Source: Tessaracoccus sp. SD287
GTDB taxonomy: Bacteria; Actinomycetota; Actinomycetes; Propionibacteriales; Propionibacteriaceae
DNA: 64,000 nucleotides
Assembly: GCF_017355265.1 (NCBI RefSeq)
Contig: NZ_JADIJQ010000002.1
Coordinates: forward strand, 62,001 to 126,000
Direction of reading: 5' to 3'
Of this stretch, positions 1 to 64,000 are shown piece by piece. Made by a program: the position numbers and the translations under genes. The notes under the pieces were generated by a model. That model saw only the letters and a list, made by a program, of their open reading frames with translations, did no database searches and was not told the origin of the DNA. The first letter of the stretch is position 1; each line of letters begins with the position of its first letter.

Positions 1-201
1 GTCCTGGCCGCCGTCGAGGGCGGCGCCCCCTGTCGCGACGTGGTCACCCAACTGGCCGCCGTCTCCAGCGCCCTGGACAAGGCGGGTTTCGCGATCGTCG
101 CCTCAGCCATGAAGGACTGCGTGGACGACCCGGACGCCGCCGCGGCCGAGGACGGCCTGACCACCGAGGAACTCGAGAAGCTGTTCCTGATGCTGGCCTG
201 A
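1..201 (+). CDS. CsoR/CstR-family (DUF156) metal- or persulfide-sensing repressor, 3' part
   Basis: The reading frame is open from the first base and ends in TGA at 199-201, giving the last 66 residues of a small all-helical DUF156 repressor. Two cysteines are visible 29 residues apart (visible residues 17 and 46), the same spacing as the C36/C65 pair of the copper sensor CsoR. The position that holds the copper-ligand histidine in CsoR (four residues before the second Cys) is an alanine here. CstR-type persulfide sensors keep the two cysteines and lack that His, so a sulfur-sensing role is more likely than Cu(I) sensing, although the N-terminus is missing. Two matching GC-tract operators occur in the window, at a copper ATPase and at an SQR-like gene, but both are far away. 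Confidence 0.8.
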   Translation, partial: VLAAVEGGAPCRDVVTQLAAVSSALDKAGFAIVASAMKDCVDDPDAAAAEDGLTTEELEKLFLMLA

Positions 202-226
202 CCAGGCCCGACGGCGCCCGCCCAGG

Positions 227-1525
227 TCAGGCCATCAGTGTGTAGGCCTGGGCACCGGACAGGATCTGGCGTGCGGCTCCCCACCGCCCCAGGTTGTTGG
301 CGTAGGTGAACACCTCACCGTCGCCGCGCTTGCCGACCAGGTCACCGCGTCGGTCACCCGACAGGTCCCCGGGGCTGAAGGCGAGGACGAAGCCCTGCCA
401 GTTGCGCCCGACCTGCTTGCCCGAGGCAATGTTGGCACCAGCGGCCCCGGCGTACATCCACAGCGTTCCGTCGCCACGGATGGCCAGCAGGTCGGAGCGG
501 CCGTCACCGGTGAAGTCGCCGACGCTCAGCAACTGCTGCATGCCGTTCCAGTTGGTGCCGACATGGGCGATGCTGGACAGTCCGTCGGGGGTCAGAACGT
601 AGCGGAACAGTGCCCCGTCGGTGGCGCGGCGCGCCACCACGTACTGGGTGGGCCCGCCACCCAGGCTGCCGACCGGGACGATCATGTCCATCGATCCCCA
701 GTTCTTGCCGACCTGCTTCCAGGTGCTCAGGTAGCCGTTCCCGGTGGCCCGGTACAGCCACAGGGAGTCGTCGCCGGTGCGCCGGGCGAGCAGGTCGCTG
801 CGTCCGTCCCCGTCCACGTCGGCGACCTGGGTGATGTAGTCCATGCCGGACCAGCCGGTGCCGACCTGACCCAGGTACGTCAGCCTGCCGGTGGTCGACC
901 CGGCATGAATCTGCAGGCCACCGCGGGCGTCGACGGCGTAGACATCAGCGATGCCGTCGCCGGTGTGGTCACCCAGCACCCCAGTGATCGGCGTGGCGAC
1001 GCGCGGTGGCTCCACCACCGCCGGCTGCATCGGCCAGGAGGGTGGCGTCGCCGGCCCACTCTGCCAGTTCACGAAATGCCAGCCCTGGACGGTGCCTGGC
1101 ACCGGCGTCGATTGACTGGCGCCGACCTGCGCGAAGCTCCAGGCGACGTCGTCCCCGGCGGTGGTCCCACTCCAGTACGACCAGTAGTGGGTGGCACTGG
1201 GCGAGGCCGGGTGGCCGTTGATGGCGGTGATGAAGGAATCGCCGGTGACGGTGAAGCCGGCGCTGCGCAACGCCTGCAGGCCGGAACCGAACTCGGTGGC
1301 GCAGCCCCCGGACTGCGTGCCGGCCTCGTCCTCGACGAGGACCCAGACATTCTTGGCGGCCAGGCAGGCGTCGGCGGCCTGGGCATTGGCGGGCACGACC
1401 TTGGCGGGCAGTACGTGGGCGGGTGGGGACGTGGGAGGACTGGTGTCGGCGTGGGCAACGACGCCCTGGACCAGCAGCAGGCTGGTCAGGATGCCGAGCA
1501 CCAGCGACGAGCGACGAACAGGCAT
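227..1525 (-). CDS. Secreted DUF4430-like (transcobalamin-like) protein with FG-GAP repeats
   Basis: 432 residues. The start is placed at the ATG at 1525, where AAAGGA lies 7 bases upstream and a clear signal peptide (MPVRRSS, hydrophobic core, VAHA cleavage region) begins. Residues about 50-155 resemble DUF4430, the fold of the C-terminal domain of transcobalamin/intrinsic factor: a GLQALRSAGFTVT helix, an ITAINGHP stretch, HYWSYW and GWHFV. Residues about 180-430 hold repeated FG-GAP/VCBS-type units with DxDGDGRSD- and GDFTGDGRSD-like calcium loops, predicted to form a beta-propeller. No sortase motif or lipobox is seen, so the protein is probably released or loosely wall-bound. The mRNA leader carries a cobalamin riboswitch-like element, which with the DUF4430 domain suggests corrinoid capture. 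That function is inference; FG-GAP propellers also occur in adhesins and hydrolases. Confidence 0.82.
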   Translation of the reverse strand: MPVRRSSLVLGILTSLLLVQGVVAHADTSPPTSPPAHVLPAKVVPANAQAADACLAAKNVWVLVEDEAGTQSGGCATEFGSGLQALRSAGFTVTGDSFITAINGHPASPSATHYWSYWSGTTAGDDVAWSFAQVGASQSTPVPGTVQGWHFVNWQSGPATPPSWPMQPAVVEPPRVATPITGVLGDHTGDGIADVYAVDARGGLQIHAGSTTGRLTYLGQVGTGWSGMDYITQVADVDGDGRSDLLARRTGDDSLWLYRATGNGYLSTWKQVGKNWGSMDMIVPVGSLGGGPTQYVVARRATDGALFRYVLTPDGLSSIAHVGTNWNGMQQLLSVGDFTGDGRSDLLAIRGDGTLWMYAGAAGANIASGKQVGRNWQGFVLAFSPGDLSGDRRGDLVGKRGDGEVFTYANNLGRWGAARQILSGAQAYTLMA

Positions 1526-1532
1526 GAGGTGT

Positions 1533-1577
1533 TCCTTTCGAGGTTCCCGCGGGGGGGGCACAGGAACCTCGAAAGGA
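1533..1577 (-). promoter_or_regulatory. Ribosome-site-sequestering hairpin in the leader of the DUF4430/FG-GAP gene
   Basis: Perfect 15-bp inverted repeat (arms 1563-1577 and 1533-1547, 15-base loop with eight consecutive C on the mRNA). The 3' arm GGAACCTCGAAAGGA contains the Shine-Dalgarno sequence AAAGGA, so the folded hairpin would hide the ribosome site of the downstream gene. It sits just after the cobalamin riboswitch core and is the natural candidate for its expression platform (translation control). Confidence 0.75.
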
Positions 1578-1595
1578 CCCACCCTCGATACCGCG

Positions 1596-1735
1596 CGAGT
1601 CAACTGTGGTGATGTCGCGGTTCGGTCCGGCTGGTGCGCCTGCGACGCACTTACGGTTGCGGGTCAGCCCGGGAATCGCACCCGGTTCTCGCCTCGACCC
1701 CGTCAGACTATCTCGTGCGGCTCGTGCGGAGGGTG
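1596..1735 (-). promoter_or_regulatory. Cobalamin (B12) riboswitch
   Basis: On the minus strand, 1690-1650 reads GAGAACCGGGTGCGATTCCC followed by GGGCTGACCCGCAACCGTAAG. This closely follows the conserved core of cobalamin riboswitches (GGTGCGAATCC, then CTGWCCCGCAAC.GTAAG). A degenerate B12-box-like stretch, CCAGCCGGACCGAACCGC, follows about 20 bases later. The outer boundaries are estimated. The downstream gene on the same strand has a DUF4430 domain, and a hairpin covering its ribosome site lies between the core and the start codon. Covariance search against Rfam RF00174 would settle the call. Confidence 0.8.
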
Positions 1736-1809
1736 AACTTTCGTGGACGCTTTGGCGACTGAGGGGACCCCCTTCACAGCCGTGTCCGGGCGTGTGGTTG
1801 ATTGGGCCC

Positions 1810-2181
1810 ATGAGTGAACACGGCGCACGGCGGGTCGTGATCGTCGAGGACGACGATGACATCCGCGGCCTGATGGGGACGGTCCTGGACCGGATGGGCT
1901 ATGAGGTGATAGCGCTGGCCAGGGGCGAGGACGCCCTTGACTCGGTGCGCTCACACGACCCGGATCTGGTGACCCTGGACATGGGCCTGCCGGGAATGGA
2001 CGGCGTCGAGGTCCTCAGGGGGCTGCGCGAGTTCTTCCTCGGCCCGGTCGTCATGGTCAGCGCCCGGGCCTGCCCGGTCGACACCGAGCGGGCACTCGCC
2101 GCGGGCGCCGACGGGTACCTGGTCAAACCATTCCGCCCACGAGCACTTCGCGAGGACCTGGAACGGATCGTCGGACGCTGA
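1810..2181 (+). CDS. Single-domain response regulator (receiver only)
   Basis: 123 residues starting at the ATG at 1810; the frame stays open upstream through the riboswitch region on the other strand, but nothing there looks coding. The protein is a complete receiver domain and nothing more: acidic cluster EDDDD at residues 13-17, phospho-acceptor Asp57 in TLDMGLPG, Ser84 at the switch Thr/Ser position, and Lys106 in VKPF. It has no DNA-binding or enzymatic output domain, so it probably acts by protein contact in a phosphorelay, like CheY or Spo0F. No histidine kinase is adjacent, so its partner is unknown. It ends 12 bases before the end of the oppositely oriented SDR gene. Confidence 0.88.
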   Translation: MSEHGARRVVIVEDDDDIRGLMGTVLDRMGYEVIALARGEDALDSVRSHDPDLVTLDMGLPGMDGVEVLRGLREFFLGPVVMVSARACPVDTERALAAGADGYLVKPFRPRALREDLERIVGR

Positions 2182-2193
2182 GCCGCGACGCGA

Positions 2194-2892
2194 TCAGCCC
2201 TTGACGAGCAGGGTCTCGGGGGCTGCCGTGGTGGCGAGCACCCGGTGGCCGACCGGCATGTCCAGGCAGTCTTCGATGGCCATGGCAAGTTGGGTCGACG
2301 ACAGCGCCGCGACGGGGGTGCCGTCGTCCATGCGTTGTTGGACGACCTCGGTGCGACGCGGCAGCAGCCAGCGGGGGGCGAACTCGTCCGGGGTGGGAAA
2401 GGCGAGCCGCAGCGAGGTGACACGCATCGCGAACTTGTCGGCGAATTCGCGGCAGGCGATCTCGGCGAGGCGTTTGGTGAAGCCGTAGTTCGCGGTGGAG
2501 TCCCCGGGCCCGTCGGGGTCGACCGGGACCCGGCCGTAGTTCTCGTAGACCGACATCGAACTGATGTGCACCATGGGCTTGTCGAGGTCCCGGCATTGTT
2601 CCAGGCACGTCACCACCGACCCGACGTTGACCCCATAGGTCCGGGCCACGAACTCAGGGTCGTAGCGCTCCTGGTCGGTGAATGCCAGTGCCATGGCCAT
2701 GTGGACGACCAGGTCGGCGTCGCGGATCGCCGTGCCGACCTGGCTCGACGACAGGGCGTGCGCCTTCATCTGCTGGTCATTGTCCTCGGCGATGGTGAGG
2801 TCTGCGACCAGGACCTGATGACCGCGTTCCCGCAGGGTGGGCACCAGGAACTTTCCGACGTGGCCGTTGCCGCCGATGATGGTGACCTTCAC
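2194..2892 (-). CDS. NAD(P)-dependent epimerase/dehydratase (extended SDR)
   Basis: 232 residues. The N-terminal Rossmann motif GGNGHVG (residues 8-14) and the later YGFTK, a YxxxK active-site pair preceded by SSMSVY, identify an extended short-chain dehydrogenase/reductase of the NAD-dependent epimerase/dehydratase family. At 232 residues it is shorter than typical sugar-nucleotide epimerases (about 310), with a reduced C-terminal substrate domain, so the substrate cannot be named. GGGGGAG lies before the ATG at 2892. The next gene upstream on the same strand (RclA-like) is 135 bases away, and co-transcription is possible. It could equally be a sugar-modifying or a general carbonyl-reducing enzyme. 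Confidence 0.85.
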   Translation of the reverse strand: MKVTIIGGNGHVGKFLVPTLRERGHQVLVADLTIAEDNDQQMKAHALSSSQVGTAIRDADLVVHMAMALAFTDQERYDPEFVARTYGVNVGSVVTCLEQCRDLDKPMVHISSMSVYENYGRVPVDPDGPGDSTANYGFTKRLAEIACREFADKFAMRVTSLRLAFPTPDEFAPRWLLPRRTEVVQQRMDDGTPVAALSSTQLAMAIEDCLDMPVGHRVLATTAAPETLLVKG

Positions 2893-3027
2893 GTGTTCTC
2901 CCCCAGGGGCCGCTGCCAGATGTGAGTGCAGCGTCGCACGGCATCAACCGTTTGACAAGGCCTCATCCTCCTCAGCACCGATCCCTCGGACCGGTGGTGG
3001 GAATACGGTGCACCTCCCGCGGGCGAC

Positions 3028-4398
3028 TCAGAGGGCGCCCAGGACGTCGTTGAGGCCCTCGCTGATGCTGGGATGGGTGTAGACGGCGTCACGGAGTTCG
3101 TCCACCGTGACCTGGTGGCGCATCGCCAGGGCGACCAGGTTGATGACCTCCTGGGAGTCGACGCACATCAGGGTCGCGCCGAGCACCTGACGAGTGACGC
3201 GGTCGACCACGAAACGCATGAAGCCCCGCGGTTCGCCGACGATCTTGGCGCGCGGCATCATCGCCATGTCCGCCACCTGCTTGTCGGCGACGAGCACGTC
3301 ATGACCGGCCTCGATTGCCGCACGCTCGGTCATGCCGACACTGGCCAATGGCGGGGTCACGAAGGTGACCTGCGGAATCGCGACCCGATCCAGGGTCGAG
3401 CGTGCCTGGTTGCCCCAGCGGTGGGCCTGCACCACCCGGAAGTCGTCCAGGGAGATGTAGGTGAACTGCGGGCCCCCGTTCACATCGCCCATCGCGTACA
3501 CGTGGGGCTGGCTGGTCTGCAGGAACTCGTTGACCAGTACCTCGCCGCGCGACCCCAGCTCGATGCCGGCGCGGTCCAACCCGAGGTCGTCGGTGGCGGG
3601 GCGACGACCGGTCGCCGCCAGCACCAAATCCGCGTCCACGTCCACCGCGGTACCGTCGAGCACATAGGACACCACAGAGGAGTCTGCGCCGTCGTTGACG
3701 CGGGTCACCGATGCCCCGGTGACGATAGTCACCCCGTCGTCGGCGAGCACCTCCCTGACCGCCGAGCTCACCCGCTCGTCCTCGCCCGGCAGGAACGGGC
3801 CCGCCTCAAGCACTGTCACCTGCGACCCCAGAGCCCGATAGCTGGCGGCGAACTCCAGCCCGACGTAACCACCGCCGATCACCACCAGCCGCCGGGGCAG
3901 TTCGACGGTGCGCAGGAGTTCCACGTTGGTCACCAGACGGGACGACTCCCGCAGTCCTGTGATCGGCGCCACCGCGGCGACGGCCCCGGTATTGATGATG
4001 ATGGTCCGGGCGCTCACCAGCAGCCGGTCCTTCCCGGCTGCCACCTCGACGCTGGTGGCATCCAGGAAGCGTGCGCGGCCGGTCACGACGGTCACCGTGT
4101 CCAGGGTGTCGAGCATGGTGAAGTTCTTCTGGCGCATGGCGCTCGTCAACGTCTGCACCGTAGTGATCGCCTGCTCGTACCACGCGTCGGCGTCGTCACT
4201 TCCGCGTCGGGCCCCGGCCTGGTGCACCAACGCCTTGGAGGGCACGCACCCCACATTGATGCAGGTGCCGCCATACATCTGGTCGGACTGCTCCACGATG
4301 ACCACCCGGTCACCCAGGCGAGCGCGCGCCGCCGCCAGGGTCTTGCCGCCCTTGCCCCAGCCAATCACCAGCAGGTCTGCCACGAGTTGCTCGGTCAT
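3028..4398 (-). CDS. rclA: RclA-like pyridine nucleotide-disulfide oxidoreductase
   Basis: 456 residues from the ATG at 4398; an upstream in-frame ATG exists at 4446, but the residues between are not conserved-looking. It is a class I flavoprotein disulfide reductase: FAD-binding GWGKGG at residues 13-18, redox-active Cys46/Cys51 in GGTCINVGC, a second Rossmann motif (GGGYVGLEFA) and a C-terminal THPSISEGLNDV interface. Features such as GKTLA after the glycine motif, TYISLDDFRVV, TPPLASVGMTE and MCVDSQEVINLV match E. coli RclA, a Cu(II)-reducing enzyme that protects against hypochlorous acid and affects oxidant tolerance. Mercuric reductase is less likely because no HMA domain or C-terminal Cys pair is present. 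The neighbouring genes give no operon context for oxidant stress. Confidence 0.85.
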   Translation of the reverse strand: MTEQLVADLLVIGWGKGGKTLAAARARLGDRVVIVEQSDQMYGGTCINVGCVPSKALVHQAGARRGSDDADAWYEQAITTVQTLTSAMRQKNFTMLDTLDTVTVVTGRARFLDATSVEVAAGKDRLLVSARTIIINTGAVAAVAPITGLRESSRLVTNVELLRTVELPRRLVVIGGGYVGLEFAASYRALGSQVTVLEAGPFLPGEDERVSSAVREVLADDGVTIVTGASVTRVNDGADSSVVSYVLDGTAVDVDADLVLAATGRRPATDDLGLDRAGIELGSRGEVLVNEFLQTSQPHVYAMGDVNGGPQFTYISLDDFRVVQAHRWGNQARSTLDRVAIPQVTFVTPPLASVGMTERAAIEAGHDVLVADKQVADMAMMPRAKIVGEPRGFMRFVVDRVTRQVLGATLMCVDSQEVINLVALAMRHQVTVDELRDAVYTHPSISEGLNDVLGAL

Positions 4399-4579
4399 GC
4401 CCTCCACCTTCACCGACTGGCACCGCCGGACGCGGCGCTGCTTCACGCTACTCCTTCAGGTCGCGCTACCCCTGTGGTCGCCGGCGGGTGCCACCGCGGT
4501 CGGGATCAACGCTCGCCACCCCGTCCGAGCTGTGGCCCACGGCTAGGCTGGGTCGGGGCTGACGAGGGAGGCTGAACAG

Positions 4580-6325
4580 GTGGCAGAAGCGCACCAGGAC
4601 CACGGATCGGACGACCAGACGCCGACGTCCAGGGACGCCGTTCGGGCGCGGGCCGGGCACCGGGACGAGGAGACACCTCCACCCCTGGTGTCCTACGGCC
4701 CGCTGCCCTCCCACCTGTTTCGCAATCCTGATGCAGCCAGCGCTGCGCCCCGAGCCGGAAGCCAGTCGGCGGCCACGCCGAACGACCCAGCCGTGCCGGT
4801 GGCCGCGGCAGCCGACGAGGCGGCCCCGTTTCCGCTGCCGACCCGCCAGAGCATCCGGGAGCAGCGGCGCGCCAGCGCCCAGACCCGCAACGCCCGGGAG
4901 CGCTACAACCTGCGCCACCTGCGCGCCCAGGCCCGACGGGTGTGGGCCGAGACCTCGGGCCACACCACCGGCACGTCGATGCTGTCCAGTGCCGAGATCG
5001 ACCTGCGCCACGGCCGCGCGGTGGTCGACCTTGCCGGGCGCGTTGCTGCCGCGGCCCTGGGTGCCGGCGCCACCGCCGCCGATTCGACGGCGCTGCTGCT
5101 GCGGGTCACCCAGCACTTCGACATCTCGGTGCACGCCGACGTGACAATGTCGTCGGTCAACATCACCCACTTCCGCTCACTCGAGGGCGACCCGATCACC
5201 ATCCTGCGCACCGTGGCCTCGCGGACCGCTGACTACCGCCAACTCCAGGCGGTCGAGGAACTCACCGACGCCATCACCTCCGGTCAGGTGGAGTTGTCGG
5301 AGGCACGCACGCGGATCGCTGAGATCGTGAGGATGCCGCCGACCTACCGGCGCTGGGTGCAGACCATGGCGAAGGGTTTCCTCGGCTTCTGGGTCGCTGC
5401 CCTGTTCGGCGGCAACATCTGGGACTGCCTGATCGCCGGGCTCACCACCGCCACGGTCGACCTGGTCATGCGGGGGGTGGCCGCAGCCAAGGCTCCGGCC
5501 TTCTTCGGTCAGGCCGCCGGGGCGGCGGTCTGCGGCGTCACGGCGTTGACGGTGATGGCGGCCAGAGCCTACGAGGGCTGGAGCGTGAGCGTCTCACCCT
5601 CGTTGATCGTGGCGGCGGGCATGGTCTCGATGCTGGCGGGACTGTCGATGACCACCGCCGCCCGCGACGCCATCGACGGTTACTACCTCACGGCAGCGGC
5701 ACGCTTCGTCCAGGTCGTCACCCTCACCAGCGGCATCGTCCTGGGCTTGACGGTGACCCTGTGGGTGGGCCTGGAGCTCGGCATTCCGGCCTACCTGTCC
5801 CCGAGCACCGGGGTGAAACCACTGTGGTGGATCCAGGTCATCGCGTCGGCCCTGATCGCGGTGGCGTTCGCCATCAACAACCACCTACCCCCGCGGGCGT
5901 GGCTGTTGGCGGCACTGTTCGGCCTGCTGTCCTGGGTGGTCGCCACCGGTGTGGGCACCCGGGTGGCGGCTGATGCCGCCACCGCCGGTGCTGCCGCCTT
6001 CGTGGTGGGCATCGCCGCCCAGGCACTGACCCAGGTCGTCCGGACGCCCGCCATCTCCTTGGTCACCGCGGGGCTGGTGTCCCTGGTGCCCGGCATGGCG
6101 CTGTACCGCGGCCTGCTGGGACTGGTGCAGATGAGCCAGGGCATCACTGTCAACGACGACGCCACCATGCTGCTGTTCCAAGCCGTGCTGGTGGCCGTCA
6201 TGCTGGCTGCCGGCGCGAGCCTGGGCACTGTAGCCGGACGACCGCTCAGCATGCCGCGGGACTGGTCCACCCGGCTGGCCCTGGGCAAGGCCTGGCGACG
6301 CGGGCGCGAAGAACAGGACAACTGA
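4580..6325 (+). CDS. thrE: ThrE-family threonine/serine exporter
   Basis: 581 residues, GTG start at 4580 with GAGGGAGG upstream. The N-terminal 70-80 residues are hydrophilic and low in complexity. Residues about 145-250 form the soluble ThrE (DUF1212) region, with HGRAVVDLAGRVAAAALGAG and HADVTMSS. From about residue 270 there are roughly ten membrane segments covering the DUF1212 membrane part and the C-terminal ThrE_2 (DUF3815) half. The length matches Corynebacterium glutamicum ThrE rather than the split two-gene form of other bacteria. The family exports threonine and serine by proton antiport. It is transcribed divergently from the RclA-like gene; a hairpin follows its stop. Confidence 0.88.
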   Translation: MAEAHQDHGSDDQTPTSRDAVRARAGHRDEETPPPLVSYGPLPSHLFRNPDAASAAPRAGSQSAATPNDPAVPVAAAADEAAPFPLPTRQSIREQRRASAQTRNARERYNLRHLRAQARRVWAETSGHTTGTSMLSSAEIDLRHGRAVVDLAGRVAAAALGAGATAADSTALLLRVTQHFDISVHADVTMSSVNITHFRSLEGDPITILRTVASRTADYRQLQAVEELTDAITSGQVELSEARTRIAEIVRMPPTYRRWVQTMAKGFLGFWVAALFGGNIWDCLIAGLTTATVDLVMRGVAAAKAPAFFGQAAGAAVCGVTALTVMAARAYEGWSVSVSPSLIVAAGMVSMLAGLSMTTAARDAIDGYYLTAAARFVQVVTLTSGIVLGLTVTLWVGLELGIPAYLSPSTGVKPLWWIQVIASALIAVAFAINNHLPPRAWLLAALFGLLSWVVATGVGTRVAADAATAGAAAFVVGIAAQALTQVVRTPAISLVTAGLVSLVPGMALYRGLLGLVQMSQGITVNDDATMLLFQAVLVAVMLAAGASLGTVAGRPLSMPRDWSTRLALGKAWRRGREEQDN

Positions 6326-6343
6326 GTGGCCCCTCGGCATGAT

Positions 6344-6367
6344 GGGGTGGGCAGGAACTGCCACCCC
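6344..6367 (+). terminator. Hairpin after the ThrE-type gene
   Basis: GGGGTGGGCAG and CTGCCACCCC pair over 10 bp with one bulged G and a 3-base loop, 19 bases after the thrE stop and 17 bases before the next start. No U-tract follows, so it may attenuate rather than end transcription. Confidence 0.4.
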
Positions 6368-6383
6368 CCAGCGTGAGGTCACC

Positions 6384-7301
6384 ATGGAAGCCCTGATCGT
6401 CGCCATCGGCAAGTCGGCCATTGGCATGAAGACCTCCGACGGCGTCGAAGTGAGCGGTCCAGGTGTCCCTGCCCACGTGCCCGGCATCCCTGACGGCATC
6501 GACGCCATCGTCGCGGCGGTGGCGAGCACGTTCGCCCAGTTCGATGACCTCGTCAGCCCTGACCTCGTGGTGGTCGGTTCGGCGGCCCTGCCCCCCGACG
6601 AGCATGCCTTCGGCGAAGCGCTGCAGTCCGTCTGGCCCGACGCCACCCTGGGGTTGTGCGAGGAGGGGGTGTTGGCCCACGCCGCGGCACTCGGCGGGTT
6701 CGGTGTGGTCGCCAGCGTCGGGTCGGGGGTCATCGTGATGGGCCTGGACGAGCGCGGCGCCCTGCATCGCGTCGACGGTTGGGGACCCCTGCTGGGTGAT
6801 CGTGGCGGCGCCTTCGAGCTCGGCCGACGCGGCCTGGCTGCTGCCTTCGAGGCGCGGGACGAGGTGGGCCAGCCCACCCTGCTGAGCGACCTGGCCGACG
6901 AGTGGCTCGGTGGCATCGACCTGCAGGCAGCAGTGCGCCTGCTGGCTGACCAGCGCCAGGTGGAGACCGTGGCCAGCTTCGCCGAGGAAGTCTGCGCGGC
7001 AGCAGGTCGCGACGACGCGGTGGCTGCCCAGCTGGTCACCGAGTGCGCCATCACGGTGGCCCAGAGTTGTGTTGCTGCCGCCCAGAGGGTGGGCCAGCAA
7101 ATGGTCGCCATCCGCGGCGGGTTGACCCAGTCACGGGTGTACATGACCGCCCTGGAACTGGCCCTGCAGCGCTTCGAACTCGAGATCCAGAAGGCCAACT
7201 ACGAGCCGCTGGACCTTCCCGTGGAACTGATGTTCACCGATCCGTACCAGAAGCACATGAGCTACCTGACCCCCGCACCACGGCTGCTGGCGACCTCCTG
7301 A
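6384..7301 (+). CDS. BadF/BadG/N-acetylglucosamine kinase-like ATPase-fold protein
   Basis: 305 residues from the ATG at 6384, with GTGAGG five bases upstream; an earlier in-frame ATG at 6339 lies inside the upstream hairpin and is rejected. The middle carries the ASVGSGVIVMG and GWGPLLGDRGGAFELGR motifs typical of the BadF/BadG/BcrA and N-acetylglucosamine kinase family of the actin-like ATPase fold. The N-terminus, which in these kinases holds a DGGxTKT phosphate loop, reads IVAIGKSAIGMKTSDG, so the usual Asp and Gly-rich loop are not seen. It may be a degenerate kinase or a sugar-binding regulator. It converges on recR with a 20-base gap. The substrate is unknown. Confidence 0.7.
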   Translation: MEALIVAIGKSAIGMKTSDGVEVSGPGVPAHVPGIPDGIDAIVAAVASTFAQFDDLVSPDLVVVGSAALPPDEHAFGEALQSVWPDATLGLCEEGVLAHAAALGGFGVVASVGSGVIVMGLDERGALHRVDGWGPLLGDRGGAFELGRRGLAAAFEARDEVGQPTLLSDLADEWLGGIDLQAAVRLLADQRQVETVASFAEEVCAAAGRDDAVAAQLVTECAITVAQSCVAAAQRVGQQMVAIRGGLTQSRVYMTALELALQRFELEIQKANYEPLDLPVELMFTDPYQKHMSYLTPAPRLLATS

Positions 7302-7321
7302 CGCGGTCCCCTTTCGCGGGT

Positions 7322-7921
7322 TCAGGCGGTGACGTAGCGGCGTCCGTCCAGGGCGCGGCCCAGGGTGACCTCATCGGCGTACTCCAGGTCACCGCCCACG
7401 GGCAGCCCTGATGCGAGCCGCGAGACCCGCACCCCCATCGGCAGCAGCAGACGGCTCAGGTACGAGGCGGTCGCCTCGCCCTCGACATTGGGGTCGGTGG
7501 CCAGGATGACTTCCTGGACGGTGCCGTCCCCCAGCCTCATGCACAGTTCACGAATGTGCAGGTCGGACGGGCCGCGGCCGTCAATGGGCGAGATGGAACC
7601 GCCCAGCACGTGGTAGAGGCCACGGAACTCGCGGGTGCGTTCGATGGCCATCACGTCCTTGGACTCCTCGACGACGCAAATGGCGCTCTGGTCACGCCGG
7701 GGATCCCGACACATCCGGCAACGCTCGTCCTCGGACACGTTGAAGCAGATGTCGCAGAACTTGACCCTGGCCTTGACCTCGCGCAGCGTCGACGCGAGGT
7801 GTTCGACGTCCTCGACCGGGGCGTCGAGCAGGTGAAAGGCGATCCGTTGGGCGCTCTTCGGGCCGATGCCGGGCAGCTGCCCGAGGGCATCGATGAGGTC
7901 CTGGATCGGTCCTTCGTACAA
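7322..7921 (-). CDS. recR: Recombination mediator protein RecR
   Basis: 199 residues, full length for RecR. It contains an N-terminal helix-hairpin-helix ([17 protein letters not shown]), a zinc finger with Cys56, Cys59, Cys68 and Cys71 (CxxC-x8-CxxC), a Toprim domain beginning [14 protein letters not shown], and the closing Walker-like [16 protein letters not shown]. RecR works with RecO and RecF to load RecA on SSB-coated single-stranded DNA gaps. The start is a TTG at 7921 with AGGAG seven bases upstream; no ATG or GTG fits. It is the last gene of the dnaX-ybaB-recR operon, 89 bases after ybaB, a widely conserved arrangement. Confidence 0.97.
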
Positions 7922-8010
7922 GTGACTACTCCTGATGGTGGGGCTGCCCCGACGGGCACTGCCCCATCCTAGTGCCGAGGGCCCGAAACCCCGGCCTCAG
8001 CGGACGGCGC

Positions 8011-8319
8011 TCAGAATCCGAGGTTCGGCATCTGCGGCATGGAGGCGGCCGCCCGCGCCGAGGCCTGGGAGTTGGCGTCGCGGATTGCGGCGACGACCAG
8101 GTCGGCCAGGGTCTCGGTGTCCTCGGGGTCGGCGGCCTCAGGCTTGATGACCAGTCCCTTCAACTCACCGGTGCCCGAGACGGTGGCGACCACCAGGTCA
8201 CCGCCGGCCGAGCCGATGAACTCAGCGGCAGCCAGTTCCTGCTGGGTCTGGGCAAGCTGCGCCTGCATCGCCTGCGCCTGTTCGAGCAGCGCGTTCATGT
8301 CCATGCCTTCGGGGAACAT
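8011..8319 (-). CDS. ybaB: YbaB/EbfC-family nucleoid-associated protein
   Basis: 102 residues with ATG at 8319 and AAAGGA upstream. A long N-terminal helix ([20 protein letters not shown]) is followed by a beta-sheet region ([16 protein letters not shown]) and a helical C-terminus ending in a short flexible tail, which is the whole YbaB/EbfC fold. The family forms dimers that bind DNA without strict sequence specificity. It lies between dnaX (51 bases upstream) and recR, which is its usual location and suggests co-transcription. Confidence 0.95.
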
Positions 8320-8370
8320 CTGGGTCCTTTCGATGGTGCCGGGTTCGGGTCAATCGTAGGTGGTCGGTGG

Positions 8371-10815
8371 TCAGCGCTCACGCTCGTCGATGATCTCGCC
8401 ACCGAGCTCGCTCATCAGCAACTCGGCTGCCGAGCTGCCGGACTCGTCCAGTACCTGGTCGTCGGCCGACTCCCCCGCGTCGACCTCCGGGGTCTCGGCT
8501 GATACCTGCCCGGCGGTGGTGGTCGGACGCACCGAGGCCTTGGCCAGTTCGCCAAACCCACGACGGTCGGTGTCCGGCTCTGGTTCCTCGTCCGGTGGCG
8601 GCGGCTCCTCGTCGTGGGACGGCGGCGGGTCGGCCGGATGCGCCTGGGGACCACCTGCGCGGTCGGCCCGGTCCCTTCCGGGGCGTCCCACGGGGCCGCG
8701 TGCCTGCGGACTGCCCGCACCGCGCGACTCGTCGAGGACCGGCTTGATCTTGAGGTCGGCGCCCAGCACCTCGATGATCGAGTCACGCAACACGTCGTTG
8801 GTGCCACCGGAGGTGAAGTTGTCGCGGGCACCGGGATTGGCGAAGACCAGCGTGAGCAGCCCGTCGGTGACGTCACCGACCTGGGCGTTCTGGCTCAGCA
8901 GGATGAAGCTGAACTTGCGACGCCCCTTGACCTCCTCCAGCACCCGCGGCCATTCCTGGCGCATTCGGGCGGTGTCGATGTCGCCGGGGCGCACCGTCGG
9001 GCTCGCCGACTGCGGACGCAGGGGGACCACGTTGTCGGGTCGCTGCTGTTCGGCCGCCGGCTCGCGGTGGGGTCGCTGGCGCGGACCGCTGGGGCGTTGC
9101 TCCGCGGGGGGTCGCTGCTGTTGCGGGGCGGCCGGCGGTTGTTGCTGGGTGGCCGGCGGCTGTTGCCGGGCGGCCGGGGTGTGCACCGGGGGCGGTGTGG
9201 ACGCGGGGGCGTGGTCCGCGGACGAGACCGGACTTTGGCGCCCCTGTGGTGCCTGCGCGGGGCTCGGCGACTGCGCACCGGGACCGCGGTCGGCGTCCGA
9301 CCACTCCTCCCGTGGGGCCGGTGGCGCCGCAGGGCTGGCATGGTCGACCGGCACCCCGCCCTCGGCCAGGCGGCGCTCGAGCCGGTCGAGGCGGGCATGG
9401 ACGCCGCGTTCGTCGACGTCTGCCCCTGGCAGCAGCACCCGGGCGCACATCAACTCCAGGTGCAGGCGGGGTGCCGTGGTGCCCCGCATCTCGGTGAGGC
9501 CGGCGGCGATGACCTCGGCGGCACGGGTCAGCTCACCGGAGCCGATGGCCGCGGCCTGCAGCGACAGCCGCTCGGCCTGGTCACCGGAGACGTCGATCAG
9601 CCCGGTCTCCACGGCATCGGGCACGGCGGCGACGATGACCAGGTCGCGCAGCCGCCGCAGCAGGTCCTCGGCGAAGCGGCGGGGATCCTGGCCGACCTCG
9701 ATCACCTTGTCGATGGTCGCGAACACCCCCTTCCCGTCGCCGGCGGCGAAGGCGTCCACCACCTCGTCCAGCAACGTGTCGGGGGTGTAGCCCAGCAGGG
9801 CGGCTGCGGCCACGTATTCGACCCCGTGGGCCCCGGCCGCACCCAACAACTGGTCCAGCACCGACAGGGAGTCGCGCACCGACCCGGCGCCGGCCCGAAC
9901 CACCAGCGGAAGCACCTCTGCCTCGACCTGGACGCCCTCGGACATGCACAGGTTCTGCAGATGGTTCACCAGCACCTTCGGGGGCACCAGGCGGAACGGG
10001 TAGTGGTGGGTCCGCGAGCGAATGGTGCCAATGACCTTCTCGGGTTCGGTCGTGGCGAAGATGAACTTCACGTGCGGCGGGGGTTCCTCGACCAGCTTCA
10101 GCAGGGCATTGAAGCCCGCCGAGGTGACCATGTGGGCCTCGTCGATGATGTAGATCTTGTACCGGCTCTGCACCGGGGCGAAGAAGGCGCGTTCCCGCAG
10201 GTCGCGCGCGTCCTCGACACCGCCGTTGGAAGCCGCGTCCATCTCGATCACGTCGATCGAGCCGGGGCCGCCGCGGGCCAGGTCCCGACAGGAGCGGCAC
10301 TCGCCGCAGGGGGTGGGGGTCGGACCCTGGGCACAGTTCAGGGAACGGGCCAGGATGCGGGCGCTGGTGGTCTTGCCGCAGCCCCGCGGACCGCTGAACA
10401 GGTAGGCGTGGTTGACCTTGTTGTTGACCAGGGCACGCATGAGCGGCTCGGTGACGTGCTCCTGCCCGATGACCTCGTCAAAGGTGTCGGGGCGGTAGCG
10501 GCGGTACAAGGCCAGCGGCGCGGCCAGCTCGTCGCGGGGACGCTCGGGACGGTCCTGGGCCGGTGGCGGCGCCAGGTCGGCGCGCGGAGCCACGACGGGC
10601 TCCTCGACTGCGGTCTCGGCAACCCCGGCATCGTGGCCGGGCTCGACTGCGACGGGTTCGGGTGTGACCGGTTCAGGCTCGTCCTCGAACAGGCTCGGGC
10701 CATCCTGCTCGTCCGGCATGTCGAACAAGCCCTCGTCGGGCTCGTCGAACAGCGCGTCGCTGTCGTCATAGCTGTCGTCGTCCACGATGACCACTCTAGG
10801 AGAGCGCACCGACAC
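8371..10815 (-). CDS. dnaX: DNA polymerase III subunits gamma and tau
   Basis: 814 residues. The conserved clamp-loader ATPase begins at about residue 101 (LALYRRYRPDTFDEVIGQEH) with Walker A GPRGCGKTT at 142-150, a four-Cys zinc module (CAQ...CGECRSC), IIDEAHM as Walker B and TIRSRTHHY as sensor 1/arginine-finger region. A Pro/Gln-rich linker (roughly 485-610) leads to the C-terminal tau domain. In front of the ATPase are about 95 acidic, proline-rich residues. The GTG at 10815 has only a weak ribosome site, so the true start could be later, at one of the GTGs at 10794 or 10785. The SRP RNA lies directly upstream on the same strand. Confidence 0.95.
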   Translation of the reverse strand: MSVRSPRVVIVDDDSYDDSDALFDEPDEGLFDMPDEQDGPSLFEDEPEPVTPEPVAVEPGHDAGVAETAVEEPVVAPRADLAPPPAQDRPERPRDELAAPLALYRRYRPDTFDEVIGQEHVTEPLMRALVNNKVNHAYLFSGPRGCGKTTSARILARSLNCAQGPTPTPCGECRSCRDLARGGPGSIDVIEMDAASNGGVEDARDLRERAFFAPVQSRYKIYIIDEAHMVTSAGFNALLKLVEEPPPHVKFIFATTEPEKVIGTIRSRTHHYPFRLVPPKVLVNHLQNLCMSEGVQVEAEVLPLVVRAGAGSVRDSLSVLDQLLGAAGAHGVEYVAAAALLGYTPDTLLDEVVDAFAAGDGKGVFATIDKVIEVGQDPRRFAEDLLRRLRDLVIVAAVPDAVETGLIDVSGDQAERLSLQAAAIGSGELTRAAEVIAAGLTEMRGTTAPRLHLELMCARVLLPGADVDERGVHARLDRLERRLAEGGVPVDHASPAAPPAPREEWSDADRGPGAQSPSPAQAPQGRQSPVSSADHAPASTPPPVHTPAARQQPPATQQQPPAAPQQQRPPAEQRPSGPRQRPHREPAAEQQRPDNVVPLRPQSASPTVRPGDIDTARMRQEWPRVLEEVKGRRKFSFILLSQNAQVGDVTDGLLTLVFANPGARDNFTSGGTNDVLRDSIIEVLGADLKIKPVLDESRGAGSPQARGPVGRPGRDRADRAGGPQAHPADPPPSHDEEPPPPDEEPEPDTDRRGFGELAKASVRPTTTAGQVSAETPEVDAGESADDQVLDESGSSAAELLMSELGGEIIDERER

Positions 10816-10845
10816 GAATCGCCACTCGGTCCATCAGCGCTGATC

Positions 10846-10955
10846 GGCAGCAGGCATGGAGGGGTCCCCCGTGCACCCGTCAGAGCTCACTTACCCTTGC
10901 TGTCTTCCGACCCTGGGGGGATTGGGCGAGGTAACGCCGCACGAGGGACCTGCCG
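10846..10955 (-). ncRNA. ffs: Signal recognition particle RNA (small bacterial type)
   Basis: The minus strand at 10910-10880 reads CCAGGGTCGGAAGACAGCA and then AGGGTAAGTGAG, matching the conserved SRP domain IV tip: a GGAA tetraloop and the asymmetric internal loop that binds Ffh. The flanking bases (GGCAGGTCCC at the 5' side, GGACCCCTCCATGCCTGC at the 3' side) can pair to form the long closing stem. The position immediately upstream of dnaX is the common one in actinobacteria. The ends are estimated from the stem. Confidence 0.88.
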
Positions 10956-11017
10956 ACCAGTGTAGAGGATCAGATCGGCCGGCACGAACAGCGGCCCGGG
11001 ACGGTCCCCGAGGTGAC

Positions 11018-11254
11018 TCAGGGGGCCAGGATGACGTTCTCGATCTCGGTCTTCAGCGCCCCGGGGTCGCCGCCGCCAGCCACCGCCAGGCCGAGGATGA
11101 AGGCACCCACCGGGGCCATCGGTCGGACCCCCTCACGGGCGATCGATGAGGTCAATTCCAGAATGACGTCCTCGTCAACCAGGCTGGGGTCGACCCCCAC
11201 TGCGGCGCTGGCGCGCTCAATGAAGGGACGCCATTCGCTGCGGTCCTCGCTCAT
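11018..11254 (-). CDS. Small DUF6457-type protein
   Basis: 78 residues, ATG at 11254 with AGAAGG upstream. It is a soluble helical protein with the pattern WRPFIERASAAVGVDP, DEDVILELTSSIA and PMAPVGAFILGLAVA, as in short actinobacterial DUF6457 proteins. These often sit by molybdenum-cofactor genes (from general knowledge, moderately sure), which fits the nearby molybdoenzyme dmsA. No catalytic motif is visible. It follows the Fe-S protein gene by 82 bases on the same strand and may be co-transcribed with it. Confidence 0.65.
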   Translation of the reverse strand: MSEDRSEWRPFIERASAAVGVDPSLVDEDVILELTSSIAREGVRPMAPVGAFILGLAVAGGGDPGALKTEIENVILAP

Positions 11255-11336
11255 GTCCTTCTCCTTTGTCGTGCGTCTGTTTGTGGTGCGTCTCGTGTCC
11301 CTCGCGGCCCCGTACCGGCAGCGGCCAGTGCCGTGG

Positions 11337-12338
11337 TCAGCCCCGCAGCCGGTCGTGGTACTTCGCCGGAATCCTGTCCATCAAGTGTGGCGGCAGGTGT
11401 ACCCCGAAGGGGTCCTCCGCACGCTCTGCGCAGCTCTGGCAGGTGCTGCGACCGGCAGGAATCGTGATCCGGCAGCGATCGCAGGTGGTGGTGGCCAGCC
11501 GTGCGATGGGCAGGGGGCGGCCGGCGAGCACCGTCGTCCAGTCGTGGTGGTCCACGACGCTGATCACCTGGCTGGGGCAGGACACGACGCAGGTCTGGTC
11601 CCCCTGGCATCGGTCGGGGTATTGCACGAGTGTGGTGCGCCCCTGCGCGGTGCCAAGCTCGAGGGCGTCGTGTGCGCAAGCCTTGACGCAGACACCACAG
11701 GCGATGCAGGCAGCGGCATCCAGTGCCAGGGCCGGCGCGCCACCGTGAACCTCGTCGCCGCCCAGTGCCCGCAAGGAGTCCACCAGTCTGGCCCGGGGAT
11801 CCTCGGAGTGGTGCGGCACCACCGGCTCGGGAGGCCGGCGAGCCAGCATTCCACGTCGGCTCATGGGTGGACGGGAGACAGACAGGGTGGTCACCACGAT
11901 GCGCTCGCCCCCGACGGTGCCCGCACGGACCCGTCCGGACGTCAGCCGGGACAGGGTCTCGAGCTTCCCGGTCTCGAGCTGCCCGGCCTCGGGCGGACAG
12001 GTTGACGGGTCGACCAGCACGGTGCCACCGGACGCGACGGCCAGGTCGACCAGCATCCAGTCGTCGGCACCCGACGGGCAGTGCGGCAGCAGCACCGCGA
12101 CGACGTCGGCGCCGTCCAACGGTTCGGGCCGCTCACCGGTGTTCCCCTCGCCGCTGGCCCGGGTGTCGAGGGCACGGGTGTCGAGGGCCCCGGTGTCGGG
12201 CGTCCGGGCATGGGGGTGCTCCTCGCAACGCACCACCACGTGGCAGACGGCACGGGCTTGCAGCATCGTCAGCACCCGGGAAAAGCGGTGCTCCATTCCT
12301 GCATCCACGCTTCCCCCCGTCACATTGTTCGAGCCCAT
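11337..12338 (-). CDS. 4Fe-4S ferredoxin-domain protein with zinc ribbon, near DMSO reductase
   Basis: About 333 residues if the ATG at 12338 is used; the frame is open to 12398, and 12296 (MEHRFSRV) is also possible because no start has a good ribosome site. The N-terminal ~200 residues are an unassigned region with a threonine/aspartate repeat (DTGALDTRALDTRA). Two 4Fe-4S motifs follow, CIACGVCVKAC and CQGDQTCVVSCP, then a CxxC...CxxC zinc ribbon (CDRC, CQSC) near the C-terminus. It is probably an electron-transfer or maturation partner of the molybdoenzyme transcribed away from it beyond the CYTH-CHAD gene. The specific function is unknown. The upstream 100 bases are AT-richer and probably contain the promoter. 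Confidence 0.72.
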   Translation of the reverse strand: MGSNNVTGGSVDAGMEHRFSRVLTMLQARAVCHVVVRCEEHPHARTPDTGALDTRALDTRASGEGNTGERPEPLDGADVVAVLLPHCPSGADDWMLVDLAVASGGTVLVDPSTCPPEAGQLETGKLETLSRLTSGRVRAGTVGGERIVVTTLSVSRPPMSRRGMLARRPPEPVVPHHSEDPRARLVDSLRALGGDEVHGGAPALALDAAACIACGVCVKACAHDALELGTAQGRTTLVQYPDRCQGDQTCVVSCPSQVISVVDHHDWTTVLAGRPLPIARLATTTCDRCRITIPAGRSTCQSCAERAEDPFGVHLPPHLMDRIPAKYHDRLRG

Positions 12339-12496
12339 TGTTTTCGCGGCCCCCGTCATTGATCGGCCATGTGTCACCCAAAGAACCGCCGATCGCATTT
12401 CTTGTACACCCCACGCTCACGCGATGGGTCGCCACTGGAAACCATTCTAGGTGGGTGGTGCCACCCGCTCACCGCGCCCCCTCGCAAAGGGCGGGC

Positions 12497-14023
12497 CTAC
12501 CGCTTCGACGCTCTCGACAGTGCCTGCTCGGCATGCTGGTGCGCGAGGGTGGCGCGCTCCTGTTGGCGGGCAACGAGCAGCTCATAAGGGGCGGTGGGCT
12601 GTCCGGCGACGGCCGCCTCGGCGGCTAGTTCCCGCAGCCGGTCGATGGCCACAGTGGCGTCCTGCAATTCGCCGAGGCTTTCGGTCACCTCTTCCCACCG
12701 TTCGGCCAATGCGCTGGCCCGGTCGTCCCCGAGATGACCAAAGGCCTCGTGGGCGTAACGGGCGGCCTTGGCCTTCTTGCGCACCTCGTGCAGCAGTTCG
12801 AGCCGATGGTCGGGGTCCTGTTCGGACGCGGCCCGGGCGTGCGCGGCGGCGACCCGCCCGGTGACCTGCTGGGAGACCTGGGCCAGGGCTGGGGCGGCCC
12901 GGCGCTGGGCCCGCGCGGCCCGCAGCGGTGGGCGGATCAGTAACGCCGCCAGCGCCTCCATCAGGTTCTTCGTACGGTCCGAGTCGAGAGCCCTGACCAG
13001 GTCGGCGTGGGCTTCGGCGTGGGCGCGGTCCAGGGCGTCCGGCAGGCGCTCGCGCACGTCCCCCGCAGCCTGCTCCGGCTCGAGGGCGGCCAGGTCGGCG
13101 GTGAGGCGATCACGCAGCACCTCGGCGTCGCGCGGGGCCCCGAGTCGCTCGCCCAACCACCGGACTTCCAGGGCGATGGGGTCGGTGACCGAACGGTCCA
13201 GGAACCGACGGAAGCTGCGAAGGGTACTGCGCAGGCGGCGGGTGGCCACCCTGGACTTGTGGACGGCATCCGGGACGTCGCTGCGGGTTTTGCCCTCCAG
13301 TCCCTGGATGGCGCCGACCTGGCGCCGCAGGTGGCGCACCACCACCGCCCCGACGGTCGTCGGCTCGTCCGCGGTCCCCGCAGCGGCGGCGGGGTCGCCC
13401 CGGTCGGCCTCGGCCAGGCCGAGCGCACGGGCCAGCTTCGGCCCGCCATCGTGGCGGAGCAGCCCAGCGTCACGCAGGTGGGACTCGATGGCGTCGAGGT
13501 CGGCGACCGTCCCGTCGACCAGCTCCACCTCGACCTCTCGCCAGGTGCTCGTGGGCCCGTTGACGGGGGTCGCCTGCACCCTGTCGTCGGCCATCAGGGC
13601 GACCACCGCGCCGTCGGCGATCCGCAGGATCTGGTGCTCGGTGCGCTCGGTGACCAGCCGCGCCACCGGCACCAGCGCATCCAGGCCCACCACATCGGCC
13701 ACCTGCGCCCGCAGCTGCCACGGCACCAGGGCAGCGCTGCGACCCGCGGTCAAGGGAAGGTGCACCTCGACCCGGGACTCCTCACGCTTCGGGCCCTTCA
13801 GGTGCCAGCCCTCGTCGCCGCCTCCGACCCGGCGACGCAGCGTGTGGTCGCTGCGGATCAGCGCCAACTCCAGGGTGTCGACGTAGTCGGCGACCAACCC
13901 GAAGGATTCCCGATCACCCCAGCCGTACGGCTCGGTCAGACCGATGGCCAGGCCGTCGTCCAGCACGGCATCGCCGCGCCACGGGGCCAGCACGTATTTG
14001 CGTTCAATTTCAATCTGTTGCAT
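12497..14023 (-). CDS. CYTH and CHAD domain protein
   Basis: 508 residues from the ATG at 14023, chosen for the AGGAGG four bases away; another ATG at 14053 is less well placed. Residues 1-200 form a CYTH triphosphate tunnel domain starting with the EIERKY (ExExK) signature and containing repeated charged beta-strands such as TLRRRV and WREVEVELVDG. Residues about 220-505 form a CHAD helical domain rich in conserved His and Arg (VHKSRVATRRLRSTLRSF, LHEVRKKAKAARYA). CHAD binds inorganic polyphosphate and CYTH domains hydrolyse triphosphates, so a polyphosphate-linked role is likely. It is divergent from dmsA; the shared 194-base gap holds the dms promoter. Confidence 0.9.
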   Translation of the reverse strand: MQQIEIERKYVLAPWRGDAVLDDGLAIGLTEPYGWGDRESFGLVADYVDTLELALIRSDHTLRRRVGGGDEGWHLKGPKREESRVEVHLPLTAGRSAALVPWQLRAQVADVVGLDALVPVARLVTERTEHQILRIADGAVVALMADDRVQATPVNGPTSTWREVEVELVDGTVADLDAIESHLRDAGLLRHDGGPKLARALGLAEADRGDPAAAAGTADEPTTVGAVVVRHLRRQVGAIQGLEGKTRSDVPDAVHKSRVATRRLRSTLRSFRRFLDRSVTDPIALEVRWLGERLGAPRDAEVLRDRLTADLAALEPEQAAGDVRERLPDALDRAHAEAHADLVRALDSDRTKNLMEALAALLIRPPLRAARAQRRAAPALAQVSQQVTGRVAAAHARAASEQDPDHRLELLHEVRKKAKAARYAHEAFGHLGDDRASALAERWEEVTESLGELQDATVAIDRLRELAAEAAVAGQPTAPYELLVARQQERATLAHQHAEQALSRASKR

Positions 14024-14106
14024 GACGCCTCCTGGGGCCATCGGGACTGCCATTGTCTCACTGAGCGTGCGTCGGGCCGCGGCTCAACCAACAAAAGGAT
14101 CGATTC

Positions 14107-14135
14107 TTGTTTCGTAATTCACGACAGTGTATTCA
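14107..14135 (+). promoter_or_regulatory. Candidate dmsABC promoter
   Basis: TTGTTT (14107-14112) and TATTCA (14130-14135) are separated by 17 bases in a clearly AT-rich stretch between the divergent CYTH-CHAD and dmsA genes. A second weaker -10 (TACGAT) lies near 14172. No FNR palindrome was recognised, so the basis of any oxygen control is not visible. Confidence 0.4.
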
Positions 14136-14217
14136 TGTCCCCCGCCAGAAAGTCACAAAAGGCGCTCACCTACGATCGATGCAGAGCGCACAAGGACTCT
14201 GAGTTTGAGGAGATTTC

Positions 14218-16695
14218 ATGACCATCATCCAGGAGCGGGGCGTCGGCCAGGGGGGCACGTCGCCCACCCGTCGACGGTTCCTGCAGTGGAGCGGTATCGC
14301 CGGCGGCACGGTTGGCGTCCTCGGCCTGGGAGGGTGCGGTCTGGCCTCCAAGGACAGCGAGGATGCGACCGGTTCGGCCTACCCCGAGGACAAGCGCGTC
14401 ACCAGTTCCTGCACCGTGAACTGTGGCAGCCGCTGCCCCCTGTTGCTGGCCGTCAAGGATGGCCAGATCATCCGCGTCGACCCCGAGGAGGGTGGCGACG
14501 ACGAACTCGGCAGCCAGCAGATCCGCGCGTGCGTACGGGGGCGTTCCATCCGGCAGCGGATCTACTCCGCCGAGCGACTCAAGAAGCCGCAGAAGCGGGT
14601 GGGGAAGCGTGGCAGTGGACAGTGGCAGGAGATCTCGTGGGACGAGGCCTTCACCCTGATCGCTGACAAGCTCAAGGACCTGATCTCGACCCACGGCAAC
14701 GAGTCGATCTACCTCAACTACGGCACCGGTGTGCTCGGCGCCACCATCGCCACCTCGTGGCCGCCCCGCGCCACCGCCATCTCGCGGCTGATGAACTGCG
14801 TCGGCGGCTACCTGGACCACTACAACGACTACTCGGCCGGCAACGTCGAGGCGGCCCTGGACTTCCACTACGGCGGCTGGGTCACGTCCAACTCCAACGA
14901 CGACACCCGCAACTCCAAGCTCGTGGTGATGTTCGGGAACAACCCGCACGAGACCCGGATGAGTGGCGGCGGCGAACTGTTCGTCACCCAGAAGGCCAAG
15001 CAGGAGTCGGGCCACAAGGTCATCATCATCGACCCGCGCCTGTCCGACACCGTGCAGAACCTGGCCGACCAGTGGGTGCCGATCCGGCCGGGCACCGATG
15101 CGGCCCTGGTGGCCGGCATGGTGCACGTCATGATTGCCGAGGACCTGCACGACCAGGCCTTCCTGGACAAGTACTGCAGTGGCTTCGACGAGGCCCACCT
15201 GCCCAAGGGCGCCCCGGCGAACTCGTCCTACCGCGCCTACATTGAGGGCAAGGGCCCCGACGGCATCGAGAAGACCCCGCAGTGGGCCGCCCGCATCACC
15301 GGGGTCCCCGCGCAGACCATCATCGCCCTGGCACGCGAGATCGCCACCACCAAGCCGTGCAGCATCAACTCCGGGTGGGGCAGCCAGCGTCACTCCAACG
15401 GTGAGTCCGCCTCGCGCGCACCGATGTTGCTGTCGAACGTCATCGGCCAGGTCGGCATCCCCGGTGGCGGCACTGGCCACCGCGAGGGGTCGGCGAACCT
15501 GGGCATGGCCAGCTTCCCCGTGCTTGAGAACCCCGTCCGTCCCGTCATCTCGTACTACATGTGGCCCGACGCCATTGAGCGCGGCAAGGGGATGACCTAC
15601 AAGGACGGCGTGCGCGACCTGCAGAACCTCAACGGCAACGCGAACGTCAAGCACGACATCGTGCTGGGGTCCAACATCAAGTTCATCTGGAACTACGGCT
15701 CGAACGCGATGATCAACCAGCACGGTGACATCAACCGCAACATCGAGATCCTCAGCGACGAGTCCAAGGTCGAGATGATCGTCACCATCGACAACCAGCT
15801 CAGCGTCTCGGCGCGCTACTCCGACATCCTGCTGCCCGACGTGACCACCTCCGAGCAGATGGACCTGGCGGCTCAGGGCAGCGCCGGCAACATGGGCTAC
15901 ACGATCTTCTGCGACAAGGCGATCGAGCCCCTCTACGACTGCAAGCCCATCTACGAGCAGCTGACCGGCATCGCCGAGAAGCTGGGCGTCAAGGACAAGT
16001 TCACCGAGGGCAAGACCCAGGAGGACTGGGTGCGTTGGCTGGTCGAGGAGTCCCGCAAGACCATTCCGGACCTGCCCAGCTTCGACGAGCTGCGCACGAT
16101 GGGGGTTTGGCGCAAGAAGCTCGACCCGGTGATCGCCATGAAGGACTTCCGCGCGGACCCCGTGGCGAACAAGCTGGGCACCCCGTCGGGCAAGATCGAG
16201 ATCTGGTCCTCGAACCTGCACCTGATGAGCCAGGACTGGCCGCAGGAGGAGGGCCAGCCCATCGACCCGCTGCCGATCTACCGACAGACCCGCGAGATGC
16301 CCGGCGACCCGCTGCAGGACAAGTACCCCCTGCAGTGCATCGGCCACCACTACAAGCAGCGCACCCACAGCTCCTACGGCAACAGCCCGTGGCTGAAGGA
16401 GGCGCACCCCCAGCACGTGTGGATCAACGACGCCGACGCCAAGGCCAGGGGCATCAGCGCCGGCGACCAGGTGGTCGTCTGGAATGACCGCGGCGAGGTC
16501 GAGCTGCCCGCCTACGTCACCCGGCGCATCGTCCCCGGGGTGCTCTCCATACCGCAGGGCGCCTGGTACACCCCACAGAAGGCCGGCGGTCGTGACCTCG
16601 GCGGCTCGGTGAACACCTTGGCCTCGGGCGCACTCACCGCCTACGCCAAGGGCAACGGACAGCACTCGGCGCTTGTCGAGATCAGGAAGGCATGA
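14218..16695 (+). CDS. dmsA: DmsA-type molybdopterin oxidoreductase (DMSO/TMAO reductase catalytic subunit)
   Basis: 825 residues, ATG at 14218 after GAGGAG. A twin-arginine signal (TRRRFLQW, residues 17-24) precedes a hydrophobic stretch with a possible lipobox (GLGGC, Cys40), so the enzyme is exported folded. Cys65, Cys69, Cys73 and Cys105 form the FS0 4Fe-4S site. The region YGTGVLGATIATSWPP carries the Ser that ligates molybdenum in this family, and the C-terminal molydopterin-binding domain (residues about 695-820) is complete. It oxidises or reduces S- or N-oxides; DmsA reduces DMSO with electrons from menaquinol through DmsB and DmsC. Genes dmsB and dmsC follow at once, giving a complete respiratory unit. 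A related substrate such as selenate or biotin sulfoxide cannot be excluded. Confidence 0.92.
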   Translation: MTIIQERGVGQGGTSPTRRRFLQWSGIAGGTVGVLGLGGCGLASKDSEDATGSAYPEDKRVTSSCTVNCGSRCPLLLAVKDGQIIRVDPEEGGDDELGSQQIRACVRGRSIRQRIYSAERLKKPQKRVGKRGSGQWQEISWDEAFTLIADKLKDLISTHGNESIYLNYGTGVLGATIATSWPPRATAISRLMNCVGGYLDHYNDYSAGNVEAALDFHYGGWVTSNSNDDTRNSKLVVMFGNNPHETRMSGGGELFVTQKAKQESGHKVIIIDPRLSDTVQNLADQWVPIRPGTDAALVAGMVHVMIAEDLHDQAFLDKYCSGFDEAHLPKGAPANSSYRAYIEGKGPDGIEKTPQWAARITGVPAQTIIALAREIATTKPCSINSGWGSQRHSNGESASRAPMLLSNVIGQVGIPGGGTGHREGSANLGMASFPVLENPVRPVISYYMWPDAIERGKGMTYKDGVRDLQNLNGNANVKHDIVLGSNIKFIWNYGSNAMINQHGDINRNIEILSDESKVEMIVTIDNQLSVSARYSDILLPDVTTSEQMDLAAQGSAGNMGYTIFCDKAIEPLYDCKPIYEQLTGIAEKLGVKDKFTEGKTQEDWVRWLVEESRKTIPDLPSFDELRTMGVWRKKLDPVIAMKDFRADPVANKLGTPSGKIEIWSSNLHLMSQDWPQEEGQPIDPLPIYRQTREMPGDPLQDKYPLQCIGHHYKQRTHSSYGNSPWLKEAHPQHVWINDADAKARGISAGDQVVVWNDRGEVELPAYVTRRIVPGVLSIPQGAWYTPQKAGGRDLGGSVNTLASGALTAYAKGNGQHSALVEIRKA

Positions 16696-16698
16696 CCG

Positions 16699-17328
16699 AT
16701 GGCCAACTTCAAGCAACTCGGGTTCTCGTTCGACCAGGCAAAGTGCACCGGCTGCAAGGCCTGCCAGATCGCCTGCAAGGACAAGAACGACCTGCCCGTG
16801 GGCGTGACCTGGCGACGCGTCGCCGAGTACACCGGCGGCGGCTGGGTCACCAATGAGACCGAGGGCACCGCCACCCAGGACGTCTACAGCTACTACACGT
16901 CGGTCTCGTGCAACCACTGCGAGGACGCCATCTGCATGGACGTCTGCCCGACCACCGCGATGCGTCGCGGCGAGAACGGCATCGTCTACGTGGACGCCGA
17001 GGTGTGCATTGGCTGCAAGTACTGCGCGATGGCCTGCCCGTACTCGGCCCCCCAGTTCGACGCCGCCAAGGGCGTCATGACCAAGTGCGACTTCTGCATG
17101 GACCGCGTCGCCGAGGGCGGCGAGCCGGCCTGTGTGGCGTCCTGCCCCACCCGGGCGCTGAGCTTCGGCGAGATCGTCGACCTGCGCCAGGCCCCCGGCG
17201 CCACCGCTGACGTGGCCCCCCTGCCCGACCCCGGCATCACCAAGCCGAACCTGGTCGTGCTGCCCCATCCCAAGGCCAAGCCGTCCGGTTCGAAGGCCGG
17301 CGCGATCGGCAACCCCGAGGAGATCTGA
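16699..17328 (+). CDS. dmsB: DmsB-type 4Fe-4S electron-transfer subunit
   Basis: 209 residues, 3 bases after dmsA. Four ferredoxin-type clusters are encoded: CTGCKACQIAC near the start, CNHCEDAICMDVCP, CIGCKYCAMACP, and CDFCMDRVAEGGEPACVASCP. This is the arrangement of DmsB/NrfC-type subunits, which carry electrons from the membrane anchor to the molybdenum subunit. It has no signal peptide and is expected to travel with DmsA through the Tat system. It is translationally close to both neighbours. Confidence 0.94.
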   Translation: MANFKQLGFSFDQAKCTGCKACQIACKDKNDLPVGVTWRRVAEYTGGGWVTNETEGTATQDVYSYYTSVSCNHCEDAICMDVCPTTAMRRGENGIVYVDAEVCIGCKYCAMACPYSAPQFDAAKGVMTKCDFCMDRVAEGGEPACVASCPTRALSFGEIVDLRQAPGATADVAPLPDPGITKPNLVVLPHPKAKPSGSKAGAIGNPEEI

Positions 17329-17329
17329 C

Positions 17330-18244
17330 ATGACCCACGAAATGCCTCTGGTGATCTTCACCATCGCCGCAGCGTTGTCGGCGGGCTCATTCATCACGCT
17401 GGGCATCATCCACGTCCTCGGCGCCCGGGTGCCGCAGAAGGTGATGGACAGGGTCACCGACCCGGCCCTGTACGCGATCGGTCCGCTGCTGCTGCTCGGC
17501 CTGATGGCCTCGATGTTCCACCTCGGTTCGCCGCTGCGGGCGATCAACTCCATTCGTCACTTCCCCGATTCGCCGCTGAGCGTCGAGATCGTGGCCGGCA
17601 TGGCGTTCCTCGGCCTGGGCGCCCTGTTCGCGGTGCTGCAGTGGTTCAAGTGGGGTGGACACCGGCTGCGCCAGATCGTGGCCATGGTCACCGCCCTGGT
17701 GGGCGCCTACCTGGTCTACGCGATCAGCCAGGTGTACTCGCTGCGGACGGTGCCCGCCTGGGCCACCTTCCACACCCCGCTGCGCTTCTTCATCACGGCG
17801 CTCCTGGTCGGCGGTCTGGCGGTGGGCGCGGCCCTGGTGATCGCCACCTATGTCCGCGAGAAGAGGGGCCAGCAGGTCGGCGACCGGGAGCAGACCCTGG
17901 TCCGCCGCTCGCTGGAGGGCATTGCCCTGGGCAGCATCGTGATGATGGGCCTGAAGTTCATTGGCCTGCCCGCCTACATCGGCTACCTCGGCACCCACGA
18001 GGACCCAGCCGCCCAGGCGTCGTTGCGCATCCTCACCGAGCAGTACGGCTTCTGGTCGGGATCCCAGACCGTGCTGGTCTTCCTGGCCGTGACGCTGATG
18101 AGCGTGCTGCTGTACCTGCTGGCCCGGGGCAAGGACATCAAGATCGTCATGTACCTGGCCGTGGCAGCATTCGCCCTGGTACTGGTCGGCGAGTTCATCG
18201 GACGCCAACTGTTCTACGCGGCCATGGTGCGCACCGGCATGTAG
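17330..18244 (+). CDS. dmsC: DmsC-type membrane anchor subunit
   Basis: 304 residues with ATG at 17330 and GAGGAG seven bases upstream, one base after the dmsB stop. Eight membrane segments are visible, and the MFHLGSPLRAINSI segment is the DmsC signature with the histidine implicated in menaquinol oxidation. It anchors DmsAB in the membrane and passes quinol electrons to DmsB. It is the third gene of the dmsABC operon. Confidence 0.9.
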   Translation: MTHEMPLVIFTIAAALSAGSFITLGIIHVLGARVPQKVMDRVTDPALYAIGPLLLLGLMASMFHLGSPLRAINSIRHFPDSPLSVEIVAGMAFLGLGALFAVLQWFKWGGHRLRQIVAMVTALVGAYLVYAISQVYSLRTVPAWATFHTPLRFFITALLVGGLAVGAALVIATYVREKRGQQVGDREQTLVRRSLEGIALGSIVMMGLKFIGLPAYIGYLGTHEDPAAQASLRILTEQYGFWSGSQTVLVFLAVTLMSVLLYLLARGKDIKIVMYLAVAAFALVLVGEFIGRQLFYAAMVRTGM

Positions 18245-18278
18245 TTGCCGGGCGCAGACCGCGCCCACCCACCGTGAA

Positions 18279-18309
18279 TGTCCCCCTGCGCCGCTGGTTC
18301 AGGGGGACA
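18279..18309 (+). terminator. Hairpin between dmsC and the TorD-type chaperone gene
   Basis: TGTCCCCCTG (18279-18288) and CAGGGGGACA (18300-18309) form a perfect 10-bp stem with an 11-base loop, 34 bases after dmsC. No strong U-tract follows, so it may reduce rather than abolish read-through into the chaperone gene 35 bases later. Confidence 0.5.
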
Positions 18310-18343
18310 CTCTGTGCACCGACTCATTCTCTGGAGGACTGTT

Positions 18344-19030
18344 GTGACAAGCGTTGACCTGGGCACCCCCCGTCGCGTCCCGAGCACTGACGACCTGGAC
18401 GCCGTCGCGGCCGCGTGCGCCTTTCTGGCGAACCTGCTGCTGCGCATTGAGTCGGCACCCGAAGTGGTTGCCAACCTTGACGCCGACCAGGTCGCCGCGT
18501 GGCCGCTGGCGGGGGCGAACCCGTCCACCGACGCAGGACTGGCGGCCCTCGACCTGGCGATTGCCGAGCCCGCCTCCGCCGAGGAGTTGGAGGCGGACTA
18601 CCGCCAGCTGTTCGTCGGGCCCGGCACCCTCGCCGCCCCGCCGTGGGAGTCGGTGCACCGGGACGACGAGGGCCTGATGTTCCAGGAACAGACCATGAAC
18701 GTGCGCCACGCCTACGCCGAGTTCGGCCTGCAGGCGCCGGCGCTGAACAAGGAACCCGACGACCACATGGGCCTGGAGCTGGCCTTCGTCGGCGAGCTCG
18801 CCGTGACCGCCCTGAATGCCGCCGAGGCCGGGGACGTGGTGGGTCAGTCCACCCTGCTCGAGGCGATGGCTTCCTTCTGCGAGCAGCACCTGGCGACCTG
18901 GGGTCCGCAGCTTGGCCGGCTGATCGTGGCCGGGGCAACCACCGACCTGTACCGGGCGGTCGGGCACCTGCTGGAGGGCAGCATCGAGGCCTTCGGCACG
19001 ATCCTGGGATCGGCTGCTGGTACGCGCTAG
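18344..19030 (+). CDS. TorD/DmsD-family molybdoenzyme chaperone
   Basis: 228 residues from the GTG at 18344, which has GGAGG six bases upstream; an earlier in-frame ATG at 18278 lies in the hairpin and is rejected. The protein is all-helical with the TorD/DmsD pattern: LEADYRQLFVGPG, PPWESVHRDDEGLMFQEQTMNVRHAYAEFGL, and EPDDHMGLELAFVGELA. These chaperones bind the Tat signal of the catalytic subunit and hold it back from export until the cofactor is inserted. It follows dmsABC and overlaps the end of the convergent CDF gene by four bases. Confidence 0.9.
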   Translation: MTSVDLGTPRRVPSTDDLDAVAAACAFLANLLLRIESAPEVVANLDADQVAAWPLAGANPSTDAGLAALDLAIAEPASAEELEADYRQLFVGPGTLAAPPWESVHRDDEGLMFQEQTMNVRHAYAEFGLQAPALNKEPDDHMGLELAFVGELAVTALNAAEAGDVVGQSTLLEAMASFCEQHLATWGPQLGRLIVAGATTDLYRAVGHLLEGSIEAFGTILGSAAGTR

Positions 19031-19953
19031 TCGTGGGCCGCGGCGCACTGGCGTTCACGCAGCGCCGCGGTCTCCAGCTGGATGGTGGAGTGCTGGAACG
19101 AGACCGGGAAGTGTTCCCTGAGACAGGCCTGGATCTGGCCGAGGATGTCGGGCGCGTGCCCCGATTCGAAGCACTGGTCGTCGACCACGACGTGCGCCGA
19201 GATCACCGGCAGCCCGGTGCCGATGGTCGACGCGTGAAGGTCGTGGACATCGCTGACGTGGTCAAGGTCGAGCACGTGGCGGCGGACCTCGTCGAGATTG
19301 ACGTCCTGGGGGGCGAATTCCAGCAGCACCCGCAGGGTCTGGCGCAGCAGGCGGAACGCCCGGGGTGCGATCAGGGCAGCGATGAACAGGGCCGCGACGG
19401 TGTCGGCGCGCTGGAAACCGGTGGTCTGGATGACGATGGCCGCGATGATCACGCCCACCGACCCGAGGGCATCATTGACGACCTCGAGAAAGGCCGCCTG
19501 CATGTTGAAGTTGGCCCCCCTGCCCGCGGACAGCACGGCGATGGCGGCCACGTTGGCGGCCAGCCCGATGATGCCGAAAACCAGCAATTCGCTGCCGGGC
19601 ACGATCGTCGGTTGGAACAGGCGGCGAATGCCCTCGAGTGCGGAGTAGATGCCCACGGCCAGCAGCAGGACGGCCTGGGCCAGGGCCGCGATGACCTCGA
19701 CCCGGGCGAACCCCCAGGTGCGGGCGCTCGTGGGTGGACGGAGCATCATGGAGGCCGCCACCAGCGCCACCGCCAGTCCAGAGGCGTCAGCCAGGGCATG
19801 GGCGGTGTCGGTGAGCAGGGCCAGGCTTCCGGTGAGCACGCTGCCGATGGCCTGGGCGAGGACAATGCCGGCGGTGATACCGAAGGCGATGGCCAGCCGA
19901 GTGCGCGCGCGCCCGTCGGTTCCCACGGGGGAATGGCTGTGGTCGTGACCCAT
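19027..19953 (-). CDS. Cation diffusion facilitator (CDF) metal exporter
   Basis: 308 residues from the ATG at 19953 (MGHDHSHSP, a His-rich start); the frame extends upstream without a better start. Six membrane segments and a cytoplasmic C-terminal domain (ISAHVVVDDQCFESG) are seen, as in ZitB/CzcD exporters of Zn, Co or Cd. In membrane helix 2 the site is DTAHALAD, giving His and Asp ligands. In helix 5 the sequence is LEVVNDALGSVG, where ZitB has HVLGD, so Glu replaces the usual His, which may change metal choice. It is convergent with the TorD gene. Confidence 0.9.
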   Translation of the reverse strand: MGHDHSHSPVGTDGRARTRLAIAFGITAGIVLAQAIGSVLTGSLALLTDTAHALADASGLAVALVAASMMLRPPTSARTWGFARVEVIAALAQAVLLLAVGIYSALEGIRRLFQPTIVPGSELLVFGIIGLAANVAAIAVLSAGRGANFNMQAAFLEVVNDALGSVGVIIAAIVIQTTGFQRADTVAALFIAALIAPRAFRLLRQTLRVLLEFAPQDVNLDEVRRHVLDLDHVSDVHDLHASTIGTGLPVISAHVVVDDQCFESGHAPDILGQIQACLREHFPVSFQHSTIQLETAALRERQCAAAHD

Positions 19954-20023
19954 TCGTCGGACCATACCCCAGCCCGCGGGGCCCGGTTCGCGCCGCACGT
20001 GCTGCTCCGATAAGCTGTGCGGC

Positions 20024-20108
20024 GGAGGATTCGCCTAGTGGCCTATGGCGCTCGCTTGGAAAGCGGGTTGGGTTCACGCCCTCACGGGTTCAAATCCCGT
20101 ATCCTCCG
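20024..20108 (+). tRNA. tRNA-Ser (anticodon GGA)
   Basis: 85 nt. Acceptor stem GGAGGAT/ATCCTCC, D arm GCCTAGTGGCCTATGGCGC, anticodon loop CTTGGAAAG with GGA at 34-36, a long type II variable arm (GTTGGGTTCACGCCCTC region), and a T arm ACGGGTTCAAATCCCGT. The long variable arm and GGA anticodon identify serine. CCA is not encoded. A strong terminator follows. Confidence 0.97.
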
Positions 20109-20121
20109 CGTGAGGAATCAG

Positions 20122-20151
20122 CGCCCCTCCTGACCGCGGTCGGGAGGGGCG
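20122..20151 (+). terminator. Intrinsic terminator of tRNA-Ser
   Basis: CGCCCCTCCTGACCG pairs with CGGTCGGGAGGGGCG over 15 bp (one T-G wobble), then TCTTGATGTTC gives a U-rich tail. It begins 13 bases after the tRNA. Confidence 0.75.
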
Positions 20152-20280
20152 TCTTGATGTTCGCCTCCAGGGGTGCACTGCCGGCAGCGCCCGCACGCCC
20201 CCGCGTAGACTGAGGGCGTCGCGCCCGTGTTGCCCTCGTGACCCACGGGGCTCGAGCGCCCCTCACGGAAGGCGCGCCGG

Positions 20281-21015
20281 TTGAACACCACGTCCCACAC
20301 CACGGACCGCTCTCACCGTCCGACCGAAGACCCCGACCGGACGATTCCTCGGAGTCGTGACGGCAGCATCCACGTGACCGACGAGCGATTCAACACCATG
20401 TCGCACCTGGTGGGTGCCTGCTTCGCATTGGTCGGGGCCGGGTTGCTCATCTCACAATCCGCTGACCAGGGTGACCCGTGGAAGATCGTCGGGTTGGCGA
20501 TCTACGGATTGTCCTTGGTGGTGTTGTTCGTCGCCAGCGCAGTGCACCATGGCATCGACGCCGGGGCCCGGGTGAACGAGGTGCTGCGCACGCTCGACTA
20601 CGCCTCGGTGTACTTCCTGATCGCCGGGTCGCTGACTCCCCTGGTGCTGGTGTTGTTCCGCAACGTGTACGGGTGGACCGTGCTCGCAGGGGTGTGGCTC
20701 ATTGCTGTGGCAGGAATCGTCCTGCGTTCGGTATGGCGACAGAAGGTGCCGAAGTACATCACGAACACGCTGTACATCTCAGTCGGCTGGGTCACTGCGC
20801 TGCTGGTCGGGACTGCCACGCACCTTTCGCTGGGCGCCCTGGCCCTGATGGGCGCCTCCGGCGTGATCTACACCGTGGGCTTCGCCGTCTACGTCGCCGA
20901 ACGACCGAACGTCCGACCCGGGGTCTTCGGCTTCCATGAGTTGTGGCACGTCCTGGTCATGCTGGCCGCACTGTTGCACTACCTGCTGGTCTACTTCTAC
21001 GTCCTGCCCGCCTGA
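20281..21015 (+). CDS. Hemolysin III / YqfA (PAQR-family) membrane protein
   Basis: 244 residues. The TTG at 20281 is chosen because GGAAGG lies upstream; a GTG at 20374 would give about 213 residues, nearer the usual length, so the first 31 residues are uncertain. Seven membrane segments carry the PAQR metal-site motifs: FNTMSHLVGA in helix 1, SAVHHGIDAG in helix 2, and HELWHVLVMLAALLHY in helix 7, with conserved Ser, Asp and His residues that may bind zinc. The bacterial role is unclear and haemolysis is not implied. It stands alone between tRNA-Ser and an intergenic stretch. Confidence 0.88.
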   Translation: MNTTSHTTDRSHRPTEDPDRTIPRSRDGSIHVTDERFNTMSHLVGACFALVGAGLLISQSADQGDPWKIVGLAIYGLSLVVLFVASAVHHGIDAGARVNEVLRTLDYASVYFLIAGSLTPLVLVLFRNVYGWTVLAGVWLIAVAGIVLRSVWRQKVPKYITNTLYISVGWVTALLVGTATHLSLGALALMGASGVIYTVGFAVYVAERPNVRPGVFGFHELWHVLVMLAALLHYLLVYFYVLPA

Positions 21016-21183
21016 GCGGTCCCAGCCGTCCCTGGTCCCCGCCAGTGCAACACATGGCAACAGCTGACCGTCCGGGGACGAGAGCGACGACTATTTCAGT
21101 GCGGAGAGGTTCCGCCAGACGACCCGGACAGCACGGCGAAGAGGCCGCACTCACGCTGGCGGGAGTGACCCAGGGAGATGCAC

Positions 21184-21267
21184 ATGTGGAAGAAGTTCCG
21201 TGTCGCGGCTGTCGCCGCCACCACGATTGCGAGCCTCGTGCTCGCCGGCTGCGGCGGCCCCCGATGA
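21184..21267 (+). pseudogene. Orphan lipoprotein signal peptide (truncated lipoprotein gene)
   Basis: The ATG at 21184 follows AGGGAG by six bases. The frame encodes a standard lipoprotein signal (MWKKFRV, a hydrophobic core, then LVLAGC with the lipidated Cys) and stops after only five further residues at 21265-21267. Nothing coding follows before the palindrome at 21381. This looks like the retained 5' end of a lipoprotein gene whose body was lost, though a tiny expressed lipopeptide is conceivable. It is the only protein-like content in the 21016-21380 gap. Confidence 0.55.
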
Positions 21268-21380
21268 CTCGGGTGGGGCGTTGTGTCGTTCCGGGGGTGG
21301 AACCCCCTGTTACCGACCGTGTGCGCCTGGCCGAGCGGATAGGGATCGCTGGTGGCGAGACCCGCGCACCGCCCCACATG

Positions 21381-21454
21381 TCAACACACAAGTCCCCCAG
21401 AGCACACGCCCTGTCATAGTGCAGGGCTCGTGCTCTGGGGGACTTGTCTGTTCA
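21381..21454. repeat. Dispersed palindrome, copy 1
   Basis: An imperfect 74-base palindrome with the core arms ACAAGTCCCCCAGAGCAC and its complement, inner arms ending GCCCTG/CAGGG, and loop TCATAGTG. It has one mismatch in the outer arm. The other two copies are at 22411-22484 and 63348-63421. T-rich bases after each arm (TTGTCTGTT) allow bidirectional termination. It lies 103 bases upstream of the membrane protein gene that copy 2 follows. Confidence 0.85.
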
Positions 21455-21557
21455 CACCTCCTGGCTCATGGGTCGCGGCGGATACTGACCGCCGGGGCCT
21501 GCAATTCCTGTCAGCGACGGCTGATAGACCTGTGGCACAGCGTGAGAGAGGACCACC

Positions 21558-22289
21558 ATGGGCACCCCGTTCCTGTTGTTGACCGGTGTGGTGTGGGCCA
21601 CCGCCGGCAACCTGATCCAGACCCGCGTGCAGGAACCCGCGGACGGTGGGACCGTTCGGGCACTGACTGCTCTCGGGTGGGCGTTGTTGTGGCCCGTGCT
21701 GCTGGTGGTCAATGGCGGCACCCGAACGGTCCCCGGGGTCGACGAGCAGGAGTCGGTCGAGTACGAGTCCGACCCGGTCAGGATCGCCGAACTCGAGCGT
21801 GAACTGGGATTGGCGCTGCCCGAGCCCACCCCACCAGCACCAGCACCAGACCCGGCGCCGCTGGCACCTCCGGCACCCACACCACGCAGGACACCCGCGG
21901 CGAAGCAGCTGCCCCAGCTGGCCGGGACGAGTGCCTCGGCCTGCACCCTGCCCACCTTCGAAACCGACAACGCCTTCGACGACGCCTATGGCATCACCCT
22001 CCGCGGGGGAGAGAACCGGGACAACCTGGCCGAGCTGACTGCCACTCTGGCGGACCTCGCCAGCATTCCCACCACGTTCCTGAAGTCCACCGAGACCCAC
22101 ACCGGTCCGGAGATCCTGGGGATGGCCGAAGTGTCGCTGCGCCGCATCGGACGCATCGAGGGCTCCCTCACACCCCTGTTTGCCGGGCTCACCTTCGCCG
22201 ACTACGGACGCGCCCGCAAGGGGTGCATCCAGGCCCGAGCTGCGATCGGCGACGTCCTCGACACGATGGCCCTGTCGGGGCGTCTCTGA
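21558..22289 (+). CDS. Unrecognised membrane protein with Pro/Ala linker and helical C-terminal domain
   Basis: 243 residues, ATG at 21558 with GAGAGGA five bases upstream. Two membrane segments are at residues about 2-22 and 36-53, followed by an acidic stretch (ESVEYESDPVRIAELERELG), a Pro/Ala-rich linker (about 90-112), and a soluble helical domain (about 125-243) with two cysteines. No known catalytic motif or family was recognised. The gene is bracketed by two copies of the dispersed palindrome about 1 kb apart, which could reflect movement as a cassette. It is convergent with the BCCT gene. Confidence 0.75.
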   Translation: MGTPFLLLTGVVWATAGNLIQTRVQEPADGGTVRALTALGWALLWPVLLVVNGGTRTVPGVDEQESVEYESDPVRIAELERELGLALPEPTPPAPAPDPAPLAPPAPTPRRTPAAKQLPQLAGTSASACTLPTFETDNAFDDAYGITLRGGENRDNLAELTATLADLASIPTTFLKSTETHTGPEILGMAEVSLRRIGRIEGSLTPLFAGLTFADYGRARKGCIQARAAIGDVLDTMALSGRL

Positions 22290-22410
22290 CCGGCCCGAGC
22301 AGCTACCGGCGTCCAACTACCGGTCCGCGGTTCACTGGCCGAGCGGCGCGACCTGGACGCCCCGCTGCGGCTGGCCCTGCGCTTGGAACGGTTCAGACGC
22401 TCACCACCCG

Positions 22411-22484
22411 TCAACAAACAAGTCCCCCAGAGCACGCGGCCTGTCATAGTGCAGGGCTCGTGCTCTGGGGGACTTGTTTGTTCA
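22411..22484. repeat. Dispersed palindrome, copy 2
   Basis: Outer arms of 23 bp are perfect (22413-22435 with 22460-22482), ending AGTCCCCCAGAGCAC on the left. The loop region keeps CTGTCATAGTGCAGGGCTCG as in copy 1. It lies between the convergent genes ending at 22289 and 22496, so as a bidirectional terminator (TTGTTTGTT after each arm) it would serve both. Compared with copy 3, an A-T pair in the arm is replaced by a C-G pair on both sides. Confidence 0.88.
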
Positions 22485-22495
22485 CGCGTCGACGG

Positions 22496-24332
22496 CTACT
22501 GCTCGGGGTCGGGCGAGCGGCGGGGCTCCGCCTCACCCTCCCCGGCAGGGGCCACCGCCAGCGAGGATCCCTCACCGTCGGCGTCCGAGGGGTCCACCGA
22601 CAGGGCATCGGAGCGTGCGGTGGTCACCACCACCGGTGTCTCCGGGGCGTCGGTGGTCGCCAGCGAGAAGGTGCCGTCGTGCTCCTCGACGGCCTCGATG
22701 ACCGATTCCTCCAGCACCGTGGACGCCAGTCAGCGCCAGCAGCAGCACCAGCATCACAACCACGAACGGCAGCGCGCTGACGATGGTGATGTTCTTCAAC
22801 CCGTTCAGCGCAGTCGCCGGTTCATCACCGCCGGCCATCAGCATGATCGCCGCCACGGCCCCGGTGGCCACGCCCCAGAAGGCGACCAGACCGGTGCGCG
22901 GCTCCTCGGCGCCACGTTCCGAGAGCCCGCCCATCACGATGGACGCACTGTCGGCGCCGGTCACGAAGAAGATCGCGACCAGCACGATCGCGACGACGAC
23001 CAGCACCAGGGTGATCCAATCGGGCACCCGCAGCTTGTCGAGCATCTCGAACAGGATCAGGTCGAAGTTGATGTCCGGTGCGCCGTCGACCAGGCGTGCC
23101 AGCAAGCGGTCATCATTGCCGGCCACCTCGGCGCCGCGCTGGATGCCGATCGCGCCGCCACCGAAGATGGCGAACCACAGCAGCGACACCGTCGAGGGCA
23201 CCAGCAGCACGCCGGCGACGAAGTCACGGATGGTACGACCGCGCGAGATGCGGGCAATGAACATGCCCACGAAGGGGGTCCACGAGATCCACCACGCCCA
23301 GTAGAAGACGGTCCACGAACCCAGCCAGGCCGACACCTCGGACCCGAGGGCGGGGGTGCGGGATGCCATCTGCGGCATCTGGTCAATGAAGGACCCGACC
23401 GCGTTGGGAATCACGTTCAGGATGAACAGGGTGGGCCCGCCCAGGAAGACAATGACGGCCAGCACCACGGCCAGCAGCATGTTGATGTTCGAGAGGCGCT
23501 GGATGCCCTTCTCGATGCCGGCGACTGCCGACGCCACGAAGGCCGCGGTCAGCACCGCGATCACGACCACCAGCAGGATGGTCGTGGACTGCTCGACGAT
23601 GCCGCTCGCCTCGAGGCCGCCGCCGATCTGCAGCGCCCCCAGACCCAGGGACGCGGCCGACCCGAACAGCGTGGCAATGATGGCCAGGATGTTGATCACC
23701 CGTCCGCCCCAGCCGTTCACGGCGCGTTCGCCGAACAGCGAGGTGTACATCGAGCTGAACAGCTGCGCCCGTCCCATCCGGTAGGCGCTGTAGCCCATCG
23801 CCAGCCCGACCAGGGCGTACATGGCCCACGGGTACAGCGTCCAGTGGAACATGGTGGTGGCCATGGCCGTCTCGAGGGCCTGGGCCGTCTGCGGATCGGT
23901 GGTGTCCGGCGGCGGGGCCATGTAGAAGAACAGCGGTTCGCCGACGCCGTAGAACATCAGTCCGATGCCCATGCCGGTGGCGAACATCATCGCGATCCAC
24001 GACGAGGTGCGAAATTGCGGCGTCTCGCCATCGCGACCCAGCGGGATGTCGCCGAAGCGGCTCAGCGCCACCCAGATGACGTAGACCAGGAAGATCGACC
24101 CGGCGCCGACGAACAGCCAGCCGAAGGTGGCCATCGTCCAGTTCAGCGCATCACCGGAAAACGCACCAAGCTTCGCCGGCGCCACCACGCCCCAGGTCAG
24201 GAAGGCGATGACGACGGTCGCGGCAATGCCGAAGACGGCCCAGTCAATGCCTGTGCCATGTTTCGCCGGCCGTCGGCGGATCGCGTGGTCGAACTGCTCC
24301 AGCAGCTCGGCAGAGCGACGACGTCTGGGCAT
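22496..24332 (-). pseudogene. BCCT-family (choline/glycine betaine) transporter, frameshifted near the C-terminus
   Basis: The ATG at 24332 has GAGGAG five bases upstream. The main frame encodes about 530 recognisable residues with 12 membrane segments, including GIGLMFYGVGEPLFFY and the WTVFYWAWWISWTPFVGMFIA substrate-binding helix of BCCT transporters for choline, betaine or carnitine. Around 22724-22731 the frame shifts: removing one G from ACTGGCG would join LLLALT to ASTVLEESVIEAVEEHDG, the normal end of membrane helix 12 and an acidic cytoplasmic tail that runs to a stop at 22496. Without correction the protein runs into unrelated residues to 22572. The cause may be a real mutation, phase variation or an assembly error. 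All core residues for transport lie before the shift. Confidence 0.78.
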
Positions 24333-24362
24333 GGAAACTCCTCGGGGCAGACACGCAAAACA

Positions 24363-24383
24363 TCCCCTCGACCGGCGAGGGGA
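24363..24383 (-). terminator. Terminator of the phosphopantetheinyl transferase gene
   Basis: On the minus strand TCCCCTCG-CCGGT-CGAGGGGA forms a perfect 8-bp stem, followed by TGTTTTGCG. It lies 37 bases after the PPTase stop and upstream of the BCCT start. Confidence 0.6.
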
Positions 24384-24420
24384 CCCAAGCACGGTAACAG
24401 GTGCGCCCCTCGACCCCTCC

Positions 24421-25011
24421 TCAAATGTGATCCACGTCACTAGCGACGTGGTGCTCCACCACCTGCACCGGACCGGCACCGGCCACCACCAGGGCCGCCC
24501 GGTACCCGTCCAGCGGAGCGTCAAGGACCACCGAATGCGATCCACCGCTGTCCCCTGCTCCAGCGTTCCCACCCGCCAGTTCGACCCCGACCTTCAGCCG
24601 GGCCTCGGCGAGGACCCACCCCGCGATGTCGACCTCTGCGCGGGCACGTTCCACATCGATCCCGACCGGGGCTCCGGCGCAGGTCGCGACCGCCACCAGC
24701 ACCCCGGCGTGGGCCACCGACAGGTGTGGTCCGGCGCCGTCGGCCACCGTCGGACGCCCGTGCTGCCGCCGGCACTGCGCACAGGTGCGGTCGATCTCGA
24801 CCAGTGCGTCGTCGGCTAGACCCCGGGCGTGACGCACCGCCGACTGCAGCAGCAGTTCACCAACGAGTCGGCGTCCGCGCGCCGCCTGGTCGTCCAGTTC
24901 GTCCAGCCTGGCCCGTTCGGCGGCAGGCAGGCGCTGCGCAGCACTCATCTCGGCGCTGCGCAGGTCGGCCCACCACACCTGCACCACTCTCGGTTGCGTC
25001 ACATTAGACAA
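24421..25011 (-). CDS. 4'-phosphopantetheinyl transferase (Sfp-like)
   Basis: 196 residues. The start is the TTG at 25011 with AAGG upstream; a GTG three codons later is possible. The diagnostic PPTase motifs are present: VGIDVERAR (GxDxE magnesium site) near residue 116-124, and WVLAEARLKVG (WxxxEAxxK). An RxxxGELLLQ segment near the start is the usual N-terminal motif. The C-terminal half is short compared with Sfp (about 225). The enzyme transfers phosphopantetheine from CoA to a carrier-protein serine. The divergent gene next door contains such a carrier domain (GGDSL) and is the likely substrate. Confidence 0.85.
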   Translation of the reverse strand: MSNVTQPRVVQVWWADLRSAEMSAAQRLPAAERARLDELDDQAARGRRLVGELLLQSAVRHARGLADDALVEIDRTCAQCRRQHGRPTVADGAGPHLSVAHAGVLVAVATCAGAPVGIDVERARAEVDIAGWVLAEARLKVGVELAGGNAGAGDSGGSHSVVLDAPLDGYRAALVVAGAGPVQVVEHHVASDVDHI

Positions 25012-25019
25012 CTCTCGCC

Positions 25020-25049
25020 TTGTCTATATCCGGCTAGTGAGGCTACCCT
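25020..25049 (+). promoter_or_regulatory. Promoter of the adenylation/carrier protein gene (leaderless)
   Basis: TTGTCT (25020-25025) and TACCCT (25044-25049) are separated by 18 bases. The expected transcription start falls on the GTG start codon at 25056, and no ribosome site is visible, so the mRNA is probably leaderless. The DtxR-like box overlaps the -10. Confidence 0.5.
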
Positions 25050-25051
25050 AA
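25033..25051. promoter_or_regulatory. DtxR/IdeR-like iron box
   Basis: Minus-strand reading TTAGGGTAGCCTCACTAGC matches 13 of 19 positions of the DtxR/IdeR consensus, including the whole left half-site TTAGG-TAGCCT. It lies between the divergent PPTase and adenylation-protein promoters, overlapping the latter's -10. An Fe(III) ABC transporter downstream supports iron control. Confidence 0.6.
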
Positions 25052-25055
25052 CGAG

Positions 25056-27683
25056 GTGCCCCAGCTCCTGACGCGACCGACCCTGACGGGTCACTCCCCG
25101 CTTCCGCTGCCCGGCACCGTCGACCCCCACCGGCCCGCGCTGGTGGATCCTGACGGGGATGTCATCGACCACGCGGGCCTGCGTCAACGGGTCGAGGAGT
25201 TCGCCGCCGCGTTGCCCCCCGCCCTCGACGCTCGGCTGCTCACCCACGTGCGACTGCGTCCCACCCTCGACAGCATCGTGGCCTACCTCGGCGTCCTGGA
25301 GGCCGGTCACGTCGCCCTGGTCACCAGCGACCAGACGCACGGGGCGCTGCAGCGCCACTGGCCTGCAGACCTGCTCGTCGATGACGACACCGTGAGCAGA
25401 ACCTCCTCCTCGCCGGCGTACCTGCTGCATCCCGACCTGGCGTTGTTGCTCAGCACGTCCGGCAGCACCAGTTCGCCGAAGCTGGTCCGCCTGTCACACG
25501 ACAACCTGCTCAGCAATGCCCGTGGCATCGCCCACTCGCTGGGGCTGGGCGCCGAGGACCGTGGCATCACCAGCCTGCCGCTGCACTACACCTACGGCCT
25601 CTCGGTGCTGCACAGCCATCTGGCCGTCGGGGGCAGCGTGGCGCTCACCGACCAGTCCGTCCTCGACCACGGGTTCTGGGACGTGGTGGACGCGGGGGTC
25701 ACGACCCTGGCCGTGGTCCCCCACATGATCGAACTCGCCGAGACCACCGGCGTCCTGGACCGGCCCCATCCCTCACTACGGCTGATCACCCAGGCCGGCG
25801 GACGGATGGGCCCCGAGCGGGTCGCGCGGACGACGGCCCTGGGCCGCACCCACGGCTGGGGTCTGTCGCTGATGTACGGCCAGACCGAGGCGACGGCCCG
25901 CATCACCGTCCAGCACCCCGACATCACGGTGGGCTCGCCGGGCACCGTGGGCCGTCCCCTGCCCGAGACCACGATCACGATCGACACCCGGGTGCCCGAG
26001 GCCGACCGTGAGGCCGGGACCGGTGAGATCGTCGTCCGCGGTCCTGGGGTGATGCTCGGCTATGCCGACCATCCCGACGACTTGGCCCTGGGCCGGATGG
26101 TCACCGAACTTCGTACCGGCGACCTCGGCGGCTGGCGCGACGGCCTGCTGCAGATCGTGGGCCGACGCTCCGGATTCGTCAAGGTGTTGGGGCTTCGCAT
26201 TGACCTGGGCAGGGTGGAGGCAGCGCTGGAACGCTCCGGCCTGGTCGCCTGTGTCACCGGCGACGACACCGGCCTGAGGGTCGGCGTCGAACCCGTGCCC
26301 GGCCAGAGCGTTCAGCACACCAGCACCCTGGCCCGCAGGCTGGCTGCCGACGCCTGCGGGCTCGGCGTCGGTCACGTCCGGGTCGCTGTCATCGGTCTAC
26401 CCCGGCTGGCCAGCGGCAAGCTGGACCGCGCCGGCTGCGACCTGCTGATCCGTGGTTCCGACCCCGATGAGTGCGCCGGGACACGCCAGCAGATCGACTC
26501 CCCCGGTGTGGCGGTCCGGGCCGCCGCGGTGCTGCGCCGGGTGCTGGGACGTGACCAGATCGACCTCGAGTTGTCCTTCGTCGCCCAGGGGGGCGACTCC
26601 CTGAGCCACGTCCAGGCCGCACTGGCGCTCGGCGAGCTGCTGGGCGACCTGCCCACCGACTGGCACCACCGGCCCTTGGCCGAGCTGGTCCGCGAGGCGG
26701 AAGTCCGGCACCGCGACGACCCCGCCACCCCCACCACCCGCGGACGCCGCAGCTGGCGGCGGATGGAGACGACCGCGGTGCTGCGCGCGCTCGCCGTGGT
26801 GATGATCGCCGGGTCCCACGCGCACCTGTTCCGACTTCCCGGTGGGGCGCACACCCTGATGGCCGTCGTCGGGTTCAACGCCGCCCTGTTCGGGCTGTCG
26901 GCGCTCGGCATTGGCCAACGGTGGCGGGGCACCGCCCGACTGCTGATCGGCATCGCCGTGCCCACCATGGCCGTCGCCGCACTTGGCATGGCCACCGGAC
27001 GCTACGGCGTGGCAAACCTGCTGCTGGCGAACTGGGCCACCGGTGACGTGAACCGGCTGCAACGCAACGAACTGTGGTTCGTCGACGCGGTGGTGCTGTG
27101 CCTGCTGGTCACCACCGCCGTCCTCTCGGTGCCGACCCTCAGCCGCTTGTGGGCATCGCACCCCTGGCGGGTCTCGTTGGGGCTGCTGCTGGTCGGGCTG
27201 GTCAGCCGGTTCGCGGTGCTGGGCCTGTTCGAGGGCACCCTGCGCGGCATCATGCCGACGGTGTTCTTCCTCTTCGCCGCCGGTCTGGCCCTGGCGCAGG
27301 CCCGGTCGAGGGGCCAACGCCTGCTCACCCTGGCCCTGGCCGCCGTCGGCGTCATCGACTTTTTCCCCGGCGACCTGCTGCGCAATGGCATCATCCTGGC
27401 CGGCATCAGCGCGCTCGCGCTGCTGCGCACGGTGCCGGTTCCGGCGATGCTGGTCACCCCCGTCTCGGTGCTCGCCGCCGCCAGCCTGCACGTCTACCTG
27501 GTGCAGTTCCACATACTCGACTGGCTCGGACGTCCGCTGCTGGGCACCGTGCTGTCCGTGGCCGTCGGGGTCGCCCTGTGGCGCCTGAGCGAGCGCCCCA
27601 TCCGACGGCTGCAAGCCCTTGTCCCCCACCGAGCCGCCCCCGCGGCACCGGTCAGCCCCGAACCGCGAGGAACCCTGCTGTGA
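25056..27683 (+). CDS. NRPS-like adenylation + carrier protein fused to a membrane acyltransferase-like domain
   Basis: 875 residues, GTG at 25056. Residues about 20-460 are an AMP-forming ligase: LLLSTSGSTSSPKLVR phosphate loop, LMYGQTEATARI, and the GRRSGFVKVLGLRIDLGRVE hinge with a late catalytic lysine region (LASGKLDR). Residues about 485-555 form a carrier domain with LSFVAQGGDSLSHV, whose Ser (near 514) accepts phosphopantetheine. From about 570 (METTAVLRALAVVMIAGSHAHLF) some 8-10 membrane segments resemble acyltransferase-3 proteins. The protein would activate an acid, hold it as thioester and transfer it at the membrane. It has no condensation domain. The iron box and the Fe(III) transporter overlapping its end suggest siderophore or iron-related chemistry; the substrate is unknown. 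Confidence 0.82.
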   Translation: MPQLLTRPTLTGHSPLPLPGTVDPHRPALVDPDGDVIDHAGLRQRVEEFAAALPPALDARLLTHVRLRPTLDSIVAYLGVLEAGHVALVTSDQTHGALQRHWPADLLVDDDTVSRTSSSPAYLLHPDLALLLSTSGSTSSPKLVRLSHDNLLSNARGIAHSLGLGAEDRGITSLPLHYTYGLSVLHSHLAVGGSVALTDQSVLDHGFWDVVDAGVTTLAVVPHMIELAETTGVLDRPHPSLRLITQAGGRMGPERVARTTALGRTHGWGLSLMYGQTEATARITVQHPDITVGSPGTVGRPLPETTITIDTRVPEADREAGTGEIVVRGPGVMLGYADHPDDLALGRMVTELRTGDLGGWRDGLLQIVGRRSGFVKVLGLRIDLGRVEAALERSGLVACVTGDDTGLRVGVEPVPGQSVQHTSTLARRLAADACGLGVGHVRVAVIGLPRLASGKLDRAGCDLLIRGSDPDECAGTRQQIDSPGVAVRAAAVLRRVLGRDQIDLELSFVAQGGDSLSHVQAALALGELLGDLPTDWHHRPLAELVREAEVRHRDDPATPTTRGRRSWRRMETTAVLRALAVVMIAGSHAHLFRLPGGAHTLMAVVGFNAALFGLSALGIGQRWRGTARLLIGIAVPTMAVAALGMATGRYGVANLLLANWATGDVNRLQRNELWFVDAVVLCLLVTTAVLSVPTLSRLWASHPWRVSLGLLLVGLVSRFAVLGLFEGTLRGIMPTVFFLFAAGLALAQARSRGQRLLTLALAAVGVIDFFPGDLLRNGIILAGISALALLRTVPVPAMLVTPVSVLAAASLHVYLVQFHILDWLGRPLLGTVLSVAVGVALWRLSERPIRRLQALVPHRAAPAAPVSPEPRGTLL

Positions 27684-28729
27684 ACCTGCCACCCATCCGG
27701 GACACCCGACTGACCCGCCGCGTGCTGCTGACCTCGCTCGCGGTCACTCCGCTGGCCCTGGCCGCCTGCAGTTCCGGTTCCGAGGACGGCGGCACCGACC
27801 CGGACGCCCTGCAGATCTACTCCAGCCAGCACCAGAACGTCACCGACGCCTGGGCCGAGGCGTTCACCGAGAAGACTGGCATCAAGACGCAGGTCCGCGC
27901 CGGGCAGGACTCGTCCATGGGCCATCAGATCGTCCAGGAGGGCGACAAGAGCCCCGCCGACGTCTTCCTCACCGAGAACTCCCCGGCGATGACGCTGGTG
28001 CAGCGCGCCGGGCTGCTCGCCCCGGTGGCGGCCGCCACGCTCAGCCAGGTGCCAGCGTCGGCGGCCCCGTCCAGCAAGGACTGGATCGGCATCGCGGCCC
28101 GGTCGACGGTGCTGGTGTGGAACCCGTCCAAGATCAGCAAGTCCGAGCTGCCCGTCTCGATGATGGACCTGGCCGACGCGTCCTGGAAGGGTCGCTGGGG
28201 CTGCGCCCCCGGCGGCGCCGACTTCCAGGCCATCGTGGCTGGCATGCTGGCCGACCGCGGCGAGCAGGAAACTGCGACCTGGCTGGAGGCCCTGCAGTCG
28301 GGGGCCAAGGTGTTCCAGAACAACATCGCCACCATGAAGGCCGTCAATGCCGGCGAGGTGCCGGTCGGCATCATGTACCACTACTACTGGTACCGCGACC
28401 AGGCCGGGAACAAGGAGGGCTCCGGCAACACGCAGCTGCACTACTTCGGCAAGAAGGACCCCGGCGCGTTCGTCTCGCTGTCCGCCGGCGGCGTGCTGAA
28501 GAGCAGCGACAAGGCCGACCAGGCCCAGCAGTTCCTGGCCTTCGTCACCTCCCCCGAGGGCCAGCAGGTACTGGTCACCTCGAAGTCCATGGAGTACGCC
28601 GTCGGCAACGGGGTGGCCTCCGACCCGGCGCTGCCGCCGCTTGCCAGCCTGGACGCTCCGCCCGTCGACCCCTTCACCCTGAACTCCGACCAGGTGACCA
28701 AGCTGATGACGGATGCCGGCATCTTCTGA
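27680..28729 (+). CDS. Fe(III) ABC transporter substrate-binding lipoprotein
   Basis: 349 residues from the GTG at 27680, which overlaps the preceding stop (GTGA) and has GAGGAA seven bases upstream. A lipoprotein signal (LTRRVLLTSL, ALAAC) is followed by a FutA/FbpA-type class II binding fold: LQIYSSQHQNVTDAW, SPADVFLTENSPAM, and the MYHYYWYRDQ segment whose adjacent tyrosines bind ferric iron in this family. It captures Fe(III) or a simple Fe chelate outside the cell for the permease and ATPase that follow. The overlap with the NRPS-like gene indicates coupled translation and a shared, probably DtxR-controlled, transcript. Confidence 0.88.
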   Translation: MNLPPIRDTRLTRRVLLTSLAVTPLALAACSSGSEDGGTDPDALQIYSSQHQNVTDAWAEAFTEKTGIKTQVRAGQDSSMGHQIVQEGDKSPADVFLTENSPAMTLVQRAGLLAPVAAATLSQVPASAAPSSKDWIGIAARSTVLVWNPSKISKSELPVSMMDLADASWKGRWGCAPGGADFQAIVAGMLADRGEQETATWLEALQSGAKVFQNNIATMKAVNAGEVPVGIMYHYYWYRDQAGNKEGSGNTQLHYFGKKDPGAFVSLSAGGVLKSSDKADQAQQFLAFVTSPEGQQVLVTSKSMEYAVGNGVASDPALPPLASLDAPPVDPFTLNSDQVTKLMTDAGIF

Positions 28730-30239
28730 GCGCTGGTGGCTGCGGGCAGCGGCTGCGACGGTGGCGGCACTGGTCTTGCTGCCGATCGTCGTCGTGCTGG
28801 GCTCCGCGCTCGGGGACGAGGGCGTGGGCGCTGCCCTCGACTACCTGCTGCGTCCCCGGATCGGTCGTCTGCTGGGCAACACCTTCGTGCTGATGGCGCT
28901 GACCGTCCCACTGTCGGTGGTTCTCGGGGTGGGCGCCGCCTGGCTGGTGGAGCGCACCGACCTGCCGGCCGCCGGGGTCTGGCGCACCCTGATGCTGGCG
29001 CCGCTGGCGATCCCCGCGTTCGTGTCCAGCTACACCTGGATTTCGTGGCAGCCGGGGCTGGTCGGGCTCGGCGGTGCCGCCCTGGTGACGACCTTGGCGT
29101 ACTTCCCCTTCGTCTTCCTGCCGGTGGCAGCACTGCTGCGCACCCTGGACGCCGGCGAGGAGGAGGTCGCGCGCTCCCTGGGTCTGGGACCGGTCACCGC
29201 GTTCCTGCGGACGGTGCTGCCGCGGCTGCGTCCGGCGGTGAGCGGCGGGGCGCTGCTGGTGGCGCTGCACCTGCTCGCCGAGTACGGCGTGCTGTCGATG
29301 ATGCGCTTCCAGACGTTCACCACAGCGATCCTGCAGCAGTACGCGGTCGGCTTCAGCAGCCAACAGGGCTCCCTGCTGGCCTCGGTGCTGCTGCTGTTGT
29401 GCCTGCTGGTGCTGACGGTCGAACTGGTCGTGCGCGGCCGCGGCCGGATCGCCCGGCTCGGCAGCGGCGCGGTCCGACGTCCGGCGCCGCTGCCGCTTGG
29501 CCACTGGACGGCCCCGGCGATGGGGGTGCTGGCCGGGTTGGTGGGCCTGTCGGTGCTGGTGCCGGTGGTCATGGTGGTGCGGTGGTTGGTGGTGGGCACC
29601 AGCCAGTCCGGGGCCGTCGCCGACGACCTGTGGACCGCGACCGGGACGACCTTGGGGCTGTCGCTGCTCGGCGGGTTGGTGGCGGTGGTGCTGGCGCTGC
29701 CGGTGGCGCTGATGCTGAGCCGCCGCCATGGGCTGCTCGCGGTCCTGCTGGAACGGGTGACCTACATCGCCAGTTCGCTGCCGGGCGTGGTGGTGGCGCT
29801 GGCACTGGTGACGGTCGCGGTGCGGTGGGTGCCGGGGATCTACCAGACGGTGACCTTGCTGGTGCTCGCCTACGCCGTGCTGTTCCTGCCGCGTGCCACC
29901 GTGGCGTTGCGGTCGGGGCTGGCCGCAGCACCCCCGGAGCTGTCCGAGGCAGCCCGCTCGCTCGGGCAGGGCAGTCTGGCCGTGCTCGGACGAGTGGTGC
30001 TGCCGTTGGCGGCGCCGTCGGTGCTGGCCGGATTCGTGCTGGTGGCGCTGGCCATCTCGACCGAACTGACCGCCACCCTGCTGCTGGCCCCCTCGGGGGC
30101 TGAAACCCTGGCGCTGGCATTCTGGGCCGCCAGTGACGAATTGGACTATGCCGCGGCGGCTCCCTACGCGGCGGTCATGATTGCACTGTCGGTTCCGATG
30201 ACGGTGCTGCTGCGACGCCAGATCACACGGCAGGGATGA
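28713..30239 (+). CDS. Fe(III) ABC transporter permease, fused two-domain type
   Basis: 508 residues. The ATG at 28713 overlaps the end of the binding-protein gene by 17 bases. Twelve or so membrane segments form two repeated permease halves, each with the EAA loop (EEVARSLGLGPVTAFLRTVLPRLRP in the first half, broken here by description; EAARSLGQGSLAVLGRVVLPL in the second), as in FbpB/SfuB. The residues SSYTWISWQ and SSLPGVVVALAL mark the two transmembrane cores. It forms the channel for iron supplied by the lipoprotein. Confidence 0.9.
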   Translation: MPASSERWWLRAAAATVAALVLLPIVVVLGSALGDEGVGAALDYLLRPRIGRLLGNTFVLMALTVPLSVVLGVGAAWLVERTDLPAAGVWRTLMLAPLAIPAFVSSYTWISWQPGLVGLGGAALVTTLAYFPFVFLPVAALLRTLDAGEEEVARSLGLGPVTAFLRTVLPRLRPAVSGGALLVALHLLAEYGVLSMMRFQTFTTAILQQYAVGFSSQQGSLLASVLLLLCLLVLTVELVVRGRGRIARLGSGAVRRPAPLPLGHWTAPAMGVLAGLVGLSVLVPVVMVVRWLVVGTSQSGAVADDLWTATGTTLGLSLLGGLVAVVLALPVALMLSRRHGLLAVLLERVTYIASSLPGVVVALALVTVAVRWVPGIYQTVTLLVLAYAVLFLPRATVALRSGLAAAPPELSEAARSLGQGSLAVLGRVVLPLAAPSVLAGFVLVALAISTELTATLLLAPSGAETLALAFWAASDELDYAAAAPYAAVMIALSVPMTVLLRRQITRQG

Positions 30240-30247
30240 GGAGTGCG

Positions 30248-31318
30248 ATGAACGAGGTCAGGGTCAACGACCTGCGGGCCGGCTATGGCCGCACCGAGGT
30301 GCTGCACGGGGTCAGCCTGACCGTCCCGCAGGGGGCGACCACCGCGATCCTGGGCGACTCCGGTTCGGGCAAGACCACCCTGTTGCGGGCCATCGCCGGG
30401 TTCATCAAGCCGTCCGGCGGTGAGGCCAGCATTGGCGGACGCCTGGTCGCCGGACCGCACAAGTGGGTGCCGCCGGAACGCCGCGGCATTGGCTACGTCC
30501 GCCAGGAGGGCGGGCTGTTCCCCCACCTCAGCGTCGCCGGGAACATTGCCTTCGGCCTGCCCGCCAGCGGCTTCACCAGCCGGGAGCGGGCCCATCGCGA
30601 CCGGGTGCTGGAACTGCTGGACCTGGTGGAACTGCCCGCCGACCTGGCCGAGCGCCGTCCGGCCGAACTGTCGGGGGGACAGCAGCAGCGGGTCGCCCTG
30701 GCCCGGGCCCTCGCACCCCGCCCGGAGGTCGTGCTGCTGGACGAACCGTTCTCGTCGCTGGACACGGGGCTGCGGGCGGCGACCCGCGAGGCAACCGCGC
30801 GAGCGCTACGCGCGGCCGGGTCGACGGTGGTGCTGGTCACCCACGACCAGGCCGAAGCCATGTCCTTTGCCTCCGAGATCGCGGTGCTGCGCCACGGCGA
30901 GGTGCGGCAGGTGGCCGAGCCGCGCACCATCTACATGGCCCCGGCCGACCCGCAAGTGGCCTCCTTCATGGGCGACGCGGTGCTGCTGCCGGGCGAGACG
31001 GCCGACCAGCATGTGCGCTGCGCCGTCGGGATGCTGCCGGTGGTCGGTTTCATCCCCCGCGGGCAGGTGGACGTGCTGCTGCGTCCCGAGCAGTTGCGGC
31101 TGGTGGACCCCGGCAAGGGCGTCGCCGATGCCTATGTCTCCCGGGTGGACTTCTACGGCCACGACGCCCTGGTCAGCCTGAACCTGGCGCGGATCGCGCC
31201 CGAGTTCAGCGAGCACACCAGTGGGGTGCTGGCCCGGGTGCGGGGCACCTCCACCCCGGAGGTGGGGCAGTTGGTCGGGCTGGAACTGGTCAGCCCGGTG
31301 CGGGTGTTCAGCCGCTGA
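30248..31318 (+). CDS. Fe(III) ABC transporter ATP-binding protein
   Basis: 356 residues from the ATG at 30248 with GGAG four bases upstream; the frame also has an ATG at 30236 that overlaps the permease stop. Walker A GDSGSGKTT, signature LSGGQQQRVALARAL, Walker B VVLLDEPFSSLD and the H-loop VLVTHDQAEAM are all intact. The C-terminal 110 residues are a TOBE-like regulatory domain (VDVLLRPEQLRLVD), as in FbpC, which senses iron in some members. It completes the three-gene importer. Confidence 0.92.
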   Translation: MNEVRVNDLRAGYGRTEVLHGVSLTVPQGATTAILGDSGSGKTTLLRAIAGFIKPSGGEASIGGRLVAGPHKWVPPERRGIGYVRQEGGLFPHLSVAGNIAFGLPASGFTSRERAHRDRVLELLDLVELPADLAERRPAELSGGQQQRVALARALAPRPEVVLLDEPFSSLDTGLRAATREATARALRAAGSTVVLVTHDQAEAMSFASEIAVLRHGEVRQVAEPRTIYMAPADPQVASFMGDAVLLPGETADQHVRCAVGMLPVVGFIPRGQVDVLLRPEQLRLVDPGKGVADAYVSRVDFYGHDALVSLNLARIAPEFSEHTSGVLARVRGTSTPEVGQLVGLELVSPVRVFSR

Positions 31319-31341
31319 GCGCGGCGCGCGACAATGGCTGC

Positions 31342-32169
31342 ATGGGGTTACCACCTGAGGCCCTGCGGGACCTGGAATGGCTGCGCGACGACTTCACCAC
31401 CCTGGTCGCGACGGCGTCCCCCTCTGACCTGGACGCTCCCAGCCACGGCACCCGGTGGACCAACCGCGAACTGCTCTTCCACATGTGGTTCGGGCAGCGG
31501 ATCGCGCGGGTCTTCGTCCCACTCATCGGCGCCTTCCGCCGGTTGCCCGACCCGGCGCAGCGGGCGTGGGCACGCCTGCTGACCGCCACCACGCGCACCT
31601 ACTCGTGGGTGAACTACATCGGCGCCGTGGGCGGAGCGCGGGTGCTGGGCATCGGGTTCGCGCGGCGCATGATGGACGCCGACACGGCGTGGCTGCTGCG
31701 TTGGGCAGAACACGCCAGCCCCCAGGACCTCGCCCGCGGGATGCACGTGCCCCTGTCCTGGGACCCGTACTTCACCGACTGGATGGATGAAGCGACACGT
31801 GGGTTTCGGAAGCCCATGTATGACGTCACCAGAGCGATAAGGCTGCCCGCCGCCATGATCACCGGCCGCGCTGCTACGCCGCTCGAGTCTGGCCACCTCA
31901 TAACCCCTCGACCGCTCCCGCTTCTGCCACCCACCAGACTTCGATCGCCGCAGCATCCAGGGATGAGCGCGTCTCCTCAAACAGCGTTCGGTATCGAGGG
32001 AAGTCCGGGAGCGCGATCACGCTGCGATAGTCCGGGTTGCGTGTCCGGAGACGCATGGCGGCCAGCACGGCCTGGCTGTACCAGTGCACCGCCTGGTTGC
32101 TTGGTCGGGTTGGTTTCACTTCGCCTGCCCTGCGAGGGTCGGCGTAAGTCCTGCTCGGGAATCCCTTGA
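31342..32169 (+). pseudogene. DinB-like/maleylpyruvate-isomerase-type protein, 3' end replaced at island edge
   Basis: The ATG at 31342 starts a DinB-like four-helix protein (LRDLEWLRDDFTTLVATASP, GTRWTNRELLFHMWFGQRIA with the metal-site His, DPYFTDWMDEATR). Up to about 31797 it reads as a normal DinB-family enzyme, which may use mycothiol. After this the composition changes and the frame runs on for some 120 low-complexity residues, antisense to the nuclease gene, to a stop at 32169. The natural C-terminus seems to have been lost when the defence island joined here. Confidence 0.6.
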
Positions 32170-32653
32170 CTTCGATGCCTACAGTCTCGCCGATACATGT
32201 AGCGACTATGTCAATGCCGCGCTCGCGAGTGATCGTGTCGGCTTGTGACACGATACGCCAGCCATGCATGTCGAGAGCCGCGACGACCTTCTGTTGCACC
32301 ATGGCCTCGGAGTGCCATACGGGGTCGTCAGCAGTGGACGGCCTCTGGGCTGACCCACGAGCGGCGTCGGGCCCATGCGCCCCGCGAGCCGTAACCTCGC
32401 CGCGAACCTCCAGCCCCAGCTTTCCAAGGTGACGGTGCGCGGTCCGCGCGTTGAACAGCGCCTCCGGAATCCCGCTCCCCACCCCAAACGCCTGGTTGAC
32501 CGGAAACCAGACACCTTGGATCTTGACTGCGTACTTGCCAACCCTTCGGGGCCGGATCCCTTCGAGTCGTGCTACCACGTCAGAACGCGCGAGACGGTAG
32601 TTCTGGCCCGCCAACGTGAACTGGATCACTGGGTCCACAGCACTGTGCGACAT
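31898..32653 (-). CDS. PD-(D/E)XK nuclease-like protein
   Basis: 251 residues from the ATG at 32653 (two TTGs precede it in frame). The C-terminal half has the restriction-like nuclease pattern: Glu116 in SEAMVQQKVVAALDMHGW, Asp148 in RGIDIVAT and the ExK pair Glu161/Lys163 in GIEVKGFPSRTY, as in RecB- or Mrr-type enzymes. The N-terminal ~85 residues (GQNYRLARSDVV, VGKYAVKIQGVWFPVNQAF) form a small domain I do not recognise, possibly for DNA or modified-base recognition. It lies 51 bases downstream of an HTH gene on the same strand, divergent from hsdM. It could be a restriction enzyme or a toxin paired with the HTH protein; this is inference. Confidence 0.68.
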   Translation of the reverse strand: MSHSAVDPVIQFTLAGQNYRLARSDVVARLEGIRPRRVGKYAVKIQGVWFPVNQAFGVGSGIPEALFNARTAHRHLGKLGLEVRGEVTARGAHGPDAARGSAQRPSTADDPVWHSEAMVQQKVVAALDMHGWRIVSQADTITRERGIDIVATCIGETVGIEVKGFPSRTYADPRRAGEVKPTRPSNQAVHWYSQAVLAAMRLRTRNPDYRSVIALPDFPRYRTLFEETRSSLDAAAIEVWWVAEAGAVEGL

Positions 32654-32704
32654 CAACAAATGCTATCCCGTCTGTCTCCTGGTTTCGAGTACTCCCACCT
32701 CGGC

Positions 32705-32962
32705 TCAGCGGATACCCTCACCCGAGCGCGCAGTATGCTCATAGAGCCCGCTCTCCCGAGCAATCTCGGCCATTTCCTCTAACGCGTCTTTCCGCCGCTC
32801 AGCGAGGCGGCGCTGATATTCCGTCAGATCGCTCAAGCGAATGTTCGCCCGTTCAGCCGTCTGCACGTAGGGAAGGTCCCCGGACGCCAGCAGAGACGCC
32901 ACAATCTCGGGCGGGACACTCAGAAAGGCCGCCGCCTCATCTATGCCGACCTGTAGGTCCAT
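32705..32962 (-). CDS. Small excisionase/antitoxin-type HTH protein
   Basis: 85 residues from the ATG at 32962; the frame is open to 33208 but that part is antisense to hsdM. The sequence VGIDEAAAFLSVPPEIVASLLASGDLPYVQ is a MerR-like winged-helix unit of the excisionase (Xis) or antitoxin kind, followed by a charged helix (SDLTEYQRRLAERRKDALEEMAEIA). Such proteins often autoregulate a toxin operon with a PIN or other nuclease. Here the next gene is a PD-(D/E)XK-like protein. The promoter is shared divergently with hsdM in the 97-base gap. Confidence 0.7.
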   Translation of the reverse strand: MDLQVGIDEAAAFLSVPPEIVASLLASGDLPYVQTAERANIRLSDLTEYQRRLAERRKDALEEMAEIARESGLYEHTARSGEGIR

Positions 32963-33059
32963 GCCGCCAAGCGTACGCACGCGCACGCCGGTGGGCCACG
33001 GAGTAATGCTGATCCCATATCCGATAGCTTGATCCCCACCACCCCATCGAAGGAGATCC

Positions 33060-34841
33060 GTGGCCCCCCAAGGTTTCGCTGACAAGGTCGCTTTCGTCTG
33101 GAGGGTCGCGGACAAGCTTCGCGGAACCTTCAAGCAGCACGAGTACGGCGCGATCATGCTGCCCCTGCTGGTCCTTCGCCGCATGGACGCGGTGCTCGAG
33201 CCCACCAAGGACGCAGTGCTCGCCGCCGCCGCGAACTTCCCCGAGCCCTATAACGAGGGCCATGACATGGTGCTGAAGAAGACGGCGAAGCAGCGGTTCT
33301 ACAACACCTCACCGCTCACCTTCGTCTCGATGCTCAGCGACGACCGCAACCTGGCAGCCCAGCTCTCCGGCTACATCCGCCGCCTCTCCCCCGACGCCTA
33401 TCGGGTGATGGAGGCCTACAACGTGGACGACAAGATCCAGCGGATGGACCGCGCCGGACTCCTCTACCAGGTGCTGTCCGACTTCGCCGACCTTGACCTG
33501 CGTCCGAGCGTGGTCAGCAACGAGGCGATGGGCTACATCTTCGAAGAGCTCCTACGGAAGTTCAACGAAATGAGCAACGAGACCGCGGGGGAGCACTACA
33601 CCCCGCGTGAGGTGATCTCGCTCATGGTCGACCTGCTGCTCACCGGCCACACCAATGCCGAGCTCGCCGCCAACCCCAAACCGGTCCGCACGGTCTACGA
33701 CCCGGCCGCCGGCACCGGCGGCATGTTGATGGGGGCGCTGGAGAAGATCCGCGAACGCAACCCCGAGTCGATCGTCCATGTGTACGGGCAGGAACTCAAC
33801 GACGAGACCTGGGCCATTGCCCAGTCCGACCTGATGATGCAGGACATTTCCCCTGACCAGATGGCGAACGGCAACTCCCTCACCCAGGACGAGTTCCGGC
33901 TGAAGCAGTTCGACTTCATTCTCGCCAATCCGCCCTACGGGGTGGACTGGAAGAGTTACGCGGCACCGATCAAGGACGAGCACCAGAAGCTCGGCTTCTC
34001 CGGCCGGTTCGGAGCCGGCCTGCCCCGGGTCTCTGACGGATCGCTGCTGTTCCTGCAGCACATGTTGTCGAAGATGAAGCCGGACGGCTCCCGCGTGGGC
34101 ATCGTGTTGTCCGGCTCCCCGCTGTTCTCCGGAGCAGCAGGGTCGGGTGAGTCGGAGATCCGCCGCTGGATCCTGGAGAACGACTGGCTCGAAGGCATCG
34201 TGGCCCTGCCGGACCAGATGTTCTACAACACCGGCATCTCCACCTACGTCTGGATCCTCACCAACGACAAGGACGAGGACGCCCACGGTCTGGTGCGGCT
34301 CATCGACGGCCGCGACTCCGGGACGAAGATGCGCAAGTCCCTTGGCGACAAGCGCAAGGAGCTCACTCCCTACGCCATTGCCGAACTGGTACAGATCTAC
34401 GGTGACGCCCTGGGCGAGGACGTAGACGAGAAGCGGGCGCGGGTGCTGCCGCGCGAGGCATTCGGGTTCCAGCGAATCACCGTCGAGCGCCCGCAGACCG
34501 ACGAGGACGGCAACCCGGTGCTGAAGCGGGGCAAGCCGGTGGTGGATGCCTCGCTGCGGGACCAGGAGAACGTGCCGCTGCCAGCGGGCTTCTTCGACCT
34601 GGACGAGTCAGAGCGCGAGCCGGTGTTGGCGGAAACGGCGGAGAAGCACCTCGCCGAGGAGATCCACCCCTACGTGCCGGACGCCTGGATCGACCACGCC
34701 AAGACGAAGGTCGGGGTGGAGATCCCGTTCACCCGGCAGTTCTACGTGTACGAGCCGCCGCGGCCGGTGGAGGAGATCGCTGGGGAGATCAAGGAGCTTG
34801 AGGGGGAGATCCAGGAGTGGATGGCGGGGTTGGGGCTGTGA
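33060..34841 (+). CDS. hsdM: Type I restriction-modification methyltransferase subunit HsdM
   Basis: 593 residues, GTG at 33060 with AAGGAG five bases upstream. An N-terminal helical HsdM_N domain (KVAFVWRVADKLRGTFKQHEYG) leads to an N6-adenine methyltransferase domain with motif I DPAAGTGG (SAM binding) and motif IV ILANPPYG (NPPY catalytic). It methylates the recognition sequence when bound to HsdS and is required for restriction. The C-terminus is long (about 190 residues beyond the core). It overlaps hsdS by four bases if the GTG start is used there. Confidence 0.95.
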   Translation: MAPQGFADKVAFVWRVADKLRGTFKQHEYGAIMLPLLVLRRMDAVLEPTKDAVLAAAANFPEPYNEGHDMVLKKTAKQRFYNTSPLTFVSMLSDDRNLAAQLSGYIRRLSPDAYRVMEAYNVDDKIQRMDRAGLLYQVLSDFADLDLRPSVVSNEAMGYIFEELLRKFNEMSNETAGEHYTPREVISLMVDLLLTGHTNAELAANPKPVRTVYDPAAGTGGMLMGALEKIRERNPESIVHVYGQELNDETWAIAQSDLMMQDISPDQMANGNSLTQDEFRLKQFDFILANPPYGVDWKSYAAPIKDEHQKLGFSGRFGAGLPRVSDGSLLFLQHMLSKMKPDGSRVGIVLSGSPLFSGAAGSGESEIRRWILENDWLEGIVALPDQMFYNTGISTYVWILTNDKDEDAHGLVRLIDGRDSGTKMRKSLGDKRKELTPYAIAELVQIYGDALGEDVDEKRARVLPREAFGFQRITVERPQTDEDGNPVLKRGKPVVDASLRDQENVPLPAGFFDLDESEREPVLAETAEKHLAEEIHPYVPDAWIDHAKTKVGVEIPFTRQFYVYEPPRPVEEIAGEIKELEGEIQEWMAGLGL

Positions 34842-36055
34842 GGACGGTTCCATTGCGCTCGCTGGTGGATGTGAGTCGCCTCACTGTGCAGCCGTCTGAA
34901 ATGGGTGAGTCGGTACTGCATTTCAGCATCCCGGCACTGGATCAGGGTGAGCCCGTATTGGTTCCGTCCGCTGATATCGACTCGCACAAGCTCAGATTGC
35001 AAGGGGGCGAGATTCTGATAAGTCGCCTCAACCCCCGGATTCCTCGCGTCCACATCGTTCCTCGCACCCTGCCTTTCGAATCCGTCGCATCGACCGAGTT
35101 CGTGGCACTCAACCCTCGCCCCGCGGCTGACCCGGATTTCACCCGCTACTTCCTACTGTCGAGTGCTGTGCGAGGTCGGCTCCATAGCGAGGTTCGATCT
35201 GCCACCCGAAGCCACCAACGCGTTGATCCAGATGTGATCCTCCAGCTCCGAGTGCCCAAGTACGGACACAGGGAACAGCGGCGGATCGCGGACTTCCTCG
35301 ACGACCGAGTGGCTCGGATCGACCAGATCATCGCCGCCCGCCGAGACCAGATCCGTGCCATTGACGAGGCGACCCGGTCAGAGCTTTGTGAGGGCAGTCT
35401 GTACTCTAAGGGGCCACGAGTCCAGCTTCGGCGATTGATACAGGGCGAGCGTCTCGGGATCTGGGGGTCAAACCCGGGCGAGGAGGTGAGGGATATATCT
35501 GTCGCTCGGGTAGCCGACTTCAACCGGCACGACTTCACGCTGGGCCCGACCCAGACAATCAGGAGCGCGACGGATGCACAGGTCGACAGCCGACTGCTTC
35601 TCCCCGGCGATGTCCTTCTGGAGCGATCCGGCGGGACGCAGCTTAATCCCGTGGGTTGCCCCGCGTATGTGGTCGCCGTCGAAGGGCCGGTCGTATGCAG
35701 CAACTTCGTCTCGAGACTCCGTCCGAAAGAAGGGGTCGATGGCCGTTATCTCTCTTTGGTCCTAGGAGCGCTGTACGCCACGCGCCAACAGTCGCCCCAT
35801 TCGACACAAACCACGGGAATCATGAATCTGAACACCGGTTCCTACTTCAAGGTCTTGATCCCGCTGCGCAGCCCACAAGAGATGTCTGAACTGGGGCGAC
35901 GTCTGGACCGTGCATTAGCCGCTGCACGTGAGCACCAGGGACAGCTCAACCGCTCCATCGAGCTCCTCACCGAGTACAAGTCCTCCCTGATCACCGCCGC
36001 CGTCACCGGCGAACTCGACGTCGCTACCGCCAGCCGCCGCATCCCCGGAGAATGA
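34838..36055 (+). CDS. hsdS: Type I restriction specificity subunit HsdS
   Basis: 405 residues from the GTG at 34838, giving a GTGA overlap with the hsdM stop; an ATG at 34817 is an alternative. The layout is two target-recognition domains separated and followed by conserved helices: TRD1, then REQRRIADFLDDRVARIDQI as central coiled coil, TRD2, then SPQEMSELGRRLDRALAAA and a final NRSIELLTEYKSSLITAAVTGELDV. It sets the bipartite DNA target. Variable, less GC-rich TRDs are expected and seen. Confidence 0.93.
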   Translation: MRTVPLRSLVDVSRLTVQPSEMGESVLHFSIPALDQGEPVLVPSADIDSHKLRLQGGEILISRLNPRIPRVHIVPRTLPFESVASTEFVALNPRPAADPDFTRYFLLSSAVRGRLHSEVRSATRSHQRVDPDVILQLRVPKYGHREQRRIADFLDDRVARIDQIIAARRDQIRAIDEATRSELCEGSLYSKGPRVQLRRLIQGERLGIWGSNPGEEVRDISVARVADFNRHDFTLGPTQTIRSATDAQVDSRLLLPGDVLLERSGGTQLNPVGCPAYVVAVEGPVVCSNFVSRLRPKEGVDGRYLSLVLGALYATRQQSPHSTQTTGIMNLNTGSYFKVLIPLRSPQEMSELGRRLDRALAAAREHQGQLNRSIELLTEYKSSLITAAVTGELDVATASRRIPGE

Positions 36056-36058
36056 GCC

Positions 36059-39000
36059 ATGAGCGTCCACCTGGAGTCGTCCTTCGAAGCCAACATCGAG
36101 GCACATCTCGTCCAACACGGGTGGCACCAGCTCGCCCCGTCCGGATACGACAAGTCCCTCGGGCTCTTCCCTGACGAGGTGATCACCTACCTCCAGACCT
36201 CCCAGCCCAGGGCCTGGCAGCAACTCGTCACCCGCCACGGCGGCAAGTCCACAGCCCGGCAGAAGTTCCTGACCACCCTCGCCAAGGCCATCACCTCCCG
36301 CGGAACCATCAATGTGCTGCGCGACACCGTCAAGGACTCCGGCGTCACCATCCGGATGTGCTGGTTCAGGCCCGCGAACAACCTGACCCCAGAACTCGAG
36401 GATCGTTACCGGGCGAACCGCTGCGGGGTCGTGCGCCAGCTGCACCACTCCGAGTCCAATCCCGCCGACTCCCTTGACCTGGCCCTGGTCGTCAACGGCA
36501 TCCCGGTCGCAAGCGCGGAGCTGAAGAACCCGCTCACCCACCAGACGGTGGAGCATGCGATGACGCAGTACCGCACCGACCGGAACCCGAACGACCTGAT
36601 CTTCGCCCACCGGACCCTGGTCCACTTCGCGCTGGACCCGCACCAGGTGATGATGACCACCAGTCTCGAGCGTGAGCAGACCCGGTTCCTGCCCTTCAAC
36701 CAGGGCACCGCCGGCCCCGGCCAGCCCGGCCGCGCGGGCAACCCGCAAAACTCGTCTGGCTACCAGACCGATTACCTGTGGCAGCAGGTCTGGCAGCGGG
36801 ACAACTGGCTCGATCTGCTCGCCACCTTCGTCCACGCCCAGGACGGCCGGATCTTGTTCCCCAGGTTCCACCAGTGGCACGCGGTGAAGTCGATCGTCCA
36901 GGCCACCCGCCAGGCTGGCGCCGGGACCGACCGGCTGATCCAGCACTCCGCCGGCTCGGGCAAGTCCAACACCATCGCCTGGACCGCGCACTCCCTGCAG
37001 CGCCTTCACGGCGAAGACGATCGTCCGGTCTTCGACAAGGTCGTCGTGATCACCGACCGCCGCGTGCTCGACCGGCAGCTGCAGGAAACCGTCGCCGGAC
37101 TGGACCACACGCCCGGCACGATCGTCCGTGTGGACCAGCACTCCAGCCAACTCAAAGAGGCACTCGAGGGCAATGCCGCCCGCATCATCATCACGACCCT
37201 GCAGAAGTTCCCCGTGGTGGCCAAGTTCGCCGCAGAGGACGCCGCCGCCGGTGAGGGCAAACAGATCGCCGGCAAGCAGTTCGCGGTGATCGTCGACGAG
37301 GCGCACTCGTCGACCACGGGCAATGCGGTCAAGCAGCTCAAGTCGGTGCTGGGCGGAGCCTCGCTCGAGGAGGCCGAGGCTGCCGAAGCCGCCGCCGAGG
37401 CTGCGGCCGAAACCTCGGACCTCGTGGTCCAGAGCGCTCTGGCGCGTGGCAAGCAGAAGAACCTGTCCTTCTTCGCGTTCACCGCCACTCCGAAGCCGAA
37501 GACGCTGGAGCTGTTCGGTGAGCTGGTCGAGGGAATCCACCGACCGTTCCACACCTACTCGATGCGTCAGGCCATCGACGAGGGTTTCATCCTGGACGTG
37601 CTGGCGAACTACTCGACTTATGGGACCTACTACAAGCTGGCCAACGCCTCGCCGGTGAATGATCCGGAGATGGATCAGGGCAAGGCCCGCGCTGCGTTGG
37701 CCAGGTTCGTGTCGCTGCATCCGTACCAGTTGGAGCAGAAGGCCGAGGTGATCGTCGAGCACTTCCGGCAGAAGACCGCCCTCAAGATCGACGGCCGCGC
37801 CAAGGCCATGGTCGTCACCCGGTCCCGGCTGCATGCGGTGCGGACCAAGCAGGCGCTGGACGCCTACATCACGCGCAAGGGCTACGACAGCGGTGCGGAC
37901 GCTATGCGGACGTTGGTGGCCTTCTCCGGTGCGGTGACCGACCCGGAGGTGCCGCAGGTGGCGTGGACCGAGGCCGGGATCAACGGCTTCACCGAGACCC
38001 AGTTGCCGAAGCGGTTCCGCGACGACGACTACCAGGTGCTGGTCGTGGCGGAGAAATACCAGACCGGCTTCGACGAGCCGCTGCTGCACACGATGTACGT
38101 GGACAAGAAGCTCGCCGGGGTGAAGGCCGTGCAGACGCTCTCTCGGCTGAACCGGGTACATCCCGGTAAGGAGGACACCTTCATCCTCGATTTCGCGAAC
38201 ACCGCCGATGAGATCAGGGAAGCCTTCGAGCCGTTCTACGAGCAGACGATGGCCACCCCGACCGAGCCGAACATCCTGTACACGATGCACCACGCGCTGA
38301 TGTCAGCCGGCGTGCTGTCGCGGCAGGAGATGCAGGCCTGCGTGACGGCGTTGTTGTCGCAGGACCCGGCCCAGCAGTCGCAGGTGTACGCGAACGTCAC
38401 CCCAGCGGTCGGACGGTTCGTCCTGATCGAAGACGAGGATGAACAGGCGGACTTCCGGTCAAGGTTGAACCACTTCTGCCGTGCGTACGCGTTCGTCGCG
38501 CAGGTAATGCCGTGGACCGACCCCGAGTTGGAGGAACTGTTCCTCTACGGACGAGTGTTGCTCACGGAGTTGCCTGCGGACAGTGACGACCCGCTGCCCC
38601 AGTTGAGCAAGTCGGTGCAGCTCACGCACCTGCGGATTGCGGTCACGTCGGACTCATCGATCACGCTGGACGGTTCGGACGAGCCGGGTGAGGCACTGCC
38701 CGGGATGGGTGAGGGGCATCAGGCAGAGCCGGTGCTCGACAAGCTGTCGGCGATGATCGCGGCTTTGAACGACAAGTTCGGGGCCGACCTTGGCGAGGCG
38801 GACAAGGTCTGGTTCGACCAGCAGCGGCTCTCGGTCATGGAGGATGTCGAGCTGAAGCTGGTTGCGATGCACAACGATCGCAGCCAGTACGAGCTGATGC
38901 TCAAGGACAGGCTCAAGCAGAAGATCGTGGACCGGCACGACCAGAACCAGGTGCTGTTCAACCTGTTCTTCGAGAAGCCGGAAGTTCAAGACTGGGTGCT

Positions 39001-39061
39001 CGGGTTCCTGTCGTCGACGTATGAGGAGTTCCGGAGCGCGAGCGGGAGCGAGACCGCCTGA
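36059..39061 (+). CDS. hsdR: Type I restriction endonuclease subunit HsdR
   Basis: 1000 residues, ATG at 36059, three bases after hsdS. The N-terminal nuclease domain has the LDLALVVNGIPVASAELKNP core with the ExK (ELK) residues and a preceding Asp. The SF2 translocase motor follows: HSAGSGKSNTIAW (Walker A), VIVDEAHSS (DEAH), AFTATPKPKT (motif III), and VLVVAEKYQTGFDEP with LSRLNRVHPGK (motifs V and VI). HsdR pumps unmodified DNA and cuts at a distance. It completes a hsdMSR operon with minimal gaps. Confidence 0.96.
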   Translation: MSVHLESSFEANIEAHLVQHGWHQLAPSGYDKSLGLFPDEVITYLQTSQPRAWQQLVTRHGGKSTARQKFLTTLAKAITSRGTINVLRDTVKDSGVTIRMCWFRPANNLTPELEDRYRANRCGVVRQLHHSESNPADSLDLALVVNGIPVASAELKNPLTHQTVEHAMTQYRTDRNPNDLIFAHRTLVHFALDPHQVMMTTSLEREQTRFLPFNQGTAGPGQPGRAGNPQNSSGYQTDYLWQQVWQRDNWLDLLATFVHAQDGRILFPRFHQWHAVKSIVQATRQAGAGTDRLIQHSAGSGKSNTIAWTAHSLQRLHGEDDRPVFDKVVVITDRRVLDRQLQETVAGLDHTPGTIVRVDQHSSQLKEALEGNAARIIITTLQKFPVVAKFAAEDAAAGEGKQIAGKQFAVIVDEAHSSTTGNAVKQLKSVLGGASLEEAEAAEAAAEAAAETSDLVVQSALARGKQKNLSFFAFTATPKPKTLELFGELVEGIHRPFHTYSMRQAIDEGFILDVLANYSTYGTYYKLANASPVNDPEMDQGKARAALARFVSLHPYQLEQKAEVIVEHFRQKTALKIDGRAKAMVVTRSRLHAVRTKQALDAYITRKGYDSGADAMRTLVAFSGAVTDPEVPQVAWTEAGINGFTETQLPKRFRDDDYQVLVVAEKYQTGFDEPLLHTMYVDKKLAGVKAVQTLSRLNRVHPGKEDTFILDFANTADEIREAFEPFYEQTMATPTEPNILYTMHHALMSAGVLSRQEMQACVTALLSQDPAQQSQVYANVTPAVGRFVLIEDEDEQADFRSRLNHFCRAYAFVAQVMPWTDPELEELFLYGRVLLTELPADSDDPLPQLSKSVQLTHLRIAVTSDSSITLDGSDEPGEALPGMGEGHQAEPVLDKLSAMIAALNDKFGADLGEADKVWFDQQRLSVMEDVELKLVAMHNDRSQYELMLKDRLKQKIVDRHDQNQVLFNLFFEKPEVQDWVLGFLSSTYEEFRSASGSETA

Positions 39062-39175
39062 ACCAAGCAACCTCCACTTTGCCCGAGGGCTCCTGGTTTC
39101 CTGCAGAAGCGCTATTGAGCCCGACTTCGTCCGCTCTTGGCTGCTGGTGATAGTGCCGCTCGCTAAGATCAGGGG

Positions 39176-40876
39176 ATGCAGCTTGACGCCCTCCGAATCA
39201 AGAACTTCCGCAACCTTCGGGACGTCAATGTCCAGCTCGCTGCGGCGCCCGTGGTCGTCGGCGAGAACGGCAGCGGCAAAAGCAATCTGGTGCACGCGCT
39301 TCGACTCGTTCTGGACCCAGCTCTCTCGTTTCAGCAGCGGACGCTCACGGCTGACGATTTTTGGGACGGTATAGGCGCGGACCCAATGCATCAGGGTGCA
39401 GAAATCTCTATCTCCGTGGACCTAGTTGATTTCGCGGACGAACCAGGCTTGCTCGCCACCCTCGCGGGGGCGGTCATCACGGGAGACCCCTCACGCGCGC
39501 GGCTCACGTACTTGTTCCGACCACGGGAGGGACATGAGGCGGCGGATCCGCCGCTCTACGAGTGGCTCATTCACGGGGGCGAGGACCCTGACCAAGTGGT
39601 CGGTGGAGATCTCAGGACCTACGTGCACCTTGCGCACATGCAGGCCCTTCGCGACGCCGAGGCCGACCTCGCCTCTTGGAGACGTTCTCCACTGCGCCCG
39701 ATTCTCGACGAGATCGGCCGTAGCGTGCCGGCCGAACAGATAGCGACAGTGCGCGCGGCTCTGAACGAAGCTCGCGATGCCATCAACGAGCTTGAAGCGG
39801 TAAGAACCGCTGCCACGATGATCGCGGCCCGATCGCGCGAGTTGGTTGGAGATGAGAACGCGCTGGACCCCACGTTGGGGGTGGCCCCGACCGATCCGGC
39901 TCGAGCACTCAGGAACCTGCGGCTTCTGCTAGATGGGTCGTCGCAGCGGGATCTGGAGATGTCCAGTCTTGGCACTCTGAACGTGCTGTACCTCGCCCTC
40001 CTTCAGGCTGAGCTGGGTCGTCGGCTCAAGAATGCGGAGATCGAGTACGCGCTTATTACTATCGAGGAACCGGAGGCCCACCTTCATCCCCATCTCCAAC
40101 GGCGCATGTTCAGTGGTCTCCAGTCACGCCGGGACTCGAGATCGAGCACCTTCGTCACGACTCATAGTCCACACATCGTCTCCGTGACAGACCCGAAAAA
40201 TCTCCTGAGGATGCGCGCGACGCCAGGGGGCGCGGATGTGAGGTCCGCACGGACGGCGGATCTATTGCCGAACGAGTGGGAAGACCTTCAGCGCTATCTC
40301 GACGCCACGCGATCGGAACTCGCCTTCGCCAAATCAGTGATTCTGGTTGAGGGCTTTGCCGAGCAAGTCCTGCTCCAGCGAATGAGCACAAGTCGCGACT
40401 TCGATGAGGTAGGGCTCACTGTGTGCGCCATTCATGGCACGCACTTCCTTCCCTATGTAAAGTTTGTAAGGGCTCTCGGCATCCCATACGCAGTCATCAC
40501 CGACGGTGATCCGAACCTCCCGGACGGGCGAACTGGCGCCGACAGGGTAGCCCGGCTGTGCGCTAGTTTGAACATTGACGAGTCGAGTGCTGAAGCGGAG
40601 GGCATCTTCCTAGGCGACGTGACCCTGGAGGTAGACCTCTACAAGCACTCGAAGGGTAACCAGCGCTTAATGATCGATGCGCTAAAGTCAATGATTCCTG
40701 GTCCGTCGGCCGCCACCGTCGAGCATGCGTGGTCGAATGACAGCATCGACGCCGACGACGTGCTCAGAAGGATCCGCAGGAAGAAGGGCCTATTTGCGCA
40801 GCGGTTAGCCAGCATGGAAGACCTCCTTACTGCGCCCGATTACGTCCAAAAAGCCTTCGATCACCTTCGCTCATGA
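39176..40876 (+). CDS. gajA: GajA-type OLD-family ATPase/Toprim nuclease (Gabija)
   Basis: 566 residues, ATG at 39176. The N-terminal ABC-type ATPase starts RIKNFRNLRDV and has Walker A GENGSGKS at residues 29-36; the signature and Walker B lie around MSSLGTLNVLYLALLQAEL and LITIEEPEAHLHPHLQ, followed by TTHSPHIVSV. The C-terminal Toprim part shows SVILVEGFAEQVLLQR (catalytic Glu) and AVITDGDPN (metal-binding acidic pair). The combination with the overlapping UvrD-like gene is the Gabija layout (GajA, about 580 residues in Bacillus). GajA nicks DNA when nucleotides are depleted during phage infection. Class 2 OLD is the wider family. Confidence 0.85.
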   Translation: MQLDALRIKNFRNLRDVNVQLAAAPVVVGENGSGKSNLVHALRLVLDPALSFQQRTLTADDFWDGIGADPMHQGAEISISVDLVDFADEPGLLATLAGAVITGDPSRARLTYLFRPREGHEAADPPLYEWLIHGGEDPDQVVGGDLRTYVHLAHMQALRDAEADLASWRRSPLRPILDEIGRSVPAEQIATVRAALNEARDAINELEAVRTAATMIAARSRELVGDENALDPTLGVAPTDPARALRNLRLLLDGSSQRDLEMSSLGTLNVLYLALLQAELGRRLKNAEIEYALITIEEPEAHLHPHLQRRMFSGLQSRRDSRSSTFVTTHSPHIVSVTDPKNLLRMRATPGGADVRSARTADLLPNEWEDLQRYLDATRSELAFAKSVILVEGFAEQVLLQRMSTSRDFDEVGLTVCAIHGTHFLPYVKFVRALGIPYAVITDGDPNLPDGRTGADRVARLCASLNIDESSAEAEGIFLGDVTLEVDLYKHSKGNQRLMIDALKSMIPGPSAATVEHAWSNDSIDADDVLRRIRRKKGLFAQRLASMEDLLTAPDYVQKAFDHLRS

Positions 40877-42612
40877 GCCGACTAGCGGAAGCAATCACTG
40901 AGCTGCGCACGAACCCGGAGCAGTGGGTCGCGTTCACTGCCGTCGGCAATATTGTGGTACTTGCGCCACCTGGAAGTGGCAAGACACAGTTGCTCACGGC
41001 TCGGGCTGCTTCGGATCTACGCGAGCAACTCGTAGGACCGCGTGGAGCAGCATGCATCACCATGACAAACGAGGCAGCATGGGAAATGCGACGTCGACTT
41101 GACGCGTTCGGGGTTCAGCGTCGTCCGAACCTTTTTGTGGGAACTGTGCACTCATTTGCGCTCAGAAGAATCGTCCTCCCATTCGCTAAAGCGGCCGGTG
41201 AGGAGCTGCTCGCGGAGAGCAGCCTCGTTTCAGACGCGGAGGCGGAAGAGCTTCTGAGGGACATCTACCTCGGCCGGTCATTCCGCAACGAAGACTTCGC
41301 GAACATAAGAACGAACGTAATGCGCGTCAGGCAACGAATGGACTTCTCTGGCGATCTCCAGTTCGGGGGTTCACGTATTGCTGACTTGGCCCAAGAATTC
41401 TCCGCGGAGTTGCGCACGCGGCGTCAATACGATTTTGTCGAGCTGATTTCTTGGGCGGTGTATCTCGTCGAGGAGCACCCATGGATCCGCCAGACTCTGT
41501 CCGCGTGTTTCCCTCGGATTTACGTCGACGAATACCAAGATCTTGCACCGGGTCTTGATCGAATCGTACGCGCGCTCACGGTTGGCTCAACTGGGTCTGG
41601 CTCCAACCTGTTCGCCGTTGGGGACCCAGACCAGTCGATCTACGCGTTCTCAGGTGCTCACCCGGAGTTGCTTCGTTCGCTATCTGGGGACCCACGCACT
41701 GTGAGCGTGCGACTCCGGCGTAACTACAGGAGTGGACAGAATGTCATTGACTCTGGCATCCGCGTCCTTGGTGAGCATCGCGATGTCACTGGCCAGAGCG
41801 CGGGGGGATCCCTTAAGATCCACGGGGCCACCGGAGGCGTTCCGGGACAATCTGAGCTATGCGTCAAGCTGGTAAAGACCGCACTGGGCAGGGGTGTGGC
41901 TCCGGAGGAAATCGCGGTTCTGACGTCATGGAAGTCCGACCGTGAGGAGATCACAGGCGCGCTTCGTAGTGCGGGTGTCTTGTGTTTCTCCCGCGCGCAA
42001 CTTGATTGGCATTCGACGCCTGGGACCGTGTTGGTCGAGCGACTGGCCGCCTGGGCCTTGCGCGGCGAGTCGATGACGCTCAGCCTCTCAGTCCTTCTCG
42101 ACAGACTGCCTGCCATCACGGGGGGGCCAGTCAGCCATAAGGCGAAGGTGGAAGTTGTGCGCCTGCTCTTCGACTCGGATGAGACGACTCGCATCACCGA
42201 CTTCTTGGAGCGCTTAAGTGTGGCACTGGCGGAGGATCGGGGCGTAAGGGCGACGCGGGATGATGGATTCGCCAGCATGCGTTCTGCCTACTCAGAGACA
42301 GGGCCGTTATCGAACCATATGCTGAGCAATCTTGCACTACTCGCGCACGCGCCTGATCATGTGATGGTGGCCACCATCCACGCGTCGAAGGGATTGGAGT
42401 TCGACTACGTCATCGTGGCCGGAGTAGACGAGCAGGTAATGCCGGGGTGGAACGCCGACGAGTCTGAGTGGGAAGAGGCGCGGAGGTTGCTCTACGTCGC
42501 AATCACTCGTGCGCGACGAGGCGTGGACATTGTCTACACGGACACACGCTGGAGCAAACGGAAGCAGAAGTCGTACAACGTGAAACGCAGCCCGCTACTG
42601 GAGTATTTATAG
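40873..42612 (+). CDS. gajB: GajB-type UvrD-like helicase (Gabija)
   Basis: 579 residues, ATG at 40873 overlapping the gajA stop (ATGA). It is a complete SF1A helicase/ATPase: Walker A VLAPPGSGKTQLL, FVGTVHSFALRR (motif Ia-c), IYVDEYQDLAPG (Walker B), GDPDQSIYAFSGA (motif III), LRRNYRSGQNVIDSG (motif IV), TIHASKGLEFDYVIVAG (motif V) and RRLLYVAITRAR (motif VI). Known GajB is about 494 residues, so this one is somewhat larger. It acts with GajA in antiphage defence. Codon use is less GC-rich than in flanking genes. It is the last gene of the island. Confidence 0.85.
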   Translation: MSRLAEAITELRTNPEQWVAFTAVGNIVVLAPPGSGKTQLLTARAASDLREQLVGPRGAACITMTNEAAWEMRRRLDAFGVQRRPNLFVGTVHSFALRRIVLPFAKAAGEELLAESSLVSDAEAEELLRDIYLGRSFRNEDFANIRTNVMRVRQRMDFSGDLQFGGSRIADLAQEFSAELRTRRQYDFVELISWAVYLVEEHPWIRQTLSACFPRIYVDEYQDLAPGLDRIVRALTVGSTGSGSNLFAVGDPDQSIYAFSGAHPELLRSLSGDPRTVSVRLRRNYRSGQNVIDSGIRVLGEHRDVTGQSAGGSLKIHGATGGVPGQSELCVKLVKTALGRGVAPEEIAVLTSWKSDREEITGALRSAGVLCFSRAQLDWHSTPGTVLVERLAAWALRGESMTLSLSVLLDRLPAITGGPVSHKAKVEVVRLLFDSDETTRITDFLERLSVALAEDRGVRATRDDGFASMRSAYSETGPLSNHMLSNLALLAHAPDHVMVATIHASKGLEFDYVIVAGVDEQVMPGWNADESEWEEARRLLYVAITRARRGVDIVYTDTRWSKRKQKSYNVKRSPLLEYL

Positions 42613-42804
42613 ATCGCCTGCGGCGGACTACCAGCTTCTCCAAGGTCCGCGCGACGGGGCCCAGACCGGAACACCATCAACTGTCATGGACACGCCTTCG
42701 GCACGCACCATCATCAGCCCTGCTTTAGCCGCGCACGTCGCAGCGCCGCTGAGTTCGACCGCACGGACCTCGTAAAGCTACCACTGCCGATTGCTCACGG
42801 CAGC

Positions 42805-43719
42805 TCAGACCAACCCCTTCTCCCCCAACCACGCCTTGGCGATCTCGTCCGAGCCGAGCTTCTCGTCGACCGAACGAGCATTCAGCTTCTGCAACTCCGT
42901 GGCGGTCAGCGCCTTGTTGACCTTGTCGATCGCCGCAGCGGCGGCATCGTCCACCTTCTTGGAGACCACCGGTACCACGTTCTGGGGAAGGATCAGATTC
43001 TTGGGGTCCTTCAGCACCACCAACCCCTGCTTGGCGATGACCGGGTCGGCGGTGTAGATGTCGGCCACCTGCACGTCGCCGTCCAGCAGCGCCTTGACCG
43101 TCAACGGGCCACCGGAGTCCTCCACCGGGACGACCTCGGCGTCGACGCCGTAGGCCTCCTTGAGACCCTTGGGCCCGTAGGGACGAGTGCTGAACTCGCT
43201 GTTGGCGGCGATCTTGATCGTGCCGCCGACCTTGGTCAGGTCGGCGATGCTGGCCAGGCCGTGCTGCTCGGCCAACGCCTTAGTGACGGTGTAGGAGTCC
43301 TGGTCGCTGGCCTCGGCGGGGTCGAGGACCCGCAGCTTGTCACCGAGCGCCTTGCCCAGTTCGGTCTGGATCGCGTAGACCGTCGTGGCGGTCGAGGACT
43401 TGTCGAGGTACTGCAGCAGGTTGCCGTTGTATTCAGGGAAGACGTCGATCTTGCCTGCCTGGATCTCGGGAAGGTAGACCTCGCGCTGGCCAATCTGGTA
43501 CTGCCGGGTGACGGTGAAGCCGGCTTTCTCGAGCGACTGGGCGTACAGCTCGGCAATTATCTCATTGGAGTAGTAGGCCTGCGATCCCACCACCAGCGTT
43601 CCACCGGCAGCGGTGTTGGCGGCGGTGGTCGCGTCCTGGCTGAGCGGGTCAGCCGACGAGCATCCGGCCAGGACGGCGAGCCCCGCCAGCGAGACGAAGT
43701 GACGACGGTTGAGCGTCAT
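42805..43719 (-). CDS. OpuC/OsmF-type osmoprotectant-binding lipoprotein
   Basis: 304 residues; the ATG at 43719 overlaps the permease stop. A lipoprotein signal (NRRHFVSLAGLAVLAGC) is followed by a QAT-type binding fold: LVVGSQAYYSNEIIAELYAQSLEKAGF, VFPEYNGNLLQYLDKSS and VQVADIYTADPVIAKQGLVVL, typical of OpuCC and YehZ/OsmF proteins that bind glycine betaine, choline or similar quaternary amines. It feeds the two permeases upstream. Last gene of the four-gene operon. The exact ligand cannot be read from the sequence. Confidence 0.9.
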   Translation of the reverse strand: MTLNRRHFVSLAGLAVLAGCSSADPLSQDATTAANTAAGGTLVVGSQAYYSNEIIAELYAQSLEKAGFTVTRQYQIGQREVYLPEIQAGKIDVFPEYNGNLLQYLDKSSTATTVYAIQTELGKALGDKLRVLDPAEASDQDSYTVTKALAEQHGLASIADLTKVGGTIKIAANSEFSTRPYGPKGLKEAYGVDAEVVPVEDSGGPLTVKALLDGDVQVADIYTADPVIAKQGLVVLKDPKNLILPQNVVPVVSKKVDDAAAAAIDKVNKALTATELQKLNARSVDEKLGSDEIAKAWLGEKGLV

Positions 43720-44393
43720 GAGCGTTCCTTTCGGGTGAGTGCATGGGCAGGGGTTGCCACGCGCTGGAGGGTGAGGAAGATGAGTTCACTGGTGATGGCC
43801 AGGCCGATGACCAGCAGTGAGGACGCCAGCATGACGTCGTACTGCTGGGTCTTCAACCCCAGGAAGAGCAGCCTGCCCAGTCCGCCGGCCCCCACGTAGG
43901 CCGCGAGGGTGGCGGTGGAGATGATCTGCAGCATCGCCGAGCGCAGCCCGCCCAGCAGCACCGGCAGGCCGAGCGGCACCTCGACCTGTCGCAGGATCTG
44001 CCACTCGGTCATTCCGGCCGCGCGGGCCCCGTCCACGACGGCACGGTCCACGCCCTGGACGCCGGCATAGGCGCCGGCGAGCACGCTGGGGATGCCCAGG
44101 ATGACGAAGGCCAGCATCGGGGCGGTCAGGCCAATGCCGACCATGATGCCGAACAGGGTCACCAGTCCCAGGGTGGGCAGGGCGCGGGCACCGCCGCTGA
44201 GCCCGACGGCGAGGCCGCGTCCGCGTCCGGTGTGGCCCACCCACCAGCCGATCGGGATGGCGATCAGCGCCGAGATCGCCAGGCCCAGCAGGCTGTACCA
44301 GAGGTGTTGCCACAACAGGGGCCCTGCCCCGAGGGCACCGGTCCAGTTCTCGGCGACACCGAGCCAGGCGAAGGCCTCGACCAGGAAGTTCAT
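43716..44393 (-). CDS. OpuC-type ABC transporter permease (second)
   Basis: 225 residues from the ATG at 44393, which overlaps the upstream permease stop (ATGA). Six membrane segments and the EAA-loop region GARAAGMTEWQILRQVEVPLGLP identify a BPD-type permease of the OpuCB/OpuCD family. The phrase STATLAAYVGAGGLGRLLF is characteristic of osmoprotectant permeases. It pairs with the other permease to make the channel. Confidence 0.92.
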   Translation of the reverse strand: MNFLVEAFAWLGVAENWTGALGAGPLLWQHLWYSLLGLAISALIAIPIGWWVGHTGRGRGLAVGLSGGARALPTLGLVTLFGIMVGIGLTAPMLAFVILGIPSVLAGAYAGVQGVDRAVVDGARAAGMTEWQILRQVEVPLGLPVLLGGLRSAMLQIISTATLAAYVGAGGLGRLLFLGLKTQQYDVMLASSLLVIGLAITSELIFLTLQRVATPAHALTRKERS

Positions 44394-45043
44394 GCCGCCC
44401 CCGCCGTCGCCTCGGGTCGTGCCCATGGCAGGATGAGTCGTCCGGCGCGGGCCAACAGCCAGTCGACCAGCAGCGCCAACACGACGGTGGCCACCAGTCC
44501 GGTGACGATCTCCTCGATGATGCCGCGCTGGAAGCCGTCGGTGAACAGTTGCCCGAGGCTGGGAATGCCCAGCACCGCGCCCACGGTGACCAGCGAAATG
44601 GTGCTGACCGCCACCACCCGCAGCCCTGCCAGCATGGTCGGACCCGCCAGCGGCAGGTCGACGGTCAGGAAACGGCGCACCGGCGGATGTCCCATCGCCA
44701 CCGCGGCGTCGAGCACCTTGGCATCGACCTGGCCCAGGGCGTCCACGGTGGCCGGCACCATCAGCGCCAGCCCGTACAGGGTCAGTGCGACGACCATGTT
44801 GACCTGGTCACGGATGTTGGTGCCCAGCAGCAGGGGCAGCACGATGAACAAGGGCAGCGACGGGATCGCGTACATCAGCGACGACAGCGAGACCAACGGC
44901 ACCCGCAGCCAGCGCACCTTGTTGGCGAGCCAGGCGACCGGCACCGCCAGCACCAGGCTGAGCGCGATCGGCGGCAGGGACAGCATCAGGTGGCGCACCA
45001 GCAGCTGGCCGATCAGGTCGAGATTGCCCAGCAGCCAGGTCAC
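44390..45043 (-). CDS. OpuC-type ABC transporter permease (first)
   Basis: 217 residues, GTG at 45043 overlapping the ATPase stop (GTGA). Five or six membrane segments, with MYAIPSLPLFIVLPLLLG near the start and AVAMGHPPVRRFLTVDLPLAGP as the EAA loop contacting the ATPase. It belongs with its partner to the OpuCB/OpuCD pair. Gene overlaps on both sides show a single translationally coupled operon. Confidence 0.92.
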   Translation of the reverse strand: MTWLLGNLDLIGQLLVRHLMLSLPPIALSLVLAVPVAWLANKVRWLRVPLVSLSSLMYAIPSLPLFIVLPLLLGTNIRDQVNMVVALTLYGLALMVPATVDALGQVDAKVLDAAVAMGHPPVRRFLTVDLPLAGPTMLAGLRVVAVSTISLVTVGAVLGIPSLGQLFTDGFQRGIIEEIVTGLVATVVLALLVDWLLARAGRLILPWARPEATAGAA

Positions 45044-45876
45044 GAGCCGCCGCCCGTGGTGCCGGGGGCGGTGAGCAGGCCCACGGGTCGTCCGTGTGCG
45101 TCGACCAGAACGGTGCGGCCGTTGACCTGTTCGGGGTGCAGCGAGCGTTCGCCGCTGTCCAGGCCCACGAACTGGCGGACGAAGTCGTCGGCGGGGTCAG
45201 CGAGAATCTGGTGGCCGGTGCCCCGCTGGGCGACCTCGGCATGCGGCTTGAGGATGATGATCTCGTCACCCAGCAGCAGTGCCTCGGTGATGTCGTGGGT
45301 GACGAAGACGACGGTCTTGCCCAGTTCCCGCTGCAGGCCCAGCAGCCACTGCTGCAGGTCGCTGCGCACGAGCGGGTCGACCGCCCCGAACGGTTCGTCC
45401 ATCAGCAGGATGTTCGGGTCGGCCGCCAGCGCCCGGGCGACACCCACCCGCTGCTGCTGACCGCCCGAGAGTTGGTGCGGGTAGCGGTTGGCCATGGACC
45501 GGTCGAGGCCGACCAGGTCCATCAGTTCGTGGGCCCGGGTGCGGGCCTGCTGGCGGCCGGTGCCGTTCAGCATCGGGACGGTGGCGATGTTGTCGATCAC
45601 CTTGCGGTGCGGCAGCAGCCCGCCCTGCTGCATCACGTAGCCGATCCGTCGGCGCAGGTGCACCGGGTTGAGGGTGGCGACGTCCTCGTCGTCGATCAGC
45701 ACGCGTCCGGCGGTGGGGTCGACCATCCGGTTGACCATCCGCATCAGGGTGGTCTTGCCGCTGCCACTGGACCCGACGAGCACGGTGGTCGAGTGGCTGG
45801 GCACGACCGCGCTGAAGTCCGCGACGGCGGCGGTGCCGTCGGGGTAGCGCTTGGAGACGTGCTGGAACTCGATCAC
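45040..45876 (-). CDS. OpuC-type ABC transporter ATP-binding protein
   Basis: 278 residues from the GTG at 45876 (IEFQHVSKRYPDG) with GGGAGGA five bases upstream; the frame is open further but lacks ABC-like sequence. Walker A VGSSGSGKTT, signature LSGGQQQRVGVARAL, Walker B ILLMDEPFGAVDP and switch FVTHDITEALLL are intact. It lacks the two CBS domains that sense ionic strength in OpuA/OpuCA homologues; only a short tail follows the core. It is the first gene of the operon; its promoter shares the 277-base gap with the copper ATPase. Confidence 0.92.
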   Translation of the reverse strand: MIEFQHVSKRYPDGTAAVADFSAVVPSHSTTVLVGSSGSGKTTLMRMVNRMVDPTAGRVLIDDEDVATLNPVHLRRRIGYVMQQGGLLPHRKVIDNIATVPMLNGTGRQQARTRAHELMDLVGLDRSMANRYPHQLSGGQQQRVGVARALAADPNILLMDEPFGAVDPLVRSDLQQWLLGLQRELGKTVVFVTHDITEALLLGDEIIILKPHAEVAQRGTGHQILADPADDFVRQFVGLDSGERSLHPEQVNGRTVLVDAHGRPVGLLTAPGTTGGGS

Positions 45877-46112
45877 GGGGGTCCTCCCTGCTGGGCAGGT
45901 GGTGCAACGGGGATGGGCTGCGGTTTGTTCCGGGGGTTCCACGATTGCACAGCCCGACGACACCTGCGGCTGATCCGGCGGTGTTGTCCAGCCGCAAGTC
46001 ATCGGGATGGCGAGGGCATCCTCACTGCGCGTGGAGTGCCGCCCGTTGCGTGGTTCGCAGGCCTTTCAGGGACCCGTGCCTAGTGCCACATATCGCGGCA
46101 TTCTGCTTTTTG

Positions 46113-46129
46113 ATACCCCCATGGGGTAT
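46113..46129. promoter_or_regulatory. CsoR-type operator upstream of the copper ATPase
   Basis: ATACCCCCATGGGGTAT is a near-perfect palindrome (ATACCCC-CAT-GGGGTAT) of the GC-tract type bound by CsoR-family repressors. It overlaps the likely -10 (TATATA or TATAGT, 46127-46134) and lies 25 bases before the start codon. Confidence 0.75.
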
Positions 46130-46153
46130 ATAGTCAGGACAGAAGGGAGCGAT

Positions 46154-48394
46154 ATGTCCAGACAGAAGCACGACCAGCACGACCAGCACGAGCAAGAGGG
46201 CCATGGGCATCAGGGCCACGGGCACCACCCGGCTGAGGGCCACGGGCACCACGTGACCACAACCCCCCGAACCGGGAGCGTTCCCCCGGGCACCGAATGG
46301 ACCTGCCCCATGCACCCCGAGATCCGGCGTGACGGTCCCGGGTCCTGCCCGATCTGCGGCATGGCGCTGGAACCGGCCATCTACGACCCCGACGCCGGAC
46401 CCAACCAGGAACTCATCGACATGCGCCGCCGGTTCTGGATCGGGGCCGCACTCACCATCCCGCTGCTGGCGATGGCCATGATCCTGCCGCTGCTCGGCAT
46501 CGAGATCGGCCTGTCGGGGGCCGCCAACCAGTGGGTCCAGTTCGCGCTGGCGACCCCGGTCGTCTTCTGGGCGGGGTGGCCGTTCTACGTCCGCGCCGCC
46601 GCGTCGATCAGGAACCGGTCGCTGAACATGTTCACCCTGGTCGCCCTCGGCGTCACTGCGGCGTGGACCTACTCCACGGTGGGCCTGCTGTGGCCCGGCG
46701 TCTTCCCCGAGTCGATGCGCGTGATGGACGGACGCCCCGAGCCCTACTACGAGGCGGCCGCGGTCATCACCGTGCTGGTCCTGCTCGGACAAGTCCTCGA
46801 ACTCCGTGCCCGGGAATCCACGTCGGGAGCGATCAAGGCGCTGATGGACCTCGCCCCAGCCCAGGCCCGCCGGATCAACTCCGACGGCACCGAGACCGAC
46901 GTCGACCTGGCCGACCTGGTCGTCGGCGATCTGGTCCGGGTGCGGCCCGGGGAGAAGGTGCCAGTTGACGGCTCGGTCACCGACGGCCGCTCGAGCATCG
47001 ACGAGTCCATGGTCACCGGTGAGTCGCTGGCCGTCTCGAAGCAGGCGGGCGACCGCGTCGTGGGCGGCACCGTCAACGGCAACGGCAGCCTGGTCATCCG
47101 CGCCGAACGTCTCGGGTCCGACTCGTTGTTGTCGCGGATCGTCGCCATGGTCGGCGAGGCGCAGCGCTCGCGCGCCCCCATCCAGTCCCTGGTCGACAAG
47201 GTCTCGGCGGTCTTCGTCCCCGTCGTCATCGGCATCGCGCTCATAGCCTTCGTCATCTGGCTCCTGGTCGGGCCTGAACCACGCCTGCCGCACGCCCTGG
47301 TCGTGGCCGTGTCCGTGTTGATCATCGCCTGCCCCTGTGCGCTGGGTCTGGCCACGCCCATGTCGATCATGGTCGGGGTCGGACGAGCCGCGCGGGCCGG
47401 CGTGCTGGTCAAGAACGCCGAGGCGCTGGAGGTCATGCAGCAGGTCGACACCGTGGTGGTCGACAAGACCGGCACCCTGACCCAGGGCGCGCCGACGATC
47501 ACGGTCATCGAGACCCTCGCCGAACTCGCCGAGGACGAGGTGCTGGCGCTGGCCGCGGCCGTCGAGCAGCACTCCGAGCACCCGCTGGCCCAGGCCATCG
47601 TCACCGGCGCGCGCGACCGTGACCTGACCATCCCTGCGTCCACCGACTTCACCTCCGAGGCAGGCGGCGGTGTCCGCGCCGAGGTGGGCGGACGCTGGGT
47701 CAGCATCGGCAATGCGGACTACGTCTCTGCACCCGAGGCCGCCGAAACCGCGGCTGACCAGCTGCGGGGTGAGGGCGCCACGGCCGTCCACGTCTCGGTC
47801 GACGGGCAGGTGGTTGGCGTGCTGGCGATCGAGGACCCGGTCAAGCAGACCACCCCCCGCGCCATCCAGGCGCTGCACGCCGCCGGCATCCGGCTGGTGA
47901 TGCTCACCGGCGACAACCAGACCACCGCGGACGCCGTCGCCCGACGCCTGGGCATCGACGAGGTCCGCGCCCAGGTGCTTCCCGAGGACAAGGGGCGGGT
48001 GATCGAGGACCTCAAGGCGCAGGGGCGGACGGTGGCCATGGCCGGCGACGGCGTGAACGACGCCCCCGCACTGGCCACCGCCGACGTCGGCATCGCCATG
48101 GGCACCGGCACCGACGTGGCCATGGAGAGCGCCGGGGTCACCCTGCTCGGCGGCGACCTGGTGGGGATCGTCCGGGCGCGGACCCTGTCACGGGCCACCA
48201 TGGCCAACATCAGGCAGAACCTCATCTTCGCCTTCATCTACAACGTGATCGGCATTCCGGTCGCGGCCGGGGTGCTCTACCCGTTCCTGGGGGTGCTGCT
48301 CTCGCCCATGATCGCCGCGCTGGCCATGGCGCTGTCGTCGGTGAGCGTCATCACCAACGCGGCCCGACTGAATCGGGTCACGCTGGAGCTGTGA
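46154..48394 (+). CDS. copA: Copper-translocating P1B-type ATPase
   Basis: 746 residues from the ATG at 46154 with GAAGGGAG upstream. The first 35 residues are His/Gly/Gln-rich, then [20 protein letters not shown] (Cys51, Cys65, Cys68) forms a heavy-metal-binding domain instead of the usual HMA domain. Eight membrane helices include the CPC motif ([13 protein letters not shown]), with the actuator TGES (MVTGESLAV), phosphorylation [16 protein letters not shown] nucleotide motif and [10 protein letters not shown] hinge. CPC points to Cu(I)/Ag(I) export (P1B-1); the His-rich start is more like CopB. A CsoR-type operator in front supports copper-induced expression. Confidence 0.9.
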
Positions 48395-48398
48395 GAGT

Positions 48399-48439
48399 GG
48401 GCCAGCATGCGTCGACTAGTCTCGACGGCATGCTGGCCC
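48399..48439 (+). promoter_or_regulatory. Long hairpin over the yaaA start codon
   Basis: GGGCCAGCATGC (48399-48410) pairs with GCATGCTGGCCC (48428-48439), and inside it GTCGA pairs with TCGAC, giving 17 bp with one bulged G and a 6-base loop. The 3' arm contains the ATG at 48430. It starts four bases after the copper ATPase stop, so it may serve as terminator for that gene and block ribosome access to yaaA on read-through mRNA. Confidence 0.65.
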
Positions 48440-49206
48440 TGCTCTCCCCCGCGAAATCACTGGACCTCGACTCACCGCTGACCACCCGCAAGCACTCCCA
48501 GCCGCGGCAGCTGGACGACAGCCTGCGTCTGGTCGAGGTGATGAGGAGCAAGTCTGTCGCCGACATCTCGGGCCTGATGCACATCTCGTCCGAGTTGGCC
48601 GCCCTGAACGCCGAACGCTACGCGGCCTTCGAGACCCCCTTCACCCCCCGCAACGCCCGCCCCGCGGCGCTGCTGTTCAACGGTGACGCCTACCAGGGCC
48701 TGGACGCCCGCCAGCGCTTCGACGAGCGGGACTGGACTGAGGCGCAGAAGACGGTGCGGATCCTGTCCGGGCTCTACGGCTTGCTGCGACCGCTGGACCT
48801 GATCCAGCCCTACCGACTGGAGATGGGCACCGGGCTGCGCACCGAGGCCGGGCGCAACCTCTACGAGTACTGGGGCTCGCGGATCACCGACCTGGTCCGC
48901 GACGACCTGGCCGAGTCCCCCGGCCCGGACGTGGTGGTCAACCTGGCGTCGACCGAGTACAGCACCGCCGTCGACTTCGACGCCCTCGACGCACGGGTGA
49001 TCACCCCCCGCTTCGAGAACCGGGACCGAGCCGGCAACTGGAAGGTGATCTCGTTCTCCGCGAAGCGGGCCCGGGGAACCATGGTCGGCTGGTTGGTCAC
49101 CGAGCGGGTGCGCTCGGCGCGGGCCGTCACCGAGTTCGCCGAGGACGGCTACCGCTACGCCAAGGACGTGTCCACCCCGGACGCGCCGGTGTTCCGCCGC
49201 GGCTGA
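48430..49206 (+). CDS. yaaA: YaaA-family peroxide-stress protein (UPF0246)
   Basis: 258 residues from the ATG at 48430, where the family's usual N-terminus (MLALLSPAKSLD) begins. A GTG at 48391, overlapping the preceding stop, would add 13 residues. Motifs match YaaA: FNGDAYQGLDA, ILSGLYGLLRPLDLIQPYRLEMGT, VVNLASTEYS and the C-terminal KRARGTMVGWLV. YaaA lowers free iron and protects DNA from peroxide in E. coli and has a DNA-binding fold. It follows the copper ATPase and a hairpin covers its start. Confidence 0.93.
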   Translation: MLALLSPAKSLDLDSPLTTRKHSQPRQLDDSLRLVEVMRSKSVADISGLMHISSELAALNAERYAAFETPFTPRNARPAALLFNGDAYQGLDARQRFDERDWTEAQKTVRILSGLYGLLRPLDLIQPYRLEMGTGLRTEAGRNLYEYWGSRITDLVRDDLAESPGPDVVVNLASTEYSTAVDFDALDARVITPRFENRDRAGNWKVISFSAKRARGTMVGWLVTERVRSARAVTEFAEDGYRYAKDVSTPDAPVFRRG

Positions 49207-49341
49207 TTGCCCCCGACCGCGATCCTTGTTCCTGCTTGCCCGCGAACGCGACCCTTGCCCCTAGTTCGAAGCAGGCGCAACGGTGACGTTCACGGGCAAC
49301 TGGTGAGGTTCCGGGGCAAGTAGGACATTCGGGGCCGACTG
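49205..49341. repeat. Cluster of degenerate ~19-base repeats, head-to-head
   Basis: Three units in reverse (49205-49222, 49234-49252, 49253-49270) and three forward (49283-49301, 49303-49321, 49323-49341) share a core like GTTC-NN-GGGGCAAG. Examples are GTGACGTTCACGGGCAACT and GTGAGGTTCCGGGGCAAGT. The two halves are roughly complementary and fill most of the yaaA to membrane-protein gap. Not CRISPR: no uniform spacers. Confidence 0.6.
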
Positions 49342-49420
49342 CTGACGTCACGGCGTGCTGGTGACGACCAGGCAACTGGCTCCTCGGCCGGTGGCCCGGG
49401 CACCCAGTAGCATCCCTGCC

Positions 49421-49882
49421 GTGATCATTTGGGCTGGGTGGGGTGTGCTGGCGTTCCTGCTGCCGGCAGGCGGAGCGGCGTTGTTCGTGGGACTCGGCAC
49501 GCTGATCGGACTCGACGACAGCAGCGGGGCGCAGGTGATGGCCGGCCTCGGACTGGTCGTCGGCAGCATCGCGACCTGGTTCCTGGGCCGATGGTTCAAC
49601 GAGCAGCGTCCGATCACCCTGACCGAGACCGTGGTGGCGGCCCGCCGGCAGGAGCTGGACCACCTGGTCGCCACCCGGCAGTTCCAGTACGCCCCCGGGT
49701 ACCCGGCGCCCAGCAGCCACGACGAGGCCCGCGCCCAGGCCGACCACCTGCTGGCGGCCGAGGCGGCGGCCCTGCAGAAGCGGGCGCGCAACCGGCACAC
49801 CCTGTTCTGGGTGCCGATGCAGTACATGGCCTTCCTGACCGGGGCGATCGGACTGGTCATCCTCGTGATGGGAATGATGTAA
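49421..49882 (+). CDS. Small two-membrane-segment protein of unknown function
   Basis: 153 residues. The GTG at 49421 is preferred because the hydrophobic start follows directly (IIWAGWGVLAFLLPAGG); no ribosome site is visible, and TAGCAT seven bases upstream might be a -10 for a leaderless mRNA. Two helices (about 3-25 and 35-52) lead to a soluble charged region (ETVVAARRQELDHLVATRQFQYAPGYP), and a third helix ends the protein (MAFLTGAIGLVILVMGMM). No family was recognised. It stands alone. Confidence 0.65.
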   Translation: MIIWAGWGVLAFLLPAGGAALFVGLGTLIGLDDSSGAQVMAGLGLVVGSIATWFLGRWFNEQRPITLTETVVAARRQELDHLVATRQFQYAPGYPAPSSHDEARAQADHLLAAEAAALQKRARNRHTLFWVPMQYMAFLTGAIGLVILVMGMM

Positions 49883-49927
49883 CCGTCGAACCCGCCTCCC
49901 AGCCCTTGTCGGGGTGGGCATATGGTC

Positions 49928-49954
49928 GGGGGACAGACTCAAGGCTGAGTCCCC
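49928..49954 (+). terminator. Hairpin after the small membrane protein gene
   Basis: GACTCA-AGGC-TGAGTC with flanking GGGG/CCC pairing across a small bulge, 45 bases after the stop. No clear U-tract. Confidence 0.35.
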
Positions 49955-50036
49955 GCGACCGATTCGCCGGGCTTGTCCGCACGTGGGCACGCCTGCCGAC
50001 AGCCGCGGTTGGCTCACGACGACAAGGGAGCGACCA

Positions 50037-51260
50037 ATGGCAACAGTGGCGTTGCTGGGAACCCTGGACACCAAGGGCGAGGAGTGCCTGTGGTTCCAGA
50101 ACCGACTACAAGAACATGGGGTGCAGACCCTGATCATCGACGTGGGTTCGTTCTCGTCCGACGAGCACGCCAGCGTCTCGTCCAGTGAGGTGATGCGCGC
50201 GGCAGGGAAGGATCGTGACGCCCTGCGCGAGCACCACGACCGTGGCGAGATGATGGGCGTGATGGGCGCCGGTGCGGCGGCCATCGTCAAGAAGATGGCT
50301 GCCGAGGGCACCATCCACGGCCTGCTGTCCTTTGGCGGGTCGGGCGGCTCCTCGGTCGCGGCCCCGGCGATGCAGGCCCTGCCGGTCGGCTTCCCGAAGT
50401 TGCTGGTCTCGACCATGGCCTCGGGCAATGTGAAGCCCTACGTGGGCGAGGTGGACGCGACCCTGATGTACTCCATCGTCGACGTCGCCGGGTTGAACTC
50501 CATCTCGACGCAGGTCTTCGACAACGCCGCCGCCGGCATCGCCGGCATGGCCAAGGCCTACGAGGCCCGACTGGCGGCACCCGAGGGCGACCACAAGCCC
50601 AACATCGGCATCACCATGTTCGGCCTCACCACCCCGGCCGCCGACGAGGCCCGACACACGCTGGAGTCGCTGGGCTACGAGGTATTGGTCTTCCACGCCA
50701 CCGGCACCGGCGGGCAGGCCATGGAGAAGCTGGTCGAGTCGGGGTTGTTGGCCGGCGTCTGCGACCTCACCACCACCGAACTGTGCGATGACCTGGCCGG
50801 GGGCATCCTCTCGGCCGGGCCGGACCGGCTCGAGATGGCCGGCAGGCTCGGGGTGCCGCAGGTGGTCAGCCTGGGTGCCCTGGACATGGTCAACTTCGGT
50901 CCCCGCGCCGACGTCCCCTCGAAGTACGAGGGCAGGAACTTCCTCGTCCACAACCCCACGATCACCCTGATGCGCACCACCCCGGACGAGATGGCAGAGC
51001 TCGGACGCCGGATCGCCCGCAAACTCGCAGCCGCGACCGGACCCACCGAACTGTTCATCCCGCTGCGGGGCGTCTCCGGGATCGACGTCGCCGACGGCCC
51101 CTTCTGGGACCCCGAGGCCAACGCCCGCATGATCCAGGAGTTGAAGGCCGGTCTCGAGGGTTCGCCGGTGGTCGTCCACGAACTCGACCAGCACATCAAC
51201 GACGCCGGCTTCGGAAAGACCATGGCCGAGGCCCTGCACCGTCGGATCACCGGCGCCTGA
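50037..51260 (+). CDS. Tm-1-like/UPF0261 family protein
   Basis: 407 residues from the ATG at 50037 with AAGGGAG six bases upstream. The sequence [20 protein letters not shown] at the start, [32 protein letters not shown] and [10 protein letters not shown] in the middle are the signatures of the UPF0261/Tm-1-like ATP-binding family (two Rossmann-like halves). The plant homologue Tm-1 inhibits tobamovirus replication; the bacterial role is unknown. It is followed, 31 bases later, by a PEP-hydrolase-family protein, its standard partner (fused in some organisms), so the two probably make one enzyme or pathway step. Confidence 0.9.
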
Positions 51261-51291
51261 CCACCACCACCCTCGCGTGACTAGGAGAATC

Positions 51292-52119
51292 ATGAACCGC
51301 AGTGACATCTTGCAGAAGTTCCGCCAGCAGGTGGCCGACGGCCGACCGATCGTCGGGGGCGGCGCCGGCACCGGCATCTCGGCCAAGTCGGCCGAGGCTG
51401 GCGGCATTGACCTGCTCATCATCTACAACTCGGGCCGCTTCCGGATGGCCGGGCGCGGCTCGCTGGCCGGGCTGATGTCCTATGGCGACGCCAATGCCAT
51501 CGTCATGGAGATGGCGATGGAGGTGTTGCCGGTGGTCAAGCACACCCCCGTGATGGCCGGGGTGCACGGCACCGACCCGTTCCGGATCATGCCGCTGTTC
51601 CTCAAGCAGGTGAAGGAGGTCGGCTTCGCGGGAGTGCAGAACTTCCCCACCGTCGGCCTGATCGACGGCGTCTTCCGGGCCAATCTGGAGGAGACGGGCA
51701 TGAGCTACGGCCTCGAGGTCGACATGATTCGGATGGCCCATGAGCTGGATCTGCTGACCTCTCCCTATGTCTTCGACACCGACCAGGCCAGGGCGATGGC
51801 CGAGGCCGGGGCCGACATCCTGGTGCCCCACATGGGGCTGACCACCTCCGGCACCATCGGGGCCCAGACCTCGATGACGTTGGAGGAGGCCGCCAAGAAG
51901 GTGCAGGAGTTGGCCGATGCCGCCAAGGCGGTCAACCCGGACATCCTGGTGCTGTGCCACGGCGGTCCGATCGCGAACCCCGAGGATGCCCAGTACGTGC
52001 TGGACAACACCGAGGGCATCGTCGGCTTCTACGGCGCCAGCTCGGTGGAACGATTCCCGACCGAGACCGGCATCAAGGAGCAGACGGAGAAGTTCAAGGC
52101 CATCACCTTCCGCAAGTAG
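51292..52119 (+). CDS. Phosphoenolpyruvate hydrolase-family TIM-barrel protein
   Basis: 275 residues from the ATG at 51292 with AGGAG four bases upstream. The TIM-barrel family signature is seen in [28 protein letters not shown] (broken here at GISAKS for description), [26 protein letters not shown] and [14 protein letters not shown]. The family is related to phosphoenolpyruvate-using and nitrilase-like barrels but its reaction is not established. It pairs with the UPF0261 protein just upstream. A very long hairpin starts on the next base after its stop. Confidence 0.88.
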
Positions 52120-52197
52120 CCCCAGTAACTGTCCCCCAGTTGGGCCTACCCCCCTGTTTTGAGGGGGTCGGGGCCATCTGGGGGACGCTTACTGGGG
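52120..52197 (+). terminator. Very long hairpin after the PEP-hydrolase-family gene
   Basis: Nested arms pair across about 78 bases: CCCCAGTAA/TTACTGGGG outside, then GTCCCCCAG/CTGGGGGAC, GGGCC/GGCC, and ACCCCCCT/AGGGGGT around the loop GTTTTG. It starts directly after the stop codon. The second arm pair repeats the core of the dispersed palindromes. Confidence 0.7.
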
Positions 52198-52278
52198 GGC
52201 CTCGGCGATCGGCCCAGCCAGTCAGTGGCTGGGCCCCGCCCTGCCCCCCAGCGGAATCTCCACAGCGCGCCTGAAACA

Positions 52279-54882
52279 ATGGACGCTGTGACCACGCAGA
52301 TCTCGCTCACCACCCCCGAGCCCACCACCGGACGCCCCGCGCGCAGCTCCTGGCATCGCCGCGCCTCACGCCCAGTGATGTTCTGGATGGCGGCGCTGGT
52401 GGTCCTGGTGGTCGTCCATCGCTGGATTCCACAGTCACGCTGGCTGCTGGTGCACATGGCCACCCTGGGCATCGCGGCGAACTCGATCATGATCTGGGGT
52501 CAGCACTTCGCCGACTCGGTGCTGCGCACGCGCCATGACGACGCGGCCCGCGACCTGCAGGTCTGGCGCCAGCGGACGCTCAACCTCGGCATCGTCGTCA
52601 CCATCGTCGGCATGGTCGTCGGCTGGCCCGTGGTCACCACCGTGGGGGCCACGGTCGTCGGACTGGCCTTCACCTACTACGCCCTGCAACTGGTCGCCCA
52701 GGCGCGCAAGGCCCTGCCGGGCCGGTTCGGGCACGTCGCCCGCTGGTACGTCGCGGCCGCCCTGCTGCTGCCTCTGGGCGCCGCCGCCGGCGCCGTCATG
52801 TCGTTCTCGATGCCCGAACCGTGGCAGGGCCGACTGATGATCGCCCACGTGGTGCTCAACGTGCTGGGCTTTGTCGGGTTGACGGCCACCGCCACCCTGC
52901 TGACCCTGTGGCCCACCATGCTGCGCACCCCCATGGAACCGTGGAGCGAGCGACTGCACCGCGTGGCGCTGCCGCTGATGCTGGCCGGTGTCCTGGTCAC
53001 CGCCGCCGCGGCCACGGTGGGCTGGCGCTGGGTCACCCTCGCCGGACTCGTGGTCTGGATGACCGGCTTCGGCTGCGCCATCACCCCCGCGATCTCGACG
53101 GCCATCCGCAAGCCGCCGCGCGACTTCCCCACCTGGTCGGTGGGCGCGGCCATCGTCTGGATCGCTGGCTGCGTGTGCTGGTTGGCCTGGCAGGTGCTGA
53201 CCCACCCGCTGCTGGACGCCGAGCACATCAAGCAGGTCACCGCGCCGCTGATCGTGGGCGGGCTGGTGCAACTGGTGCTGGGCGCCATGAGCTACTTGAT
53301 GCCGGTGGTGATGGGCGGCGGTCCGCGGATGACCCGGGCCACCAATGCGGTGATGAACCGCGCCGGCGCGCTGCGGGTCTCGGTCGCGAACGCTGGTCTG
53401 GTCGCCTTCCTGCTGGCCGAGTCCTCCTGGGCACGGGTGGTCACCTCGCTGCTGGTGTTCGTCGCCCTGGCCTCGTTCCTGCCGGTGATGATCGCCATGG
53501 TCGCCACCATGAGAAAGGTCCGCGGACAGCAGGCCGAGGAGTCCGCCAAGGACCTGCCGGCCGCCCGCAAGGGTCTGGAGGAGCAGGCCGCCGCGGCGTC
53601 CGAGCAGAGTCGCCGCGACCTGCTGGGGGCGGGCGTTGGCATCGCCGGGGTGGCGGCCGCGCTGTACTGGCTCGACCGCGACGCCACCAGCTCACCCCGG
53701 GCCGCGGACGTCCCCGCCACCGGACGCACCGTCGAGGTGGACGTGGCCTGCGTCGAGATGCGCTTCGTCCCCGACCACGTCCAGATCGCCGCCGGGGACC
53801 GGCTGGTGGTGCACCTGGTCAACGACGACCCCGCACAGGTCCATGACCTGCGCTTCGAGAACGGGGTCGACAGCGGACGGCTTGCCCACCGGCAAACGGC
53901 CACCCTGGACGTGGGGGTGGTCGGGGCACCGCTGGAGGGGTGGTGCACCATCGTCGGGCACCGGGCCATGGGCATGGTCTTCCACGTCCGCACCGACGGC
54001 ACCGCCGCCGCGCCGACCATCGATCTGGGGGCGGCACCGGGCGCCGGCTACGTGACCCGGGACGCGGTGCTGCCCGAGCCGCGGTCGGGGTCCTTCGAGC
54101 TCGACCTGGTCGTCCAGGAGAGCGTGCAGGAGGTGGCACCCGCCACGACCCAGCACGCCATGACCTACAACGGACGGGTGATGGGCCCGGCCGTCGTGGC
54201 CGCGCTCAACACCCAGATCATGGTTCACCTGACCAACAACGGCGCCATGGGCCACAGCGTCGACTTCCACGCCGGGGACGTGTCCCCCGACCAGGTGATG
54301 CGGACGATCCCACCGGGCGAGTCGCTGGACTACCCGTTCACCACTAGGCGGTCGGGCATCTGGCTGTACCACTGCTCGACGATGCCGATGTCGGCGCACC
54401 TGGCCGCCGGCATGTACGGCGCCGTGGTGGTGCCCCCCGCGGGGCTGGCGGCGGTGGACCGGGAATACCTGCTGGTGCAGCAGGAGGCCTACCTCGGACC
54501 AAACGGCGGCGAGGTCGACACCACCAAGATCGCCGACGAGGACCCCGACCTGATCCTGTGGAACGGGCACGCCAACCAGTACATGCATGAGCCGCTGACC
54601 GCGCGCGTCGGTGAGCGGGTCCGGTTGTGGGTGCTGGCCGCGGGTCCCTCGCGCGGCACCACCTTCCACGTCGTCGGTGGCCAGTTCGACACCGTCTTCA
54701 AGGAGGGCGAGTGGCTACTGCGCCCCAATGCCCACTCCGGTGGCGCCCAGGCGCTGGACCTCGGCCCCTCCCAGGGCGGCTTCGTCGAGATGGTGTTCAC
54801 CGAACCGGGCAACTACACGTTCGTGAACCACTCCTTCGTCGACGCCGAGCGGGGCGGCCGGGGCATCATCCGGGTGACGTGA
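52279..54882 (+). CDS. nirK: Membrane-cupredoxin-copper nitrite reductase fusion (NirK-type)
   Basis: 867 residues from the ATG at 52279; a GTG three codons later is possible and no ribosome site is seen. Residues 1-415 have about 11-12 membrane helices with several His (HMATLGIAANSIMIWGQHF). Residues 480-570 are a blue-copper domain with His522, Cys556, His561 and Met566. Residues 600-867 are a two-domain CuNIR: type 1 copper His659, Cys699, His707, Met712; type 2 copper His664, His698, His851; catalytic Asp662 and His797, in GHSVDFH, YHCSTMP, FHVVGGQFD and FVNHSF. All key residues are intact. It would reduce nitrite to NO outside the membrane with electrons passed through the cupredoxin. 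A nitrite source or NO reductase is not in the window. Confidence 0.88.
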   Translation: MDAVTTQISLTTPEPTTGRPARSSWHRRASRPVMFWMAALVVLVVVHRWIPQSRWLLVHMATLGIAANSIMIWGQHFADSVLRTRHDDAARDLQVWRQRTLNLGIVVTIVGMVVGWPVVTTVGATVVGLAFTYYALQLVAQARKALPGRFGHVARWYVAAALLLPLGAAAGAVMSFSMPEPWQGRLMIAHVVLNVLGFVGLTATATLLTLWPTMLRTPMEPWSERLHRVALPLMLAGVLVTAAAATVGWRWVTLAGLVVWMTGFGCAITPAISTAIRKPPRDFPTWSVGAAIVWIAGCVCWLAWQVLTHPLLDAEHIKQVTAPLIVGGLVQLVLGAMSYLMPVVMGGGPRMTRATNAVMNRAGALRVSVANAGLVAFLLAESSWARVVTSLLVFVALASFLPVMIAMVATMRKVRGQQAEESAKDLPAARKGLEEQAAAASEQSRRDLLGAGVGIAGVAAALYWLDRDATSSPRAADVPATGRTVEVDVACVEMRFVPDHVQIAAGDRLVVHLVNDDPAQVHDLRFENGVDSGRLAHRQTATLDVGVVGAPLEGWCTIVGHRAMGMVFHVRTDGTAAAPTIDLGAAPGAGYVTRDAVLPEPRSGSFELDLVVQESVQEVAPATTQHAMTYNGRVMGPAVVAALNTQIMVHLTNNGAMGHSVDFHAGDVSPDQVMRTIPPGESLDYPFTTRRSGIWLYHCSTMPMSAHLAAGMYGAVVVPPAGLAAVDREYLLVQQEAYLGPNGGEVDTTKIADEDPDLILWNGHANQYMHEPLTARVGERVRLWVLAAGPSRGTTFHVVGGQFDTVFKEGEWLLRPNAHSGGAQALDLGPSQGGFVEMVFTEPGNYTFVNHSFVDAERGGRGIIRVT

Positions 54883-54969
54883 CTCCGCGCCGCACCCGGC
54901 CGCGCACCAAGGATCGTCCGGACTTTTCGGGGATGGACGCCAGCGCTCACGCGGCAGTACCTTTCGGGG

Positions 54970-55767
54970 ATGGCCGTTGAACCCCACCACACCACCTCGC
55001 CGGCGCGTCGGTATTCGCGACAGCCGGCGATCGTCTCGCCCCGGACTGGTATTGGCGTGGGCATCGCCGGCCTGGCTCTCGGCATGCTGATGGGCATCTT
55101 CGGCCATGAGCTCGAACCATCGAGCACCGGTGAACTCGCCGTGCTCCAGTGGTTCGAGGACCACCGAACGGGGTTCCTGACCGCGGTGGTGCACGTCCTG
55201 GAACTCGTCGGCGGCCCCAAGGTGGTGCCGTGGGTGTTGCTCGGCATGATGACACTGTTGATGGTGCTGAAACGGATCGCGATGTCGGTCGCCTCGGTGG
55301 CGATGCCTGCGCTCGGTTGGCTGCCCGGCCACTTCGCCAAGGGCTGGTTCCCCCGGGAGCGTCCACCGGAGTCGCTGGAACCCGTTGTCGTCTACAACGA
55401 CGTCGCCAGCTTCCCGAGCGGTCACACAGGATTCGCCGCCTCGATCACCATCTTCGTGCTGTTCGCGCTGACCATGTACGGGCTGCGACGGTGGTGGATG
55501 GTGGTGCTCGGCGTGGTGGTGATCCTGATCGTCGCGTTGTCGAGGCTTTATGCGGCTGCACATTTCCCGATGGACGTGGTGGGCGGGGCGCTGATGGCCG
55601 GGGGCACCTCGTTGGCCCTGTGTCCACCGGCGGCGTGGTTCTGGCGGAAATCCCAGGCGCGCAACGACTGGTTGGCTGAGCCGGCCAACCGCGCCGCACG
55701 CGACGGCCAGCCGCACCCAGCCGTCGAATCGTCCACCCACGCGGACCCGCGCACGGATCGTTTGTGA
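54970..55767 (+). CDS. PAP2-family membrane phosphatase
   Basis: 265 residues, ATG at 54970. Six membrane segments hold the three PAP2 motifs: KGWFPRERP (K-x6-RP-like), SFPSGHTGF, and SRLYAAAHFPMDVVGG, giving the catalytic His and Arg. Such enzymes remove phosphate from lipid pyrophosphates or phosphatidic acid at the outer face. Its 5' region and the bases before it share the direct repeat TTTCGGGGATGG (near 54925 and 54962). The substrate is unknown. It converges with the FGGY kinase; a terminator lies between. Confidence 0.88.
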   Translation: MAVEPHHTTSPARRYSRQPAIVSPRTGIGVGIAGLALGMLMGIFGHELEPSSTGELAVLQWFEDHRTGFLTAVVHVLELVGGPKVVPWVLLGMMTLLMVLKRIAMSVASVAMPALGWLPGHFAKGWFPRERPPESLEPVVVYNDVASFPSGHTGFAASITIFVLFALTMYGLRRWWMVVLGVVVILIVALSRLYAAAHFPMDVVGGALMAGGTSLALCPPAAWFWRKSQARNDWLAEPANRAARDGQPHPAVESSTHADPRTDRL

Positions 55768-55776
55768 CCGGTGGAC

Positions 55777-55803
55777 GACCCGGCCGGAAACTCCGGCCGG
55801 GTC
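55777..55803. terminator. Bidirectional terminator
   Basis: GACCCGGCCGGA and TCCGGCCGGGTC form a perfect 12-bp stem with loop AAC between the convergent PAP2 and FGGY kinase genes. Confidence 0.65.
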
Positions 55804-55850
55804 CTCCAATACACCCACGTACACAAGACGCGACGTCCGCGCCAGGTGCG

Positions 55851-57368
55851 TCAGTCGTGCTTCTCCTGTGACTTCCACCACGGCTTCTGGGCCTCGACCT
55901 GTTCCATGAACCGGGCGAACCGCTCCTCCATCAACACCATCCCCTCAGGGGTGGGCTCGATGGTGCGCGTCTGGCTGCCCATGGCCGCAGCTGCGGCACT
56001 GAGGTCCGCGAACTTTCCGACCCCCACGGCGGCAACCATGGCCGTGCCGAGTGCGCCACCCTCTGCCTTGACTGGGATGCTGACGGACTTGCCCATCGCG
56101 TCGGCAAACATCTGCGGCCAGATGGAGGACCGGGTGACCCCGCCCACGAGCCGGATGTCGTCCACCCCAAAGGCCTCGACCAGAGGGTCGCAGTGCACCT
56201 TGTGATTGAACGCGATTCCCTCATAGACGGCGCGCAGCAGGTGTCCCCGGTGGTGCCACGCCCGCAGACCGGCGAACGTCGCCGAACCGTCAATGTTGAG
56301 GGGGTTGCCGTAGAGGAACGGCAAGAAGGTCACCAGGTCATCGGTGTCCTTTGTCTGGGCGATCTCCTTGTCGATGAAGCTGTAGGGGTCCTCGCCCTGG
56401 CGCTTCAACGCATCCATGTCTGCCTGGCACAGTGTCGTGGCAAACCATTCCAAATTGGCCGAGCTCGCGGGCGATATCGACATGTTCATCCACGTGCCCT
56501 TGTCGACGAAGGCCCTGCAGAACCACTCCTTGCCCAACTTGGGCTTGTCCGAGATCACCTCGTTGATGCTCCAGGTGCCGGCCATGACGGCCAACTGCCC
56601 CGCCCTCACCGCACCGGCGCCGATGGCACCCGCGTCGACGTCGTGGAGTCCGGCGACGACCGGGAGCCCCTCCGGCAGTCCGGTGTGCAGATGTGACAGG
56701 TGGGTGACCTGGCCAACGACGTCGATGGGACGTGCAATCGGCGGTGCTTTGTCCTTGAGTTCAGACAGCCCGTAGATGTCAAAGGCCTCGTCCACGTACT
56801 GCTGGGTGTTCACGTCGGTGAAGGCGGTGCTGGCCTCGGTGAGGTCGGTGCCGACGGTTCCGGTCAGGTGCAGCCGCAGGAAGTCCTTGGCAAAGACGAA
56901 CCAGCGCGCCTTCTCGTAATTCTCGGGCTCGTTCTCTTTGAGCCAGCGCAACACGACCCCTGGCGAAGCGGGGCCGACGCCTTGACCGGTCACGCGAAGC
57001 AGGTCGTCGAAGCTGGACTCGTTGAGTCGCGCCGCAGTGTTGATGCCGCGGGAGTCCAGCGACAGGATGCCGGGACGCACGGCGTCGCCGTGCTCGTCGA
57101 CCAACCAGGCACCGTCGCCGTGGGCCGAGATGCCAATCCCCACCGCTGTGTCACCTGCGGCGTCAATCTGGGTGGTGAGGGTACGCATCATCCTGCCGAA
57201 CAGGGCCCAGAACTCTCGCCCGTCGCGTTCCACCCAGTGTGGTTGAGGAATGTCCTGGGGAGAGCTCTCCCGTGCCTCGTGCACAGGCTCGCCCTCCAGG
57301 TTGTAGGCGACAACTTTCATGCCAGTGAGTCCAACGTCGACGCCAAGGACGAGTTCCTGTCCGCTCAT
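55851..57368 (-). CDS. FGGY-family carbohydrate/polyol kinase
   Basis: 505 residues from the ATG at 57368, overlapping the upstream stop (ATGA) with GGAGG seven bases away; an open frame continues to 57452. The ATPase fold starts LVLGVDVGLTGMKVVAYNLEG, with GISAHGDGAWLVD and later GTWSINEV and VGGVTRSSIWPQMFADAMG (FGGY family signature region). The GDGAWLVD phrase is closest to erythritol kinase (EryA)-type and xylulokinase-type members. It forms an operon with a GlpD-like dehydrogenase and a DeoR regulator, the layout of erythritol or other polyol catabolism. The substrate is not proven. Confidence 0.85.
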   Translation of the reverse strand: MSGQELVLGVDVGLTGMKVVAYNLEGEPVHEARESSPQDIPQPHWVERDGREFWALFGRMMRTLTTQIDAAGDTAVGIGISAHGDGAWLVDEHGDAVRPGILSLDSRGINTAARLNESSFDDLLRVTGQGVGPASPGVVLRWLKENEPENYEKARWFVFAKDFLRLHLTGTVGTDLTEASTAFTDVNTQQYVDEAFDIYGLSELKDKAPPIARPIDVVGQVTHLSHLHTGLPEGLPVVAGLHDVDAGAIGAGAVRAGQLAVMAGTWSINEVISDKPKLGKEWFCRAFVDKGTWMNMSISPASSANLEWFATTLCQADMDALKRQGEDPYSFIDKEIAQTKDTDDLVTFLPFLYGNPLNIDGSATFAGLRAWHHRGHLLRAVYEGIAFNHKVHCDPLVEAFGVDDIRLVGGVTRSSIWPQMFADAMGKSVSIPVKAEGGALGTAMVAAVGVGKFADLSAAAAAMGSQTRTIEPTPEGMVLMEERFARFMEQVEAQKPWWKSQEKHD

Positions 57369-59008
57369 GCCTGGGCCTCCTTCCAGGGAGTGAATCGGGT
57401 GATGTAGTGGCGGTAGGCAGCGATTTCGGCTGCGCGCCGCTCGTCGTCCCATCCGAGGACGCGAGCACAGATGTCTGCGACGTCTTCCAAGACGCCCACG
57501 CCGAGGTCGTTCTCGACGCCGATCATGGTGCGTCGGGCGATCACGTCAGCCAGGCGGAAGCCCTGTTCCCGCGTGATGGCCCATTCCACCTCACCGACGG
57601 TGAGGCCGAACGCCTCGTCGAGGACGCGGCTGCGCTCCTCGCTCGAGGTGATGAAACCGATCAGGGCTGGGGCGACGGTGCCGTATTGGTCGACGAGCCT
57701 GTCCCGGATGCGTGCGGACAAACCGGCAGAAGCCACCTGGGTCCGCAATGAGTCCAGGTCTGGGCGGCCACCACCGGGCAGGGCCAGACTGTGGGTGACC
57801 GACCGACGCCGGATTCCGAAGTGCTTGGCCAGGATGTCGCCCACGTCCTCGCCGACCTGCCGGAACGTGGTCAGCTTTCCCCCGACCAGGGTGTAGAGAC
57901 CCTTGATGGACTCGTGGGTCCGGATGTCGTGGCGGCGGGTGATGTCGGAAACGTCGGAGGCCTCGTCCTTGTAGGGCAGGGGCCGCACTCCGGTGAACGA
58001 GTACTGGATGTCGGCCATGGTCAGGTTCGCCCTCGGAATGACCTTGTTGGTCTCGTGCAGGATGTAGTCGTACTCGTCCTGGGTGGCCGCCGCCATATCA
58101 AGGTCACCGTCGAAGCGCAGGTCCGTGCTACCGATGAGGTAGCGCCCGAGCCACGGGATCACCATCATCGGACGACCGTCCTCGGAGTCGTAGTAGAAGG
58201 CGTCCTTGGGTGCCCCCGGGAACGCGTTGACCACCATGTGGGTGCCCTTGGTGCCGCCGTTCATGCGCGGCAGCTGCAAGTCGTCGTTGTTCTGCCAGAC
58301 CTCGTCGATCCAGGGTCCGGCGGCGTTGACGACGTAGCGAGTCGGGACGGTGACTTCAAGCCCGCTGATCTCGTCGCGGACGTCGACCGAGTTGACCCTG
58401 TCACCGTGGCGGTTGAGTCTTACGGCCCGGACGTGGGTCAGCACCTCGGCACCTGCCCCCATCGCCGCCTGCGCGATCTCGAGGGTCATTCGCTCGGCAT
58501 AGTTGACCTGGGCGTCTGAGTAGACCGCGCCGCCCAGCAGATCCTTGGGGTTGAGTCCGGGCTCGCGCCGCAGGATCTGCTGGCGAGTCATCAGGTTGAA
58601 CCGGCGCACGGACTTGTCGAAGCTCAGCAGGTCGTAGGCCACCATGCCCAGCGACAGGATGGGCGCGGAATGGGTGCCGGTCTTGTAGAACGGCAGCACG
58701 AAGCGCAGCTCCTTGACCAGGTGTGGGGCGGCACGCAGCAACCATTCACGCTCCCGCAATGATTCCCGCACCAGTCCGACGTCGTACTTCTCGAGGTACT
58801 TCAGTCCCCCGTGGATCATCTTGCTCGACCACGACGAGGTACCAGAACCCAAGTCCCCCTTCTCGACAAGCAGCACTCGCAGGCCTCGCAGTGCGGCATC
58901 CCAAGCAATGCCACAGCCATTGACGCCACCACCGACGACGACGACGTCGTAACCCATGCGGGTTGCCGCAATACGTTCTTTTCGTGTTTCCTCGGGTGTC
59001 CCACCCAT
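57365..59008 (-). CDS. GlpD-family FAD-dependent polyol-phosphate dehydrogenase
   Basis: 547 residues, ATG at 59008 with GAGGGAG six bases upstream. The FAD-binding motif VVVGGGVNGCGIAWDAALRG, the SGTSSWSSKMIHGGLKYL segment and GRYLIGSTD mark the GlpD/DAO family; the C-terminal DAO_C domain (residues about 400-540) is complete. GlpD oxidises glycerol-3-phosphate to DHAP with quinone; the same fold (EryB) oxidises D-erythritol 1-phosphate. The FGGY kinase next to it is not a standard glycerol kinase, so a different polyol phosphate is possible. Second gene of the operon. Confidence 0.88.
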   Translation of the reverse strand: MGGTPEETRKERIAATRMGYDVVVVGGGVNGCGIAWDAALRGLRVLLVEKGDLGSGTSSWSSKMIHGGLKYLEKYDVGLVRESLREREWLLRAAPHLVKELRFVLPFYKTGTHSAPILSLGMVAYDLLSFDKSVRRFNLMTRQQILRREPGLNPKDLLGGAVYSDAQVNYAERMTLEIAQAAMGAGAEVLTHVRAVRLNRHGDRVNSVDVRDEISGLEVTVPTRYVVNAAGPWIDEVWQNNDDLQLPRMNGGTKGTHMVVNAFPGAPKDAFYYDSEDGRPMMVIPWLGRYLIGSTDLRFDGDLDMAAATQDEYDYILHETNKVIPRANLTMADIQYSFTGVRPLPYKDEASDVSDITRRHDIRTHESIKGLYTLVGGKLTTFRQVGEDVGDILAKHFGIRRRSVTHSLALPGGGRPDLDSLRTQVASAGLSARIRDRLVDQYGTVAPALIGFITSSEERSRVLDEAFGLTVGEVEWAITREQGFRLADVIARRTMIGVENDLGVGVLEDVADICARVLGWDDERRAAEIAAYRHYITRFTPWKEAQA

Positions 59009-59096
59009 CTCGTTCTCCCTCGAACTGGACAGTCATCGCTCCTGTGCGACTGCTCCAGCATAAGCATGCTCGGGGGGCCCGCAACGGGCACCCTGT

Positions 59097-59123
59097 TACG
59101 GGCGCTAAACAGTAAAACCCGTA
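59097..59123. promoter_or_regulatory. Candidate operator upstream of the polyol genes
   Basis: TACGGG-15-CCCGTA inverted repeat in the 190-base gap between the DeoR-type gene and the GlpD-like gene, an AT-richer stretch with several TTAC/GTAA elements. It could be the regulator's own site; no consensus was available to test. Confidence 0.3.
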
Positions 59124-59198
59124 GCCAACACCCACTTCACAGTGCGGAAACGAGTTTCAATGTGGCGTTACGGCTCCTTATGCGGCCACAAGTAACAA

Positions 59199-59984
59199 CT
59201 ACACGGTGACAACTGGACACCCGACGGCGGCAAGCTCCCCGAGGCTGACACCGCGCGTCGTCACCAGCAGGTCGAAGCCGTCAGCGCGACACACCTCGTG
59301 AGTCGCGCGCTGGCCGAACTTGGAGGCATCGGCCAGCAGAAAAGACGCACGCGATCGTTCCATCATGACCCTCTTGATCGCGGCGTTCTCCTCCACCGGG
59401 TGGTAGAGCGTGCCCTCGTTGATCACCGTGCTCGACATCACGCAAAAATCCGCGCTCAGTGAGCGCAGCACCGACAACGTTGTTTCCCCGGCGTAGGAGG
59501 CGTAGGTGGGGCGGTAGTTCCCACCAGCCACAAAGAGTCGTAGTTCCGGATGCTCGGAGGCCGCCGCCGCGACTGACTGCGAGTTCGTGAGGATCGTCAT
59601 GGGCGCTTGCTCCGCCAGCAGGTCGACCAACGGCAGCACGGTCGTGGAGTCGTCAAGAAAGACGGTTGACCCTGGACGAATGTGACCTCGGATTTCGCGG
59701 CACATCGCCACCTTGGCTGCCGCATTGAGAGCTATCCGAAAGGAGTGCGCCGTCTCGGTGAACGAGGACGCACCAGCAACAGCCGTGCCCTGCCGCAAGA
59801 AGATGACGCCAGCTGCCTCCAACTCCGAGACGTCGCGATAGACAGTCATCCTGGTCACGCCAAAATAATCGGCCAGTTCCTGCATCGGAACGGCACCGCG
59901 TTCCAGGACGCGTTCGGCCAGCGCCACCAGACGTTGCTGCTTGCTGGTCGGCCTGGTGGCACGGGGCACTCGGTCTGCATTCAT
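59199..59984 (-). CDS. DeoR/GlpR-family transcriptional regulator
   Basis: 261 residues, ATG at 59984 with GAGGAA four bases upstream. An N-terminal DeoR HTH (RLVALAERVLERGAVPMQELADYFGVTRMTVYRDVSELEA as two parts, residues about 17-57) precedes a DeoRC sugar-phosphate sensor domain (GSTVFLDDSTTVLPLVDLL, MTILTNS, VMSSTVINEGTLYHP, ADASKFG). Such proteins repress sugar or polyol operons until a phosphorylated intermediate binds. It lies first in the operon with the GlpD-like and FGGY genes. Confidence 0.9.
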   Translation of the reverse strand: MNADRVPRATRPTSKQQRLVALAERVLERGAVPMQELADYFGVTRMTVYRDVSELEAAGVIFLRQGTAVAGASSFTETAHSFRIALNAAAKVAMCREIRGHIRPGSTVFLDDSTTVLPLVDLLAEQAPMTILTNSQSVAAAASEHPELRLFVAGGNYRPTYASYAGETTLSVLRSLSADFCVMSSTVINEGTLYHPVEENAAIKRVMMERSRASFLLADASKFGQRATHEVCRADGFDLLVTTRGVSLGELAAVGCPVVTV

Positions 59985-60082
59985 CGACTTCCTCGGCGAG
60001 CAACGACGCTCGCGCGGTCCACGCTAGCGCGTGCCCCGGTGTGGTCAAGGCCCACCCCGAGCAGGCCCCCGGCTCGCACCGC

Positions 60083-60111
60083 TTGTTTACTTGAATGTTC
60101 AAGCTTATAGT
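60083..60111 (+). promoter_or_regulatory. Leaderless promoter with internal operator palindrome
   Basis: TTGTTT (60083-60088), 17-base spacer, TATAGT (60106-60111). The expected transcription start is the A of the ATG at 60118, with no ribosome site, so translation is likely leaderless. The palindrome CTTGAATGTTCAAG (60090-60103) fills the spacer and looks like the site of a MarR/TetR-type repressor. Confidence 0.65.
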
Positions 60112-60117
60112 TGACTC

Positions 60118-60999
60118 ATGACGAACTTGGCTGCCGACTCCACCGACCTGGCCCTCGCCCCCGAGACCCGCATGGGACGCCTCGAGCTGCGGGTGCGCGA
60201 CATGGACACCATGCTGGCCTACTACACCACCGGCGTGGGCCTCGAGCCGCTCGCCGATGAGCCCGGCGCGGTGGTGCTGGGCCACGGCACCACCCCGATC
60301 GTCCGCCTCAGCGAGGCCAAGGACCTGCGTCCGGCCCCCCGCACCGCGGCCGGACTGTTCCACACCGCGGTCGTCTACGGGGGCCTGCCCCAATTGTCGA
60401 AGACGCTGGTCGGCATGTTCCAGCACTACCCCGAGACCTACATTGGCACCGGCGACCACTGGGTCTCCCAGGCCTTCTACTTCACCGACCCCGAGGGCAA
60501 CGGCGTGGAGTTGTACCACGACCGCCCCCGCTCGGAATGGACCTGGAACGGCAGCCACGTCGCCATGGGCACCGACTACATCGACCCCATGGACTTTCTG
60601 CGCACCCACCTGAGCGGCGTCGACATGGCCTCCCTGGCCCCCACCCAGGCAGAACTGGGGCACGTGCACCTGCAGGTCGGCGACGTGAAGAGTGCCCATG
60701 ACTTCTACGTCGGCGCGCTCGGCTTCGACGAGACTGCGACGCTTGGCAACCAGGCGCTGTTCGTCTCGGCCGGCGGATACCACCACCACATGGCCATGAA
60801 CGTGTGGAACTCCCGCGGTGCCGGCCCGCGCGCCAAGACCCTCGGCATGGGTGTCGTCGACATCCTGGTGCCCACCGACGAGGAGGTCGCCAAGGTCAAC
60901 GAGCGGCTGAGGTTCCACGGCCTGACCAGCACCTTCGACGGTGCCACCCTGTCGACCCTTGACCCGTGGCACAACGAGATCCGCTTGAGCGTCGGCTGA
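60118..60999 (+). CDS. VOC-family ring-cleavage dioxygenase-like protein (CatE type)
   Basis: 293 residues, ATG at 60118. Two vicinal-oxygen-chelate modules: RLELRVRDMDTMLAYYTTGVGL with LFHTAVVYGG, and HVHLQVGDVKSAHDFYVGALGF with GGYHHHMAMNVW. The metal ligands His (GHVHLQV), His (HHHMAMN) and a late Glu (NEIRLSV) are in place. It resembles Bacillus CatE, a catechol-2,3-dioxygenase that detoxifies catechol and is induced through MarR-type regulators. The palindrome in its promoter agrees with such control. Another VOC reaction is possible. Confidence 0.85.
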   Translation: MTNLAADSTDLALAPETRMGRLELRVRDMDTMLAYYTTGVGLEPLADEPGAVVLGHGTTPIVRLSEAKDLRPAPRTAAGLFHTAVVYGGLPQLSKTLVGMFQHYPETYIGTGDHWVSQAFYFTDPEGNGVELYHDRPRSEWTWNGSHVAMGTDYIDPMDFLRTHLSGVDMASLAPTQAELGHVHLQVGDVKSAHDFYVGALGFDETATLGNQALFVSAGGYHHHMAMNVWNSRGAGPRAKTLGMGVVDILVPTDEEVAKVNERLRFHGLTSTFDGATLSTLDPWHNEIRLSVG

Positions 61000-61056
61000 C
61001 CTCCTGCCCGGGCGAGCGGCTCCCCCCGGGGTCACCTGTCCATCCCGCAGCGAGCC

Positions 61057-61674
61057 TCAGACGAAGATCACCTGGGCGTTCTCGCTGATGACGATGAAGT
61101 CGGCGGCGGAGATCACTCCCTCCACGGCTGGGTGCAGGTCAGCCTCGAGAAGCTTCATCATGTCGAAGGTCAACCGGCAGGCGTACATGTGCGCGCCCTG
61201 GGCTGCGAGCATGTCCAGGAACTCCGGGACGTCGGGGATGTCCAGTTCGGCCATCTCCTTCTTGAAGTAGCGGGTGGCGAACGCGCCCATGCCCGGCAGC
61301 CCGCCCAGTTGCTGCGGCATCGAGACGTGCTCCAGGCCAGGCCGCAGGTTGCCCAGCGCGGGCATGTGCATGGCCGTGTTGCCGGTCAGGGTGAACTTCA
61401 GGTTCTTGTTCGTCTTCTGGTTCGCGATGTCGAGCCCCCAGAAGGTGAAGAAGATGTGCACTTCTGCGCCCTCACTGAGGGCCGCCGTTCCCATGATGAG
61501 CGCAGGGTAGGCCATGTCGAGGTTGCCCTTGGAACAAATGAAGGCGATCTTGCGCGGCCCGGCGTAGGCAGCCGCACCGGGGACGGCATCGTCGGTGGCC
61601 ACCGCCACGCCGCCTCCCGACGTGGGTCGGGGGCCGAAGTCCGGCATGATGAAGCCGGCGGGAATGTCAATCAT
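61057..61674 (-). CDS. DsrE-family sulfur-transfer protein
   Basis: 205 residues, ATG at 61674 with AGGAG six bases upstream. The DsrE/DsrF-like fold is seen in KIAFICSKGNLDMAYPALIMGTAALSEGAEVHIFFTFWGL and in HMYACRLTFDMMKL, whose Cys is the usual persulfide-carrying residue. A glycine-rich N-terminal 35 residues is unassigned. The family shuttles sulfane sulfur between enzymes and DsrC/TusA-type partners. It forms a unit with the DsrC/TusE-like and SQR-like genes upstream, so it probably handles persulfide made from sulfide. Confidence 0.85.
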   Translation of the reverse strand: MIDIPAGFIMPDFGPRPTSGGGVAVATDDAVPGAAAYAGPRKIAFICSKGNLDMAYPALIMGTAALSEGAEVHIFFTFWGLDIANQKTNKNLKFTLTGNTAMHMPALGNLRPGLEHVSMPQQLGGLPGMGAFATRYFKKEMAELDIPDVPEFLDMLAAQGAHMYACRLTFDMMKLLEADLHPAVEGVISAADFIVISENAQVIFV

Positions 61675-61683
61675 GGAGATCTC

Positions 61684-61998
61684 CTAGACGCAGCCGACGG
61701 GCTTGGGCAGGCCGGCCAGCCAGGACATCTTCTTGGCGGGCTTGCCGGGGAACAGGCGGTAGAGCTCCTTGATGTCGAACCCGCCCACGGTCTGCATCCG
61801 TCGCAACGTGGGGGTGACACCGGTGGCGGCCGAGTCCTGACGCATGAACCGGATCGGCGCCCAGTGGTCGGCGTCCATCTCGACGCCGATCAATGCGGCA
61901 AGGTCGACGGCCAGGTCCTCGCTCCACTCGTCGCGTTGGGTGAAGAACCCCTCGTCGTTGACCTGGAAGCTTCGGCCGTTCAGGGTGTTGGTGGCCAT
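61684..61998 (-). CDS. DsrC/TusE-family sulfur-relay protein
   Basis: 104 residues, ATG at 61998, one base after the SQR stop. It has the DsrC/TusE layout: FQVNDEGFF, IGVEMDADHWAPIRFMR, PTLRRMQTVGGFDIKELYRLFP and the end AGLPKPVGCV, with the conserved penultimate Cys103. Only that cysteine is present near the tail (the second DsrC Cys site is not seen), so it is closer to TusE/RspA than to the trisulfide-forming DsrC. It would accept sulfur from the DsrE-like partner. Confidence 0.88.
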   Translation of the reverse strand: MATNTLNGRSFQVNDEGFFTQRDEWSEDLAVDLAALIGVEMDADHWAPIRFMRQDSAATGVTPTLRRMQTVGGFDIKELYRLFPGKPAKKMSWLAGLPKPVGCV

Positions 61999-61999
61999 G

Positions 62000-63235
62000 T
62001 CATGCCTCCTCGTGCTTGCCGGCCATCGACATCTTCGTCGGGACGGGCAGTGTGTGCCCTGGCAGCAGCAGGCGCCAGTAGATCTGCTCGAAGGCCAGCT
62101 TGCCCAGATGGTTCATCCGGGACGCCCCCAGCAGTCGCAGCGGTCCGACGACGGGCAACGGGTAGGTGCCGGTCAGCGGCTGGGTGTCGTAGTTGAAGTC
62201 GAGCAGCATGGCCTTGCCGCGTCCCGACTCCACGAAGCAGTTGGCATGTCCGTCGAACTGGTTGGGCATCGGTCTGCCCTCGATCACCGCGAGGAAGTTC
62301 GGCACGAAGGACTCGACCGAGAAGTGGGCCACCGCCCCGGCCTTCGATGTCGGAATGTTGCTGGCATCGCCCAGGACGAACATGTTCGGGTGGTCCGGGG
62401 AGCGCAGCGTGTGCTTGTCGACGGGGATGAAGTCGTTCTCGTCCCCCAGGCCCGAGTCGCGGACGTACTGCTGGCCGGTGTTCAGCGGAACGGTGACGAG
62501 CAGGTCGAAGGGCTGCTCGCGACCGTCATAGGCAACCATCACCTGGCGGTCGTTGTCGATGCGTTCCACGGCGAAGTCGGTGGTCTGGCGGATCGAGCGC
62601 TCCGCCAGCAGGGTGCCCAACTCGTGGGAGGCGACCGGCTTGGTGAAGGCGCCGTCCAGCGGGGTGACATAGGTGATGTCGACCTTGTGCCGGATGCGGC
62701 GCTTGCGGAAGTAGTCCTCGACCAGGAAGGCGAACTCGAGGGGGGCGACCGGGCACTTGATGGGCAGGTCGGTGATGTGAACCACCAGCTTGCCGCCGCC
62801 GAACGCTTCCAGTGCGTCGCGCAGCCTGGTGGCCCCGTCGAGGGTGTAGAAGTCGAAGACCTTGCGGTGCCACAGGCTGCCGTCGCCCATGCCCGGGGTG
62901 AGGTCGGGACGGGGACGGGTGCCGGTGGCGACCAGGAGCCAGTCGTAACCAAGGGTCTGGCCGTTGTCGAGGTCGACCTCATTGTCCTCGGCTCGCACCT
63001 TGCCAATGCCGCTCTGGACGAAGTCGACGCCCGCTGGCAGGTATCGATGCCGCGGCCGGCTGACGCGCTCCGGCTCGTAGCGGCCGAAGGGAACGAACAG
63101 GTAGCCGGGCTGGTAGTGGTGCTCGTCGTCGCGGTCGACGACCGTGATCGACCAGGCGTCGGACAGGTCTCGACGCAGGTGGTTGGCGAGCATGGTGCCG
63201 GCTGTTCCGGCACCGAGGATGAGCAGACGCTTCAT
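62000..63235 (-). CDS. Sulfide:quinone oxidoreductase-like flavoprotein
   Basis: 411 residues from the ATG at 63235; the frame continues to 63358 without family similarity and across the operator. The FAD motif LLILGAGTAGTMLANHLRRD and NAD(P)/FAD segments (LVATGTRPRPDL, MFVLGDASNIPTSKAG) place it in the SQR/FCSD group. Cysteines in IKCPVAPLEFAFL and HANCFVES fit the redox pair of SQR. It would oxidise sulfide to persulfide and reduce quinone. An operator of the CstR type overlaps its promoter, and DsrC- and DsrE-like genes follow, forming a sulfide-handling operon. Confidence 0.85.
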   Translation of the reverse strand: MKRLLILGAGTAGTMLANHLRRDLSDAWSITVVDRDDEHHYQPGYLFVPFGRYEPERVSRPRHRYLPAGVDFVQSGIGKVRAEDNEVDLDNGQTLGYDWLLVATGTRPRPDLTPGMGDGSLWHRKVFDFYTLDGATRLRDALEAFGGGKLVVHITDLPIKCPVAPLEFAFLVEDYFRKRRIRHKVDITYVTPLDGAFTKPVASHELGTLLAERSIRQTTDFAVERIDNDRQVMVAYDGREQPFDLLVTVPLNTGQQYVRDSGLGDENDFIPVDKHTLRSPDHPNMFVLGDASNIPTSKAGAVAHFSVESFVPNFLAVIEGRPMPNQFDGHANCFVESGRGKAMLLDFNYDTQPLTGTYPLPVVGPLRLLGASRMNHLGKLAFEQIYWRLLLPGHTLPVPTKMSMAGKHEEA

Positions 63236-63244
63236 GCACCCACG

Positions 63245-63260
63245 ATACCCCCGGGTGTAT
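63245..63260. promoter_or_regulatory. CstR/CsoR-type operator upstream of the SQR-like gene
   Basis: ATACCCCCGGGTGTAT, a 16-base palindrome with one mismatch, 9 bases before the SQR-like start. It shares the ATACCCC/GGGTAT arms of CstR and CsoR sites and of the copper ATPase operator at 46113. Confidence 0.65.
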
Positions 63261-63347
63261 GGACTCCGACAGGGGGTCGTAGACAATTCGCGTGTGCTTG
63301 ATGCCACAGAACGGTGCCGGAACACGCCGCGTCGGCGTCCGGTGCCG

Positions 63348-63421
63348 TCAACAACCAAGTCCCCCAGAGCACGTGCCCTGCACTGGTGCAGGGCGTGTGC
63401 TCTGGGGGACTTGGTTGTTCA
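63348..63421. repeat. Dispersed palindrome, copy 3
   Basis: Perfect outer arms of 23 bp (63350-63372 with 63397-63419) and a perfect inner 9-bp stem (GCCCTGCAC/GTGCAGGGC) around loop TG. Both arms carry C-G where copy 2 has A-T, so pairing is conserved. It lies 28 bases after the MDR gene stop and upstream of the SQR-like gene, consistent with a terminator. Confidence 0.88.
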
Positions 63422-63448
63422 CGCGCTCGCCCGTTGACCGGTGTGCCC

Positions 63449-64000
63449 TCAGGGCTTGACGACCACCTTCACCCCGGCACCGCTGGCCGAGAACTCAATG
63501 GCTTCCAGCACGTCGTCGAGGGTGAACTCGTGGGTCACGATCTTCGAGGCGTCGATGACACCCGATTCCAGCAGGCGCATGGCCGCCTCGCCATGCTCAC
63601 GGCGCGAGTTGGACGTACCGGTCACGTCGATCTCGCCGTAGTGGATGGTGTTCGGGTCGAACTCGACCGACCCCCCGGCCGGGAAGCCGGCGAAGGCATT
63701 GACCCGGCCACCCTTGCGGACCAGACCCAGCGCCTCGACGAACAACTCGCCCCGACCAATGCAGATGACCGCGATGTCGGCACCCCGACCCTGGGTCAGC
63801 CCCCGCACGACCTCGTCCAGGGACTGCTGGGCCGGGTCGACGACATGGGTGGCCCCGAGCTCGAGGGCGGTCTGGCGCCGGGACGGCGACAGGTCGCTGA
63901 CGACCACGTGGGACGCGCCACCGAGGCGGGCCAGGGCGGCGTGCAGCAGGCCAATCGGTCCGGCCCCCATGATGACGATGGTCTCACCGAGCTTCTGCTG
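63449..64000 (-). CDS. Zinc-type (MDR) alcohol/polyol dehydrogenase, C-terminal part
   Basis: 183 residues to the window edge; the N-terminal catalytic domain lies outside. The cofactor domain is clear: GETIVIMGAGPIGLLHAALA with GxGxxG, VVSDLSPSRRQTALELGATHVV as the second strand, and FTLDDVLEAIEFSASG near the end. This matches medium-chain dehydrogenases such as sorbitol, threonine or alcohol dehydrogenase. The substrate cannot be told without the zinc-binding half. Palindrome copy 3 follows its stop. Confidence 0.88.
   Translation of the reverse strand, partial: QQKLGETIVIMGAGPIGLLHAALARLGGASHVVVSDLSPSRRQTALELGATHVVDPAQQSLDEVVRGLTQGRGADIAVICIGRGELFVEALGLVRKGGRVNAFAGFPAGGSVEFDPNTIHYGEIDVTGTSNSRREHGEAAMRLLESGVIDASKIVTHEFTLDDVLEAIEFSASGAGVKVVVKP

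Follow-up and report, generated by a model that had tools for sequence, protein, structure and literature searches.

The window, i.e. the whole stretch of 64,000 nucleotides from Tessaracoccus sp. SD287 that was analysed, contains at 52279–54882 on the + strand an open reading frame with its ATG at 52279 and its stop codon at 54880–54882, coding for a single chain of 867 amino acids. The gene is present in one copy in the source genome, on contig C12. The following features were assigned, with the basis given in parentheses:

52279..54882, + strand: whole gene, in the order membrane module, helix 13, cupredoxin, copper nitrite reductase (CuNIR), 867 aa (frame and translation)
52342..53547, + strand: 12-helix membrane module, residues 22–423 (AlphaFold, CcoN superposition, conservation)
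53608..53673, + strand: SRR-D-L-L motif and 13th helix, residues 444–465, candidate internal twin-arginine signal anchor (full-length model, tatC in the genome)
53722..54006, + strand: cupredoxin domain, residues 482–576 (PF13473, 2dv6 alignment, invariance)
54076..54879, + strand: CuNIR core, residues 600–867 (TIGR02376, PDB matches, invariance)

Since full-length members of the family were found in many genomes, the frame is neither a chance frame nor an assembly join. The nearest relatives of the chain are proteins from Cutibacterium, Acidipropionibacterium and Brachybacterium, and relatives are spread over many actinobacterial genera (Cutibacterium, Mycobacterium, Rhodococcus, Nocardioides, Rothia, Brachybacterium and others). 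The fused nirK stands alone in its surroundings: the two genes upstream look, from their sequences, like those of a Tm-1-type protein and a TIM-barrel protein, a gene for a copper-type P-ATPase with an HMBD domain is located about 4 kb upstream (46007–48394), and a PAP2 phosphatase gene lies downstream. A scan for promoters and terminators around the fused nirK returned nothing. The source genome also encodes NarG, TatC and a qNOR (PF22085 + COX1, 790 aa), so that the NO reductase for which the earlier, sequence-only reading of this DNA had suggested a search is present.

The C-terminal half of the chain was assigned by profile and structure-database searches. The CuNIR profile TIGR02376 matched the frame at E 3.7e-41, with a score of 141.5 bits below the curated cut-off of 296 bits; other fused actinobacterial proteins score in a similar range, and the missed cut-off reflects the equivalog model, not the enzyme. 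The cupredoxin profile PF13473 matched at E 1.1e-5, and the best PDB match, the cupredoxin-CuNIR protein 2dv6, spanned both copper domains (residues 481–866, E 1e-38). In the CuNIR core, the type 1 copper ligands (H659, C699, H707, M712) are present, as are the type 2 ligands (H664, H698, H851) and the catalytic residues D662 and H797, all of the latter five invariant. The cupredoxin domain has a type 1 site of its own (H522, C556, H561, M566). Each copper and catalytic residue was invariant or at least 90% conserved in a 66-row alignment, and the key ones were invariant in about 100 relatives. This bears out the sequence-only reading, which had described intact type 1, type 2 and catalytic residues preceded by a complete blue-copper site. 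By its complete ligand set, the chain is classified as an actinobacterial NO-forming CuNIR.

The fusion had been treated there as new, which it is not: the layout was already known in Actinobacteria before this analysis and is found in many genomes. For Propionibacterium acnes, a NirK of about 900 aa was described whose 400-aa transmembrane domain was termed "of unknown function" (Decleyre et al. 2016, PMC4770552), and the NirK of Corynebacterium pseudotuberculosis (882 aa, about 13 predicted helices) has been reported with its transmembrane part read as membrane association (PMC5338063). The chain shares with the Propionibacterium (Cutibacterium) acnes type the domain order, the size, the transmembrane region of about 400 aa, the cupredoxin motif CX4HX4M, the CuNIR core and the phylum, and is about 52% identical to other Cutibacterium proteins. 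It is thus a new member of an already known NirK group, and the enzyme itself is ordinary. The NirK of Hyphomicrobium denitrificans (2dv6) likewise combines an N-terminal cupredoxin with a CuNIR core, but has no membrane module; its cupredoxin is reportedly too distant for transfer and dispensable (PMC4770552).

The membrane module (residues 22–425, 66 relatives as input) was predicted by AlphaFold with 12 membrane helices, a pLDDT of 94.7 and a pTM of 0.91, in agreement with the 12-helix domain of the sequence-only reading, in which helix 13 (residues 428–469) had gone uncounted. The structure prediction called for there placed the module among known folds: the leading PDB matches in Foldseek were subunit I chains of heme-copper oxidases (CcoN, NorB, Cox1), and VIA-align superposed 380 of 404 residues, with all 12 helices, on CcoN (Z 32.2, rmsd 3.3), followed by NorB (Z 29.4) and Cox1 (Z about 25–28), against a reference level of about 13 for helical bundles without a clear match. 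The modelled fold of the membrane module is therefore that of heme-copper oxidase subunit I. Identity with CcoN and NorB is about 11%, and sequence methods gave little: no family was matched in a Pfam/NCBIfam profile search of the module, no oxidase was found in a sequence search against the PDB (where matches to SemiSWEET, at E 0.05, were discarded as spurious), and hhalign comparisons with NorB and CcoN were not significant.

Links at the profile level were obtained to other membrane proteins. By hhalign, the module was connected at E 3e-6 to a protein without annotation that is encoded in denitrification clusters of Alphaproteobacteria, unrelated membrane transporters reaching E 0.03 or worse. 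A further protein, L113, has Pfam matches to NnrS as well as to COX1 and is closely linked to the module, and was in turn linked by profile-profile comparison to NnrS, NorB and CcoN. It was the single match when 296 genomes of the phylum were searched for NnrS; a plasmid search for NnrS of the L113 type returned two weak haloarchaeal matches. Through L113, NnrS is linked to the same broad superfamily of membrane proteins, but direct comparison of the module with NnrS gave no profile match (PF05940) and an hhalign E of 0.28, which is not significant, and the histidine sets differ, NnrS having kept the canonical registers on helices 2 and 10.

In heme-copper oxidases, the low-spin heme is bound by histidines on helices 2 and 10 and the high-spin heme by a histidine on helix 10, while the copper ligands are histidines on helices 6 and 7. 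CcoN of the cbb3 oxidase and NorB of cNOR share the 12-helix fold with the module throughout, but have the HH pair on helix 7 and the HxH motif on helix 10, both of which are missing in the module, and differ in the register of the histidines on helices 2 and 6. No conserved histidine was found on helices 7 and 10 when the fused relatives and the stand-alone homologs described below were aligned. The low-spin pair of helices 2 and 10 is likewise absent, the helix 10 position being histidine in 0 of 88 rows. Judged from these alignments, the module has lost both the site that reduces dioxygen or NO and the canonical low-spin heme site. With the site ligands absent, the candidate of a cryptic NO reductase was dropped.

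Two histidines have been kept, H59 (helix 2) and H190 (helix 6). Neither varies in 100 fused relatives, and among 22 stand-alone homologs H59 is found in 21 (the remaining row has a gap) and H190 in all. H59 is followed by Gly at +5 in 87/87 rows, H190 by Gly at +7 and Pro at +22 in 88/88 rows. For the CcoN and NorB sequences taken as reference, these spacings are +5 (Gly) and +20 (Pro) at the low-spin histidine of helix 10, and +7 (Gly) and +22 (Pro) at the b3 histidine; the low-spin histidine on helix 2 of CcoN has Gly at +7, a comparison that is based on few reference sequences, NorB being irregular there with its Pro at 21. NnrS has +7/+22 for its helix 2 histidine and +5 for that of helix 10. 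By comparison, the module shows the "5" register at helix 2 and "7/22" at helix 6. H190 was also considered as an oxidase CuB ligand, which was dropped because the CuB histidine sits 20 residues before Pro in CcoN and mostly 5 before Gly in NorB, and H190 lies 22 before Pro and 7 before Gly.

The oxidase fold is viewed as three arcs of four helices each. Helices 1–4 and 5–8 of the module are detectable repeats (E 1e-6) in which H59 aligns with H190, and the registers suggest that the pair corresponds to the low-spin heme pair, moved by one repeat of the pseudo-threefold fold. Since the Gly/Pro spacing matches such a shifted pair, a bis-His heme b is plausible; one b-type heme would then be bound between H59 and H190, in the third pore, which is empty in the oxidases. 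The candidate site plausibly lies towards the cupredoxin, within the outer third of the membrane. Most invariant helix positions fall in helices 2–6. W55, H59, R149, Y157, H190, W294, Q331 (helix 10) and N371 are kept in the stand-alone copies, and H59, H190, Q331, W294, Y157 and R149 are strictly conserved across fused and stand-alone forms. No quinone site was recognisable in the module from residue conservation, nor was a known quinone motif found. The search for heme and quinone sites proposed by the sequence-only reading hence gave an invariant histidine pair in heme-like registers, with neither the canonical ligands nor a quinone motif.

In the full-length predicted model, a long helix (residues 428–469), which is helix 13, precedes the cupredoxin, and is itself preceded in the source chain by the motif SRRDLLGAG. 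Similar twin-arginine motifs recur in the clade of Propionibacteriaceae and Dermabacteraceae. Of 100 rows, 54 have an Arg pair of some kind in the linker, those near the Tat consensus mainly in the clade of the source protein; a reading of the pair as a family-wide Tat signal was dropped, since it is mostly clade-specific. The layout fits that of dual Sec/Tat proteins, with an even number of helices (12), a twin-Arg motif, a last helix and cofactor (copper) domains, and resembles proteins such as the actinobacterial Rieske protein (PMC5449189). The main text of that survey of dual Sec/Tat families is without copper, cupredoxin or nitrite reductase. Given the last helix with its twin-arginine motif, the copper domains of this clade may use Tat: Sec would insert the first twelve helices, and Tat would then export the folded copper domains.

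Across the phylum, the module was found in 41 of 296 genomes, elsewhere than in the fused chain as a separate protein of about 430 aa. Outside the class Actinomycetes, most matches were frames of roughly 410–640 aa without CuNIR, and the module is therefore encoded there by a separate gene. CuNIR (TIGR02376 match, E ≤ 1e-25) was present in 24/33 genomes with a stand-alone module as opposed to 10/255 without a module (odds ratio 65, Fisher p 6e-20, uncorrected for kinship; fused cases and G123, whose region shows no CuNIR, were left out of the table). Among the families with a stand-alone module, 15 of 16 have module and CuNIR together in one genome. In six genomes nirK adjoins the stand-alone module (L108, L180, L182, L190, L191, L204). 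At L190:111-3761, four consecutive genes code for NirK, one cupredoxin, the module and a regulator of the Rrf2 type, as if the fused chain had been taken apart; as the nirK product there has an apparent N-terminal hydrophobic segment of its own, the module is more than an anchor. The surroundings of the module at L183:1128-7184 include genes for an Rrf2 regulator, a nitrous oxide reductase of the Sec type and a type III sulfide:quinone reductase.

In a module tree (quick method, midpoint root, L203 wrongly labelled as fused), the fused forms grouped together with few separate copies among them, and three changes of state were counted, a pattern that fits a fusion made early and broken later in places. 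Two members inside the fused clade (L109:1190-2422 and L111:3973-5271) consist of a module without copper domains or CuNIR in the stretch examined, and look like secondary breaks of the fusion. Whether fused, adjacent or co-occurring, the module stands in a genuine functional partnership with CuNIR.

The alphaproteobacterial homolog extends the comparison beyond the phylum. Its histidines on helices 2 and 6 are invariant and in the 5 and 7/22 registers of the module, with the helix 6 Pro in 4 of 7 rows, but it is separate, unfused and far less module-like than the actinobacterial stand-alone forms. It sits in nirK/nor/nnrS clusters. The examples from Shinella (L133:11135-12493) and Rhizobium etli (L131:11128-12480) code for proteins of about 450 aa without a Pfam family, between DUF2249 genes.

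Neighbouring genes were clustered over 80 loci of the fused gene, using a GC3-weighted gene caller. A hemerythrin-DUF2249 protein was found nearby in 36/80 loci, DUF2249 genes flanking the alphaproteobacterial homolog as well, and a regulator of the winged-helix type, in which Cys (C175, C189 and C221 in L050 numbering) and His residues are conserved, in 34/80 (e.g. L032:6011-6742). This regulator may be of the Fe-S kind and respond to NO. In 18/80 loci (e.g. L028:392-1495), the gene immediately upstream of the fused nirK codes for a second membrane protein without annotation, of about 370–420 aa, which is also encoded at the split locus L108:6912-8174; it showed weak hhalign links, to NnrS-like proteins only. 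These neighbours place the fused gene in a setting of NO and denitrification. Genetic linkage cannot tell electron supply from NO handling.

With a confidence close to even, we regard the chain as an NO-forming CuNIR with its own membrane partner, the latter being an electron-entry module on the oxidase fold that would bind one heme b (H59/H190) and act as a quinol:cupredoxin oxidoreductase. Electrons would pass from menaquinol to the heme b of the module, and from there via the cupredoxin copper and the type 1 copper of CuNIR to its type 2 copper, where nitrite would be reduced to NO outside the membrane. In genomes that also encode a separate quinol-dependent NO reductase, such as the source genome, the NO would be handed on to that enzyme. 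Electron flow from the membrane straight to nitrite in one chain, as put forward by the sequence-only reading, would thus be plausible: the partnership with CuNIR, the respiratory fold and the histidine pair speak for it, and the missing usual heme ligands, the lack of a recognised quinone site and the report on the distant, dispensable cupredoxin of the Hyphomicrobium enzyme against it. The broader form of this reading is held more tentatively and is rather doubtful. It would make the module a new b-type cytochrome on the oxidase fold, with the heme shifted by one third into the empty pore and the O2-reducing site gone, which serves as dedicated quinol:cupredoxin oxidoreductase for CuNIR, as a subunit of its own in many Actinomycetota and as part of the fused chain in the class Actinomycetes; the homolog in Alphaproteobacteria would be the same cytochrome in classical denitrifiers. 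The identity of the membrane part (oxidase fold, histidine pair) is new as far as the searched literature shows, and the fold, the candidate heme pair and the stand-alone partners make a domain of unknown function directly testable. If the module feeds quinol electrons, nitrite would be reduced without the cytochrome bc complex and the soluble carriers of textbook denitrification, and the oxidase fold would have taken on a new use, as an electron-entry cytochrome whose heme has shifted.

The main rival, itself unlikely in our estimate, is that the module binds, senses or removes the NO made by the attached CuNIR, as a relative of NnrS or NO reductase. The fold shared with NorB and the bridging protein L113 agree with this, as do the NO-type neighbours that recur at the fused loci and the nnrS gene that adjoins nirK in Rhizobium, Shinella and Allorhizobium and is divergent from it in Alphaproteobacteria. 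Among genomes of the family or order, 35 have this CuNIR, 20 of them without a qNOR match and 15 with one; a qNOR was found in 16, of which 15 have this CuNIR. The module has none of the NO-reducing site ligands, however, nor the NnrS pattern of histidines, and the cupredoxin placed between module and enzyme favours electron transfer.

Alternatively, the module could be a heme-free scaffold, a degenerate oxidase that anchors or orients the copper domains, with electrons arriving from a separate cytochrome or cupredoxin. This would account for the loss of the canonical heme ligands and for the quinone site not being seen; it would also be in line with published models in which electrons reach NirK via bc1, e.g. 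in Intrasporangium calvum (PMC6349771), and with the dispensable N-terminal cupredoxin of Hyphomicrobium. From a bare scaffold, the strict conservation of the six module residues in fused and stand-alone forms would not be expected, nor the maintenance of the stand-alone protein as a gene of its own beside nirK, and because of that residue conservation we rank it below NO handling. A role in delivering copper or heme for the maturation of the CuNIR or cupredoxin sites appears highly improbable: a copper P-type ATPase is encoded upstream in the window and membrane histidines could carry a metal, but no conserved Cys or Met cluster was found in the module alignment, the histidine pair shares the spacing code of heme ligands, and CuNIR elsewhere does without such a partner.

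On another contig of the source genome (G000:C56:39384-52764), narG and a DUF2249 gene were found about 10 kb apart.
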